From IMG/VR virus record IMGVR_UViG_3300048672_000060, positions 1 to 37,969 of that record: a stretch of 37,969 bases of DNA. One strand, given 5' to 3'. Within the stretch, counting starts at the first letter, position 1. The number at the start of each line of letters is the position of its first letter. The notes under the pieces were generated by a model. The model was not told where the DNA came from and did no database searches. It saw nothing but the letters and a program-made list of their open reading frames with translations. This document shows positions 1 through 37,969 of this stretch, one piece after another. Source of the stretch: a virus. Both the position numbers and the translations under genes were made by a program.

Positions 1-1
1 A

Positions 2-226
2 TTGTTAAAGCTATTCCCGAATAGCCGAGCAAATACGCAAAATAACGCACCTAGCGAGCCATCAGAGCCTTCAAAAGCTCAAGGTAATGCAAAGCCACAG
101 GCTAAAGCGAAAGAAGCTCCAAAGGCTCCTGACGTTGCTGTAAGCGGTAATGAACCACCTGTTGACTTTGATGATGATGTACCATTCAATCGGTTTGCAT
201 CTGGTAAGTTAGCTTACGCTGTATAA
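2..226 (+). CDS. Probable ssDNA-binding protein, C-terminal part (5' truncated by window edge)
   Basis: Only the last ~74 codons lie in the window; the reading frame is open to the left edge, so the true start is upstream. What is visible is a flexible linker rich in Ala, Pro, Lys and Glu, followed by the acidic tip DFDDDVPF (about residues 55-62) and twelve further residues. An acidic DDDI/VPF tip after a disordered linker is the hallmark of SSB proteins, where it recruits replication and repair partners. In cellular SSB the motif is the very end of the protein; phage versions can carry a short extension as here. The OB fold is outside the window, so the call rests on the tail alone. Replication genes downstream fit. 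Confidence 0.5.
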   Translation: MLKLFPNSRANTQNNAPSEPSEPSKAQGNAKPQAKAKEAPKAPDVAVSGNEPPVDFDDDVPFNRFASGKLAYAV

Positions 227-233
227 TGTGTTA

Positions 234-265
234 GGGCTGTGTAATGCAGCCCATTTTAAATTTAA
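234..265 (+). terminator. Possible weak intrinsic terminator after the SSB-like gene
   Basis: GGGCTG (234-239) and CAGCCC (247-252) form a 6-bp GC-rich stem with a 7-nt loop, followed by an AT-rich stretch (ATTTTAAATTT) rather than a clean T run. It lies 8 nt after the stop codon. It could be a leaky terminator or an mRNA-end hairpin. Confidence 0.4.
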
Positions 266-279
266 TAGGAGAATAAATA

Positions 280-552
280 ATGTTGCCACAAGATATTGAG
301 AAACGTAAACGTATTGCTGCTGACATCGAGCGCGGTGTAAACATCCTGAACGAAGTGGATATGCTACTCTCTGACGTAGAGGATCTAGCAAGCACATTAC
401 AAGATGAAGATGTAATCAAAGCTAAAGCATTTAAGGATTTATTGAAAGCTCGTTATGAAGGTCAGAAGCTATTAGACAAAGCTAAACAGAAATTGTCTGA
501 AGTTGAGGATAATCTTACCAGCGTAGAGATCCTTAGCAAGTTAAACAAATAG
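280..552 (+). CDS. Hypothetical 90-aa coiled-coil protein
   Basis: A small, highly charged protein that I do not recognise. The sequence is almost entirely helix-forming: Lys, Glu, Leu and Asp dominate and there is no Pro after residue 3, so one or two long amphipathic helices or a coiled coil are likely. There is no signal peptide or membrane segment. The ATG at 280 has the Shine-Dalgarno AGGAG at 267-271 with good spacing. The gene sits between the SSB-like gene and a strong terminator, so it is probably the last gene of that transcription unit. A role beside the SSB is possible by position only. Confidence 0.7.
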   Translation: MLPQDIEKRKRIAADIERGVNILNEVDMLLSDVEDLASTLQDEDVIKAKAFKDLLKARYEGQKLLDKAKQKLSEVEDNLTSVEILSKLNK

Positions 553-562
553 GATATTACAT

Positions 563-600
563 AAGCTGGGAGCAGAAATGTTCGCCAGCTTTTTTGTTTT
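563..600 (+). terminator. Strong intrinsic terminator
   Basis: AAGCTGG (563-569) pairs with CCAGCTT (585-591). The inner segment continues GAGCA / TGTTC closed by a GAAA tetraloop (575-578), with one bulged G at 584. It is followed by TTTTTGTTTT. This is a 12-bp hairpin plus U tract and ends the first transcription unit. Confidence 0.85.
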
Positions 601-615
601 GTGGAGGAGAGAAAT

Positions 616-945
616 ATGGGTATTGATATTGATAGTAAACTAATGTTGGTTCCAACATATCAGAAAGAATTACACGTAGTAGTTCAAGAGTTAGCAGATG
701 AGCATTATGATGGCGATTTCTACGATGCTCTCGACAATCTTGGTTTGGAATACGCTAGTCCTTGGTATGACGCAGATGTTAAACATTGGGATATTGGTGT
801 AGCTATCCCAGCAGCTACGTTTGAGGATATAGAAAATCCTAATAGTGAGTGGCACAGTGCTGTAGCTCATGCGCAAATCCTTCTGGAAGAAATAGTAGGT
901 ATTGGTGTAGACACCAAATTAGATAGCTTTAAACACGTTTGGTAA
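616..945 (+). CDS. Hypothetical acidic 109-aa phage protein
   Basis: Not recognised. It encodes a soluble, acidic protein rich in Asp, with aromatic clusters such as YASPWYDADVKHWDIG in the middle, and no Cys motif or membrane segment. I chose the ATG at 616 over an in-frame GTG at 601 because GGAGGAG at 603-609 is an ideal Shine-Dalgarno for 616 and overlaps the GTG. The gene opens a run of tightly packed genes (956, 1117, 2220, 2756, 3091) that continues into replication nucleases, so it is probably an early or middle protein. Confidence 0.7.
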   Translation: MGIDIDSKLMLVPTYQKELHVVVQELADEHYDGDFYDALDNLGLEYASPWYDADVKHWDIGVAIPAATFEDIENPNSEWHSAVAHAQILLEEIVGIGVDTKLDSFKHVW

Positions 946-955
946 GGAGGGGGAT

Positions 956-1117
956 ATGAGTGAACAAGATAAACATTTATTGCATTTATCTAATAAAGTG
1001 CATCAATTAACACAACGACTAGAAGCAGAGCAAGCTGAGAATAAACGTCTGAAACGTATCTTAGCTGAAGTGAGCTTTGAAGGTAAATCATTGTTGAAGA
1101 AGTTGGAGAGAGTGTGA
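956..1117 (+). CDS. Small 53-aa coiled-coil protein
   Basis: A short gene with the ATG at 956 just after GGAGGGGG (947-954), ending with TGA at 1115-1117. That stop overlaps the ATG of the next gene (TGATG), which implies translational coupling to the exonuclease. The product is helical throughout, with leucine-type heptads (for example LSNKVHQLTQRLEAEQAENK) typical of a leucine-zipper-like dimer. No function can be assigned. The strong ribosome-binding site and stop-start overlap make it a real gene despite its size. Confidence 0.65.
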   Translation: MSEQDKHLLHLSNKVHQLTQRLEAEQAENKRLKRILAEVSFEGKSLLKKLERV

Positions 1118-2223
1118 TGGCATTCAATACACGAAACACACCAGACCTTGAATATGAGTATGAAACGTGTTATGTTGACTTCGATACTGTTCTATTTCGT
1201 TCAGCTAAGATGCTTCAGGAAGATTACATCATAGTGACGAATAAACGTGGTCAGAAGAAAGAGTTTAAGAACGTAACAGCCTTCTATGGTCGAGGTAAAG
1301 CCAAAGATGGTGGATATATTGGTGAGCAAAATGCTCAACGAGCTGAAAAAGGATTACCACCTATCTCTGCTTCTGATTACACGATTGAAACAGCAGCAAG
1401 AGTGAAAGAGAGTCCAGAACCTAACATGTCGATTATTGAATACGGTCTTAGTCAGATTGATTACAAAGTTGGGGATATTAAGAAAGCATCTAAAGCTAAG
1501 GACTATGTTTTGGGAATTGGTGGATTGTTGCCCAACTTCCGTTATGATGCGGCACATATTATTCCTTATAAGGGTGAGCGTAAAGCTAAGCCAATCTTAT
1601 TCTTAGAATTACGTGAAGCGTTCATTCAGAAATACAAGAATAAGATCCTTATTGCTAAAGATGGATTAGAAACAGATGATGAAATCTCTATCAAAGGGTG
1701 GGAATCTTATCGTCATTTCCTAAAAACGGGTAAACACAAATACGTGATTGGATTTGTGGATAAGGATTTACGCATGACTCCTTGCCCGTCTTTTAATTAC
1801 GATAAAGTGGAAGAAGGGATCAGCACACCAAGTATTGAAGATTGTGCGAGAGCCTTTGCTGCTCAGATCCTCAGTGGAGATTTATCAACAGATAATATCA
1901 CTGGATTGCCGAATCTGCATCCTGATTTCTGTGCTAAATACGGATTAGCCAAACCAAGGGGTGTAGGGAAAGCTACAGCGCTTCAAATTCTTGAGGACTG
2001 TAAAACACCAAAGGAAATGTATTCTCGTGTTGTAGAAGCTTACAGAACGTATTACGGTGAAGATGAATTTGATTTTACATCTCACCGAGGAGAGGTAAGC
2101 AAGCGAACATGGTTGGATATGTTAAAGGAAAATGCTTTGTTGTTATATATGCTGCGTGACTACAATGAAGCTGGGTGTTATGATATATCTGTAACATTGA
2201 AGCGATTAGGAGTGATCGAGTGA
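1117..2223 (+). CDS. 5'-3' exonuclease / flap endonuclease (PIN-FEN family)
   Basis: A 368-aa structure-specific nuclease of the FEN/T5 D15/T4 RNase H type. It would remove RNA primers or degrade DNA from 5' ends during phage replication and recombination. Metal-binding acidic residues appear in the expected order: D21 and D23 in YVDFD, the DGLETDDE cluster (about 182-189), and GFVDKDLR with D215 and D217. A basic stretch (YKGERK, 151-156) fits the helical arch. From D259 the sequence reads DNITGLPNL, then GVGKATALQIL (282-292), the helix-three-turn-helix that grips DNA; a short insertion separates its two halves. I chose ATG 1117, which overlaps the preceding stop, rather than the GTG at 1114. 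Its end overlaps the next start (GTGA). Confidence 0.9.
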   Translation: MAFNTRNTPDLEYEYETCYVDFDTVLFRSAKMLQEDYIIVTNKRGQKKEFKNVTAFYGRGKAKDGGYIGEQNAQRAEKGLPPISASDYTIETAARVKESPEPNMSIIEYGLSQIDYKVGDIKKASKAKDYVLGIGGLLPNFRYDAAHIIPYKGERKAKPILFLELREAFIQKYKNKILIAKDGLETDDEISIKGWESYRHFLKTGKHKYVIGFVDKDLRMTPCPSFNYDKVEEGISTPSIEDCARAFAAQILSGDLSTDNITGLPNLHPDFCAKYGLAKPRGVGKATALQILEDCKTPKEMYSRVVEAYRTYYGEDEFDFTSHRGEVSKRTWLDMLKENALLLYMLRDYNEAGCYDISVTLKRLGVIE

Positions 2224-2759
2224 ACCCTTGGGAAAGTGAGTTAGGTAGTAAAATATGGAAAAACTCTACAGCTTTTATGACCTTTCTTCGTGGATGTTTT
2301 AGGTTAGGCTGGCAAAAGCACCCACTACGTATTTCTGTAGTAAACAAGAAACGTAAGCAAATCGCCAACCCGAACCCTAATGGGAAGAAAGCTACGGTGT
2401 GGGGTTTCACTTGTGAGATGTGTCACAATGATTTTGTTATTAGTGAAGGACAAGTAGACCACATTAAGGCAGCAGGGAAGCTCCAGCGTAAGGAGGACAT
2501 TCAAGGCTTTGTAGAGCGCTTGATGTTTGTAACAGAGGATGATTTACGTTTAGTGTGTAAGGGTTGTAACAATGCACTGGCTATGGCTGAGAAACAAGGA
2601 ATATCTTATGAAGAAGCGATGCTTCAAAAACAAGCACTTGAAATCTGTAAGGCAAAGAAGGATCGTGAATTTCTTAAGTCAAAAGGAATCGTCGCTGCCA
2701 GCAATGCAGCGAAACGTAGAGAACAAATCATTGAGTATTTGAAGGAGAATAAGATTTGA
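2220..2759 (+). CDS. HNH-like zinc-binding endonuclease
   Basis: 179 aa, GTG start at 2220 overlapping the exonuclease stop. About residues 63-120 carry CEMC, then the VDH motif in GQVDHIKAAG, then CKGCN. This CxxC - DH - CxxC-N layout is that of zinc-stabilised HNH/beta-beta-alpha-metal nucleases such as T4 endonuclease VII, which resolves branched DNA. The N-terminus is basic and the C-terminal ~60 residues are a charged helix. Its place directly behind a FEN nuclease suggests a replication or recombination job (branch resolution or nicking) rather than homing, but homing cannot be excluded. Residue-level equivalence to endonuclease VII is inference. Confidence 0.7.
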   Translation: MNPWESELGSKIWKNSTAFMTFLRGCFRLGWQKHPLRISVVNKKRKQIANPNPNGKKATVWGFTCEMCHNDFVISEGQVDHIKAAGKLQRKEDIQGFVERLMFVTEDDLRLVCKGCNNALAMAEKQGISYEEAMLQKQALEICKAKKDREFLKSKGIVAASNAAKRREQIIEYLKENKI

Positions 2760-3091
2760 CAAATTTAGCATTATCTAAACGGCTATTAGCCCTTAGTGGA
2801 GATGACTTCATTGAGCTATTAGAAACTGGAACACTATACAAACTCTACCCTGAACTAAAAGGAGAGTTGTTCAATGTTGGTCAGTTCTTAGAAGCTAAGG
2901 AACAATACGAAACACGATTGAAAGCAGAACAAGCTGCTGAACAATTCTTGTATTCTATTTGTGAATTCACAGGAAGTGACCCAGCAGATATTTATGATCT
3001 GCTTGTAGAACACCAAGAAGATATTATCTTAATGCTGGAAGCTGAAGACTTAGATTTAGAAGATGTGTTTCATCGAGTGCGAGGTGGTTAA
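2756..3091 (+). CDS. Hypothetical acidic 111-aa protein
   Basis: The start is TTG at 2756, which overlaps the previous stop (TTGA), with the Shine-Dalgarno AAGGAG at 2741-2746. It encodes a Glu/Leu/Asp-rich, all-helical soluble protein that I do not recognise. The C-terminal part (LLVEHQEDIILMLEAEDLDLE) is strongly acidic. Stop and start are fused (TAATG) with the next small coiled-coil gene, so the two are probably made together. Confidence 0.65.
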   Translation: MTNLALSKRLLALSGDDFIELLETGTLYKLYPELKGELFNVGQFLEAKEQYETRLKAEQAAEQFLYSICEFTGSDPADIYDLLVEHQEDIILMLEAEDLDLEDVFHRVRGG

Positions 3092-3288
3092 TGATTTACG
3101 AGGTTATTCGAGATATTGGTGATGTATCAGCAGCTATTCAATCATTGATCAATGAAGCTGTAGAGCGAGAACGTAGTGAACTGGAGACAGAACACAATAT
3201 GGAGCTTGGTGATTTGCGTGATGAGAATGAAGCATTACGACAAACAATTCGAGAGCTTCAGCAAGAATTAGAAAATATTGATCGTTAA
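3091..3288 (+). CDS. Small 65-aa coiled-coil protein
   Basis: The ATG at 3091 shares its A with the preceding TAA. Residues 20-65 are a nearly continuous coiled coil (VERERSELETEHNMELGDLR and onward), with Glu/Arg pairs suited to a parallel dimer. There is no membrane segment and no known domain. The gene lies between an acidic unknown gene and the HTH-exonuclease fusion. Confidence 0.65.
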   Translation: MIYEVIRDIGDVSAAIQSLINEAVERERSELETEHNMELGDLRDENEALRQTIRELQQELENIDR

Positions 3289-3302
3289 TTAGAGGAGATG
3301 AT

Positions 3303-4250
3303 ATGAGTAATTGGAAAGAGAGTGCTGTTGAATTAGCTAAGCAAGGTATTTCATGGAGAAAGATTGCTGTTAAGCTGAATGTTCCTAAATCTACGTGCAG
3401 TGATTATTTGCGTGGTTATTTTAGTAGCGCAAACATTACTGAAGAAGAAATTGGAGCTAAAGTGCTATTCTTAGACTTGGAAGTTAGTGCATCCATAGTT
3501 GCAGCTTTCAGTATGTTCAAGCACTTCAGTTCACCAGACCACGTAATTCAATTCCCTTACGTTCTGACTTATGCTGCTAACTGGCTACATGATTCTCCTG
3601 ATGTTGTGGAGTGCTATGGTCTGGACGACTTTGAAGGGTTTGAAGAAGATTGGCGTGATGATTTTGAGTTGATCCTTCGTCTGTGGAATCTGGTAGATAA
3701 GGCTGATATTGTTGTCGCACAAAATGCACCATTTGATGTTGGTTGGTTTAATCAACGCTGTGCGTATCACAACTTACCCGAACCTAGCCCTTACCGTGTG
3801 GTCGATACATTGAAAGGTATGAAGAAGGCAATGTCTTTACCGAGTAACAGTTTAGGTTATACTACAAAGTATTTTAACCTGCCGCACAACAAACTGCACA
3901 ATGAAGGTATTAGCTTATGGATTCGTTGCATGGAAGGTGAGCGAGAAGCTTTTGAAAGTATGAAAACGTATAACGTTGGTGACATTCCAACTCTACGTGA
4001 ACTATATCTCAAAATTAGAGCATTTATTCCAAATCATCCGAATGTTGCTTTGTACTTTGGTGATAGCGAAGAAGTACGTTGTCCTATTTGTGGTGGAAAA
4101 CATCTTGAACTCTTGGAAGGAAAGGCTTATACTAATCTTAGTGTATTTGATGCGTATCGCTGCAAAGATTGTGGAACTGTAAAACGTTCAGGTCAGTCCA
4201 GTACGACAACAGAAGAACGTAAGAAGCTTCTACGTCAAATTAGTAAGTAA
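3303..4250 (+). CDS. HTH - DEDDy 3'-5' exonuclease (RNase H fold) - zinc ribbon fusion
   Basis: 315 aa with three visible parts. Residues ~14-38 (GISWRKIAVKLNVPKSTCSD) are a resolvase-type helix-turn-helix. Residues ~52-245 form a DnaQ/YprB-like RNase H fold: D58 and E60 (FLDLE), D145 in AQNAPFDVGWF, and YNVGD with Y223 and D227, the DEDDy arrangement. Residues ~258-292 are a zinc ribbon with CPIC (260, 263) and CKDC (287, 290). The likely reaction is metal-dependent 3'-5' hydrolysis of DNA or RNA, perhaps proofreading or processing, targeted by the DNA-binding ends. No polymerase is visible in the window. Start ATG 3303 follows GAGGAG (3293-3298). Confidence 0.8.
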   Translation: MSNWKESAVELAKQGISWRKIAVKLNVPKSTCSDYLRGYFSSANITEEEIGAKVLFLDLEVSASIVAAFSMFKHFSSPDHVIQFPYVLTYAANWLHDSPDVVECYGLDDFEGFEEDWRDDFELILRLWNLVDKADIVVAQNAPFDVGWFNQRCAYHNLPEPSPYRVVDTLKGMKKAMSLPSNSLGYTTKYFNLPHNKLHNEGISLWIRCMEGEREAFESMKTYNVGDIPTLRELYLKIRAFIPNHPNVALYFGDSEEVRCPICGGKHLELLEGKAYTNLSVFDAYRCKDCGTVKRSGQSSTTTEERKKLLRQISK

Positions 4251-4257
4251 ATAGGTG

Positions 4258-4286
4258 TTGACATTCTACGTGTGTATCGGTAAAAT
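4258..4286 (+). promoter_or_regulatory. Sigma70-type promoter
   Basis: A consensus -35 box TTGACA (4258-4263) and a -10 box TAAAAT (4281-4286) are separated by exactly 17 bp. Transcription would begin near 4293 and read into the gene at 4330, which follows after a break in the operon. It is flanked by an 11-bp inverted repeat. Confidence 0.8.
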
Positions 4287-4311
4287 AATCGTCCATGCAG
4301 CGTAGAATGTC
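4260..4311. promoter_or_regulatory. 11-bp inverted repeat straddling the promoter (operator candidate)
   Basis: GACATTCTACG (4260-4270) and its perfect reverse complement CGTAGAATGTC (4301-4311) lie on either side of the -10 box. Arm centres are ~41 bp apart, about four helical turns. The left arm overlaps the -35 box and spacer; the right arm lies just downstream of the expected start point. The left arm would not be in the transcript, so an RNA hairpin from this promoter is unlikely and a protein-binding pair is more plausible. Confidence 0.55.
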
Positions 4312-4329
4312 TTAATTGAGGAGAGAGAA

Positions 4330-4923
4330 ATGTCTTATAAATTAGCAGATGGTAGTTTGTCCACAGACTATAAAGTTGGCGACTTGTTTGTTGTTGCTGT
4401 TGACGATGAACGTCTACTATCTAAAGGAGGAGTTGTTAAGTTGTCTGAAGATGATAATTCTGACCGTCCTTGGTTCGATATTGTCGATGGTGAGATTAAG
4501 AACGATGATCCGTTAGGTTATGGTTTTAAAGATCATGTATTTCAGTGGGAACATCTGGAACCTTTTAAACATAATTTATCATCTAAAGATATGACACAAT
4601 CGACATACGATGATATGTTTGATCGTATTGAATTGTTAGAATCGTTGTTAGTGGATGCTAATAAACGGATTGCTGAGTTGGAAGCGCAACCTGTAGGTTG
4701 CCTCCCTAAAGAGTTCAAACCAATCTCTCAAATGACTTTAGAAGATTGGGATCAAGCTAAATATGAACATGCTGTGTTCGTTACGAACGAAGGTTGTGAA
4801 ACCATCATTGAAGATATAGATAATGATTTCATTTTCTTTGATCGTTATGCTTATGGGTTCACAATAGACGGTCAACACTCAAACGAACCTAATAAGTATT
4901 ACGTCACCAAACGTATCCGTTAA
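4330..4923 (+). CDS. Hypothetical 197-aa phage protein
   Basis: First gene after the 4258 promoter, with GAGGAGAGAG (4318-4327) as ribosome-binding site. The N-terminal ~75 residues are beta-rich and contain KVGDLFVV and WEHLEPF, which resemble small SH3-like barrels found in many phage unknowns. Residues ~95-117 form a short coiled coil (FDRIELLESLLVDANKRIAE). The C-terminal part is acidic and aromatic. I do not recognise a family and give no function. Its stop is fused to an ATG (TAATG) in the next frame. Confidence 0.65.
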   Translation: MSYKLADGSLSTDYKVGDLFVVAVDDERLLSKGGVVKLSEDDNSDRPWFDIVDGEIKNDDPLGYGFKDHVFQWEHLEPFKHNLSSKDMTQSTYDDMFDRIELLESLLVDANKRIAELEAQPVGCLPKEFKPISQMTLEDWDQAKYEHAVFVTNEGCETIIEDIDNDFIFFDRYAYGFTIDGQHSNEPNKYYVTKRIR

Positions 4924-4988
4924 TGAAAGTAACAATGTCTTATGTCATAAATAGATTAGATAGACGATTAAAGAGGAAAGGAGAGAAT

Positions 4989-5408
4989 ATGAGCGAGTTA
5001 GAGAAAACATTAAATTGGTTTGAGTTGGCTGTTCCTAATCCGACAGATACAAATAAATCTGTCCAGATTGGTTGTTACCTTGAAGAAACATCTGAGGTTC
5101 TGACTGCTATGGGTTATACCCTAACAGCTTCAATGTTGAGTGGAGTTGCTGATGCTTTCAAAGATGGTACGGAGTATGTTGATTTTGATGAAAGCACTAA
5201 GATTGCTATTTTAGATGGACTCTGTGATACTATTGTAACTGCCGTAGGCGTAGCACACATGTTCGGTATGGACATTATGTCAGCCATGCAAGAAGTAAAC
5301 CGTAGCAACTTTAGTAAGTTTGTTGATGGCAAACCTGTGTTTAATGAGAAAGGTAAGATTGCAAAACCTGATACATATTCACCACCTAATCTGGAGCATT
5401 TTGTATGA
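4989..5408 (+). CDS. MazG-like nucleotide pyrophosphohydrolase
   Basis: 139 aa of the all-alpha NTP pyrophosphohydrolase superfamily (MazG / PRA-PH type), which hydrolyses (d)NTP or ppGpp-like substrates to monophosphate and PPi. The metal-binding signature is visible as LEETSEV (E32, E33, E36) and ILDGLCDTIV (D76, D80), the EExxE...DxxxD pattern. The tail EVNRSNFSKF...KIAKPDTYSPPNL is typical of phage members. An in-frame ATG at 4923 would add 22 basic residues. I prefer ATG 4989 because AAAGGAGAG (4978-4986) precedes it directly. The gene opens the nucleotide-metabolism block and overlaps the next start (ATGA). Confidence 0.8.
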   Translation: MSELEKTLNWFELAVPNPTDTNKSVQIGCYLEETSEVLTAMGYTLTASMLSGVADAFKDGTEYVDFDESTKIAILDGLCDTIVTAVGVAHMFGMDIMSAMQEVNRSNFSKFVDGKPVFNEKGKIAKPDTYSPPNLEHFV

Positions 5409-5590
5409 ATGAACAAGTAGTGACAACATGGAAATTTGAATACACACACCGCAATCACAGTATATTCCGTGGAACAATTAAAGCGGTTAGTGTTGACAAC
5501 CGGAATGTCCAGATGCTAAGCTTGCTTTACAAACGATACAGACGTAAGCTGAGTTTAGACGGTGTTGTATTTACTGAAATTAAGGAGTAG
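5405..5590 (+). CDS. Small hypothetical 61-aa protein
   Basis: ATG at 5405 overlaps the MazG-like stop (ATGA). The product is basic and beta-strand-rich (WKFEYTHRNHSIFRGTIKAV), with a Lys/Arg cluster YKRYRRK. No family is recognised; the basic charge could suit nucleic-acid binding, which is a guess. Its 3' end contains the ribosome-binding site of thyX. Confidence 0.55.
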   Translation: MNEQVVTTWKFEYTHRNHSIFRGTIKAVSVDNRNVQMLSLLYKRYRRKLSLDGVVFTEIKE

Positions 5591-5594
5591 TATT

Positions 5595-6515
5595 TTGGAT
5601 TTTCCATCAGCAAAAATTGTTGCACACAGTCAAGCACCTAGTGGTGAAGAATTAATCACATTTGAATTAGAACTACATCGTTTCATTTTGAGTCAGTTGA
5701 ATACTCATCGAGGTTTAAGCAAGAACGTGCAAAGCTCAAGAGCAATTCCGATCTCTAAGATGATTGAGCAAGTGTCAAATGATCCAGCAATGCCGATCCA
5801 TTGGGGTAAAAACCAGCGCGGAATGGTCGCTGAGATTGAGTGCAACAATCCCGTATACATACATAGTATTGGTGGTCAGTACGAAGGTGAATACACACGA
5901 GAGGGAGCTTGGAAAGTTGCAGCCTTATTGATGGCACAAGTTGCTAGTAGTTTTGAGTATAATGGGTACTCTAAAGAAGTGGTAAACCGCTTACTAGAGC
6001 CTTGGATGAAGACTAAAGCAGTCGTCACTGGAACACGCAAAGCTTTTGATGCTTTCTTTAAATTACGTTGCCACCCTGATGCTCAAGCGGAGATTCGAGT
6101 ATTGGCAGAACGTATGCGAGAGGCTCTATTGCAAAGCACGCCAAACAAACTGAAGTATGGCGAGTATCATTTACCTTATGTGAATCATTCGGATTTCCCA
6201 CCTTCGGAGTTTGGTTTAAAGCGGGATTTGATTGCGGCTAAGGTGAAGGTGTCTTGTAGCTGTGCAGCTCAAGTGAGCTATCGTCGTTTGGATGACAGTT
6301 TAGAAAAAGCTTTGAAAGTGTACGACATGTTGAACTTACCTATTAACGGGGCGTATCCAGACGATCCACCACACTATTCTCCAACAGAACATGTGGCGAA
6401 GATTGAGAATGTAGATAAAGAACTAAGTGGTAACTTTCACAGTGACGTATTCTTTCAATATCGTAAGGCTTTGGAGTATGGTATTGAGTATACATTCTTG
6501 GAGAACACAAAATGA
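5595..6515 (+). CDS. thyX: Flavin-dependent thymidylate synthase
   Basis: 306 aa. ThyX converts dUMP to dTMP with FAD, NADPH and methylene-THF. The ThyX signature is present as THRGLSKNVQSSR (37-49), a variant of RHRxxSxNxxSxR, with the substrate-binding Arg at the end. The conserved C-terminal region RKAFDAFFKLR...DAQAEIRVLAERM (about 148-173) is also intact. The best start is TTG at 5595, seven bases after AAGGAG (5582-5587); an upstream in-frame GTG at 5562 lacks a good site. It sits with MazG-like, glutaredoxin and RNR genes in a dNTP-supply module, and its stop overlaps the next ATG. Confidence 0.9.
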   Translation: MDFPSAKIVAHSQAPSGEELITFELELHRFILSQLNTHRGLSKNVQSSRAIPISKMIEQVSNDPAMPIHWGKNQRGMVAEIECNNPVYIHSIGGQYEGEYTREGAWKVAALLMAQVASSFEYNGYSKEVVNRLLEPWMKTKAVVTGTRKAFDAFFKLRCHPDAQAEIRVLAERMREALLQSTPNKLKYGEYHLPYVNHSDFPPSEFGLKRDLIAAKVKVSCSCAAQVSYRRLDDSLEKALKVYDMLNLPINGAYPDDPPHYSPTEHVAKIENVDKELSGNFHSDVFFQYRKALEYGIEYTFLENTK

Positions 6516-6880
6516 AATTAGATGATTTACCTGTAATTGATAAAACTTGGTATGACCCAGATTACGTTGTATCAATGGCTGATATTGCTCAAACAGAATT
6601 ATGTAAGCAAGGTTACTGTAGCATAGATGATGATAGCATATTACGTGCTGTGCTTTTTCTAATGGGGATGGATATTAACCGTCCGTATTCAGAATCTAGT
6701 TTAGGGGATGCTTCTTTTAGAAGTCCCCTCACTGGACAAGTACAGAAAGGTGGTAACATCTTCACTGGCTATATGCGACAAGATCCTACGTGGAAGAAAC
6801 AAGGTTTCCGTATCACACAGCAGTATTTATTCGGCGACAAGTTGAATGAAGTGATTGAATTATTAGAGAAGAAGGAGTAA
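6512..6880 (+). CDS. Hypothetical 122-aa protein of the nucleotide-metabolism operon
   Basis: ATG at 6512 overlaps the thyX stop (ATGA). It encodes a soluble acidic protein with two Cys (CKQGYC) near residue 31 and a C-terminal ~50 residues containing NIFTGYMRQDPTWKKQGFR. I do not recognise it. Its position between thyX and the glutaredoxin suggests involvement in dNTP synthesis or regulation, from context only. Confidence 0.6.
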   Translation: MKLDDLPVIDKTWYDPDYVVSMADIAQTELCKQGYCSIDDDSILRAVLFLMGMDINRPYSESSLGDASFRSPLTGQVQKGGNIFTGYMRQDPTWKKQGFRITQQYLFGDKLNEVIELLEKKE

Positions 6881-6882
6881 AC

Positions 6883-7092
6883 ATGAGTTTTGTAGTCCCT
6901 GAAGGTTATGTAGTATTCAGTAAGAATGTCTGCCCTAATTGCGTAACATTGAAAAATAAACTAAACTATCAAAGCATCCCATACACAGAAATCAAATTAG
7001 AGGATACACCAGAAGCTTTAACTTTCTTGAAGGAACAAGGCTTCCGTTCTGTTCCAGTCCTAATGTTAGATGGTAAGGTTGTGACAGTATGA
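6883..7092 (+). CDS. Glutaredoxin / NrdH-like redoxin
   Basis: 69 aa, a minimal thioredoxin fold. The redox centre is CPNC (C17, C20) and the cis-Pro loop is RSVPVL near residue 57. Such phage redoxins reduce the C-terminal cysteines of ribonucleotide reductase, and the nrdA start overlaps this gene's stop (ATGA at 7089-7092), which fits that partner exactly. AAGGAG at 6872-6877 is the ribosome-binding site. The CPxC centre resembles glutaredoxins; the small size is closer to NrdH, so the exact subfamily is open. Confidence 0.85.
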   Translation: MSFVVPEGYVVFSKNVCPNCVTLKNKLNYQSIPYTEIKLEDTPEALTFLKEQGFRSVPVLMLDGKVVTV

Positions 7093-9263
7093 TTAGTTTT
7101 GTTACTAAGCGCAACGGGGACGTTGTTCCTTTCGATGTAGACAAGTTTAATCGCTGGGCGGAATACGCGACAGATGTTGGTGGTAATTGGTCAGATATTG
7201 CATTTGAAACATATAAACGATTGACTGACAACATTTCTACTATCGATATTCACCAGACAATGATTGATGTCTGTATTGACAAAGAAACACTGGAGTATAG
7301 CCGTGTTGCTAGTCGTTTAGAGTTTGCAACAATCCGTAAGAATATGCAATACGTATTAGGTTTGGATGATCGTGCCAGTCTGAAAGACATTATCCAAGCT
7401 TACGAAGATTTTGAGGTATGGGATAGTGACTACATTCCTCCATACAATGAGATTTGGGAAGATTGGTATACGGAGATTAAAAAGACTCGCTTGGAGTTTT
7501 GGCAAGTTAAGCAGTTTGCTGACAAATATGCTTGTAAAGTTAAAGGTATTGTTATCGAAACACCACACTTAGCTTACTTCGGTATTGCACTGGCTTTATT
7601 TGGTGACACACCTAAAGCATTTGAATTTATGAAGGCTTTGGTCACAGGTAAGATTAACCTTCCAACTCCGGCATTGAATGGGTTACGTAATGGCGACTGG
7701 GACACGATCAGTTGTTGTGTGATTAGTAGCGGTGACTCAACAGAATCTATTGGCGTAGCAAATCACATTGCGTACCGCATGACGGCTAAGAAGGCCGGTA
7801 TCGGTATTGAGTATACTTTACGAACTAAAGGTGATAGTGTCAAAGGTGGTAGAGTTGACCACTTAGGACTACACCCTATTTACAAGGCTCTCAATGCTGA
7901 AGTGAAGGCACTGACGCAGATCACTCGTGGAGGTAACGCTACAGTGACTATACAGTGTATCAACCCTGAAGTTATGGACGTGTTCAATTGGAAATCTCAA
8001 TTGACAGATTTTGAAACTAGGATTGATAAACTAGATTACTCTTTTGCGTTCAATGATGCGTTCTTAGACGCTGTGGTGAAAGATACTGATTGGTATTTAT
8101 TCAGCTTAACTGATGCGCCTAAACTTTACGATATGTTCTATACAGTTGATGTAGACACTTACAATGTTGCGGTTAGTAAGCTAGTGAAATCTGGTGTTAC
8201 ACACAAGGTTATGAAAGCTCGTGATATGTTAAAGGCGTTCCTTACTATTCGTCAAGAGACGGGTAGGTTCTATGCTATTAACGTTAGTAGAGCCAACACT
8301 CATACGCCTTTTACAGATGTAATTCGACAAAGCAATCTCTGTATGGAGGTGCAGTTACCCACGAAAGGGTATAAGAATATGAAAGAACTATATTCAGCGA
8401 AAGCCACAGGGGAAACTGCATTTTGTTCGTTATCTGGAATTAACGTAGCTGCTGTATCTGACGAGGAATATGAAGCGATTGCTGAATTAGTAGTTGAAGC
8501 TATTGATACAATGATTGAGAATGCACCAATGATGACAGACTCAATGAAAGCTGACATTTTGGCTAGACGTTCAATAGGTGTAGGTATTTTAGGATTAGCT
8601 GTAGATTTATACAATAACAACTTAGATTATAATGGGTCTACTGAGTCTTTAGAGCGTGTTAGATATTTAGCTGAGCGACACTATTACTACCTACTGAAAG
8701 CTTCTCAAAAGTTGTCTGCGGCTTCAGGATTCAGCGTTTCAGGCGTGGATGTAAACTGGCTCCCTATTGACACAGCAAGTAAGAAAAATACTTACTTTGA
8801 CTGGGAGCAGTTGAGAGGTAAGCCGCGTAAGCATTCTGTGTTGGTTGCTCATATGCCAACAGAATCTTCATCCTTGTTAAGCGGTGTTCCTAACTCGGTG
8901 TATAGCCCTAGAGAGAAGATCGTTTATAAGAAGGCACGCAAAGGTGTTGTTCAGTTCATCTGTAAAGAGTTTATTGAAGGTAAACATTTAACAGCTTGGG
9001 ATATTGACAACACAGTTATGTCAAAGTATTATAGCGAACTACAGGACTTCACAGACCAAGCTATCAGTTGCGATATGTTCCGTAACCCAGAGAACTACGT
9101 AGACGGCAAGGTTCCAATGTCAGTATTGATGAAGGAATTTGTTACCCACTTTAAGTTAGGAAACAAAACTTGGTATTACGTGAATACGAAACCTAAACGC
9201 GCTACTACTCTGCATTCTAACATAGAAGATGCTGCCGAAGGTTGCGAGTCTTGTAAGCTCTAA
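7089..9263 (+). CDS. nrdA: Class Ia ribonucleoside-diphosphate reductase, alpha subunit
   Basis: 724 aa, close to the usual ~760 of class I alpha subunits. It reduces NDPs to dNDPs together with NrdB. Residues 1-90 look like an ATP cone (VTKRNGDVVPFDVDKFNRW). The active-site cysteines are C209/C210 (TISCCVISSGDS), C418 within NLCME (equivalent to the E. coli N437-C439-E441 set, here N416, C418, E420) and C446 (AFCSLSG). The C-terminal redox pair CESC (719, 722) is intact. It is translationally coupled to the redoxin gene and is followed by an intrinsic terminator before nrdB. No inactivating change is seen. Confidence 0.95.
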   Translation: MISFVTKRNGDVVPFDVDKFNRWAEYATDVGGNWSDIAFETYKRLTDNISTIDIHQTMIDVCIDKETLEYSRVASRLEFATIRKNMQYVLGLDDRASLKDIIQAYEDFEVWDSDYIPPYNEIWEDWYTEIKKTRLEFWQVKQFADKYACKVKGIVIETPHLAYFGIALALFGDTPKAFEFMKALVTGKINLPTPALNGLRNGDWDTISCCVISSGDSTESIGVANHIAYRMTAKKAGIGIEYTLRTKGDSVKGGRVDHLGLHPIYKALNAEVKALTQITRGGNATVTIQCINPEVMDVFNWKSQLTDFETRIDKLDYSFAFNDAFLDAVVKDTDWYLFSLTDAPKLYDMFYTVDVDTYNVAVSKLVKSGVTHKVMKARDMLKAFLTIRQETGRFYAINVSRANTHTPFTDVIRQSNLCMEVQLPTKGYKNMKELYSAKATGETAFCSLSGINVAAVSDEEYEAIAELVVEAIDTMIENAPMMTDSMKADILARRSIGVGILGLAVDLYNNNLDYNGSTESLERVRYLAERHYYYLLKASQKLSAASGFSVSGVDVNWLPIDTASKKNTYFDWEQLRGKPRKHSVLVAHMPTESSSLLSGVPNSVYSPREKIVYKKARKGVVQFICKEFIEGKHLTAWDIDNTVMSKYYSELQDFTDQAISCDMFRNPENYVDGKVPMSVLMKEFVTHFKLGNKTWYYVNTKPKRATTLHSNIEDAAEGCESCKL

Positions 9264-9277
9264 TCATTAATTTATCA

Positions 9278-9299
9278 GGGAGCTTCATGCTCCCTTTTT
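9278..9299 (+). terminator. Intrinsic terminator between nrdA and nrdB
   Basis: GGGAGC (9278-9283), loop TTCAT, GCTCCC (9289-9294), then TTTTTATTT. A compact GC-rich hairpin with a U tract lies inside the nrd gene pair. It should lower nrdB relative to nrdA unless there is readthrough or antitermination. Confidence 0.8.
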
Positions 9300-9315
9300 A
9301 TTTGGAGAAAAATGT

Positions 9316-10398
9316 ATGTTAGAAGTATTTAACTCAAACAATAAAGGGTATGTCACAGGTAAGTACCCACTGTTCTTAGGCGATAAGTTAGGATTGTATG
9401 ACTCAGTTAATGTCGTCTATCCAGACATCGAGGAGCTATACCAACAGCAATTTGGTCAGCGCTGGAGTGAGTTCGAGTATGACTTAACTCAAGATAAAAT
9501 GGATATGCTGAAGCTACCTAAAGAAACCACAGCGTTGATGGTTGAGACTATCATGTGGCAATACACAGCAGACAGTATTGCTGCTAAATCGTTAAGCGAA
9601 CTGTTGTTACCTCATATCACCAATAGTGAATTTGAAGCAATGGTGACTATCCAAAGCTTTTTTGAGATTATACACAGTCGAACATACGCGCATATTGTTA
9701 AACAGACAATTCCTAATGCTAATGAGTTATTGGAAAAGACTTATGCTAGTGTTGAAGTAATTAAACGTTCTCAAGTGATCGGTGAAGCATTTAGTTCCTT
9801 GTCTAAACTGACCAAAGATAGTTCACGTAAAGATAAGATGAAAGCTCTATTAAAAGTGATGTTTGCTTTAATGGCCTTTGAAGGTATAAACTTCATGTCG
9901 TCATTTGCTGTTACTTTTGCTATAGTAGAGACTGGGGTGTTTCAAGGGATCTCTGGATTGGTAGGTTTAATCTGTTTTGATGAGCTTCTTCACGCTAAAA
10001 TGGATTACACAGTAATTAAAAACTTACTGAAAGACCCCGAATGGTATGATGTGTTTGTTGAGATTAAGCCAGAAATTAACACTATTATGGATGAAGTAAT
10101 CCAACAGGAATTTAAGTGGACAGAACATTTATTTAGCGAAGGTCGGAGAGTGGTAGGTCTTAGTCCTGTGCTATTACGAGAGTTTGTTGTATATATGGCA
10201 ACGCCGTTATATAAGAGTTTTGGCTTGTCGTTAAAAGAAGGTATTAGTTTTGTCGATAAAAACCCATTACCTTATATGAACAAGTATCTGAAGTCAGGTG
10301 TAATTCAAGTGGCGGCACAAGAAGTTCAGTTAAGTGATTACAATGTTGGTAATATTGTGGACGATACTGATAATCTAGACTTATCTTTTGAGGTGTGA
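9316..10398 (+). CDS. nrdB: Class Ia ribonucleoside-diphosphate reductase, beta subunit
   Basis: 360 aa, normal size. It holds the diiron-tyrosyl radical that activates NrdA. The ligand set reads D86 (YTADS), E117 and H120 with the radical tyrosine Y124 in FFEIIHSRTYAHI, E189 (AFEGINF), then E223 and H226 (FDELLH). The presence of Y124 indicates class Ia rather than Ic. The acidic tail ending DLSFEV matches the C-terminal peptide that docks on the alpha subunit. Start ATG 9316 follows TTTGGAG; an out-of-frame ATG at 9312 is ignored. The stop lies directly in front of a homing endonuclease gene. Confidence 0.95.
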   Translation: MLEVFNSNNKGYVTGKYPLFLGDKLGLYDSVNVVYPDIEELYQQQFGQRWSEFEYDLTQDKMDMLKLPKETTALMVETIMWQYTADSIAAKSLSELLLPHITNSEFEAMVTIQSFFEIIHSRTYAHIVKQTIPNANELLEKTYASVEVIKRSQVIGEAFSSLSKLTKDSSRKDKMKALLKVMFALMAFEGINFMSSFAVTFAIVETGVFQGISGLVGLICFDELLHAKMDYTVIKNLLKDPEWYDVFVEIKPEINTIMDEVIQQEFKWTEHLFSEGRRVVGLSPVLLREFVVYMATPLYKSFGLSLKEGISFVDKNPLPYMNKYLKSGVIQVAAQEVQLSDYNVGNIVDDTDNLDLSFEV

Positions 10399-10399
10399 T

Positions 10400-11071
10400 T
10401 TGGGAAAATTAATTGACAGGTCAGGTGAGAGATACGGAAGATTAGTTGTCTTAGAAAAAGACACTCCGTATATTTCCCCAAAAGGTAGATATATTGTACG
10501 TTGGAAGTGCTTGTGTGATTGTGGAAACGTATGTGTAATAAACGTGGATAACCTGAGGAAAGGTAATACGAAATCATGTGGTTGCTTGAATCTGGAAAGA
10601 TTAACCACCCACGGGATGTCAGATACGCCAACTTATTGCGTATGGGAGTCTATGAAGTTTAGGTGTAGTAACCCGAATCATAAAAGTTACGCGGATTACA
10701 CTAAAGTGGGCTATGACCCTTTGTGGAACGACTTTTCAAATTTCCTACAAGACATGGGAGAAAGACCTGAAGGTCATACACTAGATAGAATTGACGGCAC
10801 AAAGGGGTATAGTAAAGAAAACTGTAGGTGGGTTAAGCAGGACATACAAATGCACAATCGCAGTATCGATCATTCTACTGAGTATGCAGGTGTCCATTAC
10901 TATAAAGCAACAGGTAAATATCAAGCCTATATAACTAGATATGGAGTGAAGCACCATCTAGGCTACTTTGACACTCCCGAAGAAGCTGCTGGAGCGAGAG
11001 ATAGTAAAGCGAGGGAACTATATGGGGAACAAGCAACACTCAACTTCAGCAACTGTCAGCCCTCCTCGTGA
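10400..11071 (+). CDS. Free-standing HNH homing endonuclease with AP2 DNA-binding domain
   Basis: 223 aa. Residues ~35-62 hold a zinc-binding element (KCLCDCGN...SCGC). About 78-135 is the HNH region with CSNPNHKSY, LDRIDGTKGYSKENCRW. Residues ~152-207 are an AP2/ERF-like DNA-binding domain (AGVHYYKATGKYQAYI...HHLGYFDTPEEAA). This is the architecture of phage mobile HNH-AP2 endonucleases. TTG 10400 is chosen as start because GAGG at 10390-10393 sits six bases upstream, inside the end of nrdB. The last codons and the stop (11069-11071) lie inside a terminator hairpin, so the natural AP2 end (TLNF) is extended by NCQPSS. It probably inserted between nrdB and a pre-existing terminator. Confidence 0.85.
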   Translation: MGKLIDRSGERYGRLVVLEKDTPYISPKGRYIVRWKCLCDCGNVCVINVDNLRKGNTKSCGCLNLERLTTHGMSDTPTYCVWESMKFRCSNPNHKSYADYTKVGYDPLWNDFSNFLQDMGERPEGHTLDRIDGTKGYSKENCRWVKQDIQMHNRSIDHSTEYAGVHYYKATGKYQAYITRYGVKHHLGYFDTPEEAAGARDSKARELYGEQATLNFSNCQPSS

Positions 11072-11085
11072 GGGCTTTTCTTTTT
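11058..11085 (+). terminator. Strong intrinsic terminator closing the nrd unit
   Basis: AGCCCTC (11058-11064), loop CTCGT, GAGGGCT (11070-11076), then TTTTCTTTTT. The endonuclease stop codon TGA (11069-11071) falls at the loop/stem junction. Confidence 0.9.
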
Positions 11086-11127
11086 CAAAGAAAAGCTTTT
11101 TCTTGCCTAAAATATTTAAAATAAACA

Positions 11128-11156
11128 TTGACAACACAATAGAACATCTGTATATT
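11128..11156 (+). promoter_or_regulatory. Sigma70-type promoter
   Basis: TTGACA (11128-11133), a 17-bp spacer and TATATT (11151-11156) form a near-consensus promoter in the only non-coding stretch between the 11058 terminator and the gene at 11189. The region upstream is A/T-rich (11108-11126), resembling an UP element. Confidence 0.8.
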
Positions 11157-11188
11157 TGTATTCATTGAAACGAAGGAGGGAATGTCTT

Positions 11189-11410
11189 ATGACATCTAAA
11201 GAAGAAATGATGAAACGTGTTTGGAGGGTATACGCCAATGGCGTAGGTACGCAACGTTTAGGTCAAGTGATGCGGAGTGTTGTTACACAGTTTTCTACGA
11301 AAGAACATAAAGTGTTAAGTAGTCTTGATGGAGAATGTGCAATAGCATATTATAATGAACACTTTGATGAAACATTAGAACAGCAATTAAGTTTGGAGGG
11401 GATGCAATGA
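11189..11410 (+). CDS. Small hypothetical 73-aa protein
   Basis: First gene behind the 11128 promoter. The ATG at 11189 follows AAGGAGG (11173-11179). A nearer ATG at 11182 gives only five codons and was rejected. The product is helical and mixed-charge (MTSKEEMMKRVWRVYANGVG at the start) with no recognised domain. It overlaps the next gene by ATGA. Promoter-proximal small phage genes of this kind are often early host-takeover factors, but nothing here shows that. Confidence 0.65.
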   Translation: MTSKEEMMKRVWRVYANGVGTQRLGQVMRSVVTQFSTKEHKVLSSLDGECAIAYYNEHFDETLEQQLSLEGMQ

Positions 11411-11679
11411 GTGCAGAAGGAATGTTGAAAACTATTACCGTGACACAGCTTCACAATTTAGGTGTTAACATGAGTGATGCTGTTGTTGAGACCATACGTA
11501 AAGCTATTGACGAAGCATACGCCCTAGGTTTACGTGAAGGACGAGCTGACGCAATTGATAGTATAAATACTGATGAATTATACGACCTGATTCGACCATA
11601 TGGCGGCAAAGATTGTGCTTACAATGTCAGTGATTGGCTTGAAAAGAAAGCCGCCGATGCACGTCAAGGTGGAATGTAA
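11407..11679 (+). CDS. Hypothetical 90-aa protein
   Basis: ATG at 11407 overlaps the previous stop (ATGA). A helical, soluble protein containing AIDEAYALGLREGRADAI, the kind of EAYxLGxxxGRxD segment seen in several small phage proteins of unknown role (Ead/Ea-type regulators). The C-terminus is Gly-poor and ends ADARQGGM. Function unknown. Confidence 0.6.
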   Translation: MSAEGMLKTITVTQLHNLGVNMSDAVVETIRKAIDEAYALGLREGRADAIDSINTDELYDLIRPYGGKDCAYNVSDWLEKKAADARQGGM

Positions 11680-11680
11680 G

Positions 11681-12055
11681 ATGGAATATATGGAATCAAT
11701 GATGCAAAACCAATACGACGCACAAAATCAACTGATTATGGAGCTTGACGAAACACGCATGGAACGAGACCAATTGAAAGCTGAGCGCGATGCGTTGTCG
11801 GCTCAAAATAAAGAATTGCTCTGTTATGTAGTTGATGCTGAAGCTTGGTTTAACAAGCATGATCCAAACGGCTATGTTTCACCGAAAAGAAAACAGGCAC
11901 AACAACATCTTGCCGAAATCTGCGCTGAGGCTGGTCGTAAAGGTTTCCTGCAAGGGCAGCTATATGTGTTAGGTGATCCAGATGAAATAGATAAAGAGTA
12001 CGCTGAACTTAGGGCTAGGCAATATGCTGCCAGCGTACGCCAAGGAGCCGAATAA
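11681..12055 (+). CDS. Hypothetical 124-aa coiled-coil protein
   Basis: The likely start is ATG 11681, one base after the preceding TAA; the open frame extends further left inside the previous gene without a good site. Residues ~8-48 are a coiled coil (DETRMERDQLKAERDALSAQ), followed by an AEAWFNKHDPNGY region and a helical tail. The layout resembles lambdoid Ea22/Ead-like accessory proteins, but similarity is only in composition. It is the last plus-strand gene before the convergent terminator. Confidence 0.6.
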   Translation: MEYMESMMQNQYDAQNQLIMELDETRMERDQLKAERDALSAQNKELLCYVVDAEAWFNKHDPNGYVSPKRKQAQQHLAEICAEAGRKGFLQGQLYVLGDPDEIDKEYAELRARQYAASVRQGAE

Positions 12056-12074
12056 ATCTATAGGCTCCAGAAAT

Positions 12075-12107
12075 GAAAAAGCCAGCATTACGCTGGCTTC
12101 TTTGTTT
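12075..12107. terminator. Bidirectional intrinsic terminator between convergent arms
   Basis: AAGCCAGC (12079-12086), loop ATTAC, GCTGGCTT (12092-12099), with TTCTTTGTTT on the right for plus-strand transcripts and AAAAA on the left (TTTTT for minus-strand transcripts). It separates the replication arm from the virion arm. Confidence 0.85.
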
Positions 12108-12112
12108 ATACA

Positions 12113-12421
12113 CTAATTGTCTTGCACCATTGTAAATACAACAGCTTCATCTCTGATCCTGCCGCCTACCGTAGTGTATGTCATTGTCACAGTTTCTTTC
12201 TGACCGACCACTCCACCACTAACCCACAATACAATACATCTTCCAGCAGCATATTCAACACCATTAGAATCTGTAATGACATTTGTGTTTACAGTGCAGC
12301 TATTCACTGTCAATCCACCAAGGCTATCTTGCGTATATGTGACATTGACGATATTATCATCTACATTACGGACAAATACGTAATCCAGAGTTTCGCTAAT
12401 GTCTTTTGTAATGTAGAACAT
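12113..12421 (-). CDS. Small virion protein, fibre/tail-adaptor-like (Ig-like beta fold)
   Basis: 102 aa, last gene of the minus-strand arm. The sequence is all-beta with Thr/Val alternation. It begins MFYITKDISETLDYVFV and contains VLWVSGGVVGQKETVTMTYT and GGRIRDEAVVFTMV. This pattern matches small phage proteins usually annotated as fibre-tail adaptor or Ig-like structural proteins, which form short beta sandwiches at virion joints. The preceding two genes are also fibre or decoration-like. The exact role is inferred from pattern and position. Confidence 0.6.
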   Translation of the reverse strand: MFYITKDISETLDYVFVRNVDDNIVNVTYTQDSLGGLTVNSCTVNTNVITDSNGVEYAAGRCIVLWVSGGVVGQKETVTMTYTTVGGRIRDEAVVFTMVQDN

Positions 12422-12432
12422 ACATCACCTCA

Positions 12433-12879
12433 TTAAACGCTAAACAAACCGTTTGTTGTGTTAACTTGGAATGTTGAGTTAGTAGAAGACACTGTAGCTG
12501 AACCAGATGAGTTATCTAGATCACAGTAACCGATGTACTGATCTGTACTAGTTAAAGCACCACCAGCACGTTTAAAGATAGCAACATATTTACCAGTTAC
12601 TGTAACGTTAGAACCAAAGTTAATATCATCACAATCCCATAAGATTGTACCCGATGTATTCACAGAGGTTTTGTTAGCTAATGCAACAGGAGCATAGTTA
12701 GTACCCGTAACATGCTGTGCAGACACATCCGCCCACGTCGAATGAGTAGCAGCAGGAGTATATCCACTACCTAACAATACAGCTACGATTGTATCTGAAG
12801 CCCAGTTGATTTGATTAGCATTATCTGTTAGTAATGCTTCTTTACCTGTGTTGACTAATGTAAAATTACCTACAGCCAT
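12433..12879 (-). CDS. Phage structural protein (head-fibre/tail decoration type)
   Basis: 148 aa of a family common in tailed phages that starts MAVGNFTLVNTGKEALLT and carries INWASDTIVAVLLGSGYTPAATHSTWADVSA. The remainder is a beta-rich Thr/Ser/Gly domain. Members are found beside tail fibre genes and are presumed virion components; the biochemical role is not known to me. The gene follows the repeat fibre gene by nine bases, in one transcription unit. Confidence 0.65.
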   Translation of the reverse strand: MAVGNFTLVNTGKEALLTDNANQINWASDTIVAVLLGSGYTPAATHSTWADVSAQHVTGTNYAPVALANKTSVNTSGTILWDCDDINFGSNVTVTGKYVAIFKRAGGALTSTDQYIGYCDLDNSSGSATVSSTNSTFQVNTTNGLFSV

Positions 12880-12888
12880 TTTAAATCC

Positions 12889-14268
12889 TTAATTGTTTTT
12901 CATAATATAAATTGTTGTTGTTTGTTTCATTAGGTACACCCTATCTCCGTCTTTGATGGTAAATAAACGTTCTATTGGGATGATTGGATAGATTGTTTCG
13001 CCAACAGAGAGTTGTTTATTGACAAGATTGAGAGATTGTTTCTGTATCTCAAGAATGTGCCCGTTAGTGTGCGTTAAAGCTTTTCCAGACAGCGTTAGAG
13101 AGGTTTTCTGTATTAGCCCAGTGAAAGGTATTGATGTCCCAGCTACAACGCTTAGCGGCTTCCCTGTTGCGTTTAAATCGGCTTTATTTAGTTCACCAAC
13201 AAACGAGATAGATGTTCCAGTGACAAGAGATAATCCTTTCTTACTTAAAGTAAGCTGTTGTTCATTGATATTGAACAATGCACCAGCATTGACACCCTCT
13301 TGTTTGTTCTGAACACTTAGGCTATCTTTTAATATGCTGCTATTCCATCCAGCCTGAATAGCTAATTGCTTACCAGATAAACTATATGAAGATTTATTGA
13401 TTGTAGCAATGAATGGAACATTAGCACCTACAACAACAGAGAGTTGTTTAGTAGCAAGAGGATAAGCTTGTTTACCGTTCGTAACAACAGCGCCAGCTTG
13501 AACAAACTCAGGTTTAGTGTTTAAGGTTAGAACTTGCTTACCAACGCCTAAAGACACACCAGCGACAACACCTAATTGTTTATTACTAGGAGTTAACGTG
13601 GATAATCCAGAAGATAATACCAGTCCAGTATTAATAGATAAAGATTGTGTTGTCGGTGTGAGTGTTGTCTTACCTATTGTTCCAGTGAATGCTGTACTGC
13701 CGCTGCTGTAGAAAACCCAGTGACTCGTGCCAGTAAAGCCAAACAGCGTTAGTGTTACAACGCCATCTGTAGACGTGAACGTATTAGCTGTTCCGCCGCT
13801 GGATGACATATCAACGGTATGCGTACCGTTATTGTCTGTAATGATAATTGAGCGCAACGCCAGCAGCGGAAAGCTCTCTGTTTGACTATATCTCGCGCCA
13901 ACAGCTATCACTCCATCAGCTTGCGTGCCTGAGTCAAACGAATATGTATCACCAGCCAGCGCGGTGCGCCATCCTGTGTTTGTAGATGTTGATCCATTTA
14001 AGTTATAGTTGCTTGTGGCATTTATGTTAATTGCGTTGTTGCTTTCAAGAAAATAACCACCAGACCCAGCTGTTGTGCTATTTAGAGTTCTTCGGCCATC
14101 ATAAATGAAGGCGCTTTTAGTGCTAGTTGTCGATGGGTCTACAACGTCCTCGGCAAAAACTAGCGCTATATTCACATTGCCAGTTGTAGCTATGCCGGAT
14201 AACTGACAGAGCTTGTCGTTACCTGCTGCTGTTCCGGTATCAGATGGCCATTTTAAGTAATAAGCCAT
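12889..14268 (-). CDS. Repeat-containing fibre-like virion protein
   Basis: 459 aa. Residues 1-197 are a beta-rich N-terminal domain (opens MAYYLKWPSDTGTAAGNDKL) that could be a carbohydrate-binding or jelly-roll fold. Residues ~198-422 are about ten tandem repeats of 21-26 aa with the pattern 'xKxxLxxxxKxLxVxxGxxxxx', for example NKSSYSLSGKQLAIQAGWNS. The last ~37 residues are a separate beta cap (RLFTIKDGDRVYLMKQTTTI). No transmembrane segment or catalytic motif is visible. Position among fibre genes and the Ser/Thr-rich repeats suggest an extended surface fibre or adhesin. A receptor is not identifiable. Confidence 0.7.
   Translation of the reverse strand: MAYYLKWPSDTGTAAGNDKLCQLSGIATTGNVNIALVFAEDVVDPSTTSTKSAFIYDGRRTLNSTTAGSGGYFLESNNAININATSNYNLNGSTSTNTGWRTALAGDTYSFDSGTQADGVIAVGARYSQTESFPLLALRSIIITDNNGTHTVDMSSSGGTANTFTSTDGVVTLTLFGFTGTSHWVFYSSGSTAFTGTIGKTTLTPTTQSLSINTGLVLSSGLSTLTPSNKQLGVVAGVSLGVGKQVLTLNTKPEFVQAGAVVTNGKQAYPLATKQLSVVVGANVPFIATINKSSYSLSGKQLAIQAGWNSSILKDSLSVQNKQEGVNAGALFNINEQQLTLSKKGLSLVTGTSISFVGELNKADLNATGKPLSVVAGTSIPFTGLIQKTSLTLSGKALTHTNGHILEIQKQSLNLVNKQLSVGETIYPIIPIERLFTIKDGDRVYLMKQTTTIYIMKNN
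13003..13677 (-). repeat. Degenerate tandem repeats, ~22-26 codons each, about ten copies
   Basis: Protein-level repeats in the fibre-like gene: each unit has a Lys/Gln-led strand, a KxL step and an LSVVxGxxxxF-type strand. Copies are diverged at DNA level, so the array is old or under protein-level selection. Confidence 0.7.
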
Positions 14269-14270
14269 AA

Positions 14271-15038
14271 CTAGCTAACCACACAATCTAGCACATACTC
14301 ACACCGCCACCGATACGAGCGCCCAGCTTTAGCGGGTATCGCCGCTTGATACTCGCCGACTAGCTCAATGCCGTGAACTGCTGTACTGTGCCGCCAATCG
14401 GACAGGCTGCCATCAGGTAAAACGTCTTGATGCTGGATGACAATGTAAGTTGGCTCAGGCGCTTTTGTTTTTAGCCAGATATTCACAACGCTGTTTGATG
14501 TTGCAAGTGGTTGCCATGTGTCGATTGATGCAATCAGCTCAGGGTTAAAGTGGTCAACAATATCTTTCATTGTTACATCAGGAAACATCACTTTATTGTA
14601 TTTAGCTAAATTAATTACTTTAGTGGCTTCAGCAGCACTGATTAATCCGACAGACACAGCAGCATTGAACGTCAATTGCACTGTAGGGTCATTCATGTTG
14701 ATTGTATGACCACCAGCGCTAAATGGGGCTTTATTAGCAAGCTTAGATTCACTGATAGCTTCATGGAAACCAGCCACAATCTTCATCTTTGTCTGAGCTA
14801 AGGCTTTCTGTTCTGCTGTACTGTTCTCCTCAGCTAATACCGCTTTAGCAGCAGCCTTCATATCTTCCATCTTATCGCGCCACAACCCATCAGCAATATA
14901 AGACTCTAAAAGCTTCAGCTTACCTTCTTCAATACGCCCAACAGCTTCTTCTGTTTTAGACTTGATAAGATCTAACCGTTCTTTGTTAGATAAATCTTGG
15001 TATTCTGGTTTATTTAATTCCGTGATGTATTGTGTCAT
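14271..15038 (-). CDS. Hypothetical 255-aa virion-associated protein
   Basis: Residues 1-105 are charged helices (LDLIKSKTEEAVGRIEEGKL, then KAAAKAVLAEENSTAEQKAL). The middle has alternating hydrophobic helices, and the last ~70 residues are a beta-rich fibronectin-like module ending RSYRWRCEYVLDC. The helical-stalk plus beta-tip layout suits a fibre or fibre-attachment protein. Its start lies inside the end of the hydrolase gene (28-bp overlap). Not assigned to a named family. Confidence 0.55.
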   Translation of the reverse strand: MTQYITELNKPEYQDLSNKERLDLIKSKTEEAVGRIEEGKLKLLESYIADGLWRDKMEDMKAAAKAVLAEENSTAEQKALAQTKMKIVAGFHEAISESKLANKAPFSAGGHTINMNDPTVQLTFNAAVSVGLISAAEATKVINLAKYNKVMFPDVTMKDIVDHFNPELIASIDTWQPLATSNSVVNIWLKTKAPEPTYIVIQHQDVLPDGSLSDWRHSTAVHGIELVGEYQAAIPAKAGRSYRWRCEYVLDCVVS

Positions 15039-15456
15039 TACTATTTCTCCAAATATCTTCTGGCGTTATTCTGCCAACATAATCTTTTCTAAACGTTCCA
15101 GCGATATGAGCAACAGCTTCACTACACAACCATTTACCTTTTTGATTCCAACCTGTGCGGAGGAAAATACCAAAGATAGCAGCAAAATCGTATTTATCAC
15201 CAATAATGTTAGAAGCCCTATCTAAAGCTTCAGCAACACTATCCTTGACAGGAATGGTAGCAAAAGCGTGATCATTGTAACGCTCAATAAATTCATTCAG
15301 TGGTGTTATAACAACACCTTTTGTGGCTGTAGACTCAATAACATTATCTCCAACAACTACACCACAATGTGACCACCTAGACCAAGTAAATACGCGGATC
15401 AACCAACTGAAAGGGAGGTGATTCTTACCAAAAATTATTGTAATTGTTGGACACAT
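15010..15456 (-). CDS. Permuted papain-like (YiiX/NlpC-P60 type) amidase
   Basis: 148 aa. The key residues appear in permuted order: His first (WSHCGVVVGDNVIES, H30, with E41 following), Cys later (KGKWLCSEAVA, C111). This is the layout of the YiiX/YaeF group of NlpC/P60-related thiol hydrolases, which cleave amide bonds in peptidoglycan peptides or lipids. In phages such genes occur beside lysis or tail genes. Here it follows holin, Rz1, Rz and lysozyme, so a role as an auxiliary cell-wall or membrane-targeted hydrolase is reasonable. Substrate unknown. Confidence 0.7.
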   Translation of the reverse strand: MCPTITIIFGKNHLPFSWLIRVFTWSRWSHCGVVVGDNVIESTATKGVVITPLNEFIERYNDHAFATIPVKDSVAEALDRASNIIGDKYDFAAIFGIFLRTGWNQKGKWLCSEAVAHIAGTFRKDYVGRITPEDIWRNSNDTIHHGIK

Positions 15457-15458
15457 CT

Positions 15459-15656
15459 TTATTTCTCATCCAATGATTTAGTGGTTACTGTACGTAAAAT
15501 TACGTTGACAACAGCAACTAACATGAATATAATTCCGTAATGTGTTCCTAAATACTCTTGCAACACTTGCATATTCATCTCGATAATACCAAGGACAGCT
15601 ACAAGGATGTTGAACAACATTGTTTTACTTTTGTGTAGCTTTGTTAGCCATTTCAT
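15459..15656 (-). CDS. Small two-TM membrane protein, holin candidate
   Basis: 65 aa with two hydrophobic segments (about residues 13-28, MLFNILVAVLGIIE, and 41-55, GIIFMLVAVVNVILR), a Lys-rich N-terminus and a charged C-terminus. The HKSKTMLFN...LRTVTTKSL layout is shared by a family of small phage proteins found in lysis cassettes. With a GH24 lysozyme lacking a signal sequence and an Rz/Rz1 pair next to it, it is the best holin candidate. The other candidate is the 4-TM protein at 16659. Its start overlaps the end of Rz1 by 32 bp. Confidence 0.65.
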   Translation of the reverse strand: MKWLTKLHKSKTMLFNILVAVLGIIEMNMQVLQEYLGTHYGIIFMLVAVVNVILRTVTTKSLDEK

Positions 15657-15918
15657 TTTCGTTTCTCTGTTTTATTGTGAGATTGCAAATAGCTAAATCA
15701 TTACGTAGACGTTTCTCTGACACAATGTAATCTAATACAGTGTTGCCATCTCGTTTACTCACTGGACATTCTTGCATTAGTTGTGGAGGAGTGTTGACAG
15801 GAACTTCTACGATACGATCTACGTAAACTGTTTTAGTTGTTTGACATGCCACTAATAGCGGCAGGGACAGGCATAGCAAGACAAGATTTCTCAAAACCTT
15901 CTGGAAGCGAATGAACAT
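15625..15918 (-). CDS. Rz1-like outer-membrane lipoprotein (o-spanin)
   Basis: 97 aa from ATG 15918 (an in-frame TTG lies at 15927). It has a basic start, a hydrophobic core and the lipobox LVAC at residues 22-25, so the mature lipoprotein starts at C25. Pro/Val-rich sequence follows (VDRIVEVPVNTPPQL). The first ~95 bp are read out of frame inside the Rz gene, the nested arrangement known for lambda-type spanin pairs. Together with Rz it would disrupt or fuse the outer membrane at the end of lysis. This requires a Gram-negative host. Confidence 0.85.
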   Translation of the reverse strand: MFIRFQKVLRNLVLLCLSLPLLVACQTTKTVYVDRIVEVPVNTPPQLMQECPVSKRDGNTVLDYIVSEKRLRNDLAICNLTIKQRNENEMANKATQK

Positions 15919-16210
15919 ATTTAACAATCTCTTTTTCAGAAGAATGTTGTTCTTCTTTTATTTTATCAATAGAATTCTGTAATGCAAGAAGTTTTTTATT
16001 CTGTTCTTCATTTCTGTATTGAAGATCGGTATACTTCTTTGCATTCTCATTGGAAATCACAACAGCAGCTTCTGCTTGCCGTTTATAAAGCTCTACAGAA
16101 GCCTCTAGAGCTTCTTTCTGTGATAGCAGTACCTTCATATACCCAAAGACAAATAAGACGATTGTAGCTGCTCCTACGAGCTTTACGATAGGGCTAAACA
16201 ACATATTCAT
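15833..16210 (-). CDS. Rz-like inner-membrane spanin (i-spanin)
   Basis: 125 aa: one N-terminal transmembrane helix (about residues 8-27, VKLVGAATIVLFVFGYM), then a periplasmic coiled coil rich in Gln/Glu/Lys (about 30-100) and a short Pro-containing tail. This is the type II topology of i-spanins. Its last 86 bp overlap the o-spanin gene in another frame. The start overlaps the lysozyme stop by four bases. Confidence 0.85.
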   Translation of the reverse strand: MNMLFSPIVKLVGAATIVLFVFGYMKVLLSQKEALEASVELYKRQAEAAVVISNENAKKYTDLQYRNEEQNKKLLALQNSIDKIKEEQHSSEKEIVKYVHSLPEGFEKSCLAMPVPAAISGMSNN

Positions 16211-16686
16211 TGGAATACTCCGGCAGAAATATAATACATATCCAAGCCACCATTCTTCATTGTCTTAGAATGACGTTTAGCACGTTTAGGTGTCTGTTTA
16301 GCCCACAAGCTATCAAGCATCTCTGTAGAAGCTAAATCAAAATCTTTACGTTCTAAAGCAAGCCACATCTTTTTGAAGTTGGATACTCCAGCTAAGCCTA
16401 GCTGATAGGACATAGAAATCAATACGGCTTGCTGCGCCATGTTGCAATTGTTCCAAGCTTTATTGTATTTTACGCTAAGCTCTCGAATGTGTTGATCGAT
16501 ACGTTTACGTAGAAACTGTAATGCGTCTTTTTCTGTTACTGTTTGATTAGTTAGAGGGTCGTTCTTAATATTAGATAGCTTCTGTCCGTAGCCAATAGTT
16601 CTATACTGTTCGGTACAGTAATATTCATGCTGACGAAAACCTTCTTCTAGTTTTAAAATCATCTCTGCGTATTTGTTTTCTTGCAT
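16207..16686 (-). CDS. Endolysin, T4-type lysozyme (GH24 muramidase)
   Basis: 159 aa, typical for GH24. It cleaves the MurNAc-GlcNAc bond of peptidoglycan. The active-site region is LEEGFRQHEYYCTEQYRTIG. Aligned to T4 lysozyme, E15 = Glu11, C24 = Asp20 and T30 = Thr26, giving the E-8aa-C-5aa-T variant of the catalytic triad. A Cys at the Asp20 position is found in some natural GH24 enzymes, and engineered D20C T4 lysozyme stays active, so this enzyme is probably functional. There is no signal peptide or SAR helix, so it needs a holin. Confidence 0.9.
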   Translation of the reverse strand: MQENKYAEMILKLEEGFRQHEYYCTEQYRTIGYGQKLSNIKNDPLTNQTVTEKDALQFLRKRIDQHIRELSVKYNKAWNNCNMAQQAVLISMSYQLGLAGVSNFKKMWLALERKDFDLASTEMLDSLWAKQTPKRAKRHSKTMKNGGLDMYYISAGVFQ

Positions 16687-17075
16687 ATATCTCTCCTAAT
16701 TTTCCATTCAGCATCTAAACACAAACCTACAACAATCAACTGTAAGAGTAAGAACTGGATACCTTCCCTGAACGGATAAAAAACTGTTTGGTAGTAACTA
16801 AAGGCTTCATATATATTTAATAGAAAACTCACTACACAAGGTATGCCGAGCAAGAAATAACGGAGCCTATCTTTAAGTAAAAACACAAAAGAATATTGGA
16901 TGGTATCAAACAGGGCTTCTTTTATGTAGAAATATTCTTGGGGTACGTAAGGGTTAATTAGTACGTTAGCTACTAACGCTAAAAACAATAGCCTACTGAC
17001 CAGTACAATGTCTTTATCCTTGATCAAGAAAGACAAGATCAATAAACTACACGGTGTGATCAGTAGGCTAATCAT
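16659..17075 (-). CDS. Four-TM membrane protein of the lysis region
   Basis: 138 aa with four hydrophobic segments (about residues 3-18, 23-40, 72-90 and 103-120) and a basic cytoplasmic-type tail (KIRRDICKKTNTQR). No family is recognised. It is coupled by TAATG to a proline-rich peptide gene upstream and overlaps the lysozyme start by 28 bp, so it is expressed with the lysis genes. It may be a second holin, an antiholin or an accessory membrane protein; the sequence does not decide. Confidence 0.6.
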   Translation of the reverse strand: MISLLITPCSLLILSFLIKDKDIVLVSRLLFLALVANVLINPYVPQEYFYIKEALFDTIQYSFVFLLKDRLRYFLLGIPCVVSFLLNIYEAFSYYQTVFYPFREGIQFLLLQLIVVGLCLDAEWKIRRDICKKTNTQR

Positions 17076-17158
17076 TACTTAGTTTCCTCTACAGGAGGTA
17101 CTGGAGCGCTTGCTGGAGGCTTGATTGGCTTTTCTGGTTGCGGTAATTCAGATGGCAT
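17075..17158 (-). CDS. 27-aa proline-rich peptide
   Basis: A short frame with ATG at 17158, Shine-Dalgarno AGGAAG about ten bases upstream, and stop TAA at 17077-17075 fused to the ATG of the 4-TM gene. Nine of 27 residues are Pro (for example QPEKPIKPPASAPVPP), with Glu at both ends. It may be a translational coupler or a small scaffold peptide. Gene status rests on ribosome-binding site, coupling and composition only. Confidence 0.5.
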   Translation of the reverse strand: MPSELPQPEKPIKPPASAPVPPVEETK

Positions 17159-17159
17159 A

Positions 17160-17573
17160 TTATTTACTTCCTATGTTTGTTAATAGTTTTGTTAGTCGTC
17201 CGATAGAAGCAAGAGGCGCTACACGATTGAGTAGTTCTTGCGTATCAAACGGTTTTAGTACGAAGTCTAATGCTCCGCACATAAACGCCTTACAACGATT
17301 ATCGTCAGTACCTTCTGCTGTAATAAATACAGTAGGTGTGTGTCGAGTGATTTCTTCTTCACGTAGTTCTTCTGACAATTCATACCCAGTGTAACCATTA
17401 TCGAGATGGATGTCAAGGACAATTACATCAGGATTAAACTCTTTAGCTTTAGATATAGCTTCATGGTGCCCATAGACGGGTAGTGTTTCATACCCGCCTT
17501 TATCGAACACATCTGTCAAATACGACAACATGAAAGCATCATCTTCAACGATCATTATGCGAGGATTTGTCAT
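17160..17573 (-). CDS. Stand-alone response-regulator receiver (CheY-like)
   Basis: 137 aa from ATG 17573, after GGAG; the open frame extends seven codons further without a better site. All receiver landmarks are present: acidic pocket D11-D12 (IVEDDAF), phospho-acceptor D54 (VIVLDIHLD), switch threonine T85 (VFITAEG) and K107 (LKPFD). There is no output domain: the sequence ends ~15 residues after the last receiver helix. It overlaps the membrane coiled-coil gene by 29 bp and precedes the proline-rich peptide by one base, so it is co-transcribed with the lysis cassette. A phosphorylatable receiver in a phage lysis operon is unusual. Its kinase or target is not visible in the window. Confidence 0.88.
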   Translation of the reverse strand: MTNPRIMIVEDDAFMLSYLTDVFDKGGYETLPVYGHHEAISKAKEFNPDVIVLDIHLDNGYTGYELSEELREEEITRHTPTVFITAEGTDDNRCKAFMCGALDFVLKPFDTQELLNRVAPLASIGRLTKLLTNIGSK

Positions 17574-17853
17574 TTGACATACTCCACTTTGCATTAAGTA
17601 CCGCTAAATCCCTAGTGAGCTGGTTTAATGTTGCATTCATTTCTCGTGTCATCACTAACACTTCTTTTTGATCTTCACGTACTGGATCTACAGCTTTAGT
17701 AATAGCCTTTTCCATATCTTCAAAGGTTGGTGTCCTAGCTTGTTTAGACACGATAGCTTCAAGAACTTTATCATTCCGTTGTTTATCGTACCAGTACCAA
17801 GCTATTAATCCAGTCCAGCCCCACTTCAGTAAGGCGAATAATTCTATATTCAC
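17545..17853 (-). CDS. Membrane-anchored coiled-coil protein
   Basis: 102 aa starting with GTG 17853, which overlaps the stop of the peptidase fragment (GTGA). There is one N-terminal hydrophobic helix with Trp-rich edges (about residues 4-21, ELFALLKWGWTGLIAWYWYD), then a charged linker and a coiled coil at about 60-92 (VLVMTREMNATLNQLTRDLA). The layout resembles single-TM holin-like or i-spanin-like proteins, but Rz is found elsewhere. Overlap with the receiver gene makes it a possible membrane partner of that protein, which is an inference from context. Confidence 0.65.
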   Translation of the reverse strand: MNIELFALLKWGWTGLIAWYWYDKQRNDKVLEAIVSKQARTPTFEDMEKAITKAVDPVREDQKEVLVMTREMNATLNQLTRDLAVLNAKWSMSNDKSSHNDR

Positions 17854-18029
17854 AAGATTAATTCCTTATGTTTGAGCAACTCTGCCTGCCGTTCTTTCGT
17901 GCGTAAACCATCAATCGCAGTAAAATCCACCTCGGAAAGCTCCAAGGCGCGTTTAACTACGCGCACTAGGTCTGGATGGACTCCTTGAAGGTTGTCTGTG
18001 CTTCGCTTTCCTAGGATGAATTTTGGCAT
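17850..18029 (-). CDS. Truncated M15 peptidase (endolysin-type) N-terminal fragment
   Basis: 59 aa, ATG 18029 with CGGAG five bases upstream. The sequence (LGKRSTDNLQGVHPDLVRVV, then VDFTAIDGLRTKERQAELL) matches the start of phage VanY/M15 L-alanyl-D-glutamate peptidases. In full enzymes SRHxxGxAxD and later zinc ligands follow; here the frame ends after LLKHKELIL. No zinc site remains, and neither neighbouring frame holds the missing half, so this looks like a deletion remnant rather than a simple frameshift. It still has a good ribosome-binding site and is coupled to the next gene, so the peptide may be made. It could be catalytically dead or kept only for coupling. Confidence 0.7.
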   Translation of the reverse strand: MPKFILGKRSTDNLQGVHPDLVRVVKRALELSEVDFTAIDGLRTKERQAELLKHKELIL

Positions 18030-18071
18030 GTCAGCTCCGTTATGTTTCGTGATACCAGCGCTTGATGTTTA

Positions 18072-20066
18072 TCATTTCGCCACCCATCCGGTATTTCCAG
18101 TTCCAGATTCTTTAACATAAAGAGTTGTTAACGCTCCACCATCGAGTCTCTTGTATTCACTACCAACAGCAGCAACTTGTACGCTTTCTGGCGAGCCGTT
18201 ACCACGAGTTGTTATGACTGCTATTTTACCAGCACCTAGGTATCGAGTTGTTACAGTCCTTTCTTCGTAGTCGTCAATAATTAGCGATGAACCTGCATTC
18301 ATATTTGCGACGTTCATTGCATAGTATTTGCTTTCTATTGTCAGTCGATTAAATCTTACAATATCACCTGATGCGGCAGCTAAAAACATTGCTCTGCTAT
18401 TTGTTGATGCTGATGTGAACGTCTGGCAGGCTCTACCGTCAATCGTTAAACCATCAACTTCTACACGCTCAACGCCTTGAAACGTGGCTGACGAACCGCC
18501 TGATAAATCCAAGCCAAATTGGAATTGACACATGGAGTGTACGTTATCAATTTTAAGTAGCTTGCAGCGCCTATCTGTTGCCGCACTGCTAACGCCGTTA
18601 GCAATCTGAATTGAATTATACTTGTCGCAGTTTTTGCTAAATGTAATGCCGCTTAAATGTATTTCGCCGTAGCCTGTTCCGCCAGTTGATTCTGAGCTAT
18701 ACACAATCGCGCCCCCCTCTTTTGAATTTGCATCGATAGGGTGCGCGTCAAAATGAATATCACTTATCTTCAGGATGCCATAAGCGGAGCAGAAGATAAG
18801 AATGTCTTGAGACGCCTTTGATAAGTCTCCATTACCACCACGAATCACCCCTCCCCGAACCTCCATTGTGCCGTTCGTCAGGTTTGCAGCAGTGTTGTTT
18901 GTAGAGAACCGTACCGCTAAGGATGCGCCTTCAAATCCAGCGGTTTTGTCCCCCGACTTCATACCATTAAAGTTGATGTTTTCAACTAATACGTCAGTGC
19001 ATAAAAATTGATGGTAACGAACTAAAGGGACACCAGTTCCAACATAAGCACCTAAGTGATTGCTGTATTTAGATGTGAAGTTTTCCGCTGTTGGATTGAT
19101 GAACTTAACGTTATTGCAAGCCCAAACCCACAAGCCATACCCGTTGTGCCCATCTTTTAGTGTCATGTCGCGCAGCGTTACATTGCGGTTCTGTCTTGCC
19201 CAAGTGTTTGCCAAGTAATCACCAGATACGAAAACGGTAAATAGCTTGTAGCCGTTATTAGGGTCGCCAAGGTACGCATTGGGCGACGTTGCCCACTGGC
19301 CGTAGGGGTGGAACATCTTGAACGTCATGTTCTCGAACAGCAGGTCGTTCGATATTTTCGTGACATCGTTGGCGTTGGTATCTGGGTCGAACACTACGAA
19401 ACCGCCAACCCAAGGATAGAAACTCCCTGATGTGTTAACGCCTGTACATGTGTAATCGAAGTTAAATCCTGATGCGTGCAATCTTGGCACGAACACACCA
19501 CGGAAAAACATTAAGCCGCCGCCAGTTGTAATATTGTGATTCACTAACTTGATTGTTGCGCCGTTTCCTTTAATTGTGACGTTCTTTTTGTCATACAGAT
19601 CGATAATCGCGACACCGTTTGGGCTTGTTGCGTAAGCGGACAAACCAGTTCCAGCAAGAGAAATAACATACTCTCTTTTTTGAAACTCACACCGTGAGCC
19701 GTTCGTTATAGCCGCACCCATACGCATGATGGATGCCGTATCGTCAATGTCACCAGCTTGGTAGAATTGTTCAGGAGTTAAATATTGAACGCTAGTAGCA
19801 ATCTTACCAGCCTCAACCCCACCAATAGGAACCGTCGAGTTAGCAGCAGCAAGCTCCGAACGTAAACTAACATCTACGCCTGTAGCAGCTTCCACTTCAT
19901 CCGTTAATGTTTTTACTAACTTACTGAATGAGGGGACGTTACCGTTTTCTGTAGCAACATCTGTAGTATCTCCACCATGAACAACATCATGTGCGATCTG
20001 CACATCTTGTTTGAACACTTGAATGGCTTCTGTTGTAGTCGTTGGTGGATATGGTAAAAATGACAT
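18072..20066 (-). CDS. Tailspike, right-handed beta-helix (depolymerase candidate)
   Basis: 664 aa. Residues 1-~60 are an attachment region opening MSFLPYPPTTTTEAIQVFKQ. About 70-88 is the ELAAANSTVPIGGVEAG segment shared with the other tailspike. Residues ~120-600 show repeated short strands typical of a pectate-lyase-like beta-helix (DLYDKKNVTIKGNGATIKLV, NVTLRDMTLKDG, VKFINPTAENF). The C-terminus (YKRLDGGALTTLYVKESG) is a small beta cap. Such proteins bind and often cleave capsular or O-antigen polysaccharide; the catalytic acids cannot be picked by eye. Base composition looks more GC-rich than in the flanking baseplate genes, suggesting horizontal exchange. Confidence 0.85.
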   Translation of the reverse strand: MSFLPYPPTTTTEAIQVFKQDVQIAHDVVHGGDTTDVATENGNVPSFSKLVKTLTDEVEAATGVDVSLRSELAAANSTVPIGGVEAGKIATSVQYLTPEQFYQAGDIDDTASIMRMGAAITNGSRCEFQKREYVISLAGTGLSAYATSPNGVAIIDLYDKKNVTIKGNGATIKLVNHNITTGGGLMFFRGVFVPRLHASGFNFDYTCTGVNTSGSFYPWVGGFVVFDPDTNANDVTKISNDLLFENMTFKMFHPYGQWATSPNAYLGDPNNGYKLFTVFVSGDYLANTWARQNRNVTLRDMTLKDGHNGYGLWVWACNNVKFINPTAENFTSKYSNHLGAYVGTGVPLVRYHQFLCTDVLVENINFNGMKSGDKTAGFEGASLAVRFSTNNTAANLTNGTMEVRGGVIRGGNGDLSKASQDILIFCSAYGILKISDIHFDAHPIDANSKEGGAIVYSSESTGGTGYGEIHLSGITFSKNCDKYNSIQIANGVSSAATDRRCKLLKIDNVHSMCQFQFGLDLSGGSSATFQGVERVEVDGLTIDGRACQTFTSASTNSRAMFLAAASGDIVRFNRLTIESKYYAMNVANMNAGSSLIIDDYEERTVTTRYLGAGKIAVITTRGNGSPESVQVAAVGSEYKRLDGGALTTLYVKESGTGNTGWVAK
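19811..19853 (-). repeat. Shared tailspike module-boundary sequence, copy 1
   Basis: A 43-bp segment encoding LAAANSTVPIGGVEA, identical at about 38 of 43 positions to 25538-25580 in the other tailspike gene, while the sequences on either side differ. It marks the junction between the N-terminal attachment part and the beta-helix. Confidence 0.75.
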
Positions 20067-20079
20067 AATCTCTCCTTAA

Positions 20080-20679
20080 CTAGCTGACGCGCAACCAAAT
20101 GTAAATTACCTGATAGGGATTTAGGATATTAAATGCCTGACCACCACCAGTACCTTCTGTTGCATAATTAAATGAACCAGCGCTATTGTTGTTCTTATCA
20201 ATACCAGCTAAACCACCAGCACCACCAGTGTAAATAGGAATAGTACCGCTATGGGCATGATTCGGCATTTCTGAAACAGTTTGTGTATGTTGGTATTCAC
20301 CGCCAGTAGAACCGCCAGAGAAAGACTTTTGTACGCCATTTACATCTGTGCCTGTACCAGCGCCGATCAGTGTTCTACCTTGCGCGTAGGCTACCCATGT
20401 TCCGTAGCCATAAATAATAGCAGGATTTCGGTTATCACCGACAATCATCTTCAACTCATTTACTGGAGTTTGAGATGGTGTAGCTAGTTGAGATTTAAGC
20501 TCTACGATTTGTTGATATAAATTGTTAAATTGCCAATTCAGTTCTTGAGCTGTTGGCGTATCATTTGGAGAATATCCGTAATCACGGATACCCTCATCTG
20601 GACGAATTTTATTAGGCGTTGTACCATCGACGTAGGTATCTTCAATCGCCCAATCTGGATTGTATGTTGGATAAGCCAT
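20080..20679 (-). CDS. Collar/gp10-type short tail fibre or baseplate fibre protein
   Basis: 199 aa. The N-terminal ~75 residues include AIEDTYVDGTTPNKIRPDEG and a short coiled coil (LNWQFNNLYQQIVELKSQLA) for trimerisation. The C-terminal half has the tail-collar pattern: GYGTWVAYAQGRTLIGAGTG, EMPNHAHSGTIP, and the ending FNILNPYQVIYIWLRVS. In phages this fold is found at the tip of short fibres or T4 gp10-like baseplate proteins. It lies between the DUF2612 baseplate gene and the tailspike and probably connects or accompanies the receptor-binding proteins. Confidence 0.8.
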   Translation of the reverse strand: MAYPTYNPDWAIEDTYVDGTTPNKIRPDEGIRDYGYSPNDTPTAQELNWQFNNLYQQIVELKSQLATPSQTPVNELKMIVGDNRNPAIIYGYGTWVAYAQGRTLIGAGTGTDVNGVQKSFSGGSTGGEYQHTQTVSEMPNHAHSGTIPIYTGGAGGLAGIDKNNNSAGSFNYATEGTGGGQAFNILNPYQVIYIWLRVS

Positions 20680-20693
20680 TATGTCTCACTCAG

Positions 20694-22013
20694 CTATGCT
20701 ATAATTTCAGTTGTAATCGTAATTGTTTTTGTTCTGAAGATAGATGGATCTGAAGTCTTGAAGATGTAGAACTGATATGTACCTGTCTTCAACGTATTAT
20801 TAGAACCAGCAACAGTCAAGCTAAGAGTCAAGTCAGTTGACAATGTAAACTGAGCATTTTGGTTCAGACCTGATAATTGAGACCCAGAGACAACAGTATA
20901 ATAGAGTTTATAATCTGCTCCAGCTCCACTAGCTACAGCGGTTAAATAGTTGTCTGTAGATAATACATCGGTATTTTGGATATATTCTAGTGAACCATCA
21001 GACTTAAATTTAATTCTTGATGCGTTTGTTACAACTTCTTCAGCGACCACTACAGGTAGGTATGTATAGTGATCAAATAATCCCATATCTTCGGCAATTG
21101 GATTTGTTGCTGGTATTGATGCGCTAATTGGTACACTATTACTGTAAGCATCAATAGTACCAAAAACATTACTTACTGTAACACGAACACTAATAACTTT
21201 ACCCTCATCCCCGCCTACAACTACGTAACTACTGTCTGTAGCTCCGCTAATATCTGCTCCATCCAACAACCATTGCTTAGTGATAGTTAGTGGTTCGTCA
21301 CCATCATATGTCCCTACAACTAGACTCATAGTTTCACCCACTTGTGTAGCACCAAAAATATAAGGAGCAGATACAACACTTGGAGACGATAATACTGGAG
21401 GTGGCAGGTCTTGTGTAGGCACAGAAACAAAACGAGAGTCGTTCACTACACCAATCTTATTAAATGCTAAATCACAAATCTGAGCAGTTCCAAGAGGTGT
21501 AGAGTTTAACATCCAAGGAGATGTGTCGTGCTTAATGAAACGAATACGAGAGTTCAGCGGGAACAATGCAGCTAAACTATTTAAACCATCGTAACTATCG
21601 CCGACACAGAAGAAATAAGAGTATAATTCCATTACATACGGATATGGATTATCCAACGTAGCTTCAACATCTCCTGTGATCAGTGAAACAATACGTAGAA
21701 TGTCATCCACAGAAGCTGATGCTGTTTGACGAGCCATAGCAATCTTGATAGCTGTCTTATAATCGTTATCAGAATAGCTACCACGAGCTACATCCAGCTC
21801 AGCACCAATTTGGTCTAACCACCAACCATACGCGCCATCTAAAGTGCGTACAGTTTGTAATTCATTTAATACGTTTTCTAACTCTTGTAACTCGCTAACA
21901 AGCGCATCAACAAGAGCATTGATGTTTGGTTTGTCTTTGAATTGAGAGAGCAAATATGACTTCGCTCTCTCCACTCGATCACTCACCAACAATATCTTGT
22001 TAGCTGTTGACAT
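20694..22013 (-). CDS. Baseplate protein (DUF2612 / Mu gp48-like) with Ig-like extension
   Basis: 439 aa. Residues ~1-180 match the DUF2612 baseplate family, with RTLDGAYGWWLDQIGAELDV followed by SDNDYKTAIKIAMARQTASA and a helical part. Residues ~205-300 are an Ig-like sandwich (for example TITKQWLLDGADISGATDSS), and ~300-439 a second beta-rich domain ending TYQFYIFKTSDPSIF. Core family members are about half this length, so the C-terminal half is an added decoration, probably for adhesion or fibre attachment. The gene is joined to the baseplate J gene end-to-start. Confidence 0.8.
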   Translation of the reverse strand: MSTANKILLVSDRVERAKSYLLSQFKDKPNINALVDALVSELQELENVLNELQTVRTLDGAYGWWLDQIGAELDVARGSYSDNDYKTAIKIAMARQTASASVDDILRIVSLITGDVEATLDNPYPYVMELYSYFFCVGDSYDGLNSLAALFPLNSRIRFIKHDTSPWMLNSTPLGTAQICDLAFNKIGVVNDSRFVSVPTQDLPPPVLSSPSVVSAPYIFGATQVGETMSLVVGTYDGDEPLTITKQWLLDGADISGATDSSYVVVGGDEGKVISVRVTVSNVFGTIDAYSNSVPISASIPATNPIAEDMGLFDHYTYLPVVVAEEVVTNASRIKFKSDGSLEYIQNTDVLSTDNYLTAVASGAGADYKLYYTVVSGSQLSGLNQNAQFTLSTDLTLSLTVAGSNNTLKTGTYQFYIFKTSDPSIFRTKTITITTEIIA

Positions 22014-23521
22014 TAAAGTCTCCGAAATGTGATGTTGTCTACTAAGACACGAGGCTTCTCGTTATGATTAGCCAATAAAGTATTTGTAGTAAATGTAGGT
22101 GAAGGAAGTGTCAAATCTTTAATCTGAACAATAAGATTCTTCAACCGACTAAATGCTGTAGATTGATACACAACAGCTTCAATTTGTTTTGGTGTAACAT
22201 AATCACCAATAGATAAACCATTGAACAACTCTACAAGAGATGTATTGATATTGTTTCGTTCTTTCTCTGTCAATGGAGTGTTGTCTTTTGTTGTATAACC
22301 AACTTCTACACCAACATCAAAATATCCAGCGCGAGTGTATTTAACATCTACACTCGCCCCATTACTATTAGCTATCGTAGTTGTGTAAGTACCATATCGT
22401 TTTGTATTACCATAACCTTTCTTGTAGATCGCAGTAGCAACTTCAATATCATCACCACCTAGCACTACAACATTGTATGTATACGGTTCACACACTAACA
22501 AGCTGCTAGTATCGTAGATGTAAGTCTTAGTGGGATTCTCAAACACTTCTACAGCACTGACACCTTCAATTTTAAGTAATGCAGATTTTAATGAATCTGG
22601 AGTACCAGCAATAGAGTTATCTTTAATATTCTGTGCAGCTAAACGTAATTCAGCATCTGTTTGAACATCAGTACCACTAGATAATGCTACATAGTTTACA
22701 ATAGAATCATAACCAGTGTATGTTGGTGTAAGACCAGTTAATCCATTAGCACTTAAAGGATAATAACCTTCTGTTTGTGCTTTAATTCCAACACTATGCC
22801 CTACTGTACCAACTTTAGGAGTTACAGAAACATACAAGCGTTTACTTGGGAATGGATTTGGTAGGTTGTTTGATGGATTGTATCCGACAAACATTGTACG
22901 GCTGACTGGTTCATAGTAAGCTTTAGATGGGGTGTCTAAAATCACTTCATTAACAAACACTGTCAACTCTTGCAAGAATGCAGTTTTATCTGTATCTGTG
23001 TTCGCAGAGCGTGTGAATGTTTTAGTTGTTGGTGCATTACTATTGTAAATTGTGAACACATATGTTGTACCGATCACAATTTGACTTGCTGTTATTTTAT
23101 AACAACTTGTATAGTTGTCAAGCGTTACACTCTCGGTAGTCTTGTATTGAATAGAATTAGTTGCGTTGACGATAGTATCTGCGGCAACGGTAGTGCCAAG
23201 AGATAATGTATTTAAGTTGGATTGGATAATAGCTTGACCGCCACCAGCCGTTTTACCTTGACGATATACACCCTGACGAGCATACACATCATCTAAATAA
23301 ACACCTTCAGCACCTTGTACTGTTTGTGAAGAAACAACTCCTTCAACCCCTTGCCATACTTCATCAGCTTCTTCAGCAAAGACAGAAATAAATTGATCTT
23401 CAATAGTACCAGTTTCTGTATTCCAGTCAGCACCTAATTTTGTTTTGATATTAGCCTTCATTGAGGATAATATTTCTTGTAAGGTCTTTCTTACAAAACC
23501 TTCTGATGTAATTCCTGCCAT
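22013..23521 (-). CDS. Baseplate J-like wedge protein (Mu gp47 type)
   Basis: 502 aa from ATG 23521, preceded by AAAGGTAA; a TTG 15 bases upstream is less likely. The N-terminus (FVRKTLQEILSSMKANIKTK, then DWNTETGTIEDQFISVFAEE) and the central AQTEGYYPLSANGLTGL, LSSGTDVQTDAELRLAAQNI are typical of the baseplate J family. The C-terminus contains FDVGVEVGYTTKDNTPLTEK and the YVTPKQIEAVVY strand. It is a wedge component that links the hub to the fibres in contractile-tail baseplates. It lies in the expected order W(gp25)-J-DUF2612, but with a tailspike and a small membrane gene inserted before it. Confidence 0.9.
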   Translation of the reverse strand: MAGITSEGFVRKTLQEILSSMKANIKTKLGADWNTETGTIEDQFISVFAEEADEVWQGVEGVVSSQTVQGAEGVYLDDVYARQGVYRQGKTAGGGQAIIQSNLNTLSLGTTVAADTIVNATNSIQYKTTESVTLDNYTSCYKITASQIVIGTTYVFTIYNSNAPTTKTFTRSANTDTDKTAFLQELTVFVNEVILDTPSKAYYEPVSRTMFVGYNPSNNLPNPFPSKRLYVSVTPKVGTVGHSVGIKAQTEGYYPLSANGLTGLTPTYTGYDSIVNYVALSSGTDVQTDAELRLAAQNIKDNSIAGTPDSLKSALLKIEGVSAVEVFENPTKTYIYDTSSLLVCEPYTYNVVVLGGDDIEVATAIYKKGYGNTKRYGTYTTTIANSNGASVDVKYTRAGYFDVGVEVGYTTKDNTPLTEKERNNINTSLVELFNGLSIGDYVTPKQIEAVVYQSTAFSRLKNLIVQIKDLTLPSPTFTTNTLLANHNEKPRVLVDNITFRRL

Positions 23522-23536
23522 TTGTTTACCTTTCAA

Positions 23537-23565
23537 TTAGTATGAACAGCGTAGTAATGTGTCAA
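23537..23565 (-). promoter_or_regulatory. Possible promoter upstream of baseplate J
   Basis: On the minus strand, a perfect TTGACA (23565-23560) is followed after 17 bp by TACTAA (23542-23537), a weak -10 with three of six consensus matches. It lies between the 40-aa membrane gene and baseplate J and could re-start transcription after the tailspike insertion. Confidence 0.35.
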
Positions 23566-23568
23566 CCT

Positions 23569-23691
23569 TTATTTCTCCCACTCAGAGAAGTCTTTAATTT
23601 CTTCTTGGCGCGATGCGCCTCGAATAAATAGCCACACTGGCACAGCTAATAAAATCCAGATTGTGGCTATCATACCGTAGTAGATAGCCAT
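23569..23691 (-). CDS. Small 40-aa single-TM protein
   Basis: ATG 23691 with GAGGG eight bases upstream, stop TAA at 23571-23569. It is one hydrophobic segment (residues ~3-24, YYGMIATIWILLAVPVWLFI) followed by a charged tail (RGASRQEEIKDFSEWEK). No family is recognised. It sits between a tailspike and baseplate J, a place where phages often carry accessory genes; a role in superinfection exclusion, lysis or host-surface change is possible but unproven. Confidence 0.55.
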   Translation of the reverse strand: MAIYYGMIATIWILLAVPVWLFIRGASRQEEIKDFSEWEK

Positions 23692-23705
23692 TCTGTAACC
23701 CTCAG

Positions 23706-25679
23706 TTATGTTTGAGTTCCGACAACAACACCATCTGTATCTGATGTTGGCTCACTGCCTTTTATGCGTAAATCGCCTGTTGCATCCACCCAGAAGCGCC
23801 AGTTGCCAAGCCTAAACTTAGATGTTGAACTCCAGACATCAGAGTATTTCGATGCCATATATCCATCTGTATCCGATGATGGTGATCCGTTTTTGTATCT
23901 CAGAGCGCCATCAGCATCAATCCATAAGTAACCAGCGCCAATTTTTGTAGGTATACCATTCCAAGCTCCATCGCCAAGCTCAGGAATTCCAGTGGTTCCT
24001 CCAAGTTTTATTGAGTTTCCAAAAGTGTCACGCTTCCAGATAATATCTCCGACAGAGTTTGTGAAATCCAAAACCCATTTAGCAACACCATTCTCATCCC
24101 ATCGCATACGGCAGAATTGGCTTGTCGCGCTGCGCTCAAATCCCATAAACGTGTTGTCAACAAATCGCATGTTCATCTGACTATTCTTTGCTGCGTAGAC
24201 AACTCCGGTGGTTCTTGTGTTGTATCGGATGTACGGTTTATTGGCGCTCAGGTTCTCAACAAGGCTGTAAATATCGGAAACAAAATATCCTGAACCATCG
24301 GCTGGATTGTCTTGAATGTCTACAATGCCGAATCGGTCAGACATCGACAGTATTGTAAACAGTTTCCACGCGACGCCGTTTCGCATGGTACCAGCCGTCG
24401 AGCAGACACCATCAGATAAAACACACTTTCTGAATTGCGTATTCATCAAGACAGGCTTTGCGACAGAGCCGATTGCGTAAGTTTTAAAGGTTACGTTTCG
24501 AGTTCCGTTTGTGCCGTAAAATCCAACATCTAGACCCTCAAGCTGCATGTTTTCAAAATCAATGTTGCGCATTTCGGACGATACAACACCGAAAGAACCG
24601 CTAACTACATCATCGCCTGATGTTGCTGTTACAGGTCGGTCAAGCGTCAATGTTGTACCGACAATGGTTTTAATCATTGCTATTTGCATGGTGTTTGTAT
24701 TGCCAATAACTACCGACTTGCCAACAAGCATGTTTGTAGCATCTGCTACAGTTATTGTGTTTGATGCAGATACGGTTGCAGACAATGTTGTTTTTGCGTA
24801 AGCGTCGTTTCCGTCGCTAACATAAGCTCCGCCTTGCCAGCCTAGGATTTTCCCTGAAACACTAAAGTTGTTGTTCCCAGAACCGCCAGAACCACGGAAG
24901 CCGACGATGCCGACGGTATTGTATTTCAGCAACACCTCAAGCTCGATCGAGTCAGACTGTGGCCCAGAAATAATATCAAGTGCAATACCTTTGCAGCCTT
25001 GAATAATCAAGTCTCCGCGCACCTCGAAAGGCGCAATCATTTTGATGGCATCACACTTCTTGTATGAGTAACCGCCAGTCTCAAACGATGAGCTGAAAAA
25101 CTTAAATCGATTAAACCCGCCTCGCACCAGCTTATCTAAGAGGATCACAGGCCCAGCATTATCTGCCCTGTCTACCGTGTTTCTGACTTCCAAGTCTGTA
25201 AAGTAAATACCGCCGATGGTGTTAGTGCCCCCAGCCCAAGCTGCGGTTAACAACTGTCCTGTTGTCGATGCGTTCACCAAAAACGATGCACCGTACACGC
25301 CTGCAAACTCTATATTGAATTTTGACACTGTAAGCCCAGTCGCTTTATATCGCCCCTGTGGGAAAAAGACAGTGCCGCCGTACCCTTCGCGTGCTGAATC
25401 CAATGTATAAGCAGGGTTGTCTTGTATAAAGTTAATTGCAGCCTGTATCGCAGCGGAGTCATCAGCAACGCCGTCACCAACAGCGCCAAAACTTTTAACG
25501 TCAACCACTAGGTTGACAATACGACCGATTTCTTGAGCCTCAACCCCACCAACAGGCACCGTCGAGTTAGCGGCGGCGAGGTCTGTAAATTCTTGCTTCA
25601 GTTCTGAGAAGTTGTTATCTAATTCCGTAAACGTTAACGGAGATCCTTTTGTATTTCTTAATGTTAAATCAATAGCCAT
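23706..25679 (-). CDS. Tailspike, pectate-lyase-like beta-helix (second)
   Basis: 657 aa. The N-terminus MAIDLTLRNTKGSPLTFTEL followed by DNNFSELK is a common phage fibre attachment motif, then comes the shared LAAANSTVPVGGVEA segment. Residues ~57-80 carry VDVKSFGAVGDGVADDSAAI, the entry signature of pectate-lyase-3-type beta-helices. A long helix body follows, with a VSASNTITVADATNM insertion domain. The C-terminal ~77 residues hold two copies of a (L/F)W(I/V)DAxGxLR...SDTDG unit. It probably binds and may degrade surface polysaccharide. Having two spikes suggests a broadened or branched receptor-binding apparatus. Confidence 0.85.
   Translation of the reverse strand: MAIDLTLRNTKGSPLTFTELDNNFSELKQEFTDLAAANSTVPVGGVEAQEIGRIVNLVVDVKSFGAVGDGVADDSAAIQAAINFIQDNPAYTLDSAREGYGGTVFFPQGRYKATGLTVSKFNIEFAGVYGASFLVNASTTGQLLTAAWAGGTNTIGGIYFTDLEVRNTVDRADNAGPVILLDKLVRGGFNRFKFFSSSFETGGYSYKKCDAIKMIAPFEVRGDLIIQGCKGIALDIISGPQSDSIELEVLLKYNTVGIVGFRGSGGSGNNNFSVSGKILGWQGGAYVSDGNDAYAKTTLSATVSASNTITVADATNMLVGKSVVIGNTNTMQIAMIKTIVGTTLTLDRPVTATSGDDVVSGSFGVVSSEMRNIDFENMQLEGLDVGFYGTNGTRNVTFKTYAIGSVAKPVLMNTQFRKCVLSDGVCSTAGTMRNGVAWKLFTILSMSDRFGIVDIQDNPADGSGYFVSDIYSLVENLSANKPYIRYNTRTTGVVYAAKNSQMNMRFVDNTFMGFERSATSQFCRMRWDENGVAKWVLDFTNSVGDIIWKRDTFGNSIKLGGTTGIPELGDGAWNGIPTKIGAGYLWIDADGALRYKNGSPSSDTDGYMASKYSDVWSSTSKFRLGNWRFWVDATGDLRIKGSEPTSDTDGVVVGTQT
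23730..23927 (-). repeat. Duplicated C-terminal module of the tailspike
   Basis: Two 22-residue units, at 23862-23927 (LWIDADGALRYKNGSPSSDT, then DG) and 23730-23795 (FWVDATGDLRIKGSEPTSDT, then DG), separated by 22 residues. This is probably a small beta-hairpin repeat capping the spike. Confidence 0.7.
25538..25580 (-). repeat. Shared tailspike module-boundary sequence, copy 2
   Basis: Partner of 19811-19853. It encodes LAAANSTVPVGGVEA at the same relative place, between the attachment domain and the beta-helix. Confidence 0.75.
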
Positions 25680-25681
25680 TC

Positions 25682-26263
25682 TTATGCCTCTACATATCCT
25701 GAATCAACATAACCGTTATAAACGTAGAAGTAACTCCCTTCACTCCATTCATAAGGCGGTTGTAATGCGTCTGGTAAATCTTCGTGTACTACTGGATGTA
25801 ACTCTGTCACCCAATCGCTGAAATCAATATTACAACTTGACGTTAGAAGTGCTGGATTATAATTATATGTCACTTCTTCCCAAGCTTGTAAGCCAACTGA
25901 ATTTGAATTCAATAATTTGTCTAGCACTTTCACTTCAAAAACTACGTTGTAATTACGGAATGTGCTATTGTATTCACTGTTGAAATATTCAATAGATTGA
26001 ACATCTGAATCTTCTCTGATCGCAGCAATGTATAAAGCGTCAATATCAGCTTTTGTAAATCCTTTACCTATGATAGCTTTACCATCGCCAGTATCACGGT
26101 ATGGAATACCAAATGTTGTATCAAGCCACCACTCACCTTTGTAAGTACGTAGTTTGATATTCAATCTCTGTTGAACTAATTCTTGATAAGTAGATAATAA
26201 CAGCATCTTACCATTGCTATCTACTTCAATATCTCCATCAGAGGAGAGTTTAAATCCTGCCAT
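25682..26263 (-). CDS. Baseplate wedge protein, gp25/W-like (Mu gp46 type)
   Basis: 193 aa. Residues 1-110 follow the gp25-like lysozyme-fold family: KLSSDGDIEVDSNGKMLLLS, ELVQQRLNIKLRTYKGEWWL, FGIPYRDTGDGKAIIGKGFT, AAIREDSDVQSIEYF. This protein forms the joint between hub and wedge and is conserved in all contractile injection systems. The C-terminal ~65 residues (VTELHPVVHEDLPDALQPPY and an aromatic tail) are an extension. It is encoded directly after the spike gene, as expected. Confidence 0.85.
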   Translation of the reverse strand: MAGFKLSSDGDIEVDSNGKMLLLSTYQELVQQRLNIKLRTYKGEWWLDTTFGIPYRDTGDGKAIIGKGFTKADIDALYIAAIREDSDVQSIEYFNSEYNSTFRNYNVVFEVKVLDKLLNSNSVGLQAWEEVTYNYNPALLTSSCNIDFSDWVTELHPVVHEDLPDALQPPYEWSEGSYFYVYNGYVDSGYVEA

Positions 26264-26271
26264 ACTTTCCT

Positions 26272-26949
26272 CTACGCTGTTGTAGCATCAACGATTAGAC
26301 CATAATTTTGTAGCTGTGTTAACAGCATTGCAAGCGCTGCATTTCCAGCCCTGCTTCCAGTGATTATAGGAAGCTCTACAGCGTCCTTACCGTTAAACCC
26401 TACCTTACCCATTACTTTTGTATTTGAAGCGTCTATCGTTGCACTGGATGCGTTTAATTGATATTCCTGAGTGTCAATGTAGACACCATCTTCCTTCACT
26501 GTAATCTTTGTGCTTTGATTAGCTATGACGATGTTATTAGGATCTGTTTCTAACCCATCCACGTCTGTAGCGAAAGAAGGAATACAGAAACAATCAGATA
26601 AATCATGTGTCTGCGTTGTTGTAATATTCACGTTACCAGACTGCATCAGATTAGCTGTATCGCGTTCTGACACGATAGCCCATACTTTGTCACCAACTTT
26701 ATACGGAAGGCTTATAAACACTCCACCAGCGTTTACTGAGATGTGTTGAATACGTACATCTGGTATTTCAGGATAAGGAATTAATTGTCCATCTGGTCTA
26801 CGTGTGGCAACAAGCGGTTGAATATCTACAACGCCAGAACGGACAATACGTGTGATCTTAGCAGGAAAAGATGTATGAACAAAATCTCGAACACGTTTGT
26901 CAAAATGAGCGTCCATCAAATCTTTATCTGTAATTGTAGACGTTGACAT
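26272..26949 (-). CDS. Baseplate puncturing spike, Gp138/gpV-like
   Basis: 225 aa from ATG 26949, with AAGGAG upstream (an earlier in-frame start at 26967 overlaps the hub gene). Residues ~25-110 form the OB-like domain of Gp138-type spikes: ARITRI-like KITRIVRSGVVDIQPLVATR, ISVNAGGVFISLPYKVGDKV, SERDTANLMQSG. The middle (KITVKEDGVYIDTQEYQLNA) is the beta-helical needle, and the C-terminus is a short Ala-rich tail. As the membrane-piercing tip it would trimerise under the hub. Confidence 0.85.
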   Translation of the reverse strand: MSTSTITDKDLMDAHFDKRVRDFVHTSFPAKITRIVRSGVVDIQPLVATRRPDGQLIPYPEIPDVRIQHISVNAGGVFISLPYKVGDKVWAIVSERDTANLMQSGNVNITTTQTHDLSDCFCIPSFATDVDGLETDPNNIVIANQSTKITVKEDGVYIDTQEYQLNASSATIDASNTKVMGKVGFNGKDAVELPIITGSRAGNAALAMLLTQLQNYGLIVDATTA

Positions 26950-27944
26950 TATTTCTCCTTTTCCCACCCATCAATAGGTTTAAGTTCTAATGTAGAACTC
27001 CACTCATCACCTTCGTATGTACCATCATGCTGCACAGATTCGATCTCATATGTTCCATTGTGATATTTAGACTCTAGCACCACTTTAGCACCGATACTAT
27101 ACGCACCATTCAGTGTAGTTTTAACCGTGATGTTCTGTCTATTGCCAGATGAATTCTCTGTCTGAGACACATCTGCTGTTTTAACAGACGGACTGCCAAT
27201 CATATTCAATACGCTGTTAATCTTAAATGCTTTAGTATACGATCCAGCGATAATATCAGTTGGAACAGCATTCACAGCACCATCTTCAATCCAAACCTTA
27301 ATGCCTTGTTCTTTACCAAACTTACGTAAGAACTCTATACTTGGCCCTGTGTATACAACAGGTTTTTGAATAGCAACTTCCATATTAGCGGGAAAATATA
27401 CAGTACCTTCTGGAAGTTTTAAATCCTTCATTACTTGACGAACAATATCTGAAGGTTTAGTCCCAGCACGATAGGATTTAATACTGTAAGCTTCTTGAAT
27501 AGCTGTTGTACCAGACGCACAAGTAATATCTGTCTTACGTGTTGTACCATTGAATGTATCAACAACATGTATCACTTCACCAGCAAACAAGATAGGTAGT
27601 TCTGGATTAGCAATAGAATCTAATTCGGTTTCATATCCAGCTCTAAACACTAACATTGGTTTCTTACCGTTGTTTTGTTCCAAGAACTTACGGACGCTAT
27701 CAGATATGTTATAAATACTGAATGTAGTCTCTTTAGTTGAATCTTTACCTTTTACAATCGTGAAGGTTAAGTTGTGCTGTGTTAAACGTATAGCACCATC
27801 GGCTTTAACGTTTGCATATTGAATTGCATTTGATTGAGATGTTGTTGCACTTAACAAACCAACACCAGTAGGTGATTCAGCGCTGTAAAAAGAAACAGGC
27901 TGACCAAATTCTAAAACATATTTATGAAGGAATTGTTCAGCCAT
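26949..27944 (-). CDS. Baseplate hub protein (gp27/gpD-like)
   Basis: 331 aa. The N-terminal half has immunoglobulin-like hub features (LTQHNLTFTIVKGKDSTKET, ATFSIYNIS-type strand) and the central part AGTKPSDIVRQVMKDLKLPE and FGKEQGIKVWIEDGAVNAVP is typical of hub proteins related to Mu gp44, gpD and T4 gp27. The C-terminus (GAKVVLESKYHNGTYEIESV) is a beta domain. It connects the tail tube to the spike encoded next, with end-to-start adjacency. Confidence 0.8.
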   Translation of the reverse strand: MAEQFLHKYVLEFGQPVSFYSAESPTGVGLLSATTSQSNAIQYANVKADGAIRLTQHNLTFTIVKGKDSTKETTFSIYNISDSVRKFLEQNNGKKPMLVFRAGYETELDSIANPELPILFAGEVIHVVDTFNGTTRKTDITCASGTTAIQEAYSIKSYRAGTKPSDIVRQVMKDLKLPEGTVYFPANMEVAIQKPVVYTGPSIEFLRKFGKEQGIKVWIEDGAVNAVPTDIIAGSYTKAFKINSVLNMIGSPSVKTADVSQTENSSGNRQNITVKTTLNGAYSIGAKVVLESKYHNGTYEIESVQHDGTYEGDEWSSTLELKPIDGWEKEK

Positions 27945-27949
27945 GTATT

Positions 27950-28372
27950 CTATAGCCTTGTTGCGGATTTAGTGAATCGCGTATCTTCTTCAGCATCAAT
28001 ACTAATTTGCATATCTGCGGAGGATGTACGGAGATCTTGGATAAGATTAAAAGAATCTTCTGTGATGTAGTAGAGTGACCATCTATTTGATGACCAACCA
28101 TCTCTTGTTATTCTACCATAAAACTTCATATTGTCTAGTGCTACGAGAACACCTTTCGGACAATCTTCGAATGCTCTATGATTTTGTAAGAGATCGGTAT
28201 TTGTAGTTACCTTAGTTTTGAATAAGAAATCTTGGTTTTGTTTACCTATCGAAAGATACCAAGATTCATCACGAGGATTCCATTGTAGCTTCATATCGTA
28301 GGCTACAGAGTCTAGAGTAGTTGTGAATAGAACATCCGGCGAATCAGGAATGGATATAACTTCAACACTCAT
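27950..28372 (-). CDS. Baseplate plug protein (Pam3 gp18-like)
   Basis: 140 aa, all-beta. AYDMKLQWNPRDESWYLSIG followed by a TNTDLLQNHRAFEDCPKGVL region is characteristic of the small plug family described from the cyanophage Pam3 baseplate, found between Dit-like and hub genes. It would sit in the lumen of the baseplate. The start overlaps the stop of the Dit-like gene by four bases. Confidence 0.75.
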   Translation of the reverse strand: MSVEVISIPDSPDVLFTTTLDSVAYDMKLQWNPRDESWYLSIGKQNQDFLFKTKVTTNTDLLQNHRAFEDCPKGVLVALDNMKFYGRITRDGWSSNRWSLYYITEDSFNLIQDLRTSSADMQISIDAEEDTRFTKSATRL

Positions 28373-29007
28373 GGATTACCTCCCGCATCTGTTGGAGATT
28401 TTCCAGCAAAACTATCATAAAAATTATTTAAAGCTTCAGGTATGCTTGCACCAGAATCAACAGCTCTTACCAAAAACGCTTTAATTGTCTTTCCGCCGTT
28501 AGTTGTCGAAGAAGCTGCGTCTTTTTTATTAGCTACAACATTGCTCGTTTTTACTAAATTAATACTCTCAGTGGATGCTGTTCTAATTTGAACAACTTGC
28601 ATATCAAAATACAAGCTGTTACTAGATTCAGCACTTACTGGAAGATTCAACGACTCAACTACACAATCATAGTACGTCTCATACTTACTGACCAGAGTAA
28701 ATGTAAGACGCTCATCACGTAACCTACGTAAGAACTTATATGCTTGTTGAATACGATCTAATCCACGAGACAGTGTGTCAGCTTGATAATCATTCAATCC
28801 GTACTGGCCAAAGATACCAGACACTGTGAAGCGATTGTTCTTCAGTTGAATATGATCACTAAACGATACGCCAGTTTCTACAGGATGCTCAGTTACTGTG
28901 TTGGAGAAGTCGTGAGAAATACTCACGGTACAATCCGCAAAATATTTCTCACCCGCAATCTCACTCACGCCAGCTTTAAATTTATTAGCGACGATGAATG
29001 TAATCAT
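28369..29007 (-). CDS. Dit-like distal tail / baseplate protein
   Basis: 212 aa. The N-terminal domain reads VSISHDFSNTVTEHPVETGV then SFSDHIQLKNNRFTVSG, the usual Dit-like pattern in contractile phages (orthogonal beta barrel around the tube end). QQAYKFLRRLRDERLTFTLV and the YYDCVVESLNLPVSAESSNS strand follow. The C-terminal ~60 residues are a low-complexity and helical tail. It directly follows the tape measure gene, the conserved place. Confidence 0.8.
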   Translation of the reverse strand: MITFIVANKFKAGVSEIAGEKYFADCTVSISHDFSNTVTEHPVETGVSFSDHIQLKNNRFTVSGIFGQYGLNDYQADTLSRGLDRIQQAYKFLRRLRDERLTFTLVSKYETYYDCVVESLNLPVSAESSNSLYFDMQVVQIRTASTESINLVKTSNVVANKKDAASSTTNGGKTIKAFLVRAVDSGASIPEALNNFYDSFAGKSPTDAGGNP

Positions 29008-29925
29008 TATTGTGCTGTCTCCATCTGAGTAACTGCATTTTTCGGTGCCGCGGTAGCAGTGATTGCTTTACCAAATTGACTGTCATCAACTTTAATATCA
29101 ATAAACCATCCCAGAGGGGAGTATTGAGAATAACCTTTATATAGGTTTTCGAATGCTGCTGACGGACTACTCAGTGCACCGCTACCTTTGGTTAAACTAA
29201 TGGCTCTACCTGTCATCGTGTCAGCCTTATCTCCGTATGTAGCATATAACGCCAAGTCTTCAATGACTGCATACGCAGCAATGATCGGAGCAAATCGGGC
29301 AGCCATAGCTAACAATGCTGAGTTAACAGCCCAAACGGCTTTGGATACAAAGCTGAATCTTGTAGCCATCAGTGCAAGTACACCACCAGCACCAACTAAA
29401 GACCAAATACCGCCACTACCATCTAAGATACCTAAACGTTCTAAGTTATCACCTAAAGAGTCAAATAACGCCACCATTCCACGGAAAGGTATTAACGCCA
29501 CTTTTATCCCTGCTGTAATTGTTGTAACAGCGCCACGGAAAGCCGCACCGAATGCTTCGGCTAATGGGGCAAGTTCTTGGAGTAGGTCAGCTAAAGAGCC
29601 GAACATATATCCTAAACCTTCGTCCATACCCCCTCGGAAGATTGTATCTTTAGCTTCTGTTAATGTATTGAAGAATCGACCCATCTGAGCACGAGTCTTA
29701 TTCATTACAGCATCTAACGCACCGCCCTCACGTGCCATCTTCTTCATTTCTTCAGCAAACTTAGGCAAAACATCTTTAGATTTTAATTTACCAGCCTCTA
29801 CAGCTTTAAAGAAATCTTGCATGTTTGTATAACCAGCAGCTCGCATCATAGCGTCTACACTGCCGCCCAAGGCCTCACCCAACTGGCCAGTAAGTTCTTC
29901 CTTATAGAGCTGACCTTTTGATGCC
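29007..29925 (-). CDS. Tape measure protein, exon 2 (C-terminal part)
   Basis: Second exon of the gene whose first exon ends at 30812. Joining T(30812) to G(29925) restores the frame as LQQ-M-ASKGQLYKEELTGQ, matching the conserved 'QMxSKGxVxxEELxGQLGE' stretch of phage tape measures. The exon encodes ~306 residues, with hydrophobic segments (GGIWSLVGAGGVLALMATRF, AMAARFAPIIAAYAV) that may act in the host membrane during DNA entry. Unspliced, the frame upstream of 29925 meets a stop (TAG at 29943-29941) in the intron. The spliced protein is 716 aa. Confidence 0.88.
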
Positions 29926-30082
29926 CACTTATGTTCAAACTAATTCGCTATATTAGTTCCGCATCATTACATGCAGCTATATGTTTCCATATAGATCAGA
30001 CTATATCTTCACCCTAATACTAGGGGTTCCACATTTCCACTCGCTTGAGTGTACGCCTTTCGGCTAGTCGTTGAACACAATA

Positions 30083-30655
30083 TCAATATAAGCAAGTTAT
30101 GTGTGACCAAGTACAACGGTATCTTATTTTAGATACTTGTTTCAATGTCAAACCTAATTGCTTAGCTACCTCACTACACGACGGCGGAATAGAATCTTTA
30201 TAGTCTACAAAGTATATTTTACAGACTGCGTGGACTTGTTCTTCCGTCATTTTACACATACCATGTTTCGTCCCTTTCAGTGTAGGGATTAACTTATCAC
30301 CAAACGCCGCTTTAATGTTTTCGGAGTTTGTTCCCCATTTAAGGTTGGTATAGTGGTTATTAATCTTGTTGTTATCTATGTGCATCACTACTACAGTATC
30401 AGATTTATAACTTTCTGTTTCATATTTCAGATGTTCTGGTCGTTCAACAAATAACTCTGCCACGACCTTATGCACTTTCCTAGAAAACTTTTTGTTATTC
30501 TTTTGATACTGAAAATAATAATATCCGCACTTATTTAACCTAGTGTACCACCGTTGACCTGTTCTACTATTAATCAAGTAACCGTCACGATGTACCAGAA
30601 TCTTTGGATATTCTGGGTAAGGTAGTATTTCGATATTTTGCTGCTGATTGTCCAT
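30083..30655 (-). CDS. Intron-encoded HNH homing endonuclease
   Basis: 190 aa. The HNH core has VHKVVAELFVERPEH (H62), then VVVMHIDNNKINNHYTNLKW (H92 with the N...N helix), and GTNSENIKAA, the usual phage homing HNH layout. An N-terminal NUMOD4-like strand region (YPKILVHRDGYLINSRTGQR) precedes it. A C-terminal helix-turn-helix (CSEVAKQLGLTLKQVSKIRY, 150-169) would recognise DNA. It would cut intronless tape-measure alleles and spread the intron. It lies in the intron between the P4-P6 core and the R element. ATG 30655 follows AAAGGAG by six bases, inside a regulatory hairpin. Confidence 0.9.
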   Translation of the reverse strand: MDNQQQNIEILPYPEYPKILVHRDGYLINSRTGQRWYTRLNKCGYYYFQYQKNNKKFSRKVHKVVAELFVERPEHLKYETESYKSDTVVVMHIDNNKINNHYTNLKWGTNSENIKAAFGDKLIPTLKGTKHGMCKMTEEQVHAVCKIYFVDYKDSIPPSCSEVAKQLGLTLKQVSKIRYRCTWSHITCLY

Positions 30656-30661
30656 TTCACT

Positions 30662-30681
30662 CTCCTTTATATTAAAAGGAG
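30662..30681 (-). promoter_or_regulatory. Hairpin that sequesters the HNH ribosome-binding site
   Basis: On the minus strand CTCCTTT (30681-30675), loop TAATAT, AAAGGAG (30668-30662): a perfect 7-bp stem in which the right arm is the Shine-Dalgarno of the intron HNH gene. In long tape-measure transcripts the site would be masked. Confidence 0.75.
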
Positions 30682-30682
30682 G

Positions 30683-30710
30683 ATCATACCATAGCTTTTC
30701 AAACTGTCAA
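30683..30710 (-). promoter_or_regulatory. Promoter inside the intron for the HNH gene
   Basis: On the minus strand, TTGACA (30710-30705), a 16-bp spacer and TATGAT (30688-30683; five of six consensus bases). The expected start point, 6-8 nt on (~30677-30675), falls at the end of the left hairpin arm. RNA from this promoter would lack most of that arm and leave the ribosome-binding site open. Confidence 0.7.
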
Positions 30711-30811
30711 GCTTGTCGTTACCGACTACTTTGTAGTGTATGGTCTTTAGGAGTTTCCAGCAATTAATGGAATTGTTTTCTACACATTACTGTGTAGGCA
30801 GACAACATTCT

Positions 30812-32043
30812 ATCTGCTGTAGCGCACGTAATGCGCGTTGGTAATCTTCTTTACTTGTACCCAGCACCTGAGCATATTCAGAAACACCAGTAAACAAACT
30901 ACGTTGTTGGTCTTTGGTCATTGTAGTTTTAGTGGCAATACTAAATTTAGTGAACTCTTTAGTAGCTAACTGTAAATCTACACCTAAACGCATTGCTTCA
31001 TCACGAATAAACTTCATGTGGTCGGCAACACCTGCTTCATCTTTAGCAAATACTTTAGCTGAAGCTCGTAGCCCTTCCATTTCGAACCCCGTCTGAGCAA
31101 TGTTTTGGATGGCGCTAAATGCAGTATATGCAGCAGTTAATTGCACTAGTTCACTACGTAAAGAAGCAAATGTAATAGCATTAGCCCGTAATGCACGTTG
31201 CTGTGTTAACAGAGCATTGGTAGCCATGTTCAAGTCTTTCTTGAAACCTTCCAAGTCCGTGATGTTAGCTCCAGTATACATCTTACGAGATTGAGCAGCT
31301 TGTTCACGTATCTTAGTTAATCCAGCTTCGATTTGCTCAGATTTTAAACCAAACCTTTCTGCGTAGTTTCTGAATTGACCTTCCTTGCGTTGTACGTGGA
31401 AGTCTGCACGAATACCGAAAGCCTCTTGTGCTGAAGATGCTCTACTGATCGCAGCAGCCTCTTTTGCTTTACGTTTAGCTCTTGCAGCATTTTGTTTAGC
31501 GCGTTGATTTAATAAACGCTCTCTACGTCTATCATATTCTGATGCAGCTTTCTCACTTGCGGCTTCTTCTTCACGCATTAACTGAGCATAATATGTTTTG
31601 TTTGCTGCTGATGTAATAGCTAGAGTAGGAAACAAATGAGACAAGCGTTCAGTTAGGTTGGCTTTACCGTTAGCCGTTCTGATAGCTTTCTGAGATTGTT
31701 TAGCCATCTCATTCTGAATCTTCTCTTGAGCTTTTAATTCCGTTTGCCAGAACTTAACATATCCTTTAGGATCACCGCCAACACTACCGAAAGTCATTAG
31801 CTTATGTTTCTTAGCTACTTCAGCTCGTACTCTCGCAACTTTCTTTTCAGCATTAACTGTAGCATTAGCTACTTTGTTTATATTGTTTATTGTGGCTTGG
31901 ACTTTGATTGCTTTGTCCAAACCACCAAGTTGTTTCTTAACCGAAGTTAATTTGTTTTGAAATAAGGCTAGATTGTCCCATGAACGTTTGTCGATATTAA
32001 ATCGGATCTTACCTACGACCGACCCAGTAATGTTATCTGCCAT
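30812..32043 (-). CDS. Tape measure protein, exon 1 (N-terminal part)
   Basis: Encodes residues 1-410 of the spliced 716-aa tape measure, which sets tail length and is ejected with DNA. It is mostly long charged helices (SEYDRRRERL-type, AKQNAARAKRKAKEAAAISR). It ends with DYQRALRALQQ, where typical tape measures continue QMASKG. Read without splicing, the frame adds IECCLPTQ and stops in the intron P2 loop (TAA), giving a 418-aa truncated product. ATG 32043 has AGGAG upstream, overlapping the stop of the chaperone frameshift extension. Confidence 0.88.
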
Positions 32044-32048
32044 AACTC

Positions 32049-32683
32049 CTACTTCTTGTTGTCTATTTGTTTACGCACATCAGCTTCCAGATAATTCACC
32101 ACATCAAGGTATTCATTTATCTTCAGCAGATAGTCCAAATCTTGAGACTCTAGGGAGGCAGCAGTTTCGCCACCTTCCTTTACAGCTCTCATAAATAATA
32201 ATTCAATCGGTGTTAAGCTAGATGTCTTTTCAACTTGAAGTAGTGCCTGTTTCGACGGTGTTACGCCGTTACTTGATTTAGCGGCACTAGCATCTGAAGT
32301 AGTGCCGCAAAACCTTCCCCCGATACCAGACTCCCATAATGCTGTTTAAGCACCAGAGCCGCAAGTTGTAACAGTTCATCTAGGTCTGTTAAATCTGTTT
32401 CAATGTTAAGAGCTTTGTCTGTTGTCTTACACCAAACATCTTGTAAAATAATACTGAATAGTTCTGTAATGTCTTGTTCTTCTAATTGCTCGAACAACAT
32501 AAACATGGCTTGGGGAATAGCTGAGCTAACATTCTCACCATTAGACATCAAGAAAGAAATTGGTACGGCAAATGCTTTACCAATGCGAGGAAGGTGTTTA
32601 GCCGCTTTTAATGGCGACCAACTCAGAGAGATATAGGCTTTACCGCCTACATTGAATGTTTCTTTTTTACGTTCTAAATTCAT
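32049..32683 (-). CDS. Tail assembly chaperone, -1 frameshift product (gpGT-like)
   Basis: The shorter chaperone frame (32683-32261) overlaps a -1 frame that is open from the slippage region to a TAG at 32051-32049, 6 bp before the tape-measure ATG. A -1 shift gives a 211-aa fusion, adding about 81 residues (for example SLTPIELLFMRAVKEGGETA, then YLLKINEYLDVVNYLEADV). A lambda-like G/GT pair is standard before the tape measure gene. Slippage candidates are GGGGG (32321-32317) and GGTTTT (32314-32309). The first lies eight bases before a perfect 9-bp hairpin. Which is used is not decidable by eye. Confidence 0.75.
32261..32683 (-). CDS. Tail assembly chaperone (gpG-like, unshifted product)
   Basis: 140 aa, helical, acidic in the second half (FEQLEEQDITELFSIILQDV, ETDLTDLDELLQLAALVLKQ). 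It is the gene between the tail tube and the tape measure, the fixed place of tail assembly chaperones in tailed phages. It begins with a short beta segment (FNVGGKAYISLSWSPLKAAK). The unshifted stop is TAA at 32263-32261. It would bind the tape measure and recruit tube subunits before being lost from the mature tail. Confidence 0.8.
   Translation of the reverse strand: MNLERKKETFNVGGKAYISLSWSPLKAAKHLPRIGKAFAVPISFLMSNGENVSSAIPQAMFMLFEQLEEQDITELFSIILQDVWCKTTDKALNIETDLTDLDELLQLAALVLKQHYGSLVSGEGFAALLQMLVPLNQVTA
32281..32308 (-). promoter_or_regulatory. Frameshift-stimulating RNA hairpin
   Basis: GCGGCACTA (32308-32300 on the minus strand), a 10-nt loop, TAGTGCCGC (32289-32281): a perfect 9-bp stem placed 8 nt after GGGGG and directly after GGTTTT, inside the region where the two chaperone frames overlap. 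Confidence 0.75.
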
Positions 32684-32724
32684 TTGTCATGCTCTTATGT
32701 TATGTAATTGTCTATGCGTTGTTT

Positions 32725-32757
32725 AAACTAAAACATGAGGCACATCCATATGCCTCA
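32725..32757 (-). terminator. Hairpin terminator or attenuator after the tail tube gene
   Basis: On the minus strand TGAGGCA (32757-32751), loop TATGGATG, TGCCTCA (32742-32736), then TGTTTTAGTTT. Partial termination here would give more tube and sheath than chaperone and tape measure, as stoichiometry requires. Confidence 0.65.
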
Positions 32758-32769
32758 CGCATGACAAAC

Positions 32770-33264
32770 TTATAATGAAGGTAATTGAATACCAAGGATA
32801 TTGCCAAGGTTTGTAGCAGAAGCCCAAGACTCTGAAGTCTTCGGTAATGCGTCAGCTAAGTGCAATGTCCAAGACAATTCACCAGTTTCTTGACCCATAG
32901 CGAAGCTAGGTACTTGTTCCAACCAGCAGGTAGTTTCTACAGAGATACCAGAAGGATCACGTAAACTAAATGGAGCAATGGGAAGGATTGTAGCACTGAA
33001 ACCATTTGCATAAGCTTCAGCCCAAGTGTATAATACTTTATTGAATGGACTGGTGTGTTGTAATGTAATAGTTGCTGTACCATCGCGCATTGGATTGATA
33101 TTAACAGTCATATCACGACCATCAATACCGCGAGTAGTGCTAGTGGTTTGGTCTGCTTTATCAACAGAAACCATCGAGCCTTCAGCCCAACCGTACACTT
33201 CCTCACCACCGATTGTTACAGTGATTTTACGTGGATCATAAACCCAAGTGTGATTTGAAGCCAT
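32770..33264 (-). CDS. Tail tube protein (DUF3277 family)
   Basis: 164 aa. WVYDPRKITVTIGGEEVYGW near the start, followed by TTSTTRGIDGRDMTVNINPM and RDGTATITLQHTSPFNKVLY, is the pattern of the DUF3277 tube proteins that go with DUF3383 sheaths. It forms the inner rigid tube through which DNA passes. It is encoded 11 bp after the sheath gene and followed by an attenuator-type hairpin. Confidence 0.85.
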   Translation of the reverse strand: MASNHTWVYDPRKITVTIGGEEVYGWAEGSMVSVDKADQTTSTTRGIDGRDMTVNINPMRDGTATITLQHTSPFNKVLYTWAEAYANGFSATILPIAPFSLRDPSGISVETTCWLEQVPSFAMGQETGELSWTLHLADALPKTSESWASATNLGNILGIQLPSL

Positions 33265-33275
33265 TAATTATCTCC

Positions 33276-34346
33276 TTAAACTGTCACATATGCACGTACA
33301 ATAACTTTATGTACTGCATTACTGTATGGAACTTCAACAACAAGATTTGGTAATACGCGATTCATACGATCCGCTTCCAAAATCTCAGAACGTTCTGGTG
33401 TACGTACAACAGCTTCTTGATCTAAGGATACGCTACCTGATGCTTTACCAACCTCGATCACTCGACGGCAAGCTTGACGGATTTTACTGAAGCCAGCTTC
33501 ATCGTAAGATACTTTACGACCTAAATCAGACTCACGTTTCAATAAACCGTAAATTTCTTCAGCTAAACGAGCTTTCAACCAATCGGCAAACACGATAGTA
33601 TCGAAGAACTGACCAGACGCTACTTTAGAATTGAACACTGAGTTCACACCAGCAATAGGCATGTAATATGCTACATTCTTAGCTTCGCATGAGCTACGTT
33701 GTGTAGCATTTAAGCTATCCACTGTAACGCCAGTCATTGTCTTATCTTCTAATGTAGATGTACCAGCAGTGATAGCTGCCATAGCACCTACAATACCGCC
33801 TTCTGCGTAACTTGAGTCGGCTGAAGCGTTATACAATGTGATGACATGATCATAAGCAGCGTCTTGTAATACGCTTGCAATATCTGTAGTTGTAGCTGGA
33901 ACAAGAACACCAGCGACTTGCGTTGCATGAACATACATCTTGTCCAGTGATTCTGCGTAGGCTGCGATAGCTGATACGTTAGCATCTGAGTGAGAACTAC
34001 AACCGATATAGTATGCTGTATCATCAACAGCGAACAAATCGGTTAAAGCTTGTACTGGAGTTTTAGTAACGGCAACACCAGTTGAACCAAATTTAACTAC
34101 ATAAACATTCTTAGCTCGGAACTTACCACCAAAAGCTAATGCGCAGAATTTATATGCAGCACTTGATGTGGCAAAACCATCGCTAACTAATTCAGTTAAA
34201 GATGTATAGATTTTATATGCTTGTGGAAAAGCAGCGTCTGTCAACTCAGCAGCGAATACTGCACTGTCGAAAGATGCTGTAGAGATTGGTTGTGTGCCGA
34301 GGGATACGACGACATCAACGCGGTTTTCAATAGGTACGTCAGCCAT
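33276..34346 (-). CDS. Contractile tail sheath protein (DUF3383 family)
   Basis: 356 aa. Begins VDVVVSLGTQPISTASFDSA and continues with YTSLTELVSDGFATSSAAYK, typical of DUF3383 sheaths. A mid-region KPL-like helical part (EEIYGLLKRESDLGRKVSYD) and the C-terminal VPYSNAVHKVIVRAYVTV strand, which joins neighbouring subunits, are intact. Its presence makes the virion a myovirus. It is shorter than T4 gp18 but normal for this family. Confidence 0.88.
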   Translation of the reverse strand: MADVPIENRVDVVVSLGTQPISTASFDSAVFAAELTDAAFPQAYKIYTSLTELVSDGFATSSAAYKFCALAFGGKFRAKNVYVVKFGSTGVAVTKTPVQALTDLFAVDDTAYYIGCSSHSDANVSAIAAYAESLDKMYVHATQVAGVLVPATTTDIASVLQDAAYDHVITLYNASADSSYAEGGIVGAMAAITAGTSTLEDKTMTGVTVDSLNATQRSSCEAKNVAYYMPIAGVNSVFNSKVASGQFFDTIVFADWLKARLAEEIYGLLKRESDLGRKVSYDEAGFSKIRQACRRVIEVGKASGSVSLDQEAVVRTPERSEILEADRMNRVLPNLVVEVPYSNAVHKVIVRAYVTV

Positions 34347-34930
34347 TAACTAGCTCCTGTTTCTGTTTCTGTGTATGATATATCTTGTGAGGATTCAATA
34401 TTTGCGGCATTGAGGTTCAACTGGACTGTCTCAATATAACCAACATCTGTTGTATCTGTTTCTACAACGACAACTCCGAACACACAACTCACAGATGAGC
34501 GTTCTTCGAGCTGATTTCTGTCTATTGGGAAGTGTCTTTGTGTGACACTGCTACTTCTGAGGTATGCAATATTATGATCTGCAAAGGAATCGAAATATGT
34601 TCCATTCCAAGCCTCAAAAGCATTAATAATTTTGTTTAATGATATAGTAGTTGTACCTACTAAAGATGTGGTGGTCGGTGGACGATGTACAGAGATGTCT
34701 ACAATAACTTCATACTGAACTGCGTATGTGTTATTATCTACTTTATCGAACTTACCAATCTTATTCCAATCTTTCAACCATAGTTGGATATATGTTTCAT
34801 TTAACTTTTGATTAGATGCACCACGAATAGTAAATGGCAGATTAGGCTCAAATACTTTATCACATAGCGTTTTTATTCTGAGCTTTAATTGCTCATAGAT
34901 TTGTTCGTGATTGTATGTAACGGCTGTCAT
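34346..34930 (-). CDS. Tail terminator / neck protein (LIC_12616-like)
   Basis: 194 aa. The N-terminal helix YEQLKLRIKTLCDKVFEPNL is followed by ETYIQLWLKDWNKIGKFDKV, QYEVIVDISVHRPPTTTSLV and an RSSSVTQRHFPIDRNQLEER segment, the pattern of the phage neck terminator family that lies just before DUF3383 sheaths. It would cap the tube at the head-proximal end. The stop overlaps the sheath ATG by one base. Confidence 0.7.
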   Translation of the reverse strand: MTAVTYNHEQIYEQLKLRIKTLCDKVFEPNLPFTIRGASNQKLNETYIQLWLKDWNKIGKFDKVDNNTYAVQYEVIVDISVHRPPTTTSLVGTTTISLNKIINAFEAWNGTYFDSFADHNIAYLRSSSVTQRHFPIDRNQLEERSSVSCVFGVVVVETDTTDVGYIETVQLNLNAANIESSQDISYTETETGAS

Positions 34931-35298
34931 AGTAATCCAACATCCTTCTCAATCACTACACACTCATAATGATTTATTAATGTAGTCCAGCGTTTTACTT
35001 TAACAACTTTAAACCACTTACCTTCAATCTGAATTTCATCTGGTTTTCTGTTAGTACCTTCCTGCCCTACCTTTAATTCAGTAGCAGTAAATACTGTGAA
35101 TATGTCTCGATCAGTATAACCGTTAGTATCAGGACTGAATAAGTCACCTTCATACGGTTGTACTGTACAGTTGAGAGCTTGAAATACTGTTGGAGTAATG
35201 GAGACCACTTCATTAAATTCATTGCGAACTTCTACGATACGTTTGGCTTGGAGTGTCTTACGTGGAATTAAACCACGTCTATTAAATAAGGATGACAT
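34927..35298 (-). CDS. Head closure / neck protein
   Basis: 123 aa, beta-rich: LNCTVQPYEGDLFSPDTNGY, FTVFTATELKVG, KWFKVVKVKRWTTLINHYEC. The pattern 'surface strand - EGKWFKVVKVKxW' fits stopper or closure proteins (SPP1 gp16-type fold). Its place is between the HK97-gp10-like protein and the tail terminator. Family assignment is by layout and short motifs, so moderately sure. Confidence 0.6.
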   Translation of the reverse strand: MSSLFNRRGLIPRKTLQAKRIVEVRNEFNEVVSITPTVFQALNCTVQPYEGDLFSPDTNGYTDRDIFTVFTATELKVGQEGTNRKPDEIQIEGKWFKVVKVKRWTTLINHYECVVIEKDVGLL

Positions 35299-35782
35299 CT
35301 GATTTAACCACCTTCGATGTTACGCTATGATATAGTTCTTGTGATGCAATCAATGGTGCAGATTCGTCATATTTTTCAAACTTAGCTTGTTTCCACCATT
35401 CAACGTTATCTTCCCAATTGCCAGTATCAATAGATGCTTGTACGCTAACTTCACCAACACGACCGAACTGTTTCAATATTTGTTTGATGTTGCCTACACC
35501 TGTAAGATATTGCCAAATATCTTTACCCCAGCGACTAGACACTTGAAAATGTCTATCAACCATATCACCAGCTAAATCCATAAATGGACGAGCAATGATC
35601 TGGTCAGTACCGTAGTTTAACATTTCAGCTAAGTAGGCAATATCTAAACCAGATTCATTATGTGTGTCACCAGCAAAGTAACCATACTGCACTTCATATG
35701 TTTGGAGCGATTGTAGCCTGCGAAGCATGTTGTCTAGTTCACGAGTATCTTCGGTAACTTTAGATGATATACTTAACGTCAT
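35282..35782 (-). CDS. HK97 gp10-like neck / tail-completion protein
   Basis: 166 aa. YEVQYGYFAGDTHNESGLDI then AYLAEMLNYGTDQIIARPFM is the usual 'VGYF...lA.i.eyGt..ipaRPFm' signature of gp10-like proteins in neck modules. The C-terminal half is helical. It is encoded right after the connector and overlaps the next gene by 17 bp. Confidence 0.75.
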   Translation of the reverse strand: MTLSISSKVTEDTRELDNMLRRLQSLQTYEVQYGYFAGDTHNESGLDIAYLAEMLNYGTDQIIARPFMDLAGDMVDRHFQVSSRWGKDIWQYLTGVGNIKQILKQFGRVGEVSVQASIDTGNWEDNVEWWKQAKFEKYDESAPLIASQELYHSVTSKVVKSDVILI

Positions 35783-35785
35783 ATG

Positions 35786-36256
35786 TTATCCGTTATTCGG
35801 TAAGCCACCAATATCTTCCATGTATACTTCGTAAACTGATTTATAACCTAACGATTCACTGTGCCAGTGAGCTAAATCATACATACTAAAAGCATCAACA
35901 TCATTACGAATTGCTTCTTTCTGTGAGCGTGATACCCCACCGATAATGATCGGCAAGAATGCACGAGTAGATGGAGATGCACTATTACCGCCATCCTTGA
36001 AATCTTTTAATCGTTGAGCATAACGCTCATACAATTTAGTGTAGTATACTTCTACTTGACCTTCCCGCTCTCTATCTGCTAATGTAGAGAACTGAGTTAA
36101 CATAGCTTCCATGATTGCTACAGACGCATTGAATACATTATTATTGAATGCAACTAGAGCACTATTCACTGTGTTATCTGATACGAACTCTTGGTTTGGA
36201 TCACCAATATTTAGTCGTACTTGGTCTTGGGGATTTTGAAAATCAACGTCAATCAT
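35786..36256 (-). CDS. Head-tail connector / adaptor protein
   Basis: 156 aa. It begins with QVRLNIGDPNQEFVSDNTVN, the common opening of gp6-type head-tail connectors, then helices (VAIMEAMLTQFSTLADRERE, VYYTKLYERYAQRLKDFKD). The C-terminal part ends with DIGGLPNNG. It would sit below the portal ring. It is the first gene after the capsid terminator. Confidence 0.7.
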   Translation of the reverse strand: MIDVDFQNPQDQVRLNIGDPNQEFVSDNTVNSALVAFNNNVFNASVAIMEAMLTQFSTLADREREGQVEVYYTKLYERYAQRLKDFKDGGNSASPSTRAFLPIIIGGVSRSQKEAIRNDVDAFSMYDLAHWHSESLGYKSVYEVYMEDIGGLPNNG

Positions 36257-36275
36257 TTATGTACATTCCCCTAAG

Positions 36276-36298
36276 CGAAAAGGAGGAGCCGAAGCTCC
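36276..36298 (-). terminator. Terminator behind the major capsid gene
   Basis: On the minus strand GGAGC (36298-36294), a UUCG tetraloop and GCTCC (36289-36285), followed by TCCTTTTCGC. A compact hairpin with a stable loop lies between capsid and connector genes; it probably makes the capsid gene the most highly expressed part. Confidence 0.75.
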
Positions 36299-36315
36299 CC
36301 CATAAAATAGCCAAA

Positions 36316-37395
36316 TTAGGCTTTAACGCACTTTTGAATCAACAGTGGGTTGAATGGAACTAACAGACGGTTCGACTCGGTGAACAGTTTAGTACCTGAG
36401 AACTCGTCGCTTACTTCCCACATGTATTCAGGTTGAGCTACAGTGTTCAAGTAAGATTCTGTTTGAGCTGGAGCGAATACTTCAGTAAACAGATCAACAC
36501 CAACTGGTAACATGTACGCTTCGTCGTCTGGGATCAGAGCAGAACCACCGATTTGACCAGCATATTCAACGTAAACAACGTTATCAGCGAAACGAATCAT
36601 CTGATATTGTTCACGGAAGTTATCAAAACGTTTGATCAGAGGATCTTGACCATCTAAACCTGAACGTTCAACCATTGCTTGAGTCCACAATGGGTGAGTA
36701 GTCAGAGCGTTCCAGAAGTTCTTACCGCACAAGCAGATGAAACCAGACACACGTTGACCTTCGTACAAGTTGTCTAAGATACGACGACGAGCTTCTTCAC
36801 CAGCCAGTTTTGGATGAGTGGTTGAGTTAGACAGAGTGTACGTAACTGTTGGACGAGCTGCACCAGTATATTCTTGGTAGAAGTTTACTGCTGGAATAGA
36901 AGCGTTAGGAACATATGAAGTACCGTTTACGATAGTGTGAGCTAACGCAACTTCGCGCATCATATCCCAGCCACGCATCAGAGCGGCTTTATCTTGAGCA
37001 ACTACGTCAGCTTTGGCAGCTAACATATCAACAGTACCAGCTTTGCGGCGGCGCAGTACGTCTTCTGGACGAACGTGCATTTGCATACCGAAAGATGGAA
37101 CCTTGTGTAAATGGGTATCGGTTACTGGACGTGCATCAATCACTTGACCGCGATCACCGTAGCCTTTGTCAGAAGGCATAGCATTTACGTAGTGAGTGAA
37201 GTCATGTTCGAACACGTTAGTTTGTAAGAACACTTGAGATGGGTTTACGATTGCAGTAATCAGATCCGGTACATTAGGGCGTTCCGAAATCTCTGCGGTA
37301 ACATCATGCAAACCGTTCAGGTTGCCTAAATCACGTACTAATGCTTTAGTCAATTCCAAGGTTTGACCACGACCTACGCTAAATTTTACAGACAT
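36316..37395 (-). CDS. Major capsid protein (lambda gpE-like, phage_cap_E)
   Basis: 359 aa, usual size for the family. Signatures include VNPSQVFLQTNVFEHDFTHY near the start, LHKVPSFGMQMHVRPEDVLR, and the C-terminal QPEYMWEVSDEFSGTKLFTE and NRLLVPFNPLLIQK. It follows the decoration gene, as in lambda D-E order. Codon use is strongly biased and the gene is followed by a terminator, as expected for an abundant protein. ATG 37395 is preceded by AGGA. Confidence 0.9.
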   Translation of the reverse strand: MSVKFSVGRGQTLELTKALVRDLGNLNGLHDVTAEISERPNVPDLITAIVNPSQVFLQTNVFEHDFTHYVNAMPSDKGYGDRGQVIDARPVTDTHLHKVPSFGMQMHVRPEDVLRRRKAGTVDMLAAKADVVAQDKAALMRGWDMMREVALAHTIVNGTSYVPNASIPAVNFYQEYTGAARPTVTYTLSNSTTHPKLAGEEARRRILDNLYEGQRVSGFICLCGKNFWNALTTHPLWTQAMVERSGLDGQDPLIKRFDNFREQYQMIRFADNVVYVEYAGQIGGSALIPDDEAYMLPVGVDLFTEVFAPAQTESYLNTVAQPEYMWEVSDEFSGTKLFTESNRLLVPFNPLLIQKCVKA

Positions 37396-37448
37396 GTAAT
37401 TTAATTCCTATAATTATTCTTGACAGTATATGTGCTAAACGGCTACTA

Positions 37449-37955
37449 TTAGTAACCGTATAAGCTAGAAGTTTTCAGAGCAGCAACAGGTTTAACGTCG
37501 ATACCTTTACCTTCTAATTGTGCTTTGATTAAAGCTAAACGAGCTGGTACAGAAATACCTGCGTCGAAAATCAAACCGCCGTTAGCGTGTGTATCTTTTA
37601 CACCTACTGGGCCACGGAACAGCACATAAGCTTTAGAAGCAGTAGTACCAACAGTAGCTGAGTATTCACCGCCGATAGAGCCGTTGAAGCCAACAACGAT
37701 ACCAATTGCACCGCGATCTGGCAGAGTTGGAGTACCTGACGGAGCAGTCAACACAGTATCAGAAGTGAAGTCAGTGTTTTTCAGAACACGGTAAGCATCA
37801 GTACCATTGTAGTAAACAACTTGACCTAACTTAACAGTAGTGTCAGCAGCTTCTTTCAAGCTAACTTCAGCGTAGTTAAAGTCTGGAACCAGAGAAGTCG
37901 CGTCTGACATTAAGACAGCAGACAAAAATGGTTGAGTAGTAGCAATTTTAGTCAT
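37449..37955 (-). CDS. Capsid decoration protein
   Basis: 168 aa, beta-rich, small and Thr/Val/Ala-heavy: DTTVKLGQVVYYNGTDAYRV, DRGAIGIVVGFNGSIGGEYS, KAYVLFRGPVGVKDTHANGG. Its place directly before the gpE-like capsid gene is the lambda gpD position. It likely forms spikes that stabilise the head. The gene is complete; its upstream region continues beyond the window. Confidence 0.75.
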   Translation of the reverse strand: MTKIATTQPFLSAVLMSDATSLVPDFNYAEVSLKEAADTTVKLGQVVYYNGTDAYRVLKNTDFTSDTVLTAPSGTPTLPDRGAIGIVVGFNGSIGGEYSATVGTTASKAYVLFRGPVGVKDTHANGGLIFDAGISVPARLALIKAQLEGKGIDVKPVAALKTSSLYGY

Positions 37956-37969
37956 TTTAGATCCTTAGA

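Follow-up and report, generated by a model that had tools for sequence, protein, structure and literature searches.

The question raised by this locus is why a marine phage carries a receiver-only response regulator in the middle of its lysis operon. The gene is located in an IMG/VR virus record of 37,969 bases, which was analyzed as a whole and is called the window below. The preliminary description of this DNA had reported a complete CheY-like receiver without an output domain and had recommended an HMM search and a structure prediction, and both bore the proposal out. Pfam Response_reg (PF00072) matched the protein with an E value of 1.7e-23 (83.4 bits, cut-off 30.2) over residues 13-125 of its 144-aa form; no second PF00072 match was present in the record. 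The structure model (pLDDT 92.3, pTM 0.87) shows a CheY-type fold with five beta-alpha units in the classical order and a long last helix (residues 111-135). At E <=0.001 the model had 595 matches in the PDB with receiver domains on top, and the top matches, RpaA, VicR, RR468, PhoB, ArcA, and PleD, had TM-scores (by query) of about 0.8-0.9. The protein consists of the receiver only, with neither an output domain nor a DNA-binding domain, and it is a new member of the known receiver proteins.

The 137-aa form of the receiver starts at the ATG at 17573, which is preceded by a GGAG motif about 8 nt upstream; the ORF list had placed the start one ATG further upstream, at 17594 (144 aa). All five residues that had been named (D11, D12, D54, T85, K107) are present in the 137-aa form. 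The assignments of D54, T85, and K107 could be retained, whereas D11-D12 had to be given up as the acidic pair, because the acidic residues of the other receivers align with E10-D11, with D12 adjacent. E-D is the acidic pair also in PhoB-type receivers. Sequence and alignment together give E10-D11, D54, T85, and K107 as the phosphorylation residues of the window receiver.

The operon that contains the gene begins with the tail fibre genes and continues as listed here; the small gene in front of the receiver gene is called the partner, and L119 and L124 are two related metagenomic contigs.

17850..18029 (-), N-terminal remnant of an endolysin, 59 aa (phrog_465, E 1.4e-21, residues 1-53)
17545..17853 (-), partner, 102 aa, GTG start (sequence; low-confidence model; homologues in L119/L124, A5, V22, and Barbavirus gp125)
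17160..17573 (-), receiver-only response regulator, 137 aa (PF00072, residues, structure model, relatives in L119/L124)
17075..17158 (-), Pro-rich ORF of 27 codons between the receiver gene and the membrane gene (ATG at 17158; similar in L119 and L124)
16659..17075 (-), multi-helix membrane protein of 138 aa, holin candidate (homologue of Barbavirus gp127)
16207..16686 (-), GH24 endolysin, judged soluble from its sequence (PF00959 Phage_lysozyme, E 2.8e-11)
15833..16210 (-), Rz-like inner-membrane spanin (phrog_89, E 3.6e-5)
15625..15927 (-), Rz1-like outer-membrane lipoprotein spanin, overlapping Rz (phrog_456, E 1.7e-13)
15459..15656 (-), membrane protein of 65 aa, holin candidate (homologue of Barbavirus gp124, tblastn E 1e-9)
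15010..15456 (-), permuted papain-like amidase, C92 (PF05708, E 4.2e-7; 35% identity to the V22 homologue)

The genes of this operon touch or overlap, and the receiver gene shares 29 nt with the partner gene, which supports the earlier claim that the receiver is co-expressed with the lysis genes. The GH24 endolysin contains an E-8aa-C-5aa-T spacing, which we take to be that of the catalytic motif. The homology of the endolysin remnant to phrog_465 stops at residue 53, directly beside the ribosome-binding site of the partner gene, and in L119 and L124 the region before the pair showed no such remnant. It looks like a recombination scar at the site where the pair entered the cassette of the window.

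Promoter-like sites were not in excess in the window (18 found versus a mean of 23.1 in shuffles). One perfect sigma-70 consensus (12/12, spacer 17) is present at 15505-15533 on the plus strand, antisense to the lysis operon, and was absent from 20 mononucleotide shuffles of one strand. An antisense promoter as a means of lysis control was dropped because L119 and L124 do not share the site in their cassettes. Elsewhere in the window, the tape measure gene (29007-32043, minus strand) is split into ORFs of 291 and 418 aa that flank an ORF for an HNH endonuclease (30083-30655), possibly an intron or a homing insertion.

The partner had been described as a membrane coiled-coil neighbor. The coiled coil was found, but the membrane part is weak in the window: the N-terminal segment, which is followed directly by basic residues and then by the coiled coil, reaches a Kyte-Doolittle maximum of only 1.04 over 19 residues, and the model consists of two helices predicted with low confidence (pLDDT 70.9, pTM 0.33). 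Judged by Kyte-Doolittle values alone, the segment is clear (>=1.6) in 7 of 11 phage sequences and weak (1.0-1.3) in the partners of the window, V22, A5, and L020. In the N-anchored partners, basic residues come next after the membrane segment, and by the positive-inside rule, basic residues at this place put the following part of a protein into the cytoplasm. The coiled coil of these partners would thus face the cytoplasm. The partners of PB15 and XX1924 have the reversed layout, with the coil first and the membrane segment at the C-terminal end. In the PHROGs and Pfam scans, no profile family match named a partner a holin, and Pfam did not match the window partner to DUF2730 (PF10805). Using blastp, homologues of the window partner were found in A5, V22, and Barbavirus (gp125). 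The partners of the window, L119, A5, V22, and Barbavirus form one detectably homologous set and those of R9Y1 and H4/4 another; between these two sets, the V19 partner, and the PB15 partner there was no match at E 0.01.

The structural genes of the window are myoviral, and their nearest relatives in the phage collection are those of the Rheinheimera Barbavirus (53-59%). Barbavirus keeps homologues of the partner (gp125), of the 138-aa protein (gp127; tblastn E 2e-6 against Barba33A), and of the 65-aa protein (gp124). In place of the Pro-rich ORF it has a 75-base CDS, gp126. The receiver is absent from the Barba33A record. Because Barbavirus has the partner homologue without a receiver, the receiver gene seems to have been added to a partner gene that was already there.

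A nucleotide search with the first 25 kb of the window gave no match in the phage collection, and viral contigs scanned with a single protein, either the window receiver or the 138-aa membrane protein, gave no relatives. The relatives were found by a scan of viral contigs with an alignment of the baseplate protein, which yielded eight loci. L119 (93 kb contig) and L124 (99.6 kb contig) carry the complete cassette with its genes ordered as in the window, with identities to the window of 64-66% for the partner, 58-59% for the receiver, 44-46% for the 138-aa protein, 61-62% for GH24, 61-66% for Rz, 74-77% for Rz1, 62% for the 65-aa protein, and 70-72% for C92. The Barbavirus-like loci L122 and L123 (53%) had no partner or receiver match at a tblastn E value of 0.1, and L002, L120, L121, and L125 had no cassette matches. 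In L124, the C92 amidase region (L124:19740-21117) is broken by an ORF of 216 aa with C92-like pieces on both sides.

All phosphorylation residues are kept in the receivers of L119 and L124. The dN/dS ratio between these two was 0.086; pairs that involve the window were saturated, and with the L119/L124 pair included, five comparisons were measurable and ranged from 0.06 to 0.16 (also R9Y1/L016, 0.082; R9Y1/R9Y2, 0.101; H4/4 versus R8W, 0.157; A5/L020, 0.063). The phage receivers are under purifying selection in these five comparisons. Absence from the related phages together with signs of decay, which the preliminary description had named as counter-evidence, was therefore not found: L119 and L124 keep a selected receiver. 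The same data bear on the view that the receiver is a passenger, that is, a host gene captured by chance that has no function for the phage. Single-domain receivers are indeed common in hosts, and Barbavirus manages without one. However, purifying selection, retention in seven groups of phages, and the presence of one copy in each of 12 of the 13 records searched (Barba33A being the record without) make a passenger very improbable.

The distribution of the pair was analyzed by tblastn with the receivers of the window, V22, R9Y1, and A5; the five lists of receiver matches comprised the best 40 of 54, 60 of 159, 60 of 182, 30 of 189, and 24 of 24 records. In these records, the pair was found in at least six further groups besides window/L119/L124, all of them Alteromonas phages or their close kin. 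The six groups have the following arrangements.

V22, myovirus: C92, partner, receiver, membrane protein with embedded lipobox ORF (Rz1 type), 2TM-like protein
A5, schitovirus: pair plus embedded lipobox ORF (Rz1 type) and Rz-like spanin (phrog_4297, 2.9e-8)
R9Y1 (siphovirus) and relatives: partner, receiver, GH108 lysozyme
Foturvirus R8W and H4/4: annotated class II holin, partner, receiver
V19: partner-receiver pair, neighboring genes on the other strand
PB15 and XX1924: pair, then M15 peptidase or DUF5675; PB15 also has a 3TM holin by Pfam

In the available text of the A5 report, both A5 and V19 are called schitoviruses (PMC10579305). Directly upstream of the phage receivers lies a partner gene of 93-125 aa, which overlaps the receiver gene or is at most 2 nt away. 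The phosphorylation residues are kept in the receivers of the window, L119, L124, V22, A5, R9Y1, H4/4, PB15, and XX1924, and the identity between the window receiver and V22 gp30 is 30% over 137 residues. The view of the receiver as an oddity without a standard place can be refined: its place is a recurrent one, behind a small coiled-coil gene in seven groups. The pair is associated with lysis genes in most of the groups examined; genes for endolysins, holins, or spanins are neighbors of the receiver gene in the window, L119, L124, V22, A5, R9Y1, Foturvirus, and PB15, and the lysis context is less clear in V19 and XX1924. A homologue of the C92 gene adjoins the pair in V22. Counting against a role in lysis control, other holin candidates are present in the same cassettes.

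Tail genes lie directly upstream of the pair in most groups, and this arrangement allows another explanation, namely that the pair is an envelope or entry module (superinfection exclusion, anti-defence, or host recognition) that adjoins the lysis genes because these follow the fibre genes. The available text of the A5 report likewise groups the CheY-like gene, classed as an AMG, with fibre and chaperone genes in a shared host recognition module with neighbors of unknown function (PMC10579305). However, by annotation the adjoining fibre genes differ among the groups, whereas the lysis genes and the pair persist, and the gp12 and gp31 of unknown function in that report look like spanins (the phrog_4297 match of A5 and the embedded lipobox ORFs). 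We therefore consider an entry module improbable.

DUF5675, perhaps a lysis-associated family, was observed near the pair in V22, V19, and XX1924 (L004:12074-12484, L012:5527-5928, L022:2438-2836). Several records were set aside, and most of the nominal phage records matched by receivers look bacterial. P24 is named as a sharer of the module in the available text of the A5 report, the table of which gives no CheY-like gene for P24 (PMC10579305); it had no match in the phage collection and was not counted. Listeria phage LM, Bacteriophage sp. MT83, and Acinetobacter phage MD-2021a look bacterial by their names and annotation, the Pseudomonas Y11 record also looks bacterial and encodes a protein of 542 aa, more than a receiver, and OQ658365 and Komp_PAO1_1 are unlike the pair. 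Records named as phages under MT83xxxx, OR84xxxx-OR85xxxx, and CAKLQ* carry ordinary-looking response regulators and are probably bacterial DNA.

As a control, bacterial genomes were scanned, and 80 of 152 loci were kept. One of these, L025 (PBFM01000045.1, 42,718 bases), is an R9Y1-like phage contig filed under Candidatus Neomarinimicrobiota and equals in length the IMG/VR phage contig of L014; its receiver is R9Y1-like with 99% identity, and it is probably a mis-binned phage genome. The control set comprised the 79 other loci, 38 of which had a receiver-only ORF, while two yielded no ORF. When one segment at a Kyte-Doolittle value of 1.6 was required, a small ORF preceded none of the 38 bacterial receivers versus 7 of the 11 phage receivers. 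With a looser criterion that was applied equally to both sets (upstream ORF of 80-165 aa, end at -30 to +60 nt, Kyte-Doolittle maximum >=1.0), such an ORF preceded all 11 phage receivers and 4 of the 38 bacterial ones (Fisher 4.7e-8). Collapsed to the seven groups, the enrichment had a p-value of 7.3e-6; both p-values are descriptive, because the criterion was set post hoc and ancestry is partly shared.

A quick tree of 89 rows over 122 columns was built from 11 phage rows together with 64 of the 79 control loci and 14 loci from other genomes; on it, the phage label needs four changes. A tree constrained to keep 10 phage rows together (V19 left out) was better by 31 log units, with a p-AU of 0.845. 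These results agree with a single origin of the receiver and later exchange between phages that share hosts, but they do not prove it; the tree does not separate one capture from several. V22 and A5 share a transferred block; because of this block and because a single origin is not rejected, the groups are not independent inventions.

If the receiver is phosphorylated, the phosphoryl group has to come from somewhere. None of the 13 phage records (the window record being a fragment) had a HATPase_c match above the cut-off, the one weak match being in A5 (18.2 bits versus 26.4), and none had an Hpt match at E 0.1; the control genomes were positive in 14 of 14 cases for HATPase_c and in 10 of 14 for Hpt. 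As no phage kinase was recognized, the phosphoryl group, if any, would come from the host or from a small donor. The preliminary interpretation is partly supported: the complete receiver and the implied co-expression with the lysis genes stand, and the host as a possible source of phosphate agrees with the kinase search, but the receiver is no isolated oddity.

The main rival is host rewiring: as an auxiliary signalling gene, the receiver would draw phosphate from host histidine kinases or act on them as a decoy, and it would owe its place in the late operon to dosage only. PhoB is the best NCBIfam match for the receivers of the window, V22, R9Y1, H4/4, and PB15, and in the available texts the R8W gene is described as 'PhoB', a low-phosphate AMG (PMC8228385), and the V22 gene as a class II AMG for signalling (PMC7289586). 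Phages are also known to target host two-component systems, and PIT4 binds several kinases (PMC10714779, available text). However, the PhoB match of the window (TIGR02154, 79.1 bits, far below the cut-off of 296.2) covers the receiver part only, and the DNA-binding domain is absent. A sink would need no fixed partner, yet the partner is present in 11 of 11 cases, and the late position would allow it little time to act. In addition, the V19 copy is unable to accept phosphate at the usual Asp. The active-site residues do not decide, but the constant partner counts against a sink, which we regard as unlikely.

V19 is a special case. Its receiver has no Asp at the phosphoacceptor place in the alignment, the conserved Lys is absent, and its PF00072 score (29.9 bits) is just below the cut-off of 30.2. 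This copy may use the receiver fold without phosphate and speaks against a role that is always phosphate-dependent. An adaptor independent of phosphorylation has to be considered, in which the fold only binds the coiled coil, as an antiholin-like stabilizer, and the active-site residues are merely inherited. It would agree with the retention of the pair in V19 and with the constant pairing across the phage receivers. In the other groups, however, the active-site residues survive at identities of 22-30%, which suggests phosphorylation or at least Mg2+ binding, and such an adaptor seems unlikely.

We favor, tentatively and at slightly less than even odds, a cytoplasmic receiver that is phosphorylated by the host, acts on the membrane coiled coil, and sets the time of lysis. 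The partner would be a small inner-membrane protein with one short segment and its coiled coil in the cytoplasm, and the CheY-like receiver would bind this coil. Host histidine kinases or a small phosphodonor such as acetyl phosphate would set the state of the receiver, and phosphorylation would alter its alpha4-beta5-alpha5 face and thereby its grip on the coiled coil. As a result, the formation of the hole that frees the endolysin might come earlier or later, and lysis time would be coupled to the physiological state of the host. The recurrence in Alteromonas phages suggests that these phages may tie the bursting of the host to a host signal. In a more far-reaching version, lytic phages of Alteromonas and its kin would carry a mobile cassette of two genes that connects a CheY-type switch to the holin step; a phosphorelay would then gate the lysis clock, with host kinases or acetyl phosphate timing the burst. 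If true, it would be, as far as searches show, the first lysis timer under two-component phosphorylation at the protein level. This version is possible, but we hold it to be doubtful.

The time of lysis sets the burst size; a holin-internal clock is the usual explanation, and superinfection is the one given for T4 and N4. If a phage receiver were coupled to a membrane protein from the lysis cassette, a lytic phage could read the state of its host at lysis. Because the pair recurs in seven groups, the 'AMG' annotations that had been scattered become a single module that can be tested and whose partner has a name; phages isolated from cultured Alteromonas are available for such tests.

In the texts available on phage response regulators or CheY-like genes and lysis, none was found that links a receiver to lysis, and as far as the literature searches show, the pair has not been described as a lysis-associated unit. 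V22 gp30, A5 gp11, and the 'PhoB' of R8W are, like the window gene, receiver-only genes behind a small coiled-coil gene; the available texts treat them as single genes, with a 'hypothetical' partner and no link to lysis (PMC7289586, PMC10579305, PMC8228385). Yersinia RoeA is a PhoB-like regulator encoded next to a lysis cassette and, according to the available text, is without a phosphorylation domain (PMC10101115). The PhoP-like gene of Stenotrophomonas phage Bhz63 is also a response regulator in a phage, but it encodes a full-length regulator of 240 codons, is followed by a gene annotated as PRK11100, and lies beside recombination genes. DUF2730 (PF10805) proteins resemble the partner in that a coiled coil is combined with a membrane segment at the N terminus; the match of Barbavirus gp125 to this family is weak (20.2 bits, below the cut-off of 24.9), and gp125 has no adjoining receiver. 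In T4, RIII is a soluble cytoplasmic antiholin that acts on the one-segment holin T, similar to the arrangement proposed for the pair. To our knowledge, RIII does not belong to the receivers, and no control of it by phosphorylation is known. The 'Receiver domain' of N4 was rejected as a homologue, because it is a nickname for a short stretch and not a CheY fold (PMC12642591, available text), and at E 0.01 none of the partner proteins resembled the N4 proteins in sequence. According to the same text, rapid-lysis mutations of N4 cluster in a helical region of the holin gp63 that lies in the cytoplasm (PMC12642591). Like the proposed partner, the N4 pinholin gp63, with its lysis regulator gp62, is a small membrane protein with a cytoplasmic helical input for lysis control (PMC12642591), and by this analogy N4 lysis would be the nearest mechanistic counterpart of the partner-receiver pair.

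What the first reader, a model, noticed from the sequence alone, without database searches (positions are those of the whole stretch)
29926..30811. Tape-measure gene split by a group IA intron with base-exact splice sites
Two reading frames that look like separate genes (30787-32043 and 29007-29882) are exons of one tape measure. P1 (exon GCAGAU with intron GUCUGC, U-G at the site), P10 (AUGUU with exon GGCAU), the R and S elements with P7 GACUA/UAGUC, P7.1/P7.2 and a P9 GAAA hairpin all fit. Joining 30812 to 29925 restores QMASKG at the exact place expected in tape measures. Known phage introns sit mostly in DNA-metabolism, polymerase, terminase or lysin genes. A structural tail-length gene would tie virion assembly to RNA splicing.
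Basis: partly seen in the sequence, partly recalled or inferred. Interest (0 to 1): 0.87.

Follow-up and report, generated by a model that had tools for sequence, protein, structure and literature searches.

The report
Mobile intron in phage tape-measure gene
A phage gene that sets tail length is cut in two by an RNA element that very probably splices itself out and carries its own DNA-cutting enzyme; this is a new example of something already shown in the cholera phage ICP1, and such introns land again and again in the same short stretch of this gene.

Summary
An 886-nt group I intron (30811..29926, minus strand) splits a tape-measure protein (TMP) gene. Joining 30812 to 29925 gives a 716-aa TMP that aligns without a gap across the junction to intronless homologues, and this pair is the best of 100,000 tested. 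Every expected helix pairs, with compensatory changes in related introns.

The novelty claim does not hold. TMP introns, spliced by RNA-seq and RT-PCR, are published for Vibrio phage ICP1, and introns are known in the Twort tail-tube gene and mycobacteriophage capsid and tail genes. Deposited Pseudomonas phages already carry TMPs annotated in two pieces around an HNH gene.

What I add: 19 group I introns in 12 TMP genes occupy six sites within about 64 nt of one motif (QMxSKG...EELxGQL), leaving internal exons as short as 8 and 11 nt. The window's site A is shared by four phages. The HEG has a sigma70-like promoter and a hairpin hiding its ribosome-binding site, conserved in seven related introns. 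That is the known T4 td/I-TevI arrangement. Splicing in this phage is inferred; there are no RNA data.

The parts
30812..32043 (-). TMP exon 1 (codons 1-410 and two bases of M411)
29926..30811 (-). group I intron, 886 nt, insertion site A
   Evidence: same site in L003 and L091
29007..29925 (-). TMP exon 2
30812..30817 (-). P1 exon side GCAGAU (U-G wobble at splice site)
   Evidence: the guide sequence changes with the exon at other sites
30798..30803 (-). P1 internal guide GUCUGC
30804..30808 (-). P10 AUGUU, pairs with exon 2 GGCAU (29925-29921)
30780..30797 (-). P2 hairpin CUACACA-GUAA-UGUGUAG
   Evidence: compensatory changes
30758..30762 (-). P4 5' strand UGCUG; its 3' strand CAGCA is at 30646-30642, inside HEG codons 4-5
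30683..30710 (-). sigma70-like promoter TTGACA-N16-TATGAT for the HEG
   Evidence: top score; same elements in related introns
30662..30681 (-). hairpin CUCCUUU/AAAGGAG that hides the Shine-Dalgarno sequence
30083..30655 (-). HNH homing endonuclease ORF, 190 aa
   Evidence: phrog_59 E 2.8e-28; I-HmuI 1U3E E 6.5e-4
30632..30637 (-). P6 5' strand AAUAUC inside HEG codons 7-8; 3' strand GAUAUU at 30084-30079 overlaps the HEG stop
   Evidence: six bp or more in 4 of 5 introns, 4 bp in the fifth, with different sequences
30065..30069 (-). P7 5' strand GACUA
29999..30003 (-). P7 3' strand UAGUC
30012..30025 (-). P8 hairpin CCCUA/UAGGG
29977..29994 (-). P9 hairpin CUAUAUG-GAAA-CAUAUAG

Best explanation
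A mobile group I intron of the phage IA type sits in the tape-measure gene of an uncultured phage related to Rheinheimera barbaviruses. The intron RNA folds, cuts itself out of the late TMP transcript, and joins codon 411 (AU|G) to give a full-length TMP. It carries an HNH endonuclease of the I-HmuI kind, which most likely cuts intronless TMP genes at this conserved motif and so copies the intron into them. The endonuclease start codon and first codons lie inside the ribozyme core (P5, P4, P6). In the long TMP transcript its ribosome-binding site is locked in a hairpin, so ribosomes do not disturb folding. A sigma70-like promoter just upstream would start transcripts inside the hairpin and free the site. 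Shown here: exon and intron anatomy, splice sites, pairing with covariation, intronless and intron-bearing homologues. Inferred: splicing, endonuclease activity, promoter use.
For: Exact join is the best of 100,000. RF00028 E 4.5e-9. All helices pair, with compensatory changes across five introns. Intronless TMPs are continuous at the site: Barba18A, and L024/L025, which come from the same metagenome as intron-bearing L003. Same intron and site in L003 and L091, and an ORF-less intron at the same site in J2-1. HEG family match. The HEG-side hairpin covaries in seven introns (0 of 500 shuffles reach its score). A DNA polymerase intron in phage CB7 with the same 5' cassette (74% DNA identity) was shown to splice by RT-PCR (PMC7344957). 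ICP1 TMP introns splice (PMC10448857). The RBS-hairpin plus promoter logic is published for T4 I-TevI (PMC2988022).
Against: No RNA data exist for this phage. Each half alone is below Rfam's gathering score. The -35 box lies in sequence that is also conserved as RNA, so its conservation is weak evidence for a promoter. No I-TevI-like operator was found. Endonuclease activity and target are untested.
Confidence: 0.94

Rival explanations
1. The gene is split but not spliced: two TMP polypeptides are made and assemble, as reported for the Aeromonas phage Aeh1 nrdA split by mobE.
For: Such a case is known (described in PMC7344957), and both pieces are long ORFs.
Against: Exon 2 alone would start at a TTG 43 nt inside the exon and lose the conserved SKGQLYKEELTGQL motif. 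A complete, covarying ribozyme with exact sites is present. L003 has two introns around a 33-nt exon, which cannot encode a separate protein.
Confidence: 0.03
2. A dead intron or a frame-breaking insertion in a decaying gene.
For: The Rfam hits are below the curated cut-off.
Against: All helices are intact with compensatory change, the HNH ORF is intact with its HNH motif, TMP exons are conserved with L003 and Barba18A, and the same intron sits at the same base in other phages.
Confidence: 0.03
3. Splicing is a regulatory switch for tail assembly and not only a neutral exit for a selfish element. This is an addition to the main explanation, not an alternative to the intron.
For: Introns recur in this gene and motif in many phages.
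Against: Close relatives have no intron (L024, L025, Barba18A), and homing into a conserved target explains the recurrence.
Confidence: 0.06

Closest known systems
Vibrio phage ICP1 TMP introns with hdgA (PMC10448857; PMC9040626)
   Same: HNH-bearing group I introns in a TMP, within the same motif; splicing shown by RNA-seq and RT-PCR
   Different: ICP1 has three introns, by my mapping at codons 419/420, 422 and 427/428, and none at the window's codon 411 site
Pseudomonas phage ZCPS13 and six other Pseudomonas phages with the same match; TMP annotated in two pieces in ZCPS13
   Same: 5' ribozyme half 82% identical, same promoter and hairpin, HNH ORF starting MDNQQQN
   Different: in ZCPS13 inserted at codon 419/420, eight codons downstream
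Pectobacterium phage CB7 DNA polymerase intron with CB7_50 (PMC7344957)
   Same: same 5' cassette; spliced by RT-PCR
   Different: host gene is DNA polymerase
T4 td intron and I-TevI (PMC2988022)
   Same: HEG ribosome site hidden in read-through RNA and freed by an internal promoter; ORF overlaps ribozyme core
   Different: T4 uses a late promoter and a GIY-YIG enzyme and has a known operator; here sigma70-like, HNH, no operator seen
Twort orf142 (tail tube) and Cluster J mycobacteriophage capsid/tail introns
   Same: self-splicing introns in virion structural genes
   Different: other genes and hosts

Membership tests
group I intron | conserved core P3-P9 with P4, P6, P7 | tested here: met
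group I intron | P1 with U-G at the 5' site, terminal G at the 3' site, P10 | tested here: met
group I intron | interrupts a gene whose homologues are continuous | tested here: met
group I intron | Rfam RF00028 gathering score of 50 bits (a curation threshold, not a defining chemical feature) | tested here: not met
   42 and 20 bits for the two halves, split by a 573-nt ORF; E 4.5e-9 and 0.015
group I intron | guanosine-dependent self-splicing | not testable with these tools
   needs RNA
subgroup IA | extra helices P7.1 and P7.2 between P7 and P3 | tested here: met
   paired in five introns; subgroup-specific models were not available
mobile (homing) intron | encodes a homing endonuclease | tested here: met
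mobile (homing) intron | endonuclease cuts the intronless allele | not testable with these tools
   needs purified protein and DNA
T4-type RBS-hairpin control of an intron HEG | ribosome site in a hairpin; promoter placed so that the start falls inside the hairpin | tested here: met
   by sequence only; transcription start not mapped
intein | intervening sequence in frame with the host protein | tested here: not met
   in-frame stop at 30789-30787, and 886 nt is not a multiple of 3

The most novel reading that the evidence does not exclude
The QMxSKG...EELxGQL stretch of myophage tape measures is an intron landing zone. At least 19 group I introns at six positions within about 64 nt were found in 12 TMP genes from phages of several hosts. 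Up to three stack in one gene with internal exons of 8 to 39 nt, and one intron lineage with a portable HEG promoter-hairpin cassette has moved between neighbouring sites and into or out of DNA polymerase genes.
Probability: 0.75. Interest if true: 0.55.

Novelty: new member of a known kind. Interest (0 to 1): 0.42.

Why it matters
It corrects annotation: TMP genes in such phages are called as two or three unrelated ORFs. It also widens a case known from ICP1 to a recurrent target, where group I introns stack with exons as short as 8 nt. That makes it possible to test how ribozymes share such tiny exons, why homing elements choose this motif, and whether an intron-borne endonuclease helps one phage against intronless rivals.

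Tried and rejected
Exact-word TMP search of viral contigs with the joined protein found nothing; an alignment query did. A search for an I-TevI-like operator between homing site and promoter gave 12 of 20 matches, equal to shuffles, so I make no autorepression claim. L041 carries the cassette in the same TMP stretch, but its exact join stayed unresolved, so it is not counted. Promoter-like sites in the region are no more frequent than in shuffles (41 against 41.8), so the promoter rests on its score, its place and its presence in related introns. An intein and ribosomal bypass were rejected: the insert is out of frame with stops, and a full ribozyme is present.

Full report
What is there. On the minus strand of this 38-kb virus contig lie phage tail genes in the order major head protein, tail sheath, a virion structural protein, tail chaperone, tape measure (TMP), Dit-like protein, baseplate hub. 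The TMP appears as two ORFs. Joining base 30812 to base 29925 removes 886 nt and gives one 716-aa protein. In a scan of 100,000 possible joins scored only against intronless relatives (L025 and Barba18A), this join is first (244; the next two, which shift the boundary by one or two bases, score 236), and it is the only good one with U before the intron and G at its end. The joined protein aligns without a gap at the junction to Barba18A (Rheinheimera phage) and to L003.

The intron. RF00028 matches both halves (E 4.5e-9 and 0.015). They fall below the gathering score because a 190-aa ORF splits the core. P1, P2, P3, P4, P6, P7, P7.1, P7.2, P8, P9 and P9.2 were checked in the window intron and four relatives; the helices are kept, most with different letters on both sides (P2 was not listed for ZCPS13, P1 is 4 bp in L018, and P3 of L026 was read by eye). 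P10 was checked in the window and L003. At other insertion sites the internal guide changes with the exon: GCAGAU/GUCUGC here, GGCAGU/GCUGCC in L026. P6 is formed by HEG codons 7-8 and bases at the HEG stop; its sequence differs in each relative yet stays complementary.

The endonuclease. The ORF at 30655-30083 matches HNH endonucleases (phrog_59, E 2.8e-28) and the solved I-HmuI of phage SPO1 (1U3E, E 6.5e-4; the name I-HmuI and its phage are from my own knowledge). Its start codon lies 156 nt into the intron, and its first codons (MDNQQ) are the P5/P4 strand of the ribozyme. The same M(D/G)NQQ start appears in other HEGs in this setting, including LAGLIDADG-like ones. Upstream lies TTGACA-N16-TATGAT, the top-scoring promoter-like site of the region, followed at once by a hairpin that pairs the Shine-Dalgarno sequence. 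The hairpin folds in all seven introns tested and covaries beyond shuffles and slid controls on the covariation score and paired cells. Its position predicts that RNAs starting at this promoter lack most of the 5' arm. T4 I-TevI is controlled this way (PMC2988022). Whether it operates here is inference.

Relatives. L003 carries the same intron (897 nt, HEG 64% identical) at the same base, plus a second ORF-less intron 33 nt further on. L091 carries the first intron too. L024 and L025, from the same metagenome as L003, have no intron. In the phage collection, ICP1, Vibrio 193E37-1, Aeromonas phiA019/PhAER-4, Pseudoalteromonas J2-1, Pseudaeromonas KLEP7 and Pseudomonas ZCPS13 also have interrupted TMPs with RF00028 hits. 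Mapping joins in 12 genes gives 19 introns at six sites: codon 411 phase 2, 419/420, 422 phase 2, 426 phase 1, 427/428 and 432/433 (window numbering). Every join restores the same motif. Internal exons are 8, 11, 16, 19, 25, 33 and 39 nt long. These joins are predictions; for ICP1 the published count (four exons, three introns, HEG in the middle one) agrees with mine. Found loci are biased towards the conserved TMP domain, so introns elsewhere in TMPs could be missed.

Known or new. TMP introns are published for ICP1, with RNA evidence (PMC10448857), and the authors call the TMP frequently interrupted. A DNA polymerase intron with this same 5' cassette splices in phage CB7 (PMC7344957). So this is a new member, at a site for which I found no report in the held library, which lacks most subscription papers. 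The clustering of six sites and the very short exons go beyond what I found described.

Noticed in passing
L010 (KLEP7) 1834-2134: An unannotated group I intron (86.7 bits) seems to split the start of the tail tube gene.
   Followed up: partly
L009 (Pseudoalteromonas phage J2-1) 3240-5000: Three predicted introns in the TMP, the first at the window's exact site; exon 4 is annotated as an unrelated hypothetical protein.
   Followed up: yes
L016 (Aeromonas phage PhAER-4) about 1361-2790: Two introns flank an 11-nt exon TAAAGGCCAGT in the TMP.
   Followed up: yes
L075, L081 and other loci: LAGLIDADG-like ORFs begin at the same ribozyme ATG (MDNQQ), so unrelated HEGs seem to have captured one start codon in the ribozyme core.
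   Followed up: partly
window 10388-11071 (+): A 227-aa ORF overlapping the end of nrdB has no Pfam match; by eye it resembles a free-standing homing endonuclease.
   Followed up: no
window 17160-17594 (-): A response-regulator receiver domain (Pfam E 1.7e-23), unusual in a phage.
   Followed up: no

Follow-up and report, generated by a model that had tools for sequence, protein, structure and literature searches.

A probable expression module, with a hairpin-masked start and a promoter inside the mask, for an HNH gene in a phage group I intron

The HNH gene inside a group I intron of this phage very probably carries its own expression module, in which a hairpin masks the start of the gene and a promoter would begin its RNA inside the mask. 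This view is built on the parts of the module, their co-occurrence with the open reading frame (ORF), the co-variation of the hairpin arms and the change in predicted accessibility of the start, as found in the sequence and by comparison with relatives. The window is the whole stretch that was analysed, 37,969 nucleotides of the IMG/VR record IMGVR_UViG_3300048672_000060. A preliminary description had proposed a switch at this place, and when the window was re-read all its coordinates for promoter, hairpin, Shine-Dalgarno and HNH start were correct.

A group I intron in a tape-measure gene

The tape-measure gene, on the minus strand, is interrupted by an 886-nt group I intron (30811-29926), and the ORFs 32043-30787 and 29882-29007 are two pieces of this one gene (Pfam TMP_3). 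The surroundings are a myovirus-like structural block with genes for the major head protein, tail sheath, tail chaperone and baseplate. Just ahead of the tail assembly chaperone (ORF 32683-32261, PHROGs) there is a terminator-like 12-bp hairpin with a T tail (32760-32733, minus strand).

30812..32043, minus strand: 5' exon of the tape-measure gene (TMP_3); Pfam TMP_3 at 4e-8, exon end set by P1
29926..30811, minus strand: group I intron, 886 nt; Intron_gpI partial matches, P10, last base G29926, junction length
29007..29925, minus strand: 3' exon of the tape-measure gene; frame ASKGQLYKEELTGQL continues the homologues
30757..30762, minus strand: 5' strand of P4, UGCUGG; Rfam alignment, conserved in about 135 relatives among the matches listed
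30688..30744, minus strand: peripheral extension of P5; ACCAUA (30744-30739) with UAUGGU (30693-30688), pair kept by other bases in relatives
30630..30637, minus strand: 5' strand of P6a, AAUAUCGA; pairs with UUGAUAUU at 30086-30079, read from the sequence
30083..30655, minus strand: HNH homing-endonuclease-like ORF, 190 aa; HNH_3 at 1e-4, 22.3 bits (cut-off 24.8)

With Rfam at the gathering threshold the window gave zero matches to the intron, because the HNH ORF splits it. Two partial matches to Intron_gpI, both below the gathering score of 50, cover its 5' and 3' halves (30817-30546 and 30230-29977, E of 5e-9 and 0.017) and with them the group I core P3-P8, and the intron appears to be IA-like. 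We take its core and P7-P9 sequences to resemble those of the Twort-type group IA introns (Staphylococcus phage), and many staphylococcal phage introns match its 3' core at the DNA level. Furthermore, the splice borders GCAGAU|A... and ...GTG|GGCAT could be placed by P1 (GCAGAU 30817-30812 with GUCUGC 30803-30798), with its U.G pair at the 5' splice site, by the terminal G and by P10, in which AUGUU (30808-30804) pairs with the GGCAU (29925-29921) that opens the second exon. The spliced junction CAGCAGAT|GGCATCAAAAGG would be translated as QQM-ASKGQ, equal in length to the intron-less homologues (QM-LSKG, QM-MNKG, QI-MNKG). Splice sites at ...GAT|GTGGG and ...GATA|TGGG were rejected, giving one residue too many against the same homologues. 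The intron would be expected to splice.

The HNH_3 match of the ORF is just under the Pfam cut-off, and three of the four relatives scanned are above it. Residues H62, H92, D94, N99, N100, N104 and N113 are invariant in the HNH proteins compared. The product is presumably an active endonuclease. A point overlooked in the preliminary description is that the start codon of the ORF is itself part of the core helices P5/P4; their upstream partner strands would be missing from the short RNA that the promoter described below would give. The first HNH codons double as P5/J5-4/P4: AUGGA is part of P5, and the P4 partner UCAGCA (30647-30642) falls within codons 3-5. At the other end, the ORF fills the loop of P6a, and its stop codon is held inside this helix by UUGAUAUU (30086-30079). 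The P5 extension, with a counterpart in the relative L003 (ACACAAG/CUUGUGU), has the -35 region within it and shares bases with the extended -10, and promoter and hairpin are placed between this extension and the strand of the core in which the protein start is also encoded. Since the start codon is in the core, an RNA molecule that is being translated should not splice, and vice versa; by the same anatomy, a short RNA without the 5' strands of P1 to P5 cannot be a ribozyme. Overlap of intron ORFs with the core, the 5' end included, has been discussed before (PMC3073962).

Promoter and hairpin ahead of the HNH start

30705..30710, minus strand: -35 box TTGACA; TTGACA/TTGACG/TTGAAT in 10/10 ORF-bearing relatives and TTGACA in 0/125 others among the matches listed
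30683..30691, minus strand: extended -10, TGGTATGAT; TATNAT invariant in 10/10 ORF-bearing relatives among the matches listed
30672..30676, minus strand: predicted transcription start region, from the -10 spacing
30662..30681, minus strand: Shine-Dalgarno-holding hairpin CUCCUUU-UAAUAU-AAAGGAG; pair probabilities of 0.93-1.0 in the long RNA, co-variation in relatives
30662..30668, minus strand: Shine-Dalgarno AAAGGAG, the right arm of the hairpin, 6 nt from the ATG (30655-30653)

The promoter had been called near-consensus, and it has indeed 11 of the 12 consensus bases: TTGACA (30710-30705), a 16-nt spacer and TATGAT (30688-30683), with TGG ahead of the -10 (TGGTATGAT), which makes it an extended one. 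The whole window has seven sites scoring at least 11/12 where 1.8 would be expected; among these seven only the intron promoter has a TG before the -10. On the plus strand, a 12/12 sigma70 consensus (TTGACA-17-TATAAT, 15505-15533) lies opposite minus-strand ORFs, and two strong sigma70-like sites (37385-37449) are antisense to the beginning of the major head gene. The T4 late promoter TATAAATA does not occur at the intron ORF, where TTGACA-16-TATGAT stands in its place, and a search for a homing-site-like operator over the promoter (autorepression) found none, the best identity being 12/20 against 11-14 in shuffles.

The -10 ends at 30683, one base ahead of the hairpin. If the promoter is active in this phage, as its sequence suggests, the spacing from the -10 predicts a start inside the hairpin, as had been proposed; it is not fixed at 30676, since bases 7-9 after the -10 are T and the first purines are A30673 and A30672, and may fall anywhere in 30676-30672. 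Such a start would remove most or all of the left arm.

The hairpin is the perfect 7-bp one previously noticed, in which CUCCUUU (30681-30675) and AAAGGAG (30668-30662) form seven Watson-Crick pairs around the loop UAAUAU, with an energy of -8.7 kcal/mol. A 7-pair Watson-Crick stem into the Shine-Dalgarno is found in 0.16% of random leaders of about the window composition. When the pyrimidine-rich composition of the leader was kept in a shuffle and G-U pairs were counted, chance was not rejected for the window hairpin alone (p about 0.34, in a test with little power on single leaders), and the proof that it is not due to chance thus rests on the comparison with relatives. Thermodynamic folding, which takes in neither tertiary structure nor co-transcriptional folding nor ribosomes, gave the seven pairs at 0.93-1.0 in the long RNA, with a Shine-Dalgarno P(unpaired) of 0.01. 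For RNAs from 30676, 30673 or 30672 the latter rose to 0.62-0.63, the Shine-Dalgarno being still about 40% paired, and P(unpaired) of the AUG went from 0.13-0.20 in the long RNA to 0.73 in the short one.

Relatives with and without the ORF

IMG/VR was scanned with patterns free of the -35, the -10 and the hairpin, and phage records were added by DNA or protein similarity. The same P4-P5 layout was found in at least 137 distinct introns, among which at least 12 rows, 10 of them clearly distinct, carry an ATG where the HNH ORF of the window starts. The ORF has at least 100 aa in 11 of the 12; L006 (84 aa) was added by hand and counted with them, since it has the leader of L007. All ten distinct ORF-bearing introns among the matches listed have a promoter of 10-12/12 with the hairpin 0-1 nt after the -10, and every ORF-bearing row listed has TTGACA, TTGACG or TTGAAT, a spacer of 16-17, TATNAT and a Shine-Dalgarno. 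By its position the promoter would give an RNA minus the 5' arm in the window and in all ten of these relatives. Only 1 of the 123 introns without this ORF among the matches listed reaches a promoter score of at least 10/12 (Fisher p = 3e-16 for ORF presence against promoter score, ignoring kinship and so overstating independence), and a Shine-Dalgarno-like motif precedes the start position in 12/12 ORF rows versus 1/125 others listed. The ORF-less introns listed have mostly GTGAAT at the -35 position, TTGACA in 0/125, and no -10; in Aeromonas phage PhAER-4, which is without this ORF, the P5 strand leads directly into GGGCAATCAGCA. The ORF-bearing introns may share one ancestor, and the counts would then not be independent. 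Genome contigs scanned with the leader pattern gave, among the matches listed, almost only chance matches.

Two further arrangements were seen in introns of this type. The ORF-less L016, L025, L032 and L035 have an A/T-rich hairpin (AUAGUGA/UCACUAU) in the slot of the Shine-Dalgarno hairpin, and L184, L202 and L205, without the promoter-hairpin module, have long ORFs, GIY-YIG-like by eye, that open from TTG in the P5/P4 strand.

The hairpin arms change together: they are CUCCUUU/AAAGGAG in the window, UUUCCUU/GAGGAAA in L001, CUCCUU/GAGGAG in L003, UUCUCCU/AGGAGGA in L007, UACUCUU/AGGAGUA in L031, GAAUCCUU/GAGGAUUC in L040 and AAUCUUUUAGA/UCUAGGAGAUU in L084. Over ten leaders the summed duplex energy of own versus swapped arms was -83 versus -69 kcal/mol (s.d. 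4, p = 0.001). The purine-rich Shine-Dalgarno is nearly constant, and the co-variation appears as change around a fixed centre. Predicted pairing and this co-variation both place the ribosome-binding site in a hairpin on the long RNA. On the short RNA, the Shine-Dalgarno P(unpaired) is up in all relatives folded (from 0.00-0.32 to 0.22-0.82), with a weak predicted release in L003 (0.00 to 0.22) and L040 (0.32 to 0.42). The promoter with abutting hairpin, the sigma70-like switch layout of the preliminary description, is in this way found, with compensatory changes, in 10 of 10 ORF-bearing relatives listed and absent from about 125 ORF-less introns.

The hairpin could instead serve splicing, by stopping the Shine-Dalgarno from pairing with CUCCU (30753-30749, J4/5-P5) and so protecting the folding of the ribozyme, with the promoter secondary. 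This CUCCU is complementary to AGGAG and the hairpin is almost completely formed in the long RNA, but the kept -35, -10 and hairpin abutment in 10/10 relatives listed would be left unexplained; we consider such a role unlikely as the whole explanation, and it would be compatible with the switch, not opposed to it. It is also improbable that the promoter is real and the hairpin no translational mask in vivo, the endonuclease being made from both RNAs under transcriptional control only. At -8.7 kcal/mol this is a short, moderately strong hairpin of the kind that ribosomes can open; however, compensatory changes hold it, Shine-Dalgarno hairpins also precede differently placed HNH ORFs in other phage introns (L386, L390) with no sigma70 site next to them, and deleting the analogous td hairpin raises I-TevI (PMC3014915). 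That both elements are functionless, with the promoter reflecting conserved intron RNA and the hairpin a pyrimidine-rich linker, is very improbable: in ORF-less introns, too, conservation extends to part of TTGA and to GNTTGAAAA in the spacer, and the window-only shuffle does not reject chance, but those introns listed have mostly GTGAAT and no -10, the -10 bases are mostly in a linker that ORF-less introns do not have, so that TATNAT is not explained by RNA structure, and the swapped arms pair less well than the own ones.

The promoter-hairpin-start layout, which we read as a masked start with its own promoter, recurs by all appearances in Pseudomonas, Pectobacterium and Salmonella phages and in environmental contigs, at several insertion sites. 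An intron at the window's tape-measure site is also present in L001 and L071; other tape-measure sites, from the flanking frames, are occupied in L003, L013, L031, L040 and L084, and a DNA polymerase site in L005 and its relatives. The leader of the window is 82% identical to that of Pseudomonas phage PseuPha1 versus 40% for the HNH proteins; identity of HNH proteins behind the same leader goes down to 22%, and BLAST matches that of L031 only in short stretches around the HNH motif. L001 has in addition, from about 2780, an apparent second group I intron some 50 nt past the first in the same tape-measure gene.

The HNH relatives in ICP1, qdvp001, W70, Kp_Z1 and ULINTec7, detected by protein similarity, start elsewhere in the intron. 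Some of these differently placed ORFs have Shine-Dalgarno hairpins, and none except ICP1 has an abutting sigma70 site. In the tape-measure intron of Vibrio phage ICP1 (L384, about 1100-1192) the HNH start is deeper inside the intron, and TTGACA-17-TAGAAT, whose -35 is formed by the J5/4-P4 strand (TTGACAATCAGCAG), stands against a hairpin partly over the Shine-Dalgarno. This is possibly the same switch, independently reached; its folding showed no release (0.31 for the long RNA, 0.19 for the short). In L386 and L390 (Autographiviridae Kp_Z1 and ULINTec7; primase/helicase genes) ACACCU(C)/(G)AGGUGU hairpins at about 1140-1183 cover the Shine-Dalgarno, and upstream of the HNH start a sigma70-like site was not found.

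Proposed control and known systems

On RNA coming from upstream the 7-bp hairpin would lock the Shine-Dalgarno, and helices P5 and P4 of the ribozyme would occupy the AUG together with the first codons; with no ribosome entry, the intron would fold and splice. The sigma70-type promoter (30710-30683), partly written into the P5 extension, would begin RNA at about 30676-30672, inside the hairpin. This short RNA, which would have little or nothing of the left arm and none of the 5' strands of P1 to P5, would neither mask the start nor splice and would be endonuclease mRNA only, so that translation would differ between the two RNAs. The recurrence of the layout suggests that introns with an endonuclease gene may in general need to keep ribosomes out of the ribozyme core.

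That a sigma70 promoter lies in a structural gene suggests that the endonuclease is, if anything, early, the opposite of T4. Intron endonucleases can decide a contest between co-infecting phages (PMC11620839), and therefore the timing of their production matters. Tentatively, the switch may run in the reverse order of T4: host sigma70 polymerase would give an early short endonuclease mRNA, the late long tape-measure RNA would be silent and splice, and the module would stay with the intron while the HNH gene diverges or is replaced. An early endonuclease, if true, would come at a time at which homing, or an attack on a rival phage in the same cell, is of use.

The hairpin and late-promoter control of T4 is usually regarded as belonging to T-even phages with their modified polymerase. 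The preliminary description had cited this precedent correctly (PMC2988022, PMC3014915): in td, removal of the hairpin leads to early I-TevI and impaired splicing. The td, nrdB and nrdD introns of T4 (I-TevI, I-TevIII, I-TevII) resemble the window in having an intron ORF (in td in the P6 loop), a ribosome-binding site in a hairpin and a promoter whose position leaves its RNA without the 5' part of the hairpin (PMC2988022, PMC3073962). Their promoters are late or middle, whereas that of the window is sigma70-type, and their host genes are early or middle, whereas that of the window is structural and probably late. The free-standing mobE (Aeh1) and segB (T4) also have a hairpin over the endonuclease ribosome-binding site and a late promoter (PMC2988022) but, unlike the window HNH gene, are outside any self-splicing intron. 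In the literature searched, with subscription papers largely outside it, we found no report of a sigma70 version of this control.

The closest counterparts are the introns of Pectobacterium CB7/phiTE DNA polymerase (CB7_50), Salmonella SSE121 and the PseuPha1 tape measure, which have the same leader, promoter, hairpin and start position, at other insertion sites and with HNH proteins 22-41% identical. Splicing of the CB7_50 intron (L005) was demonstrated by RT-PCR (PMC7344957). The parts of the CB7 paper available to us describe sigma70-like early promoters elsewhere in the genome and no phage RNA polymerase gene, and mention no promoter-hairpin arrangement in the introns (PMC7344957). A T4-like logic built with a plain bacterial promoter would thus appear to extend this control to other phages and to another promoter type.
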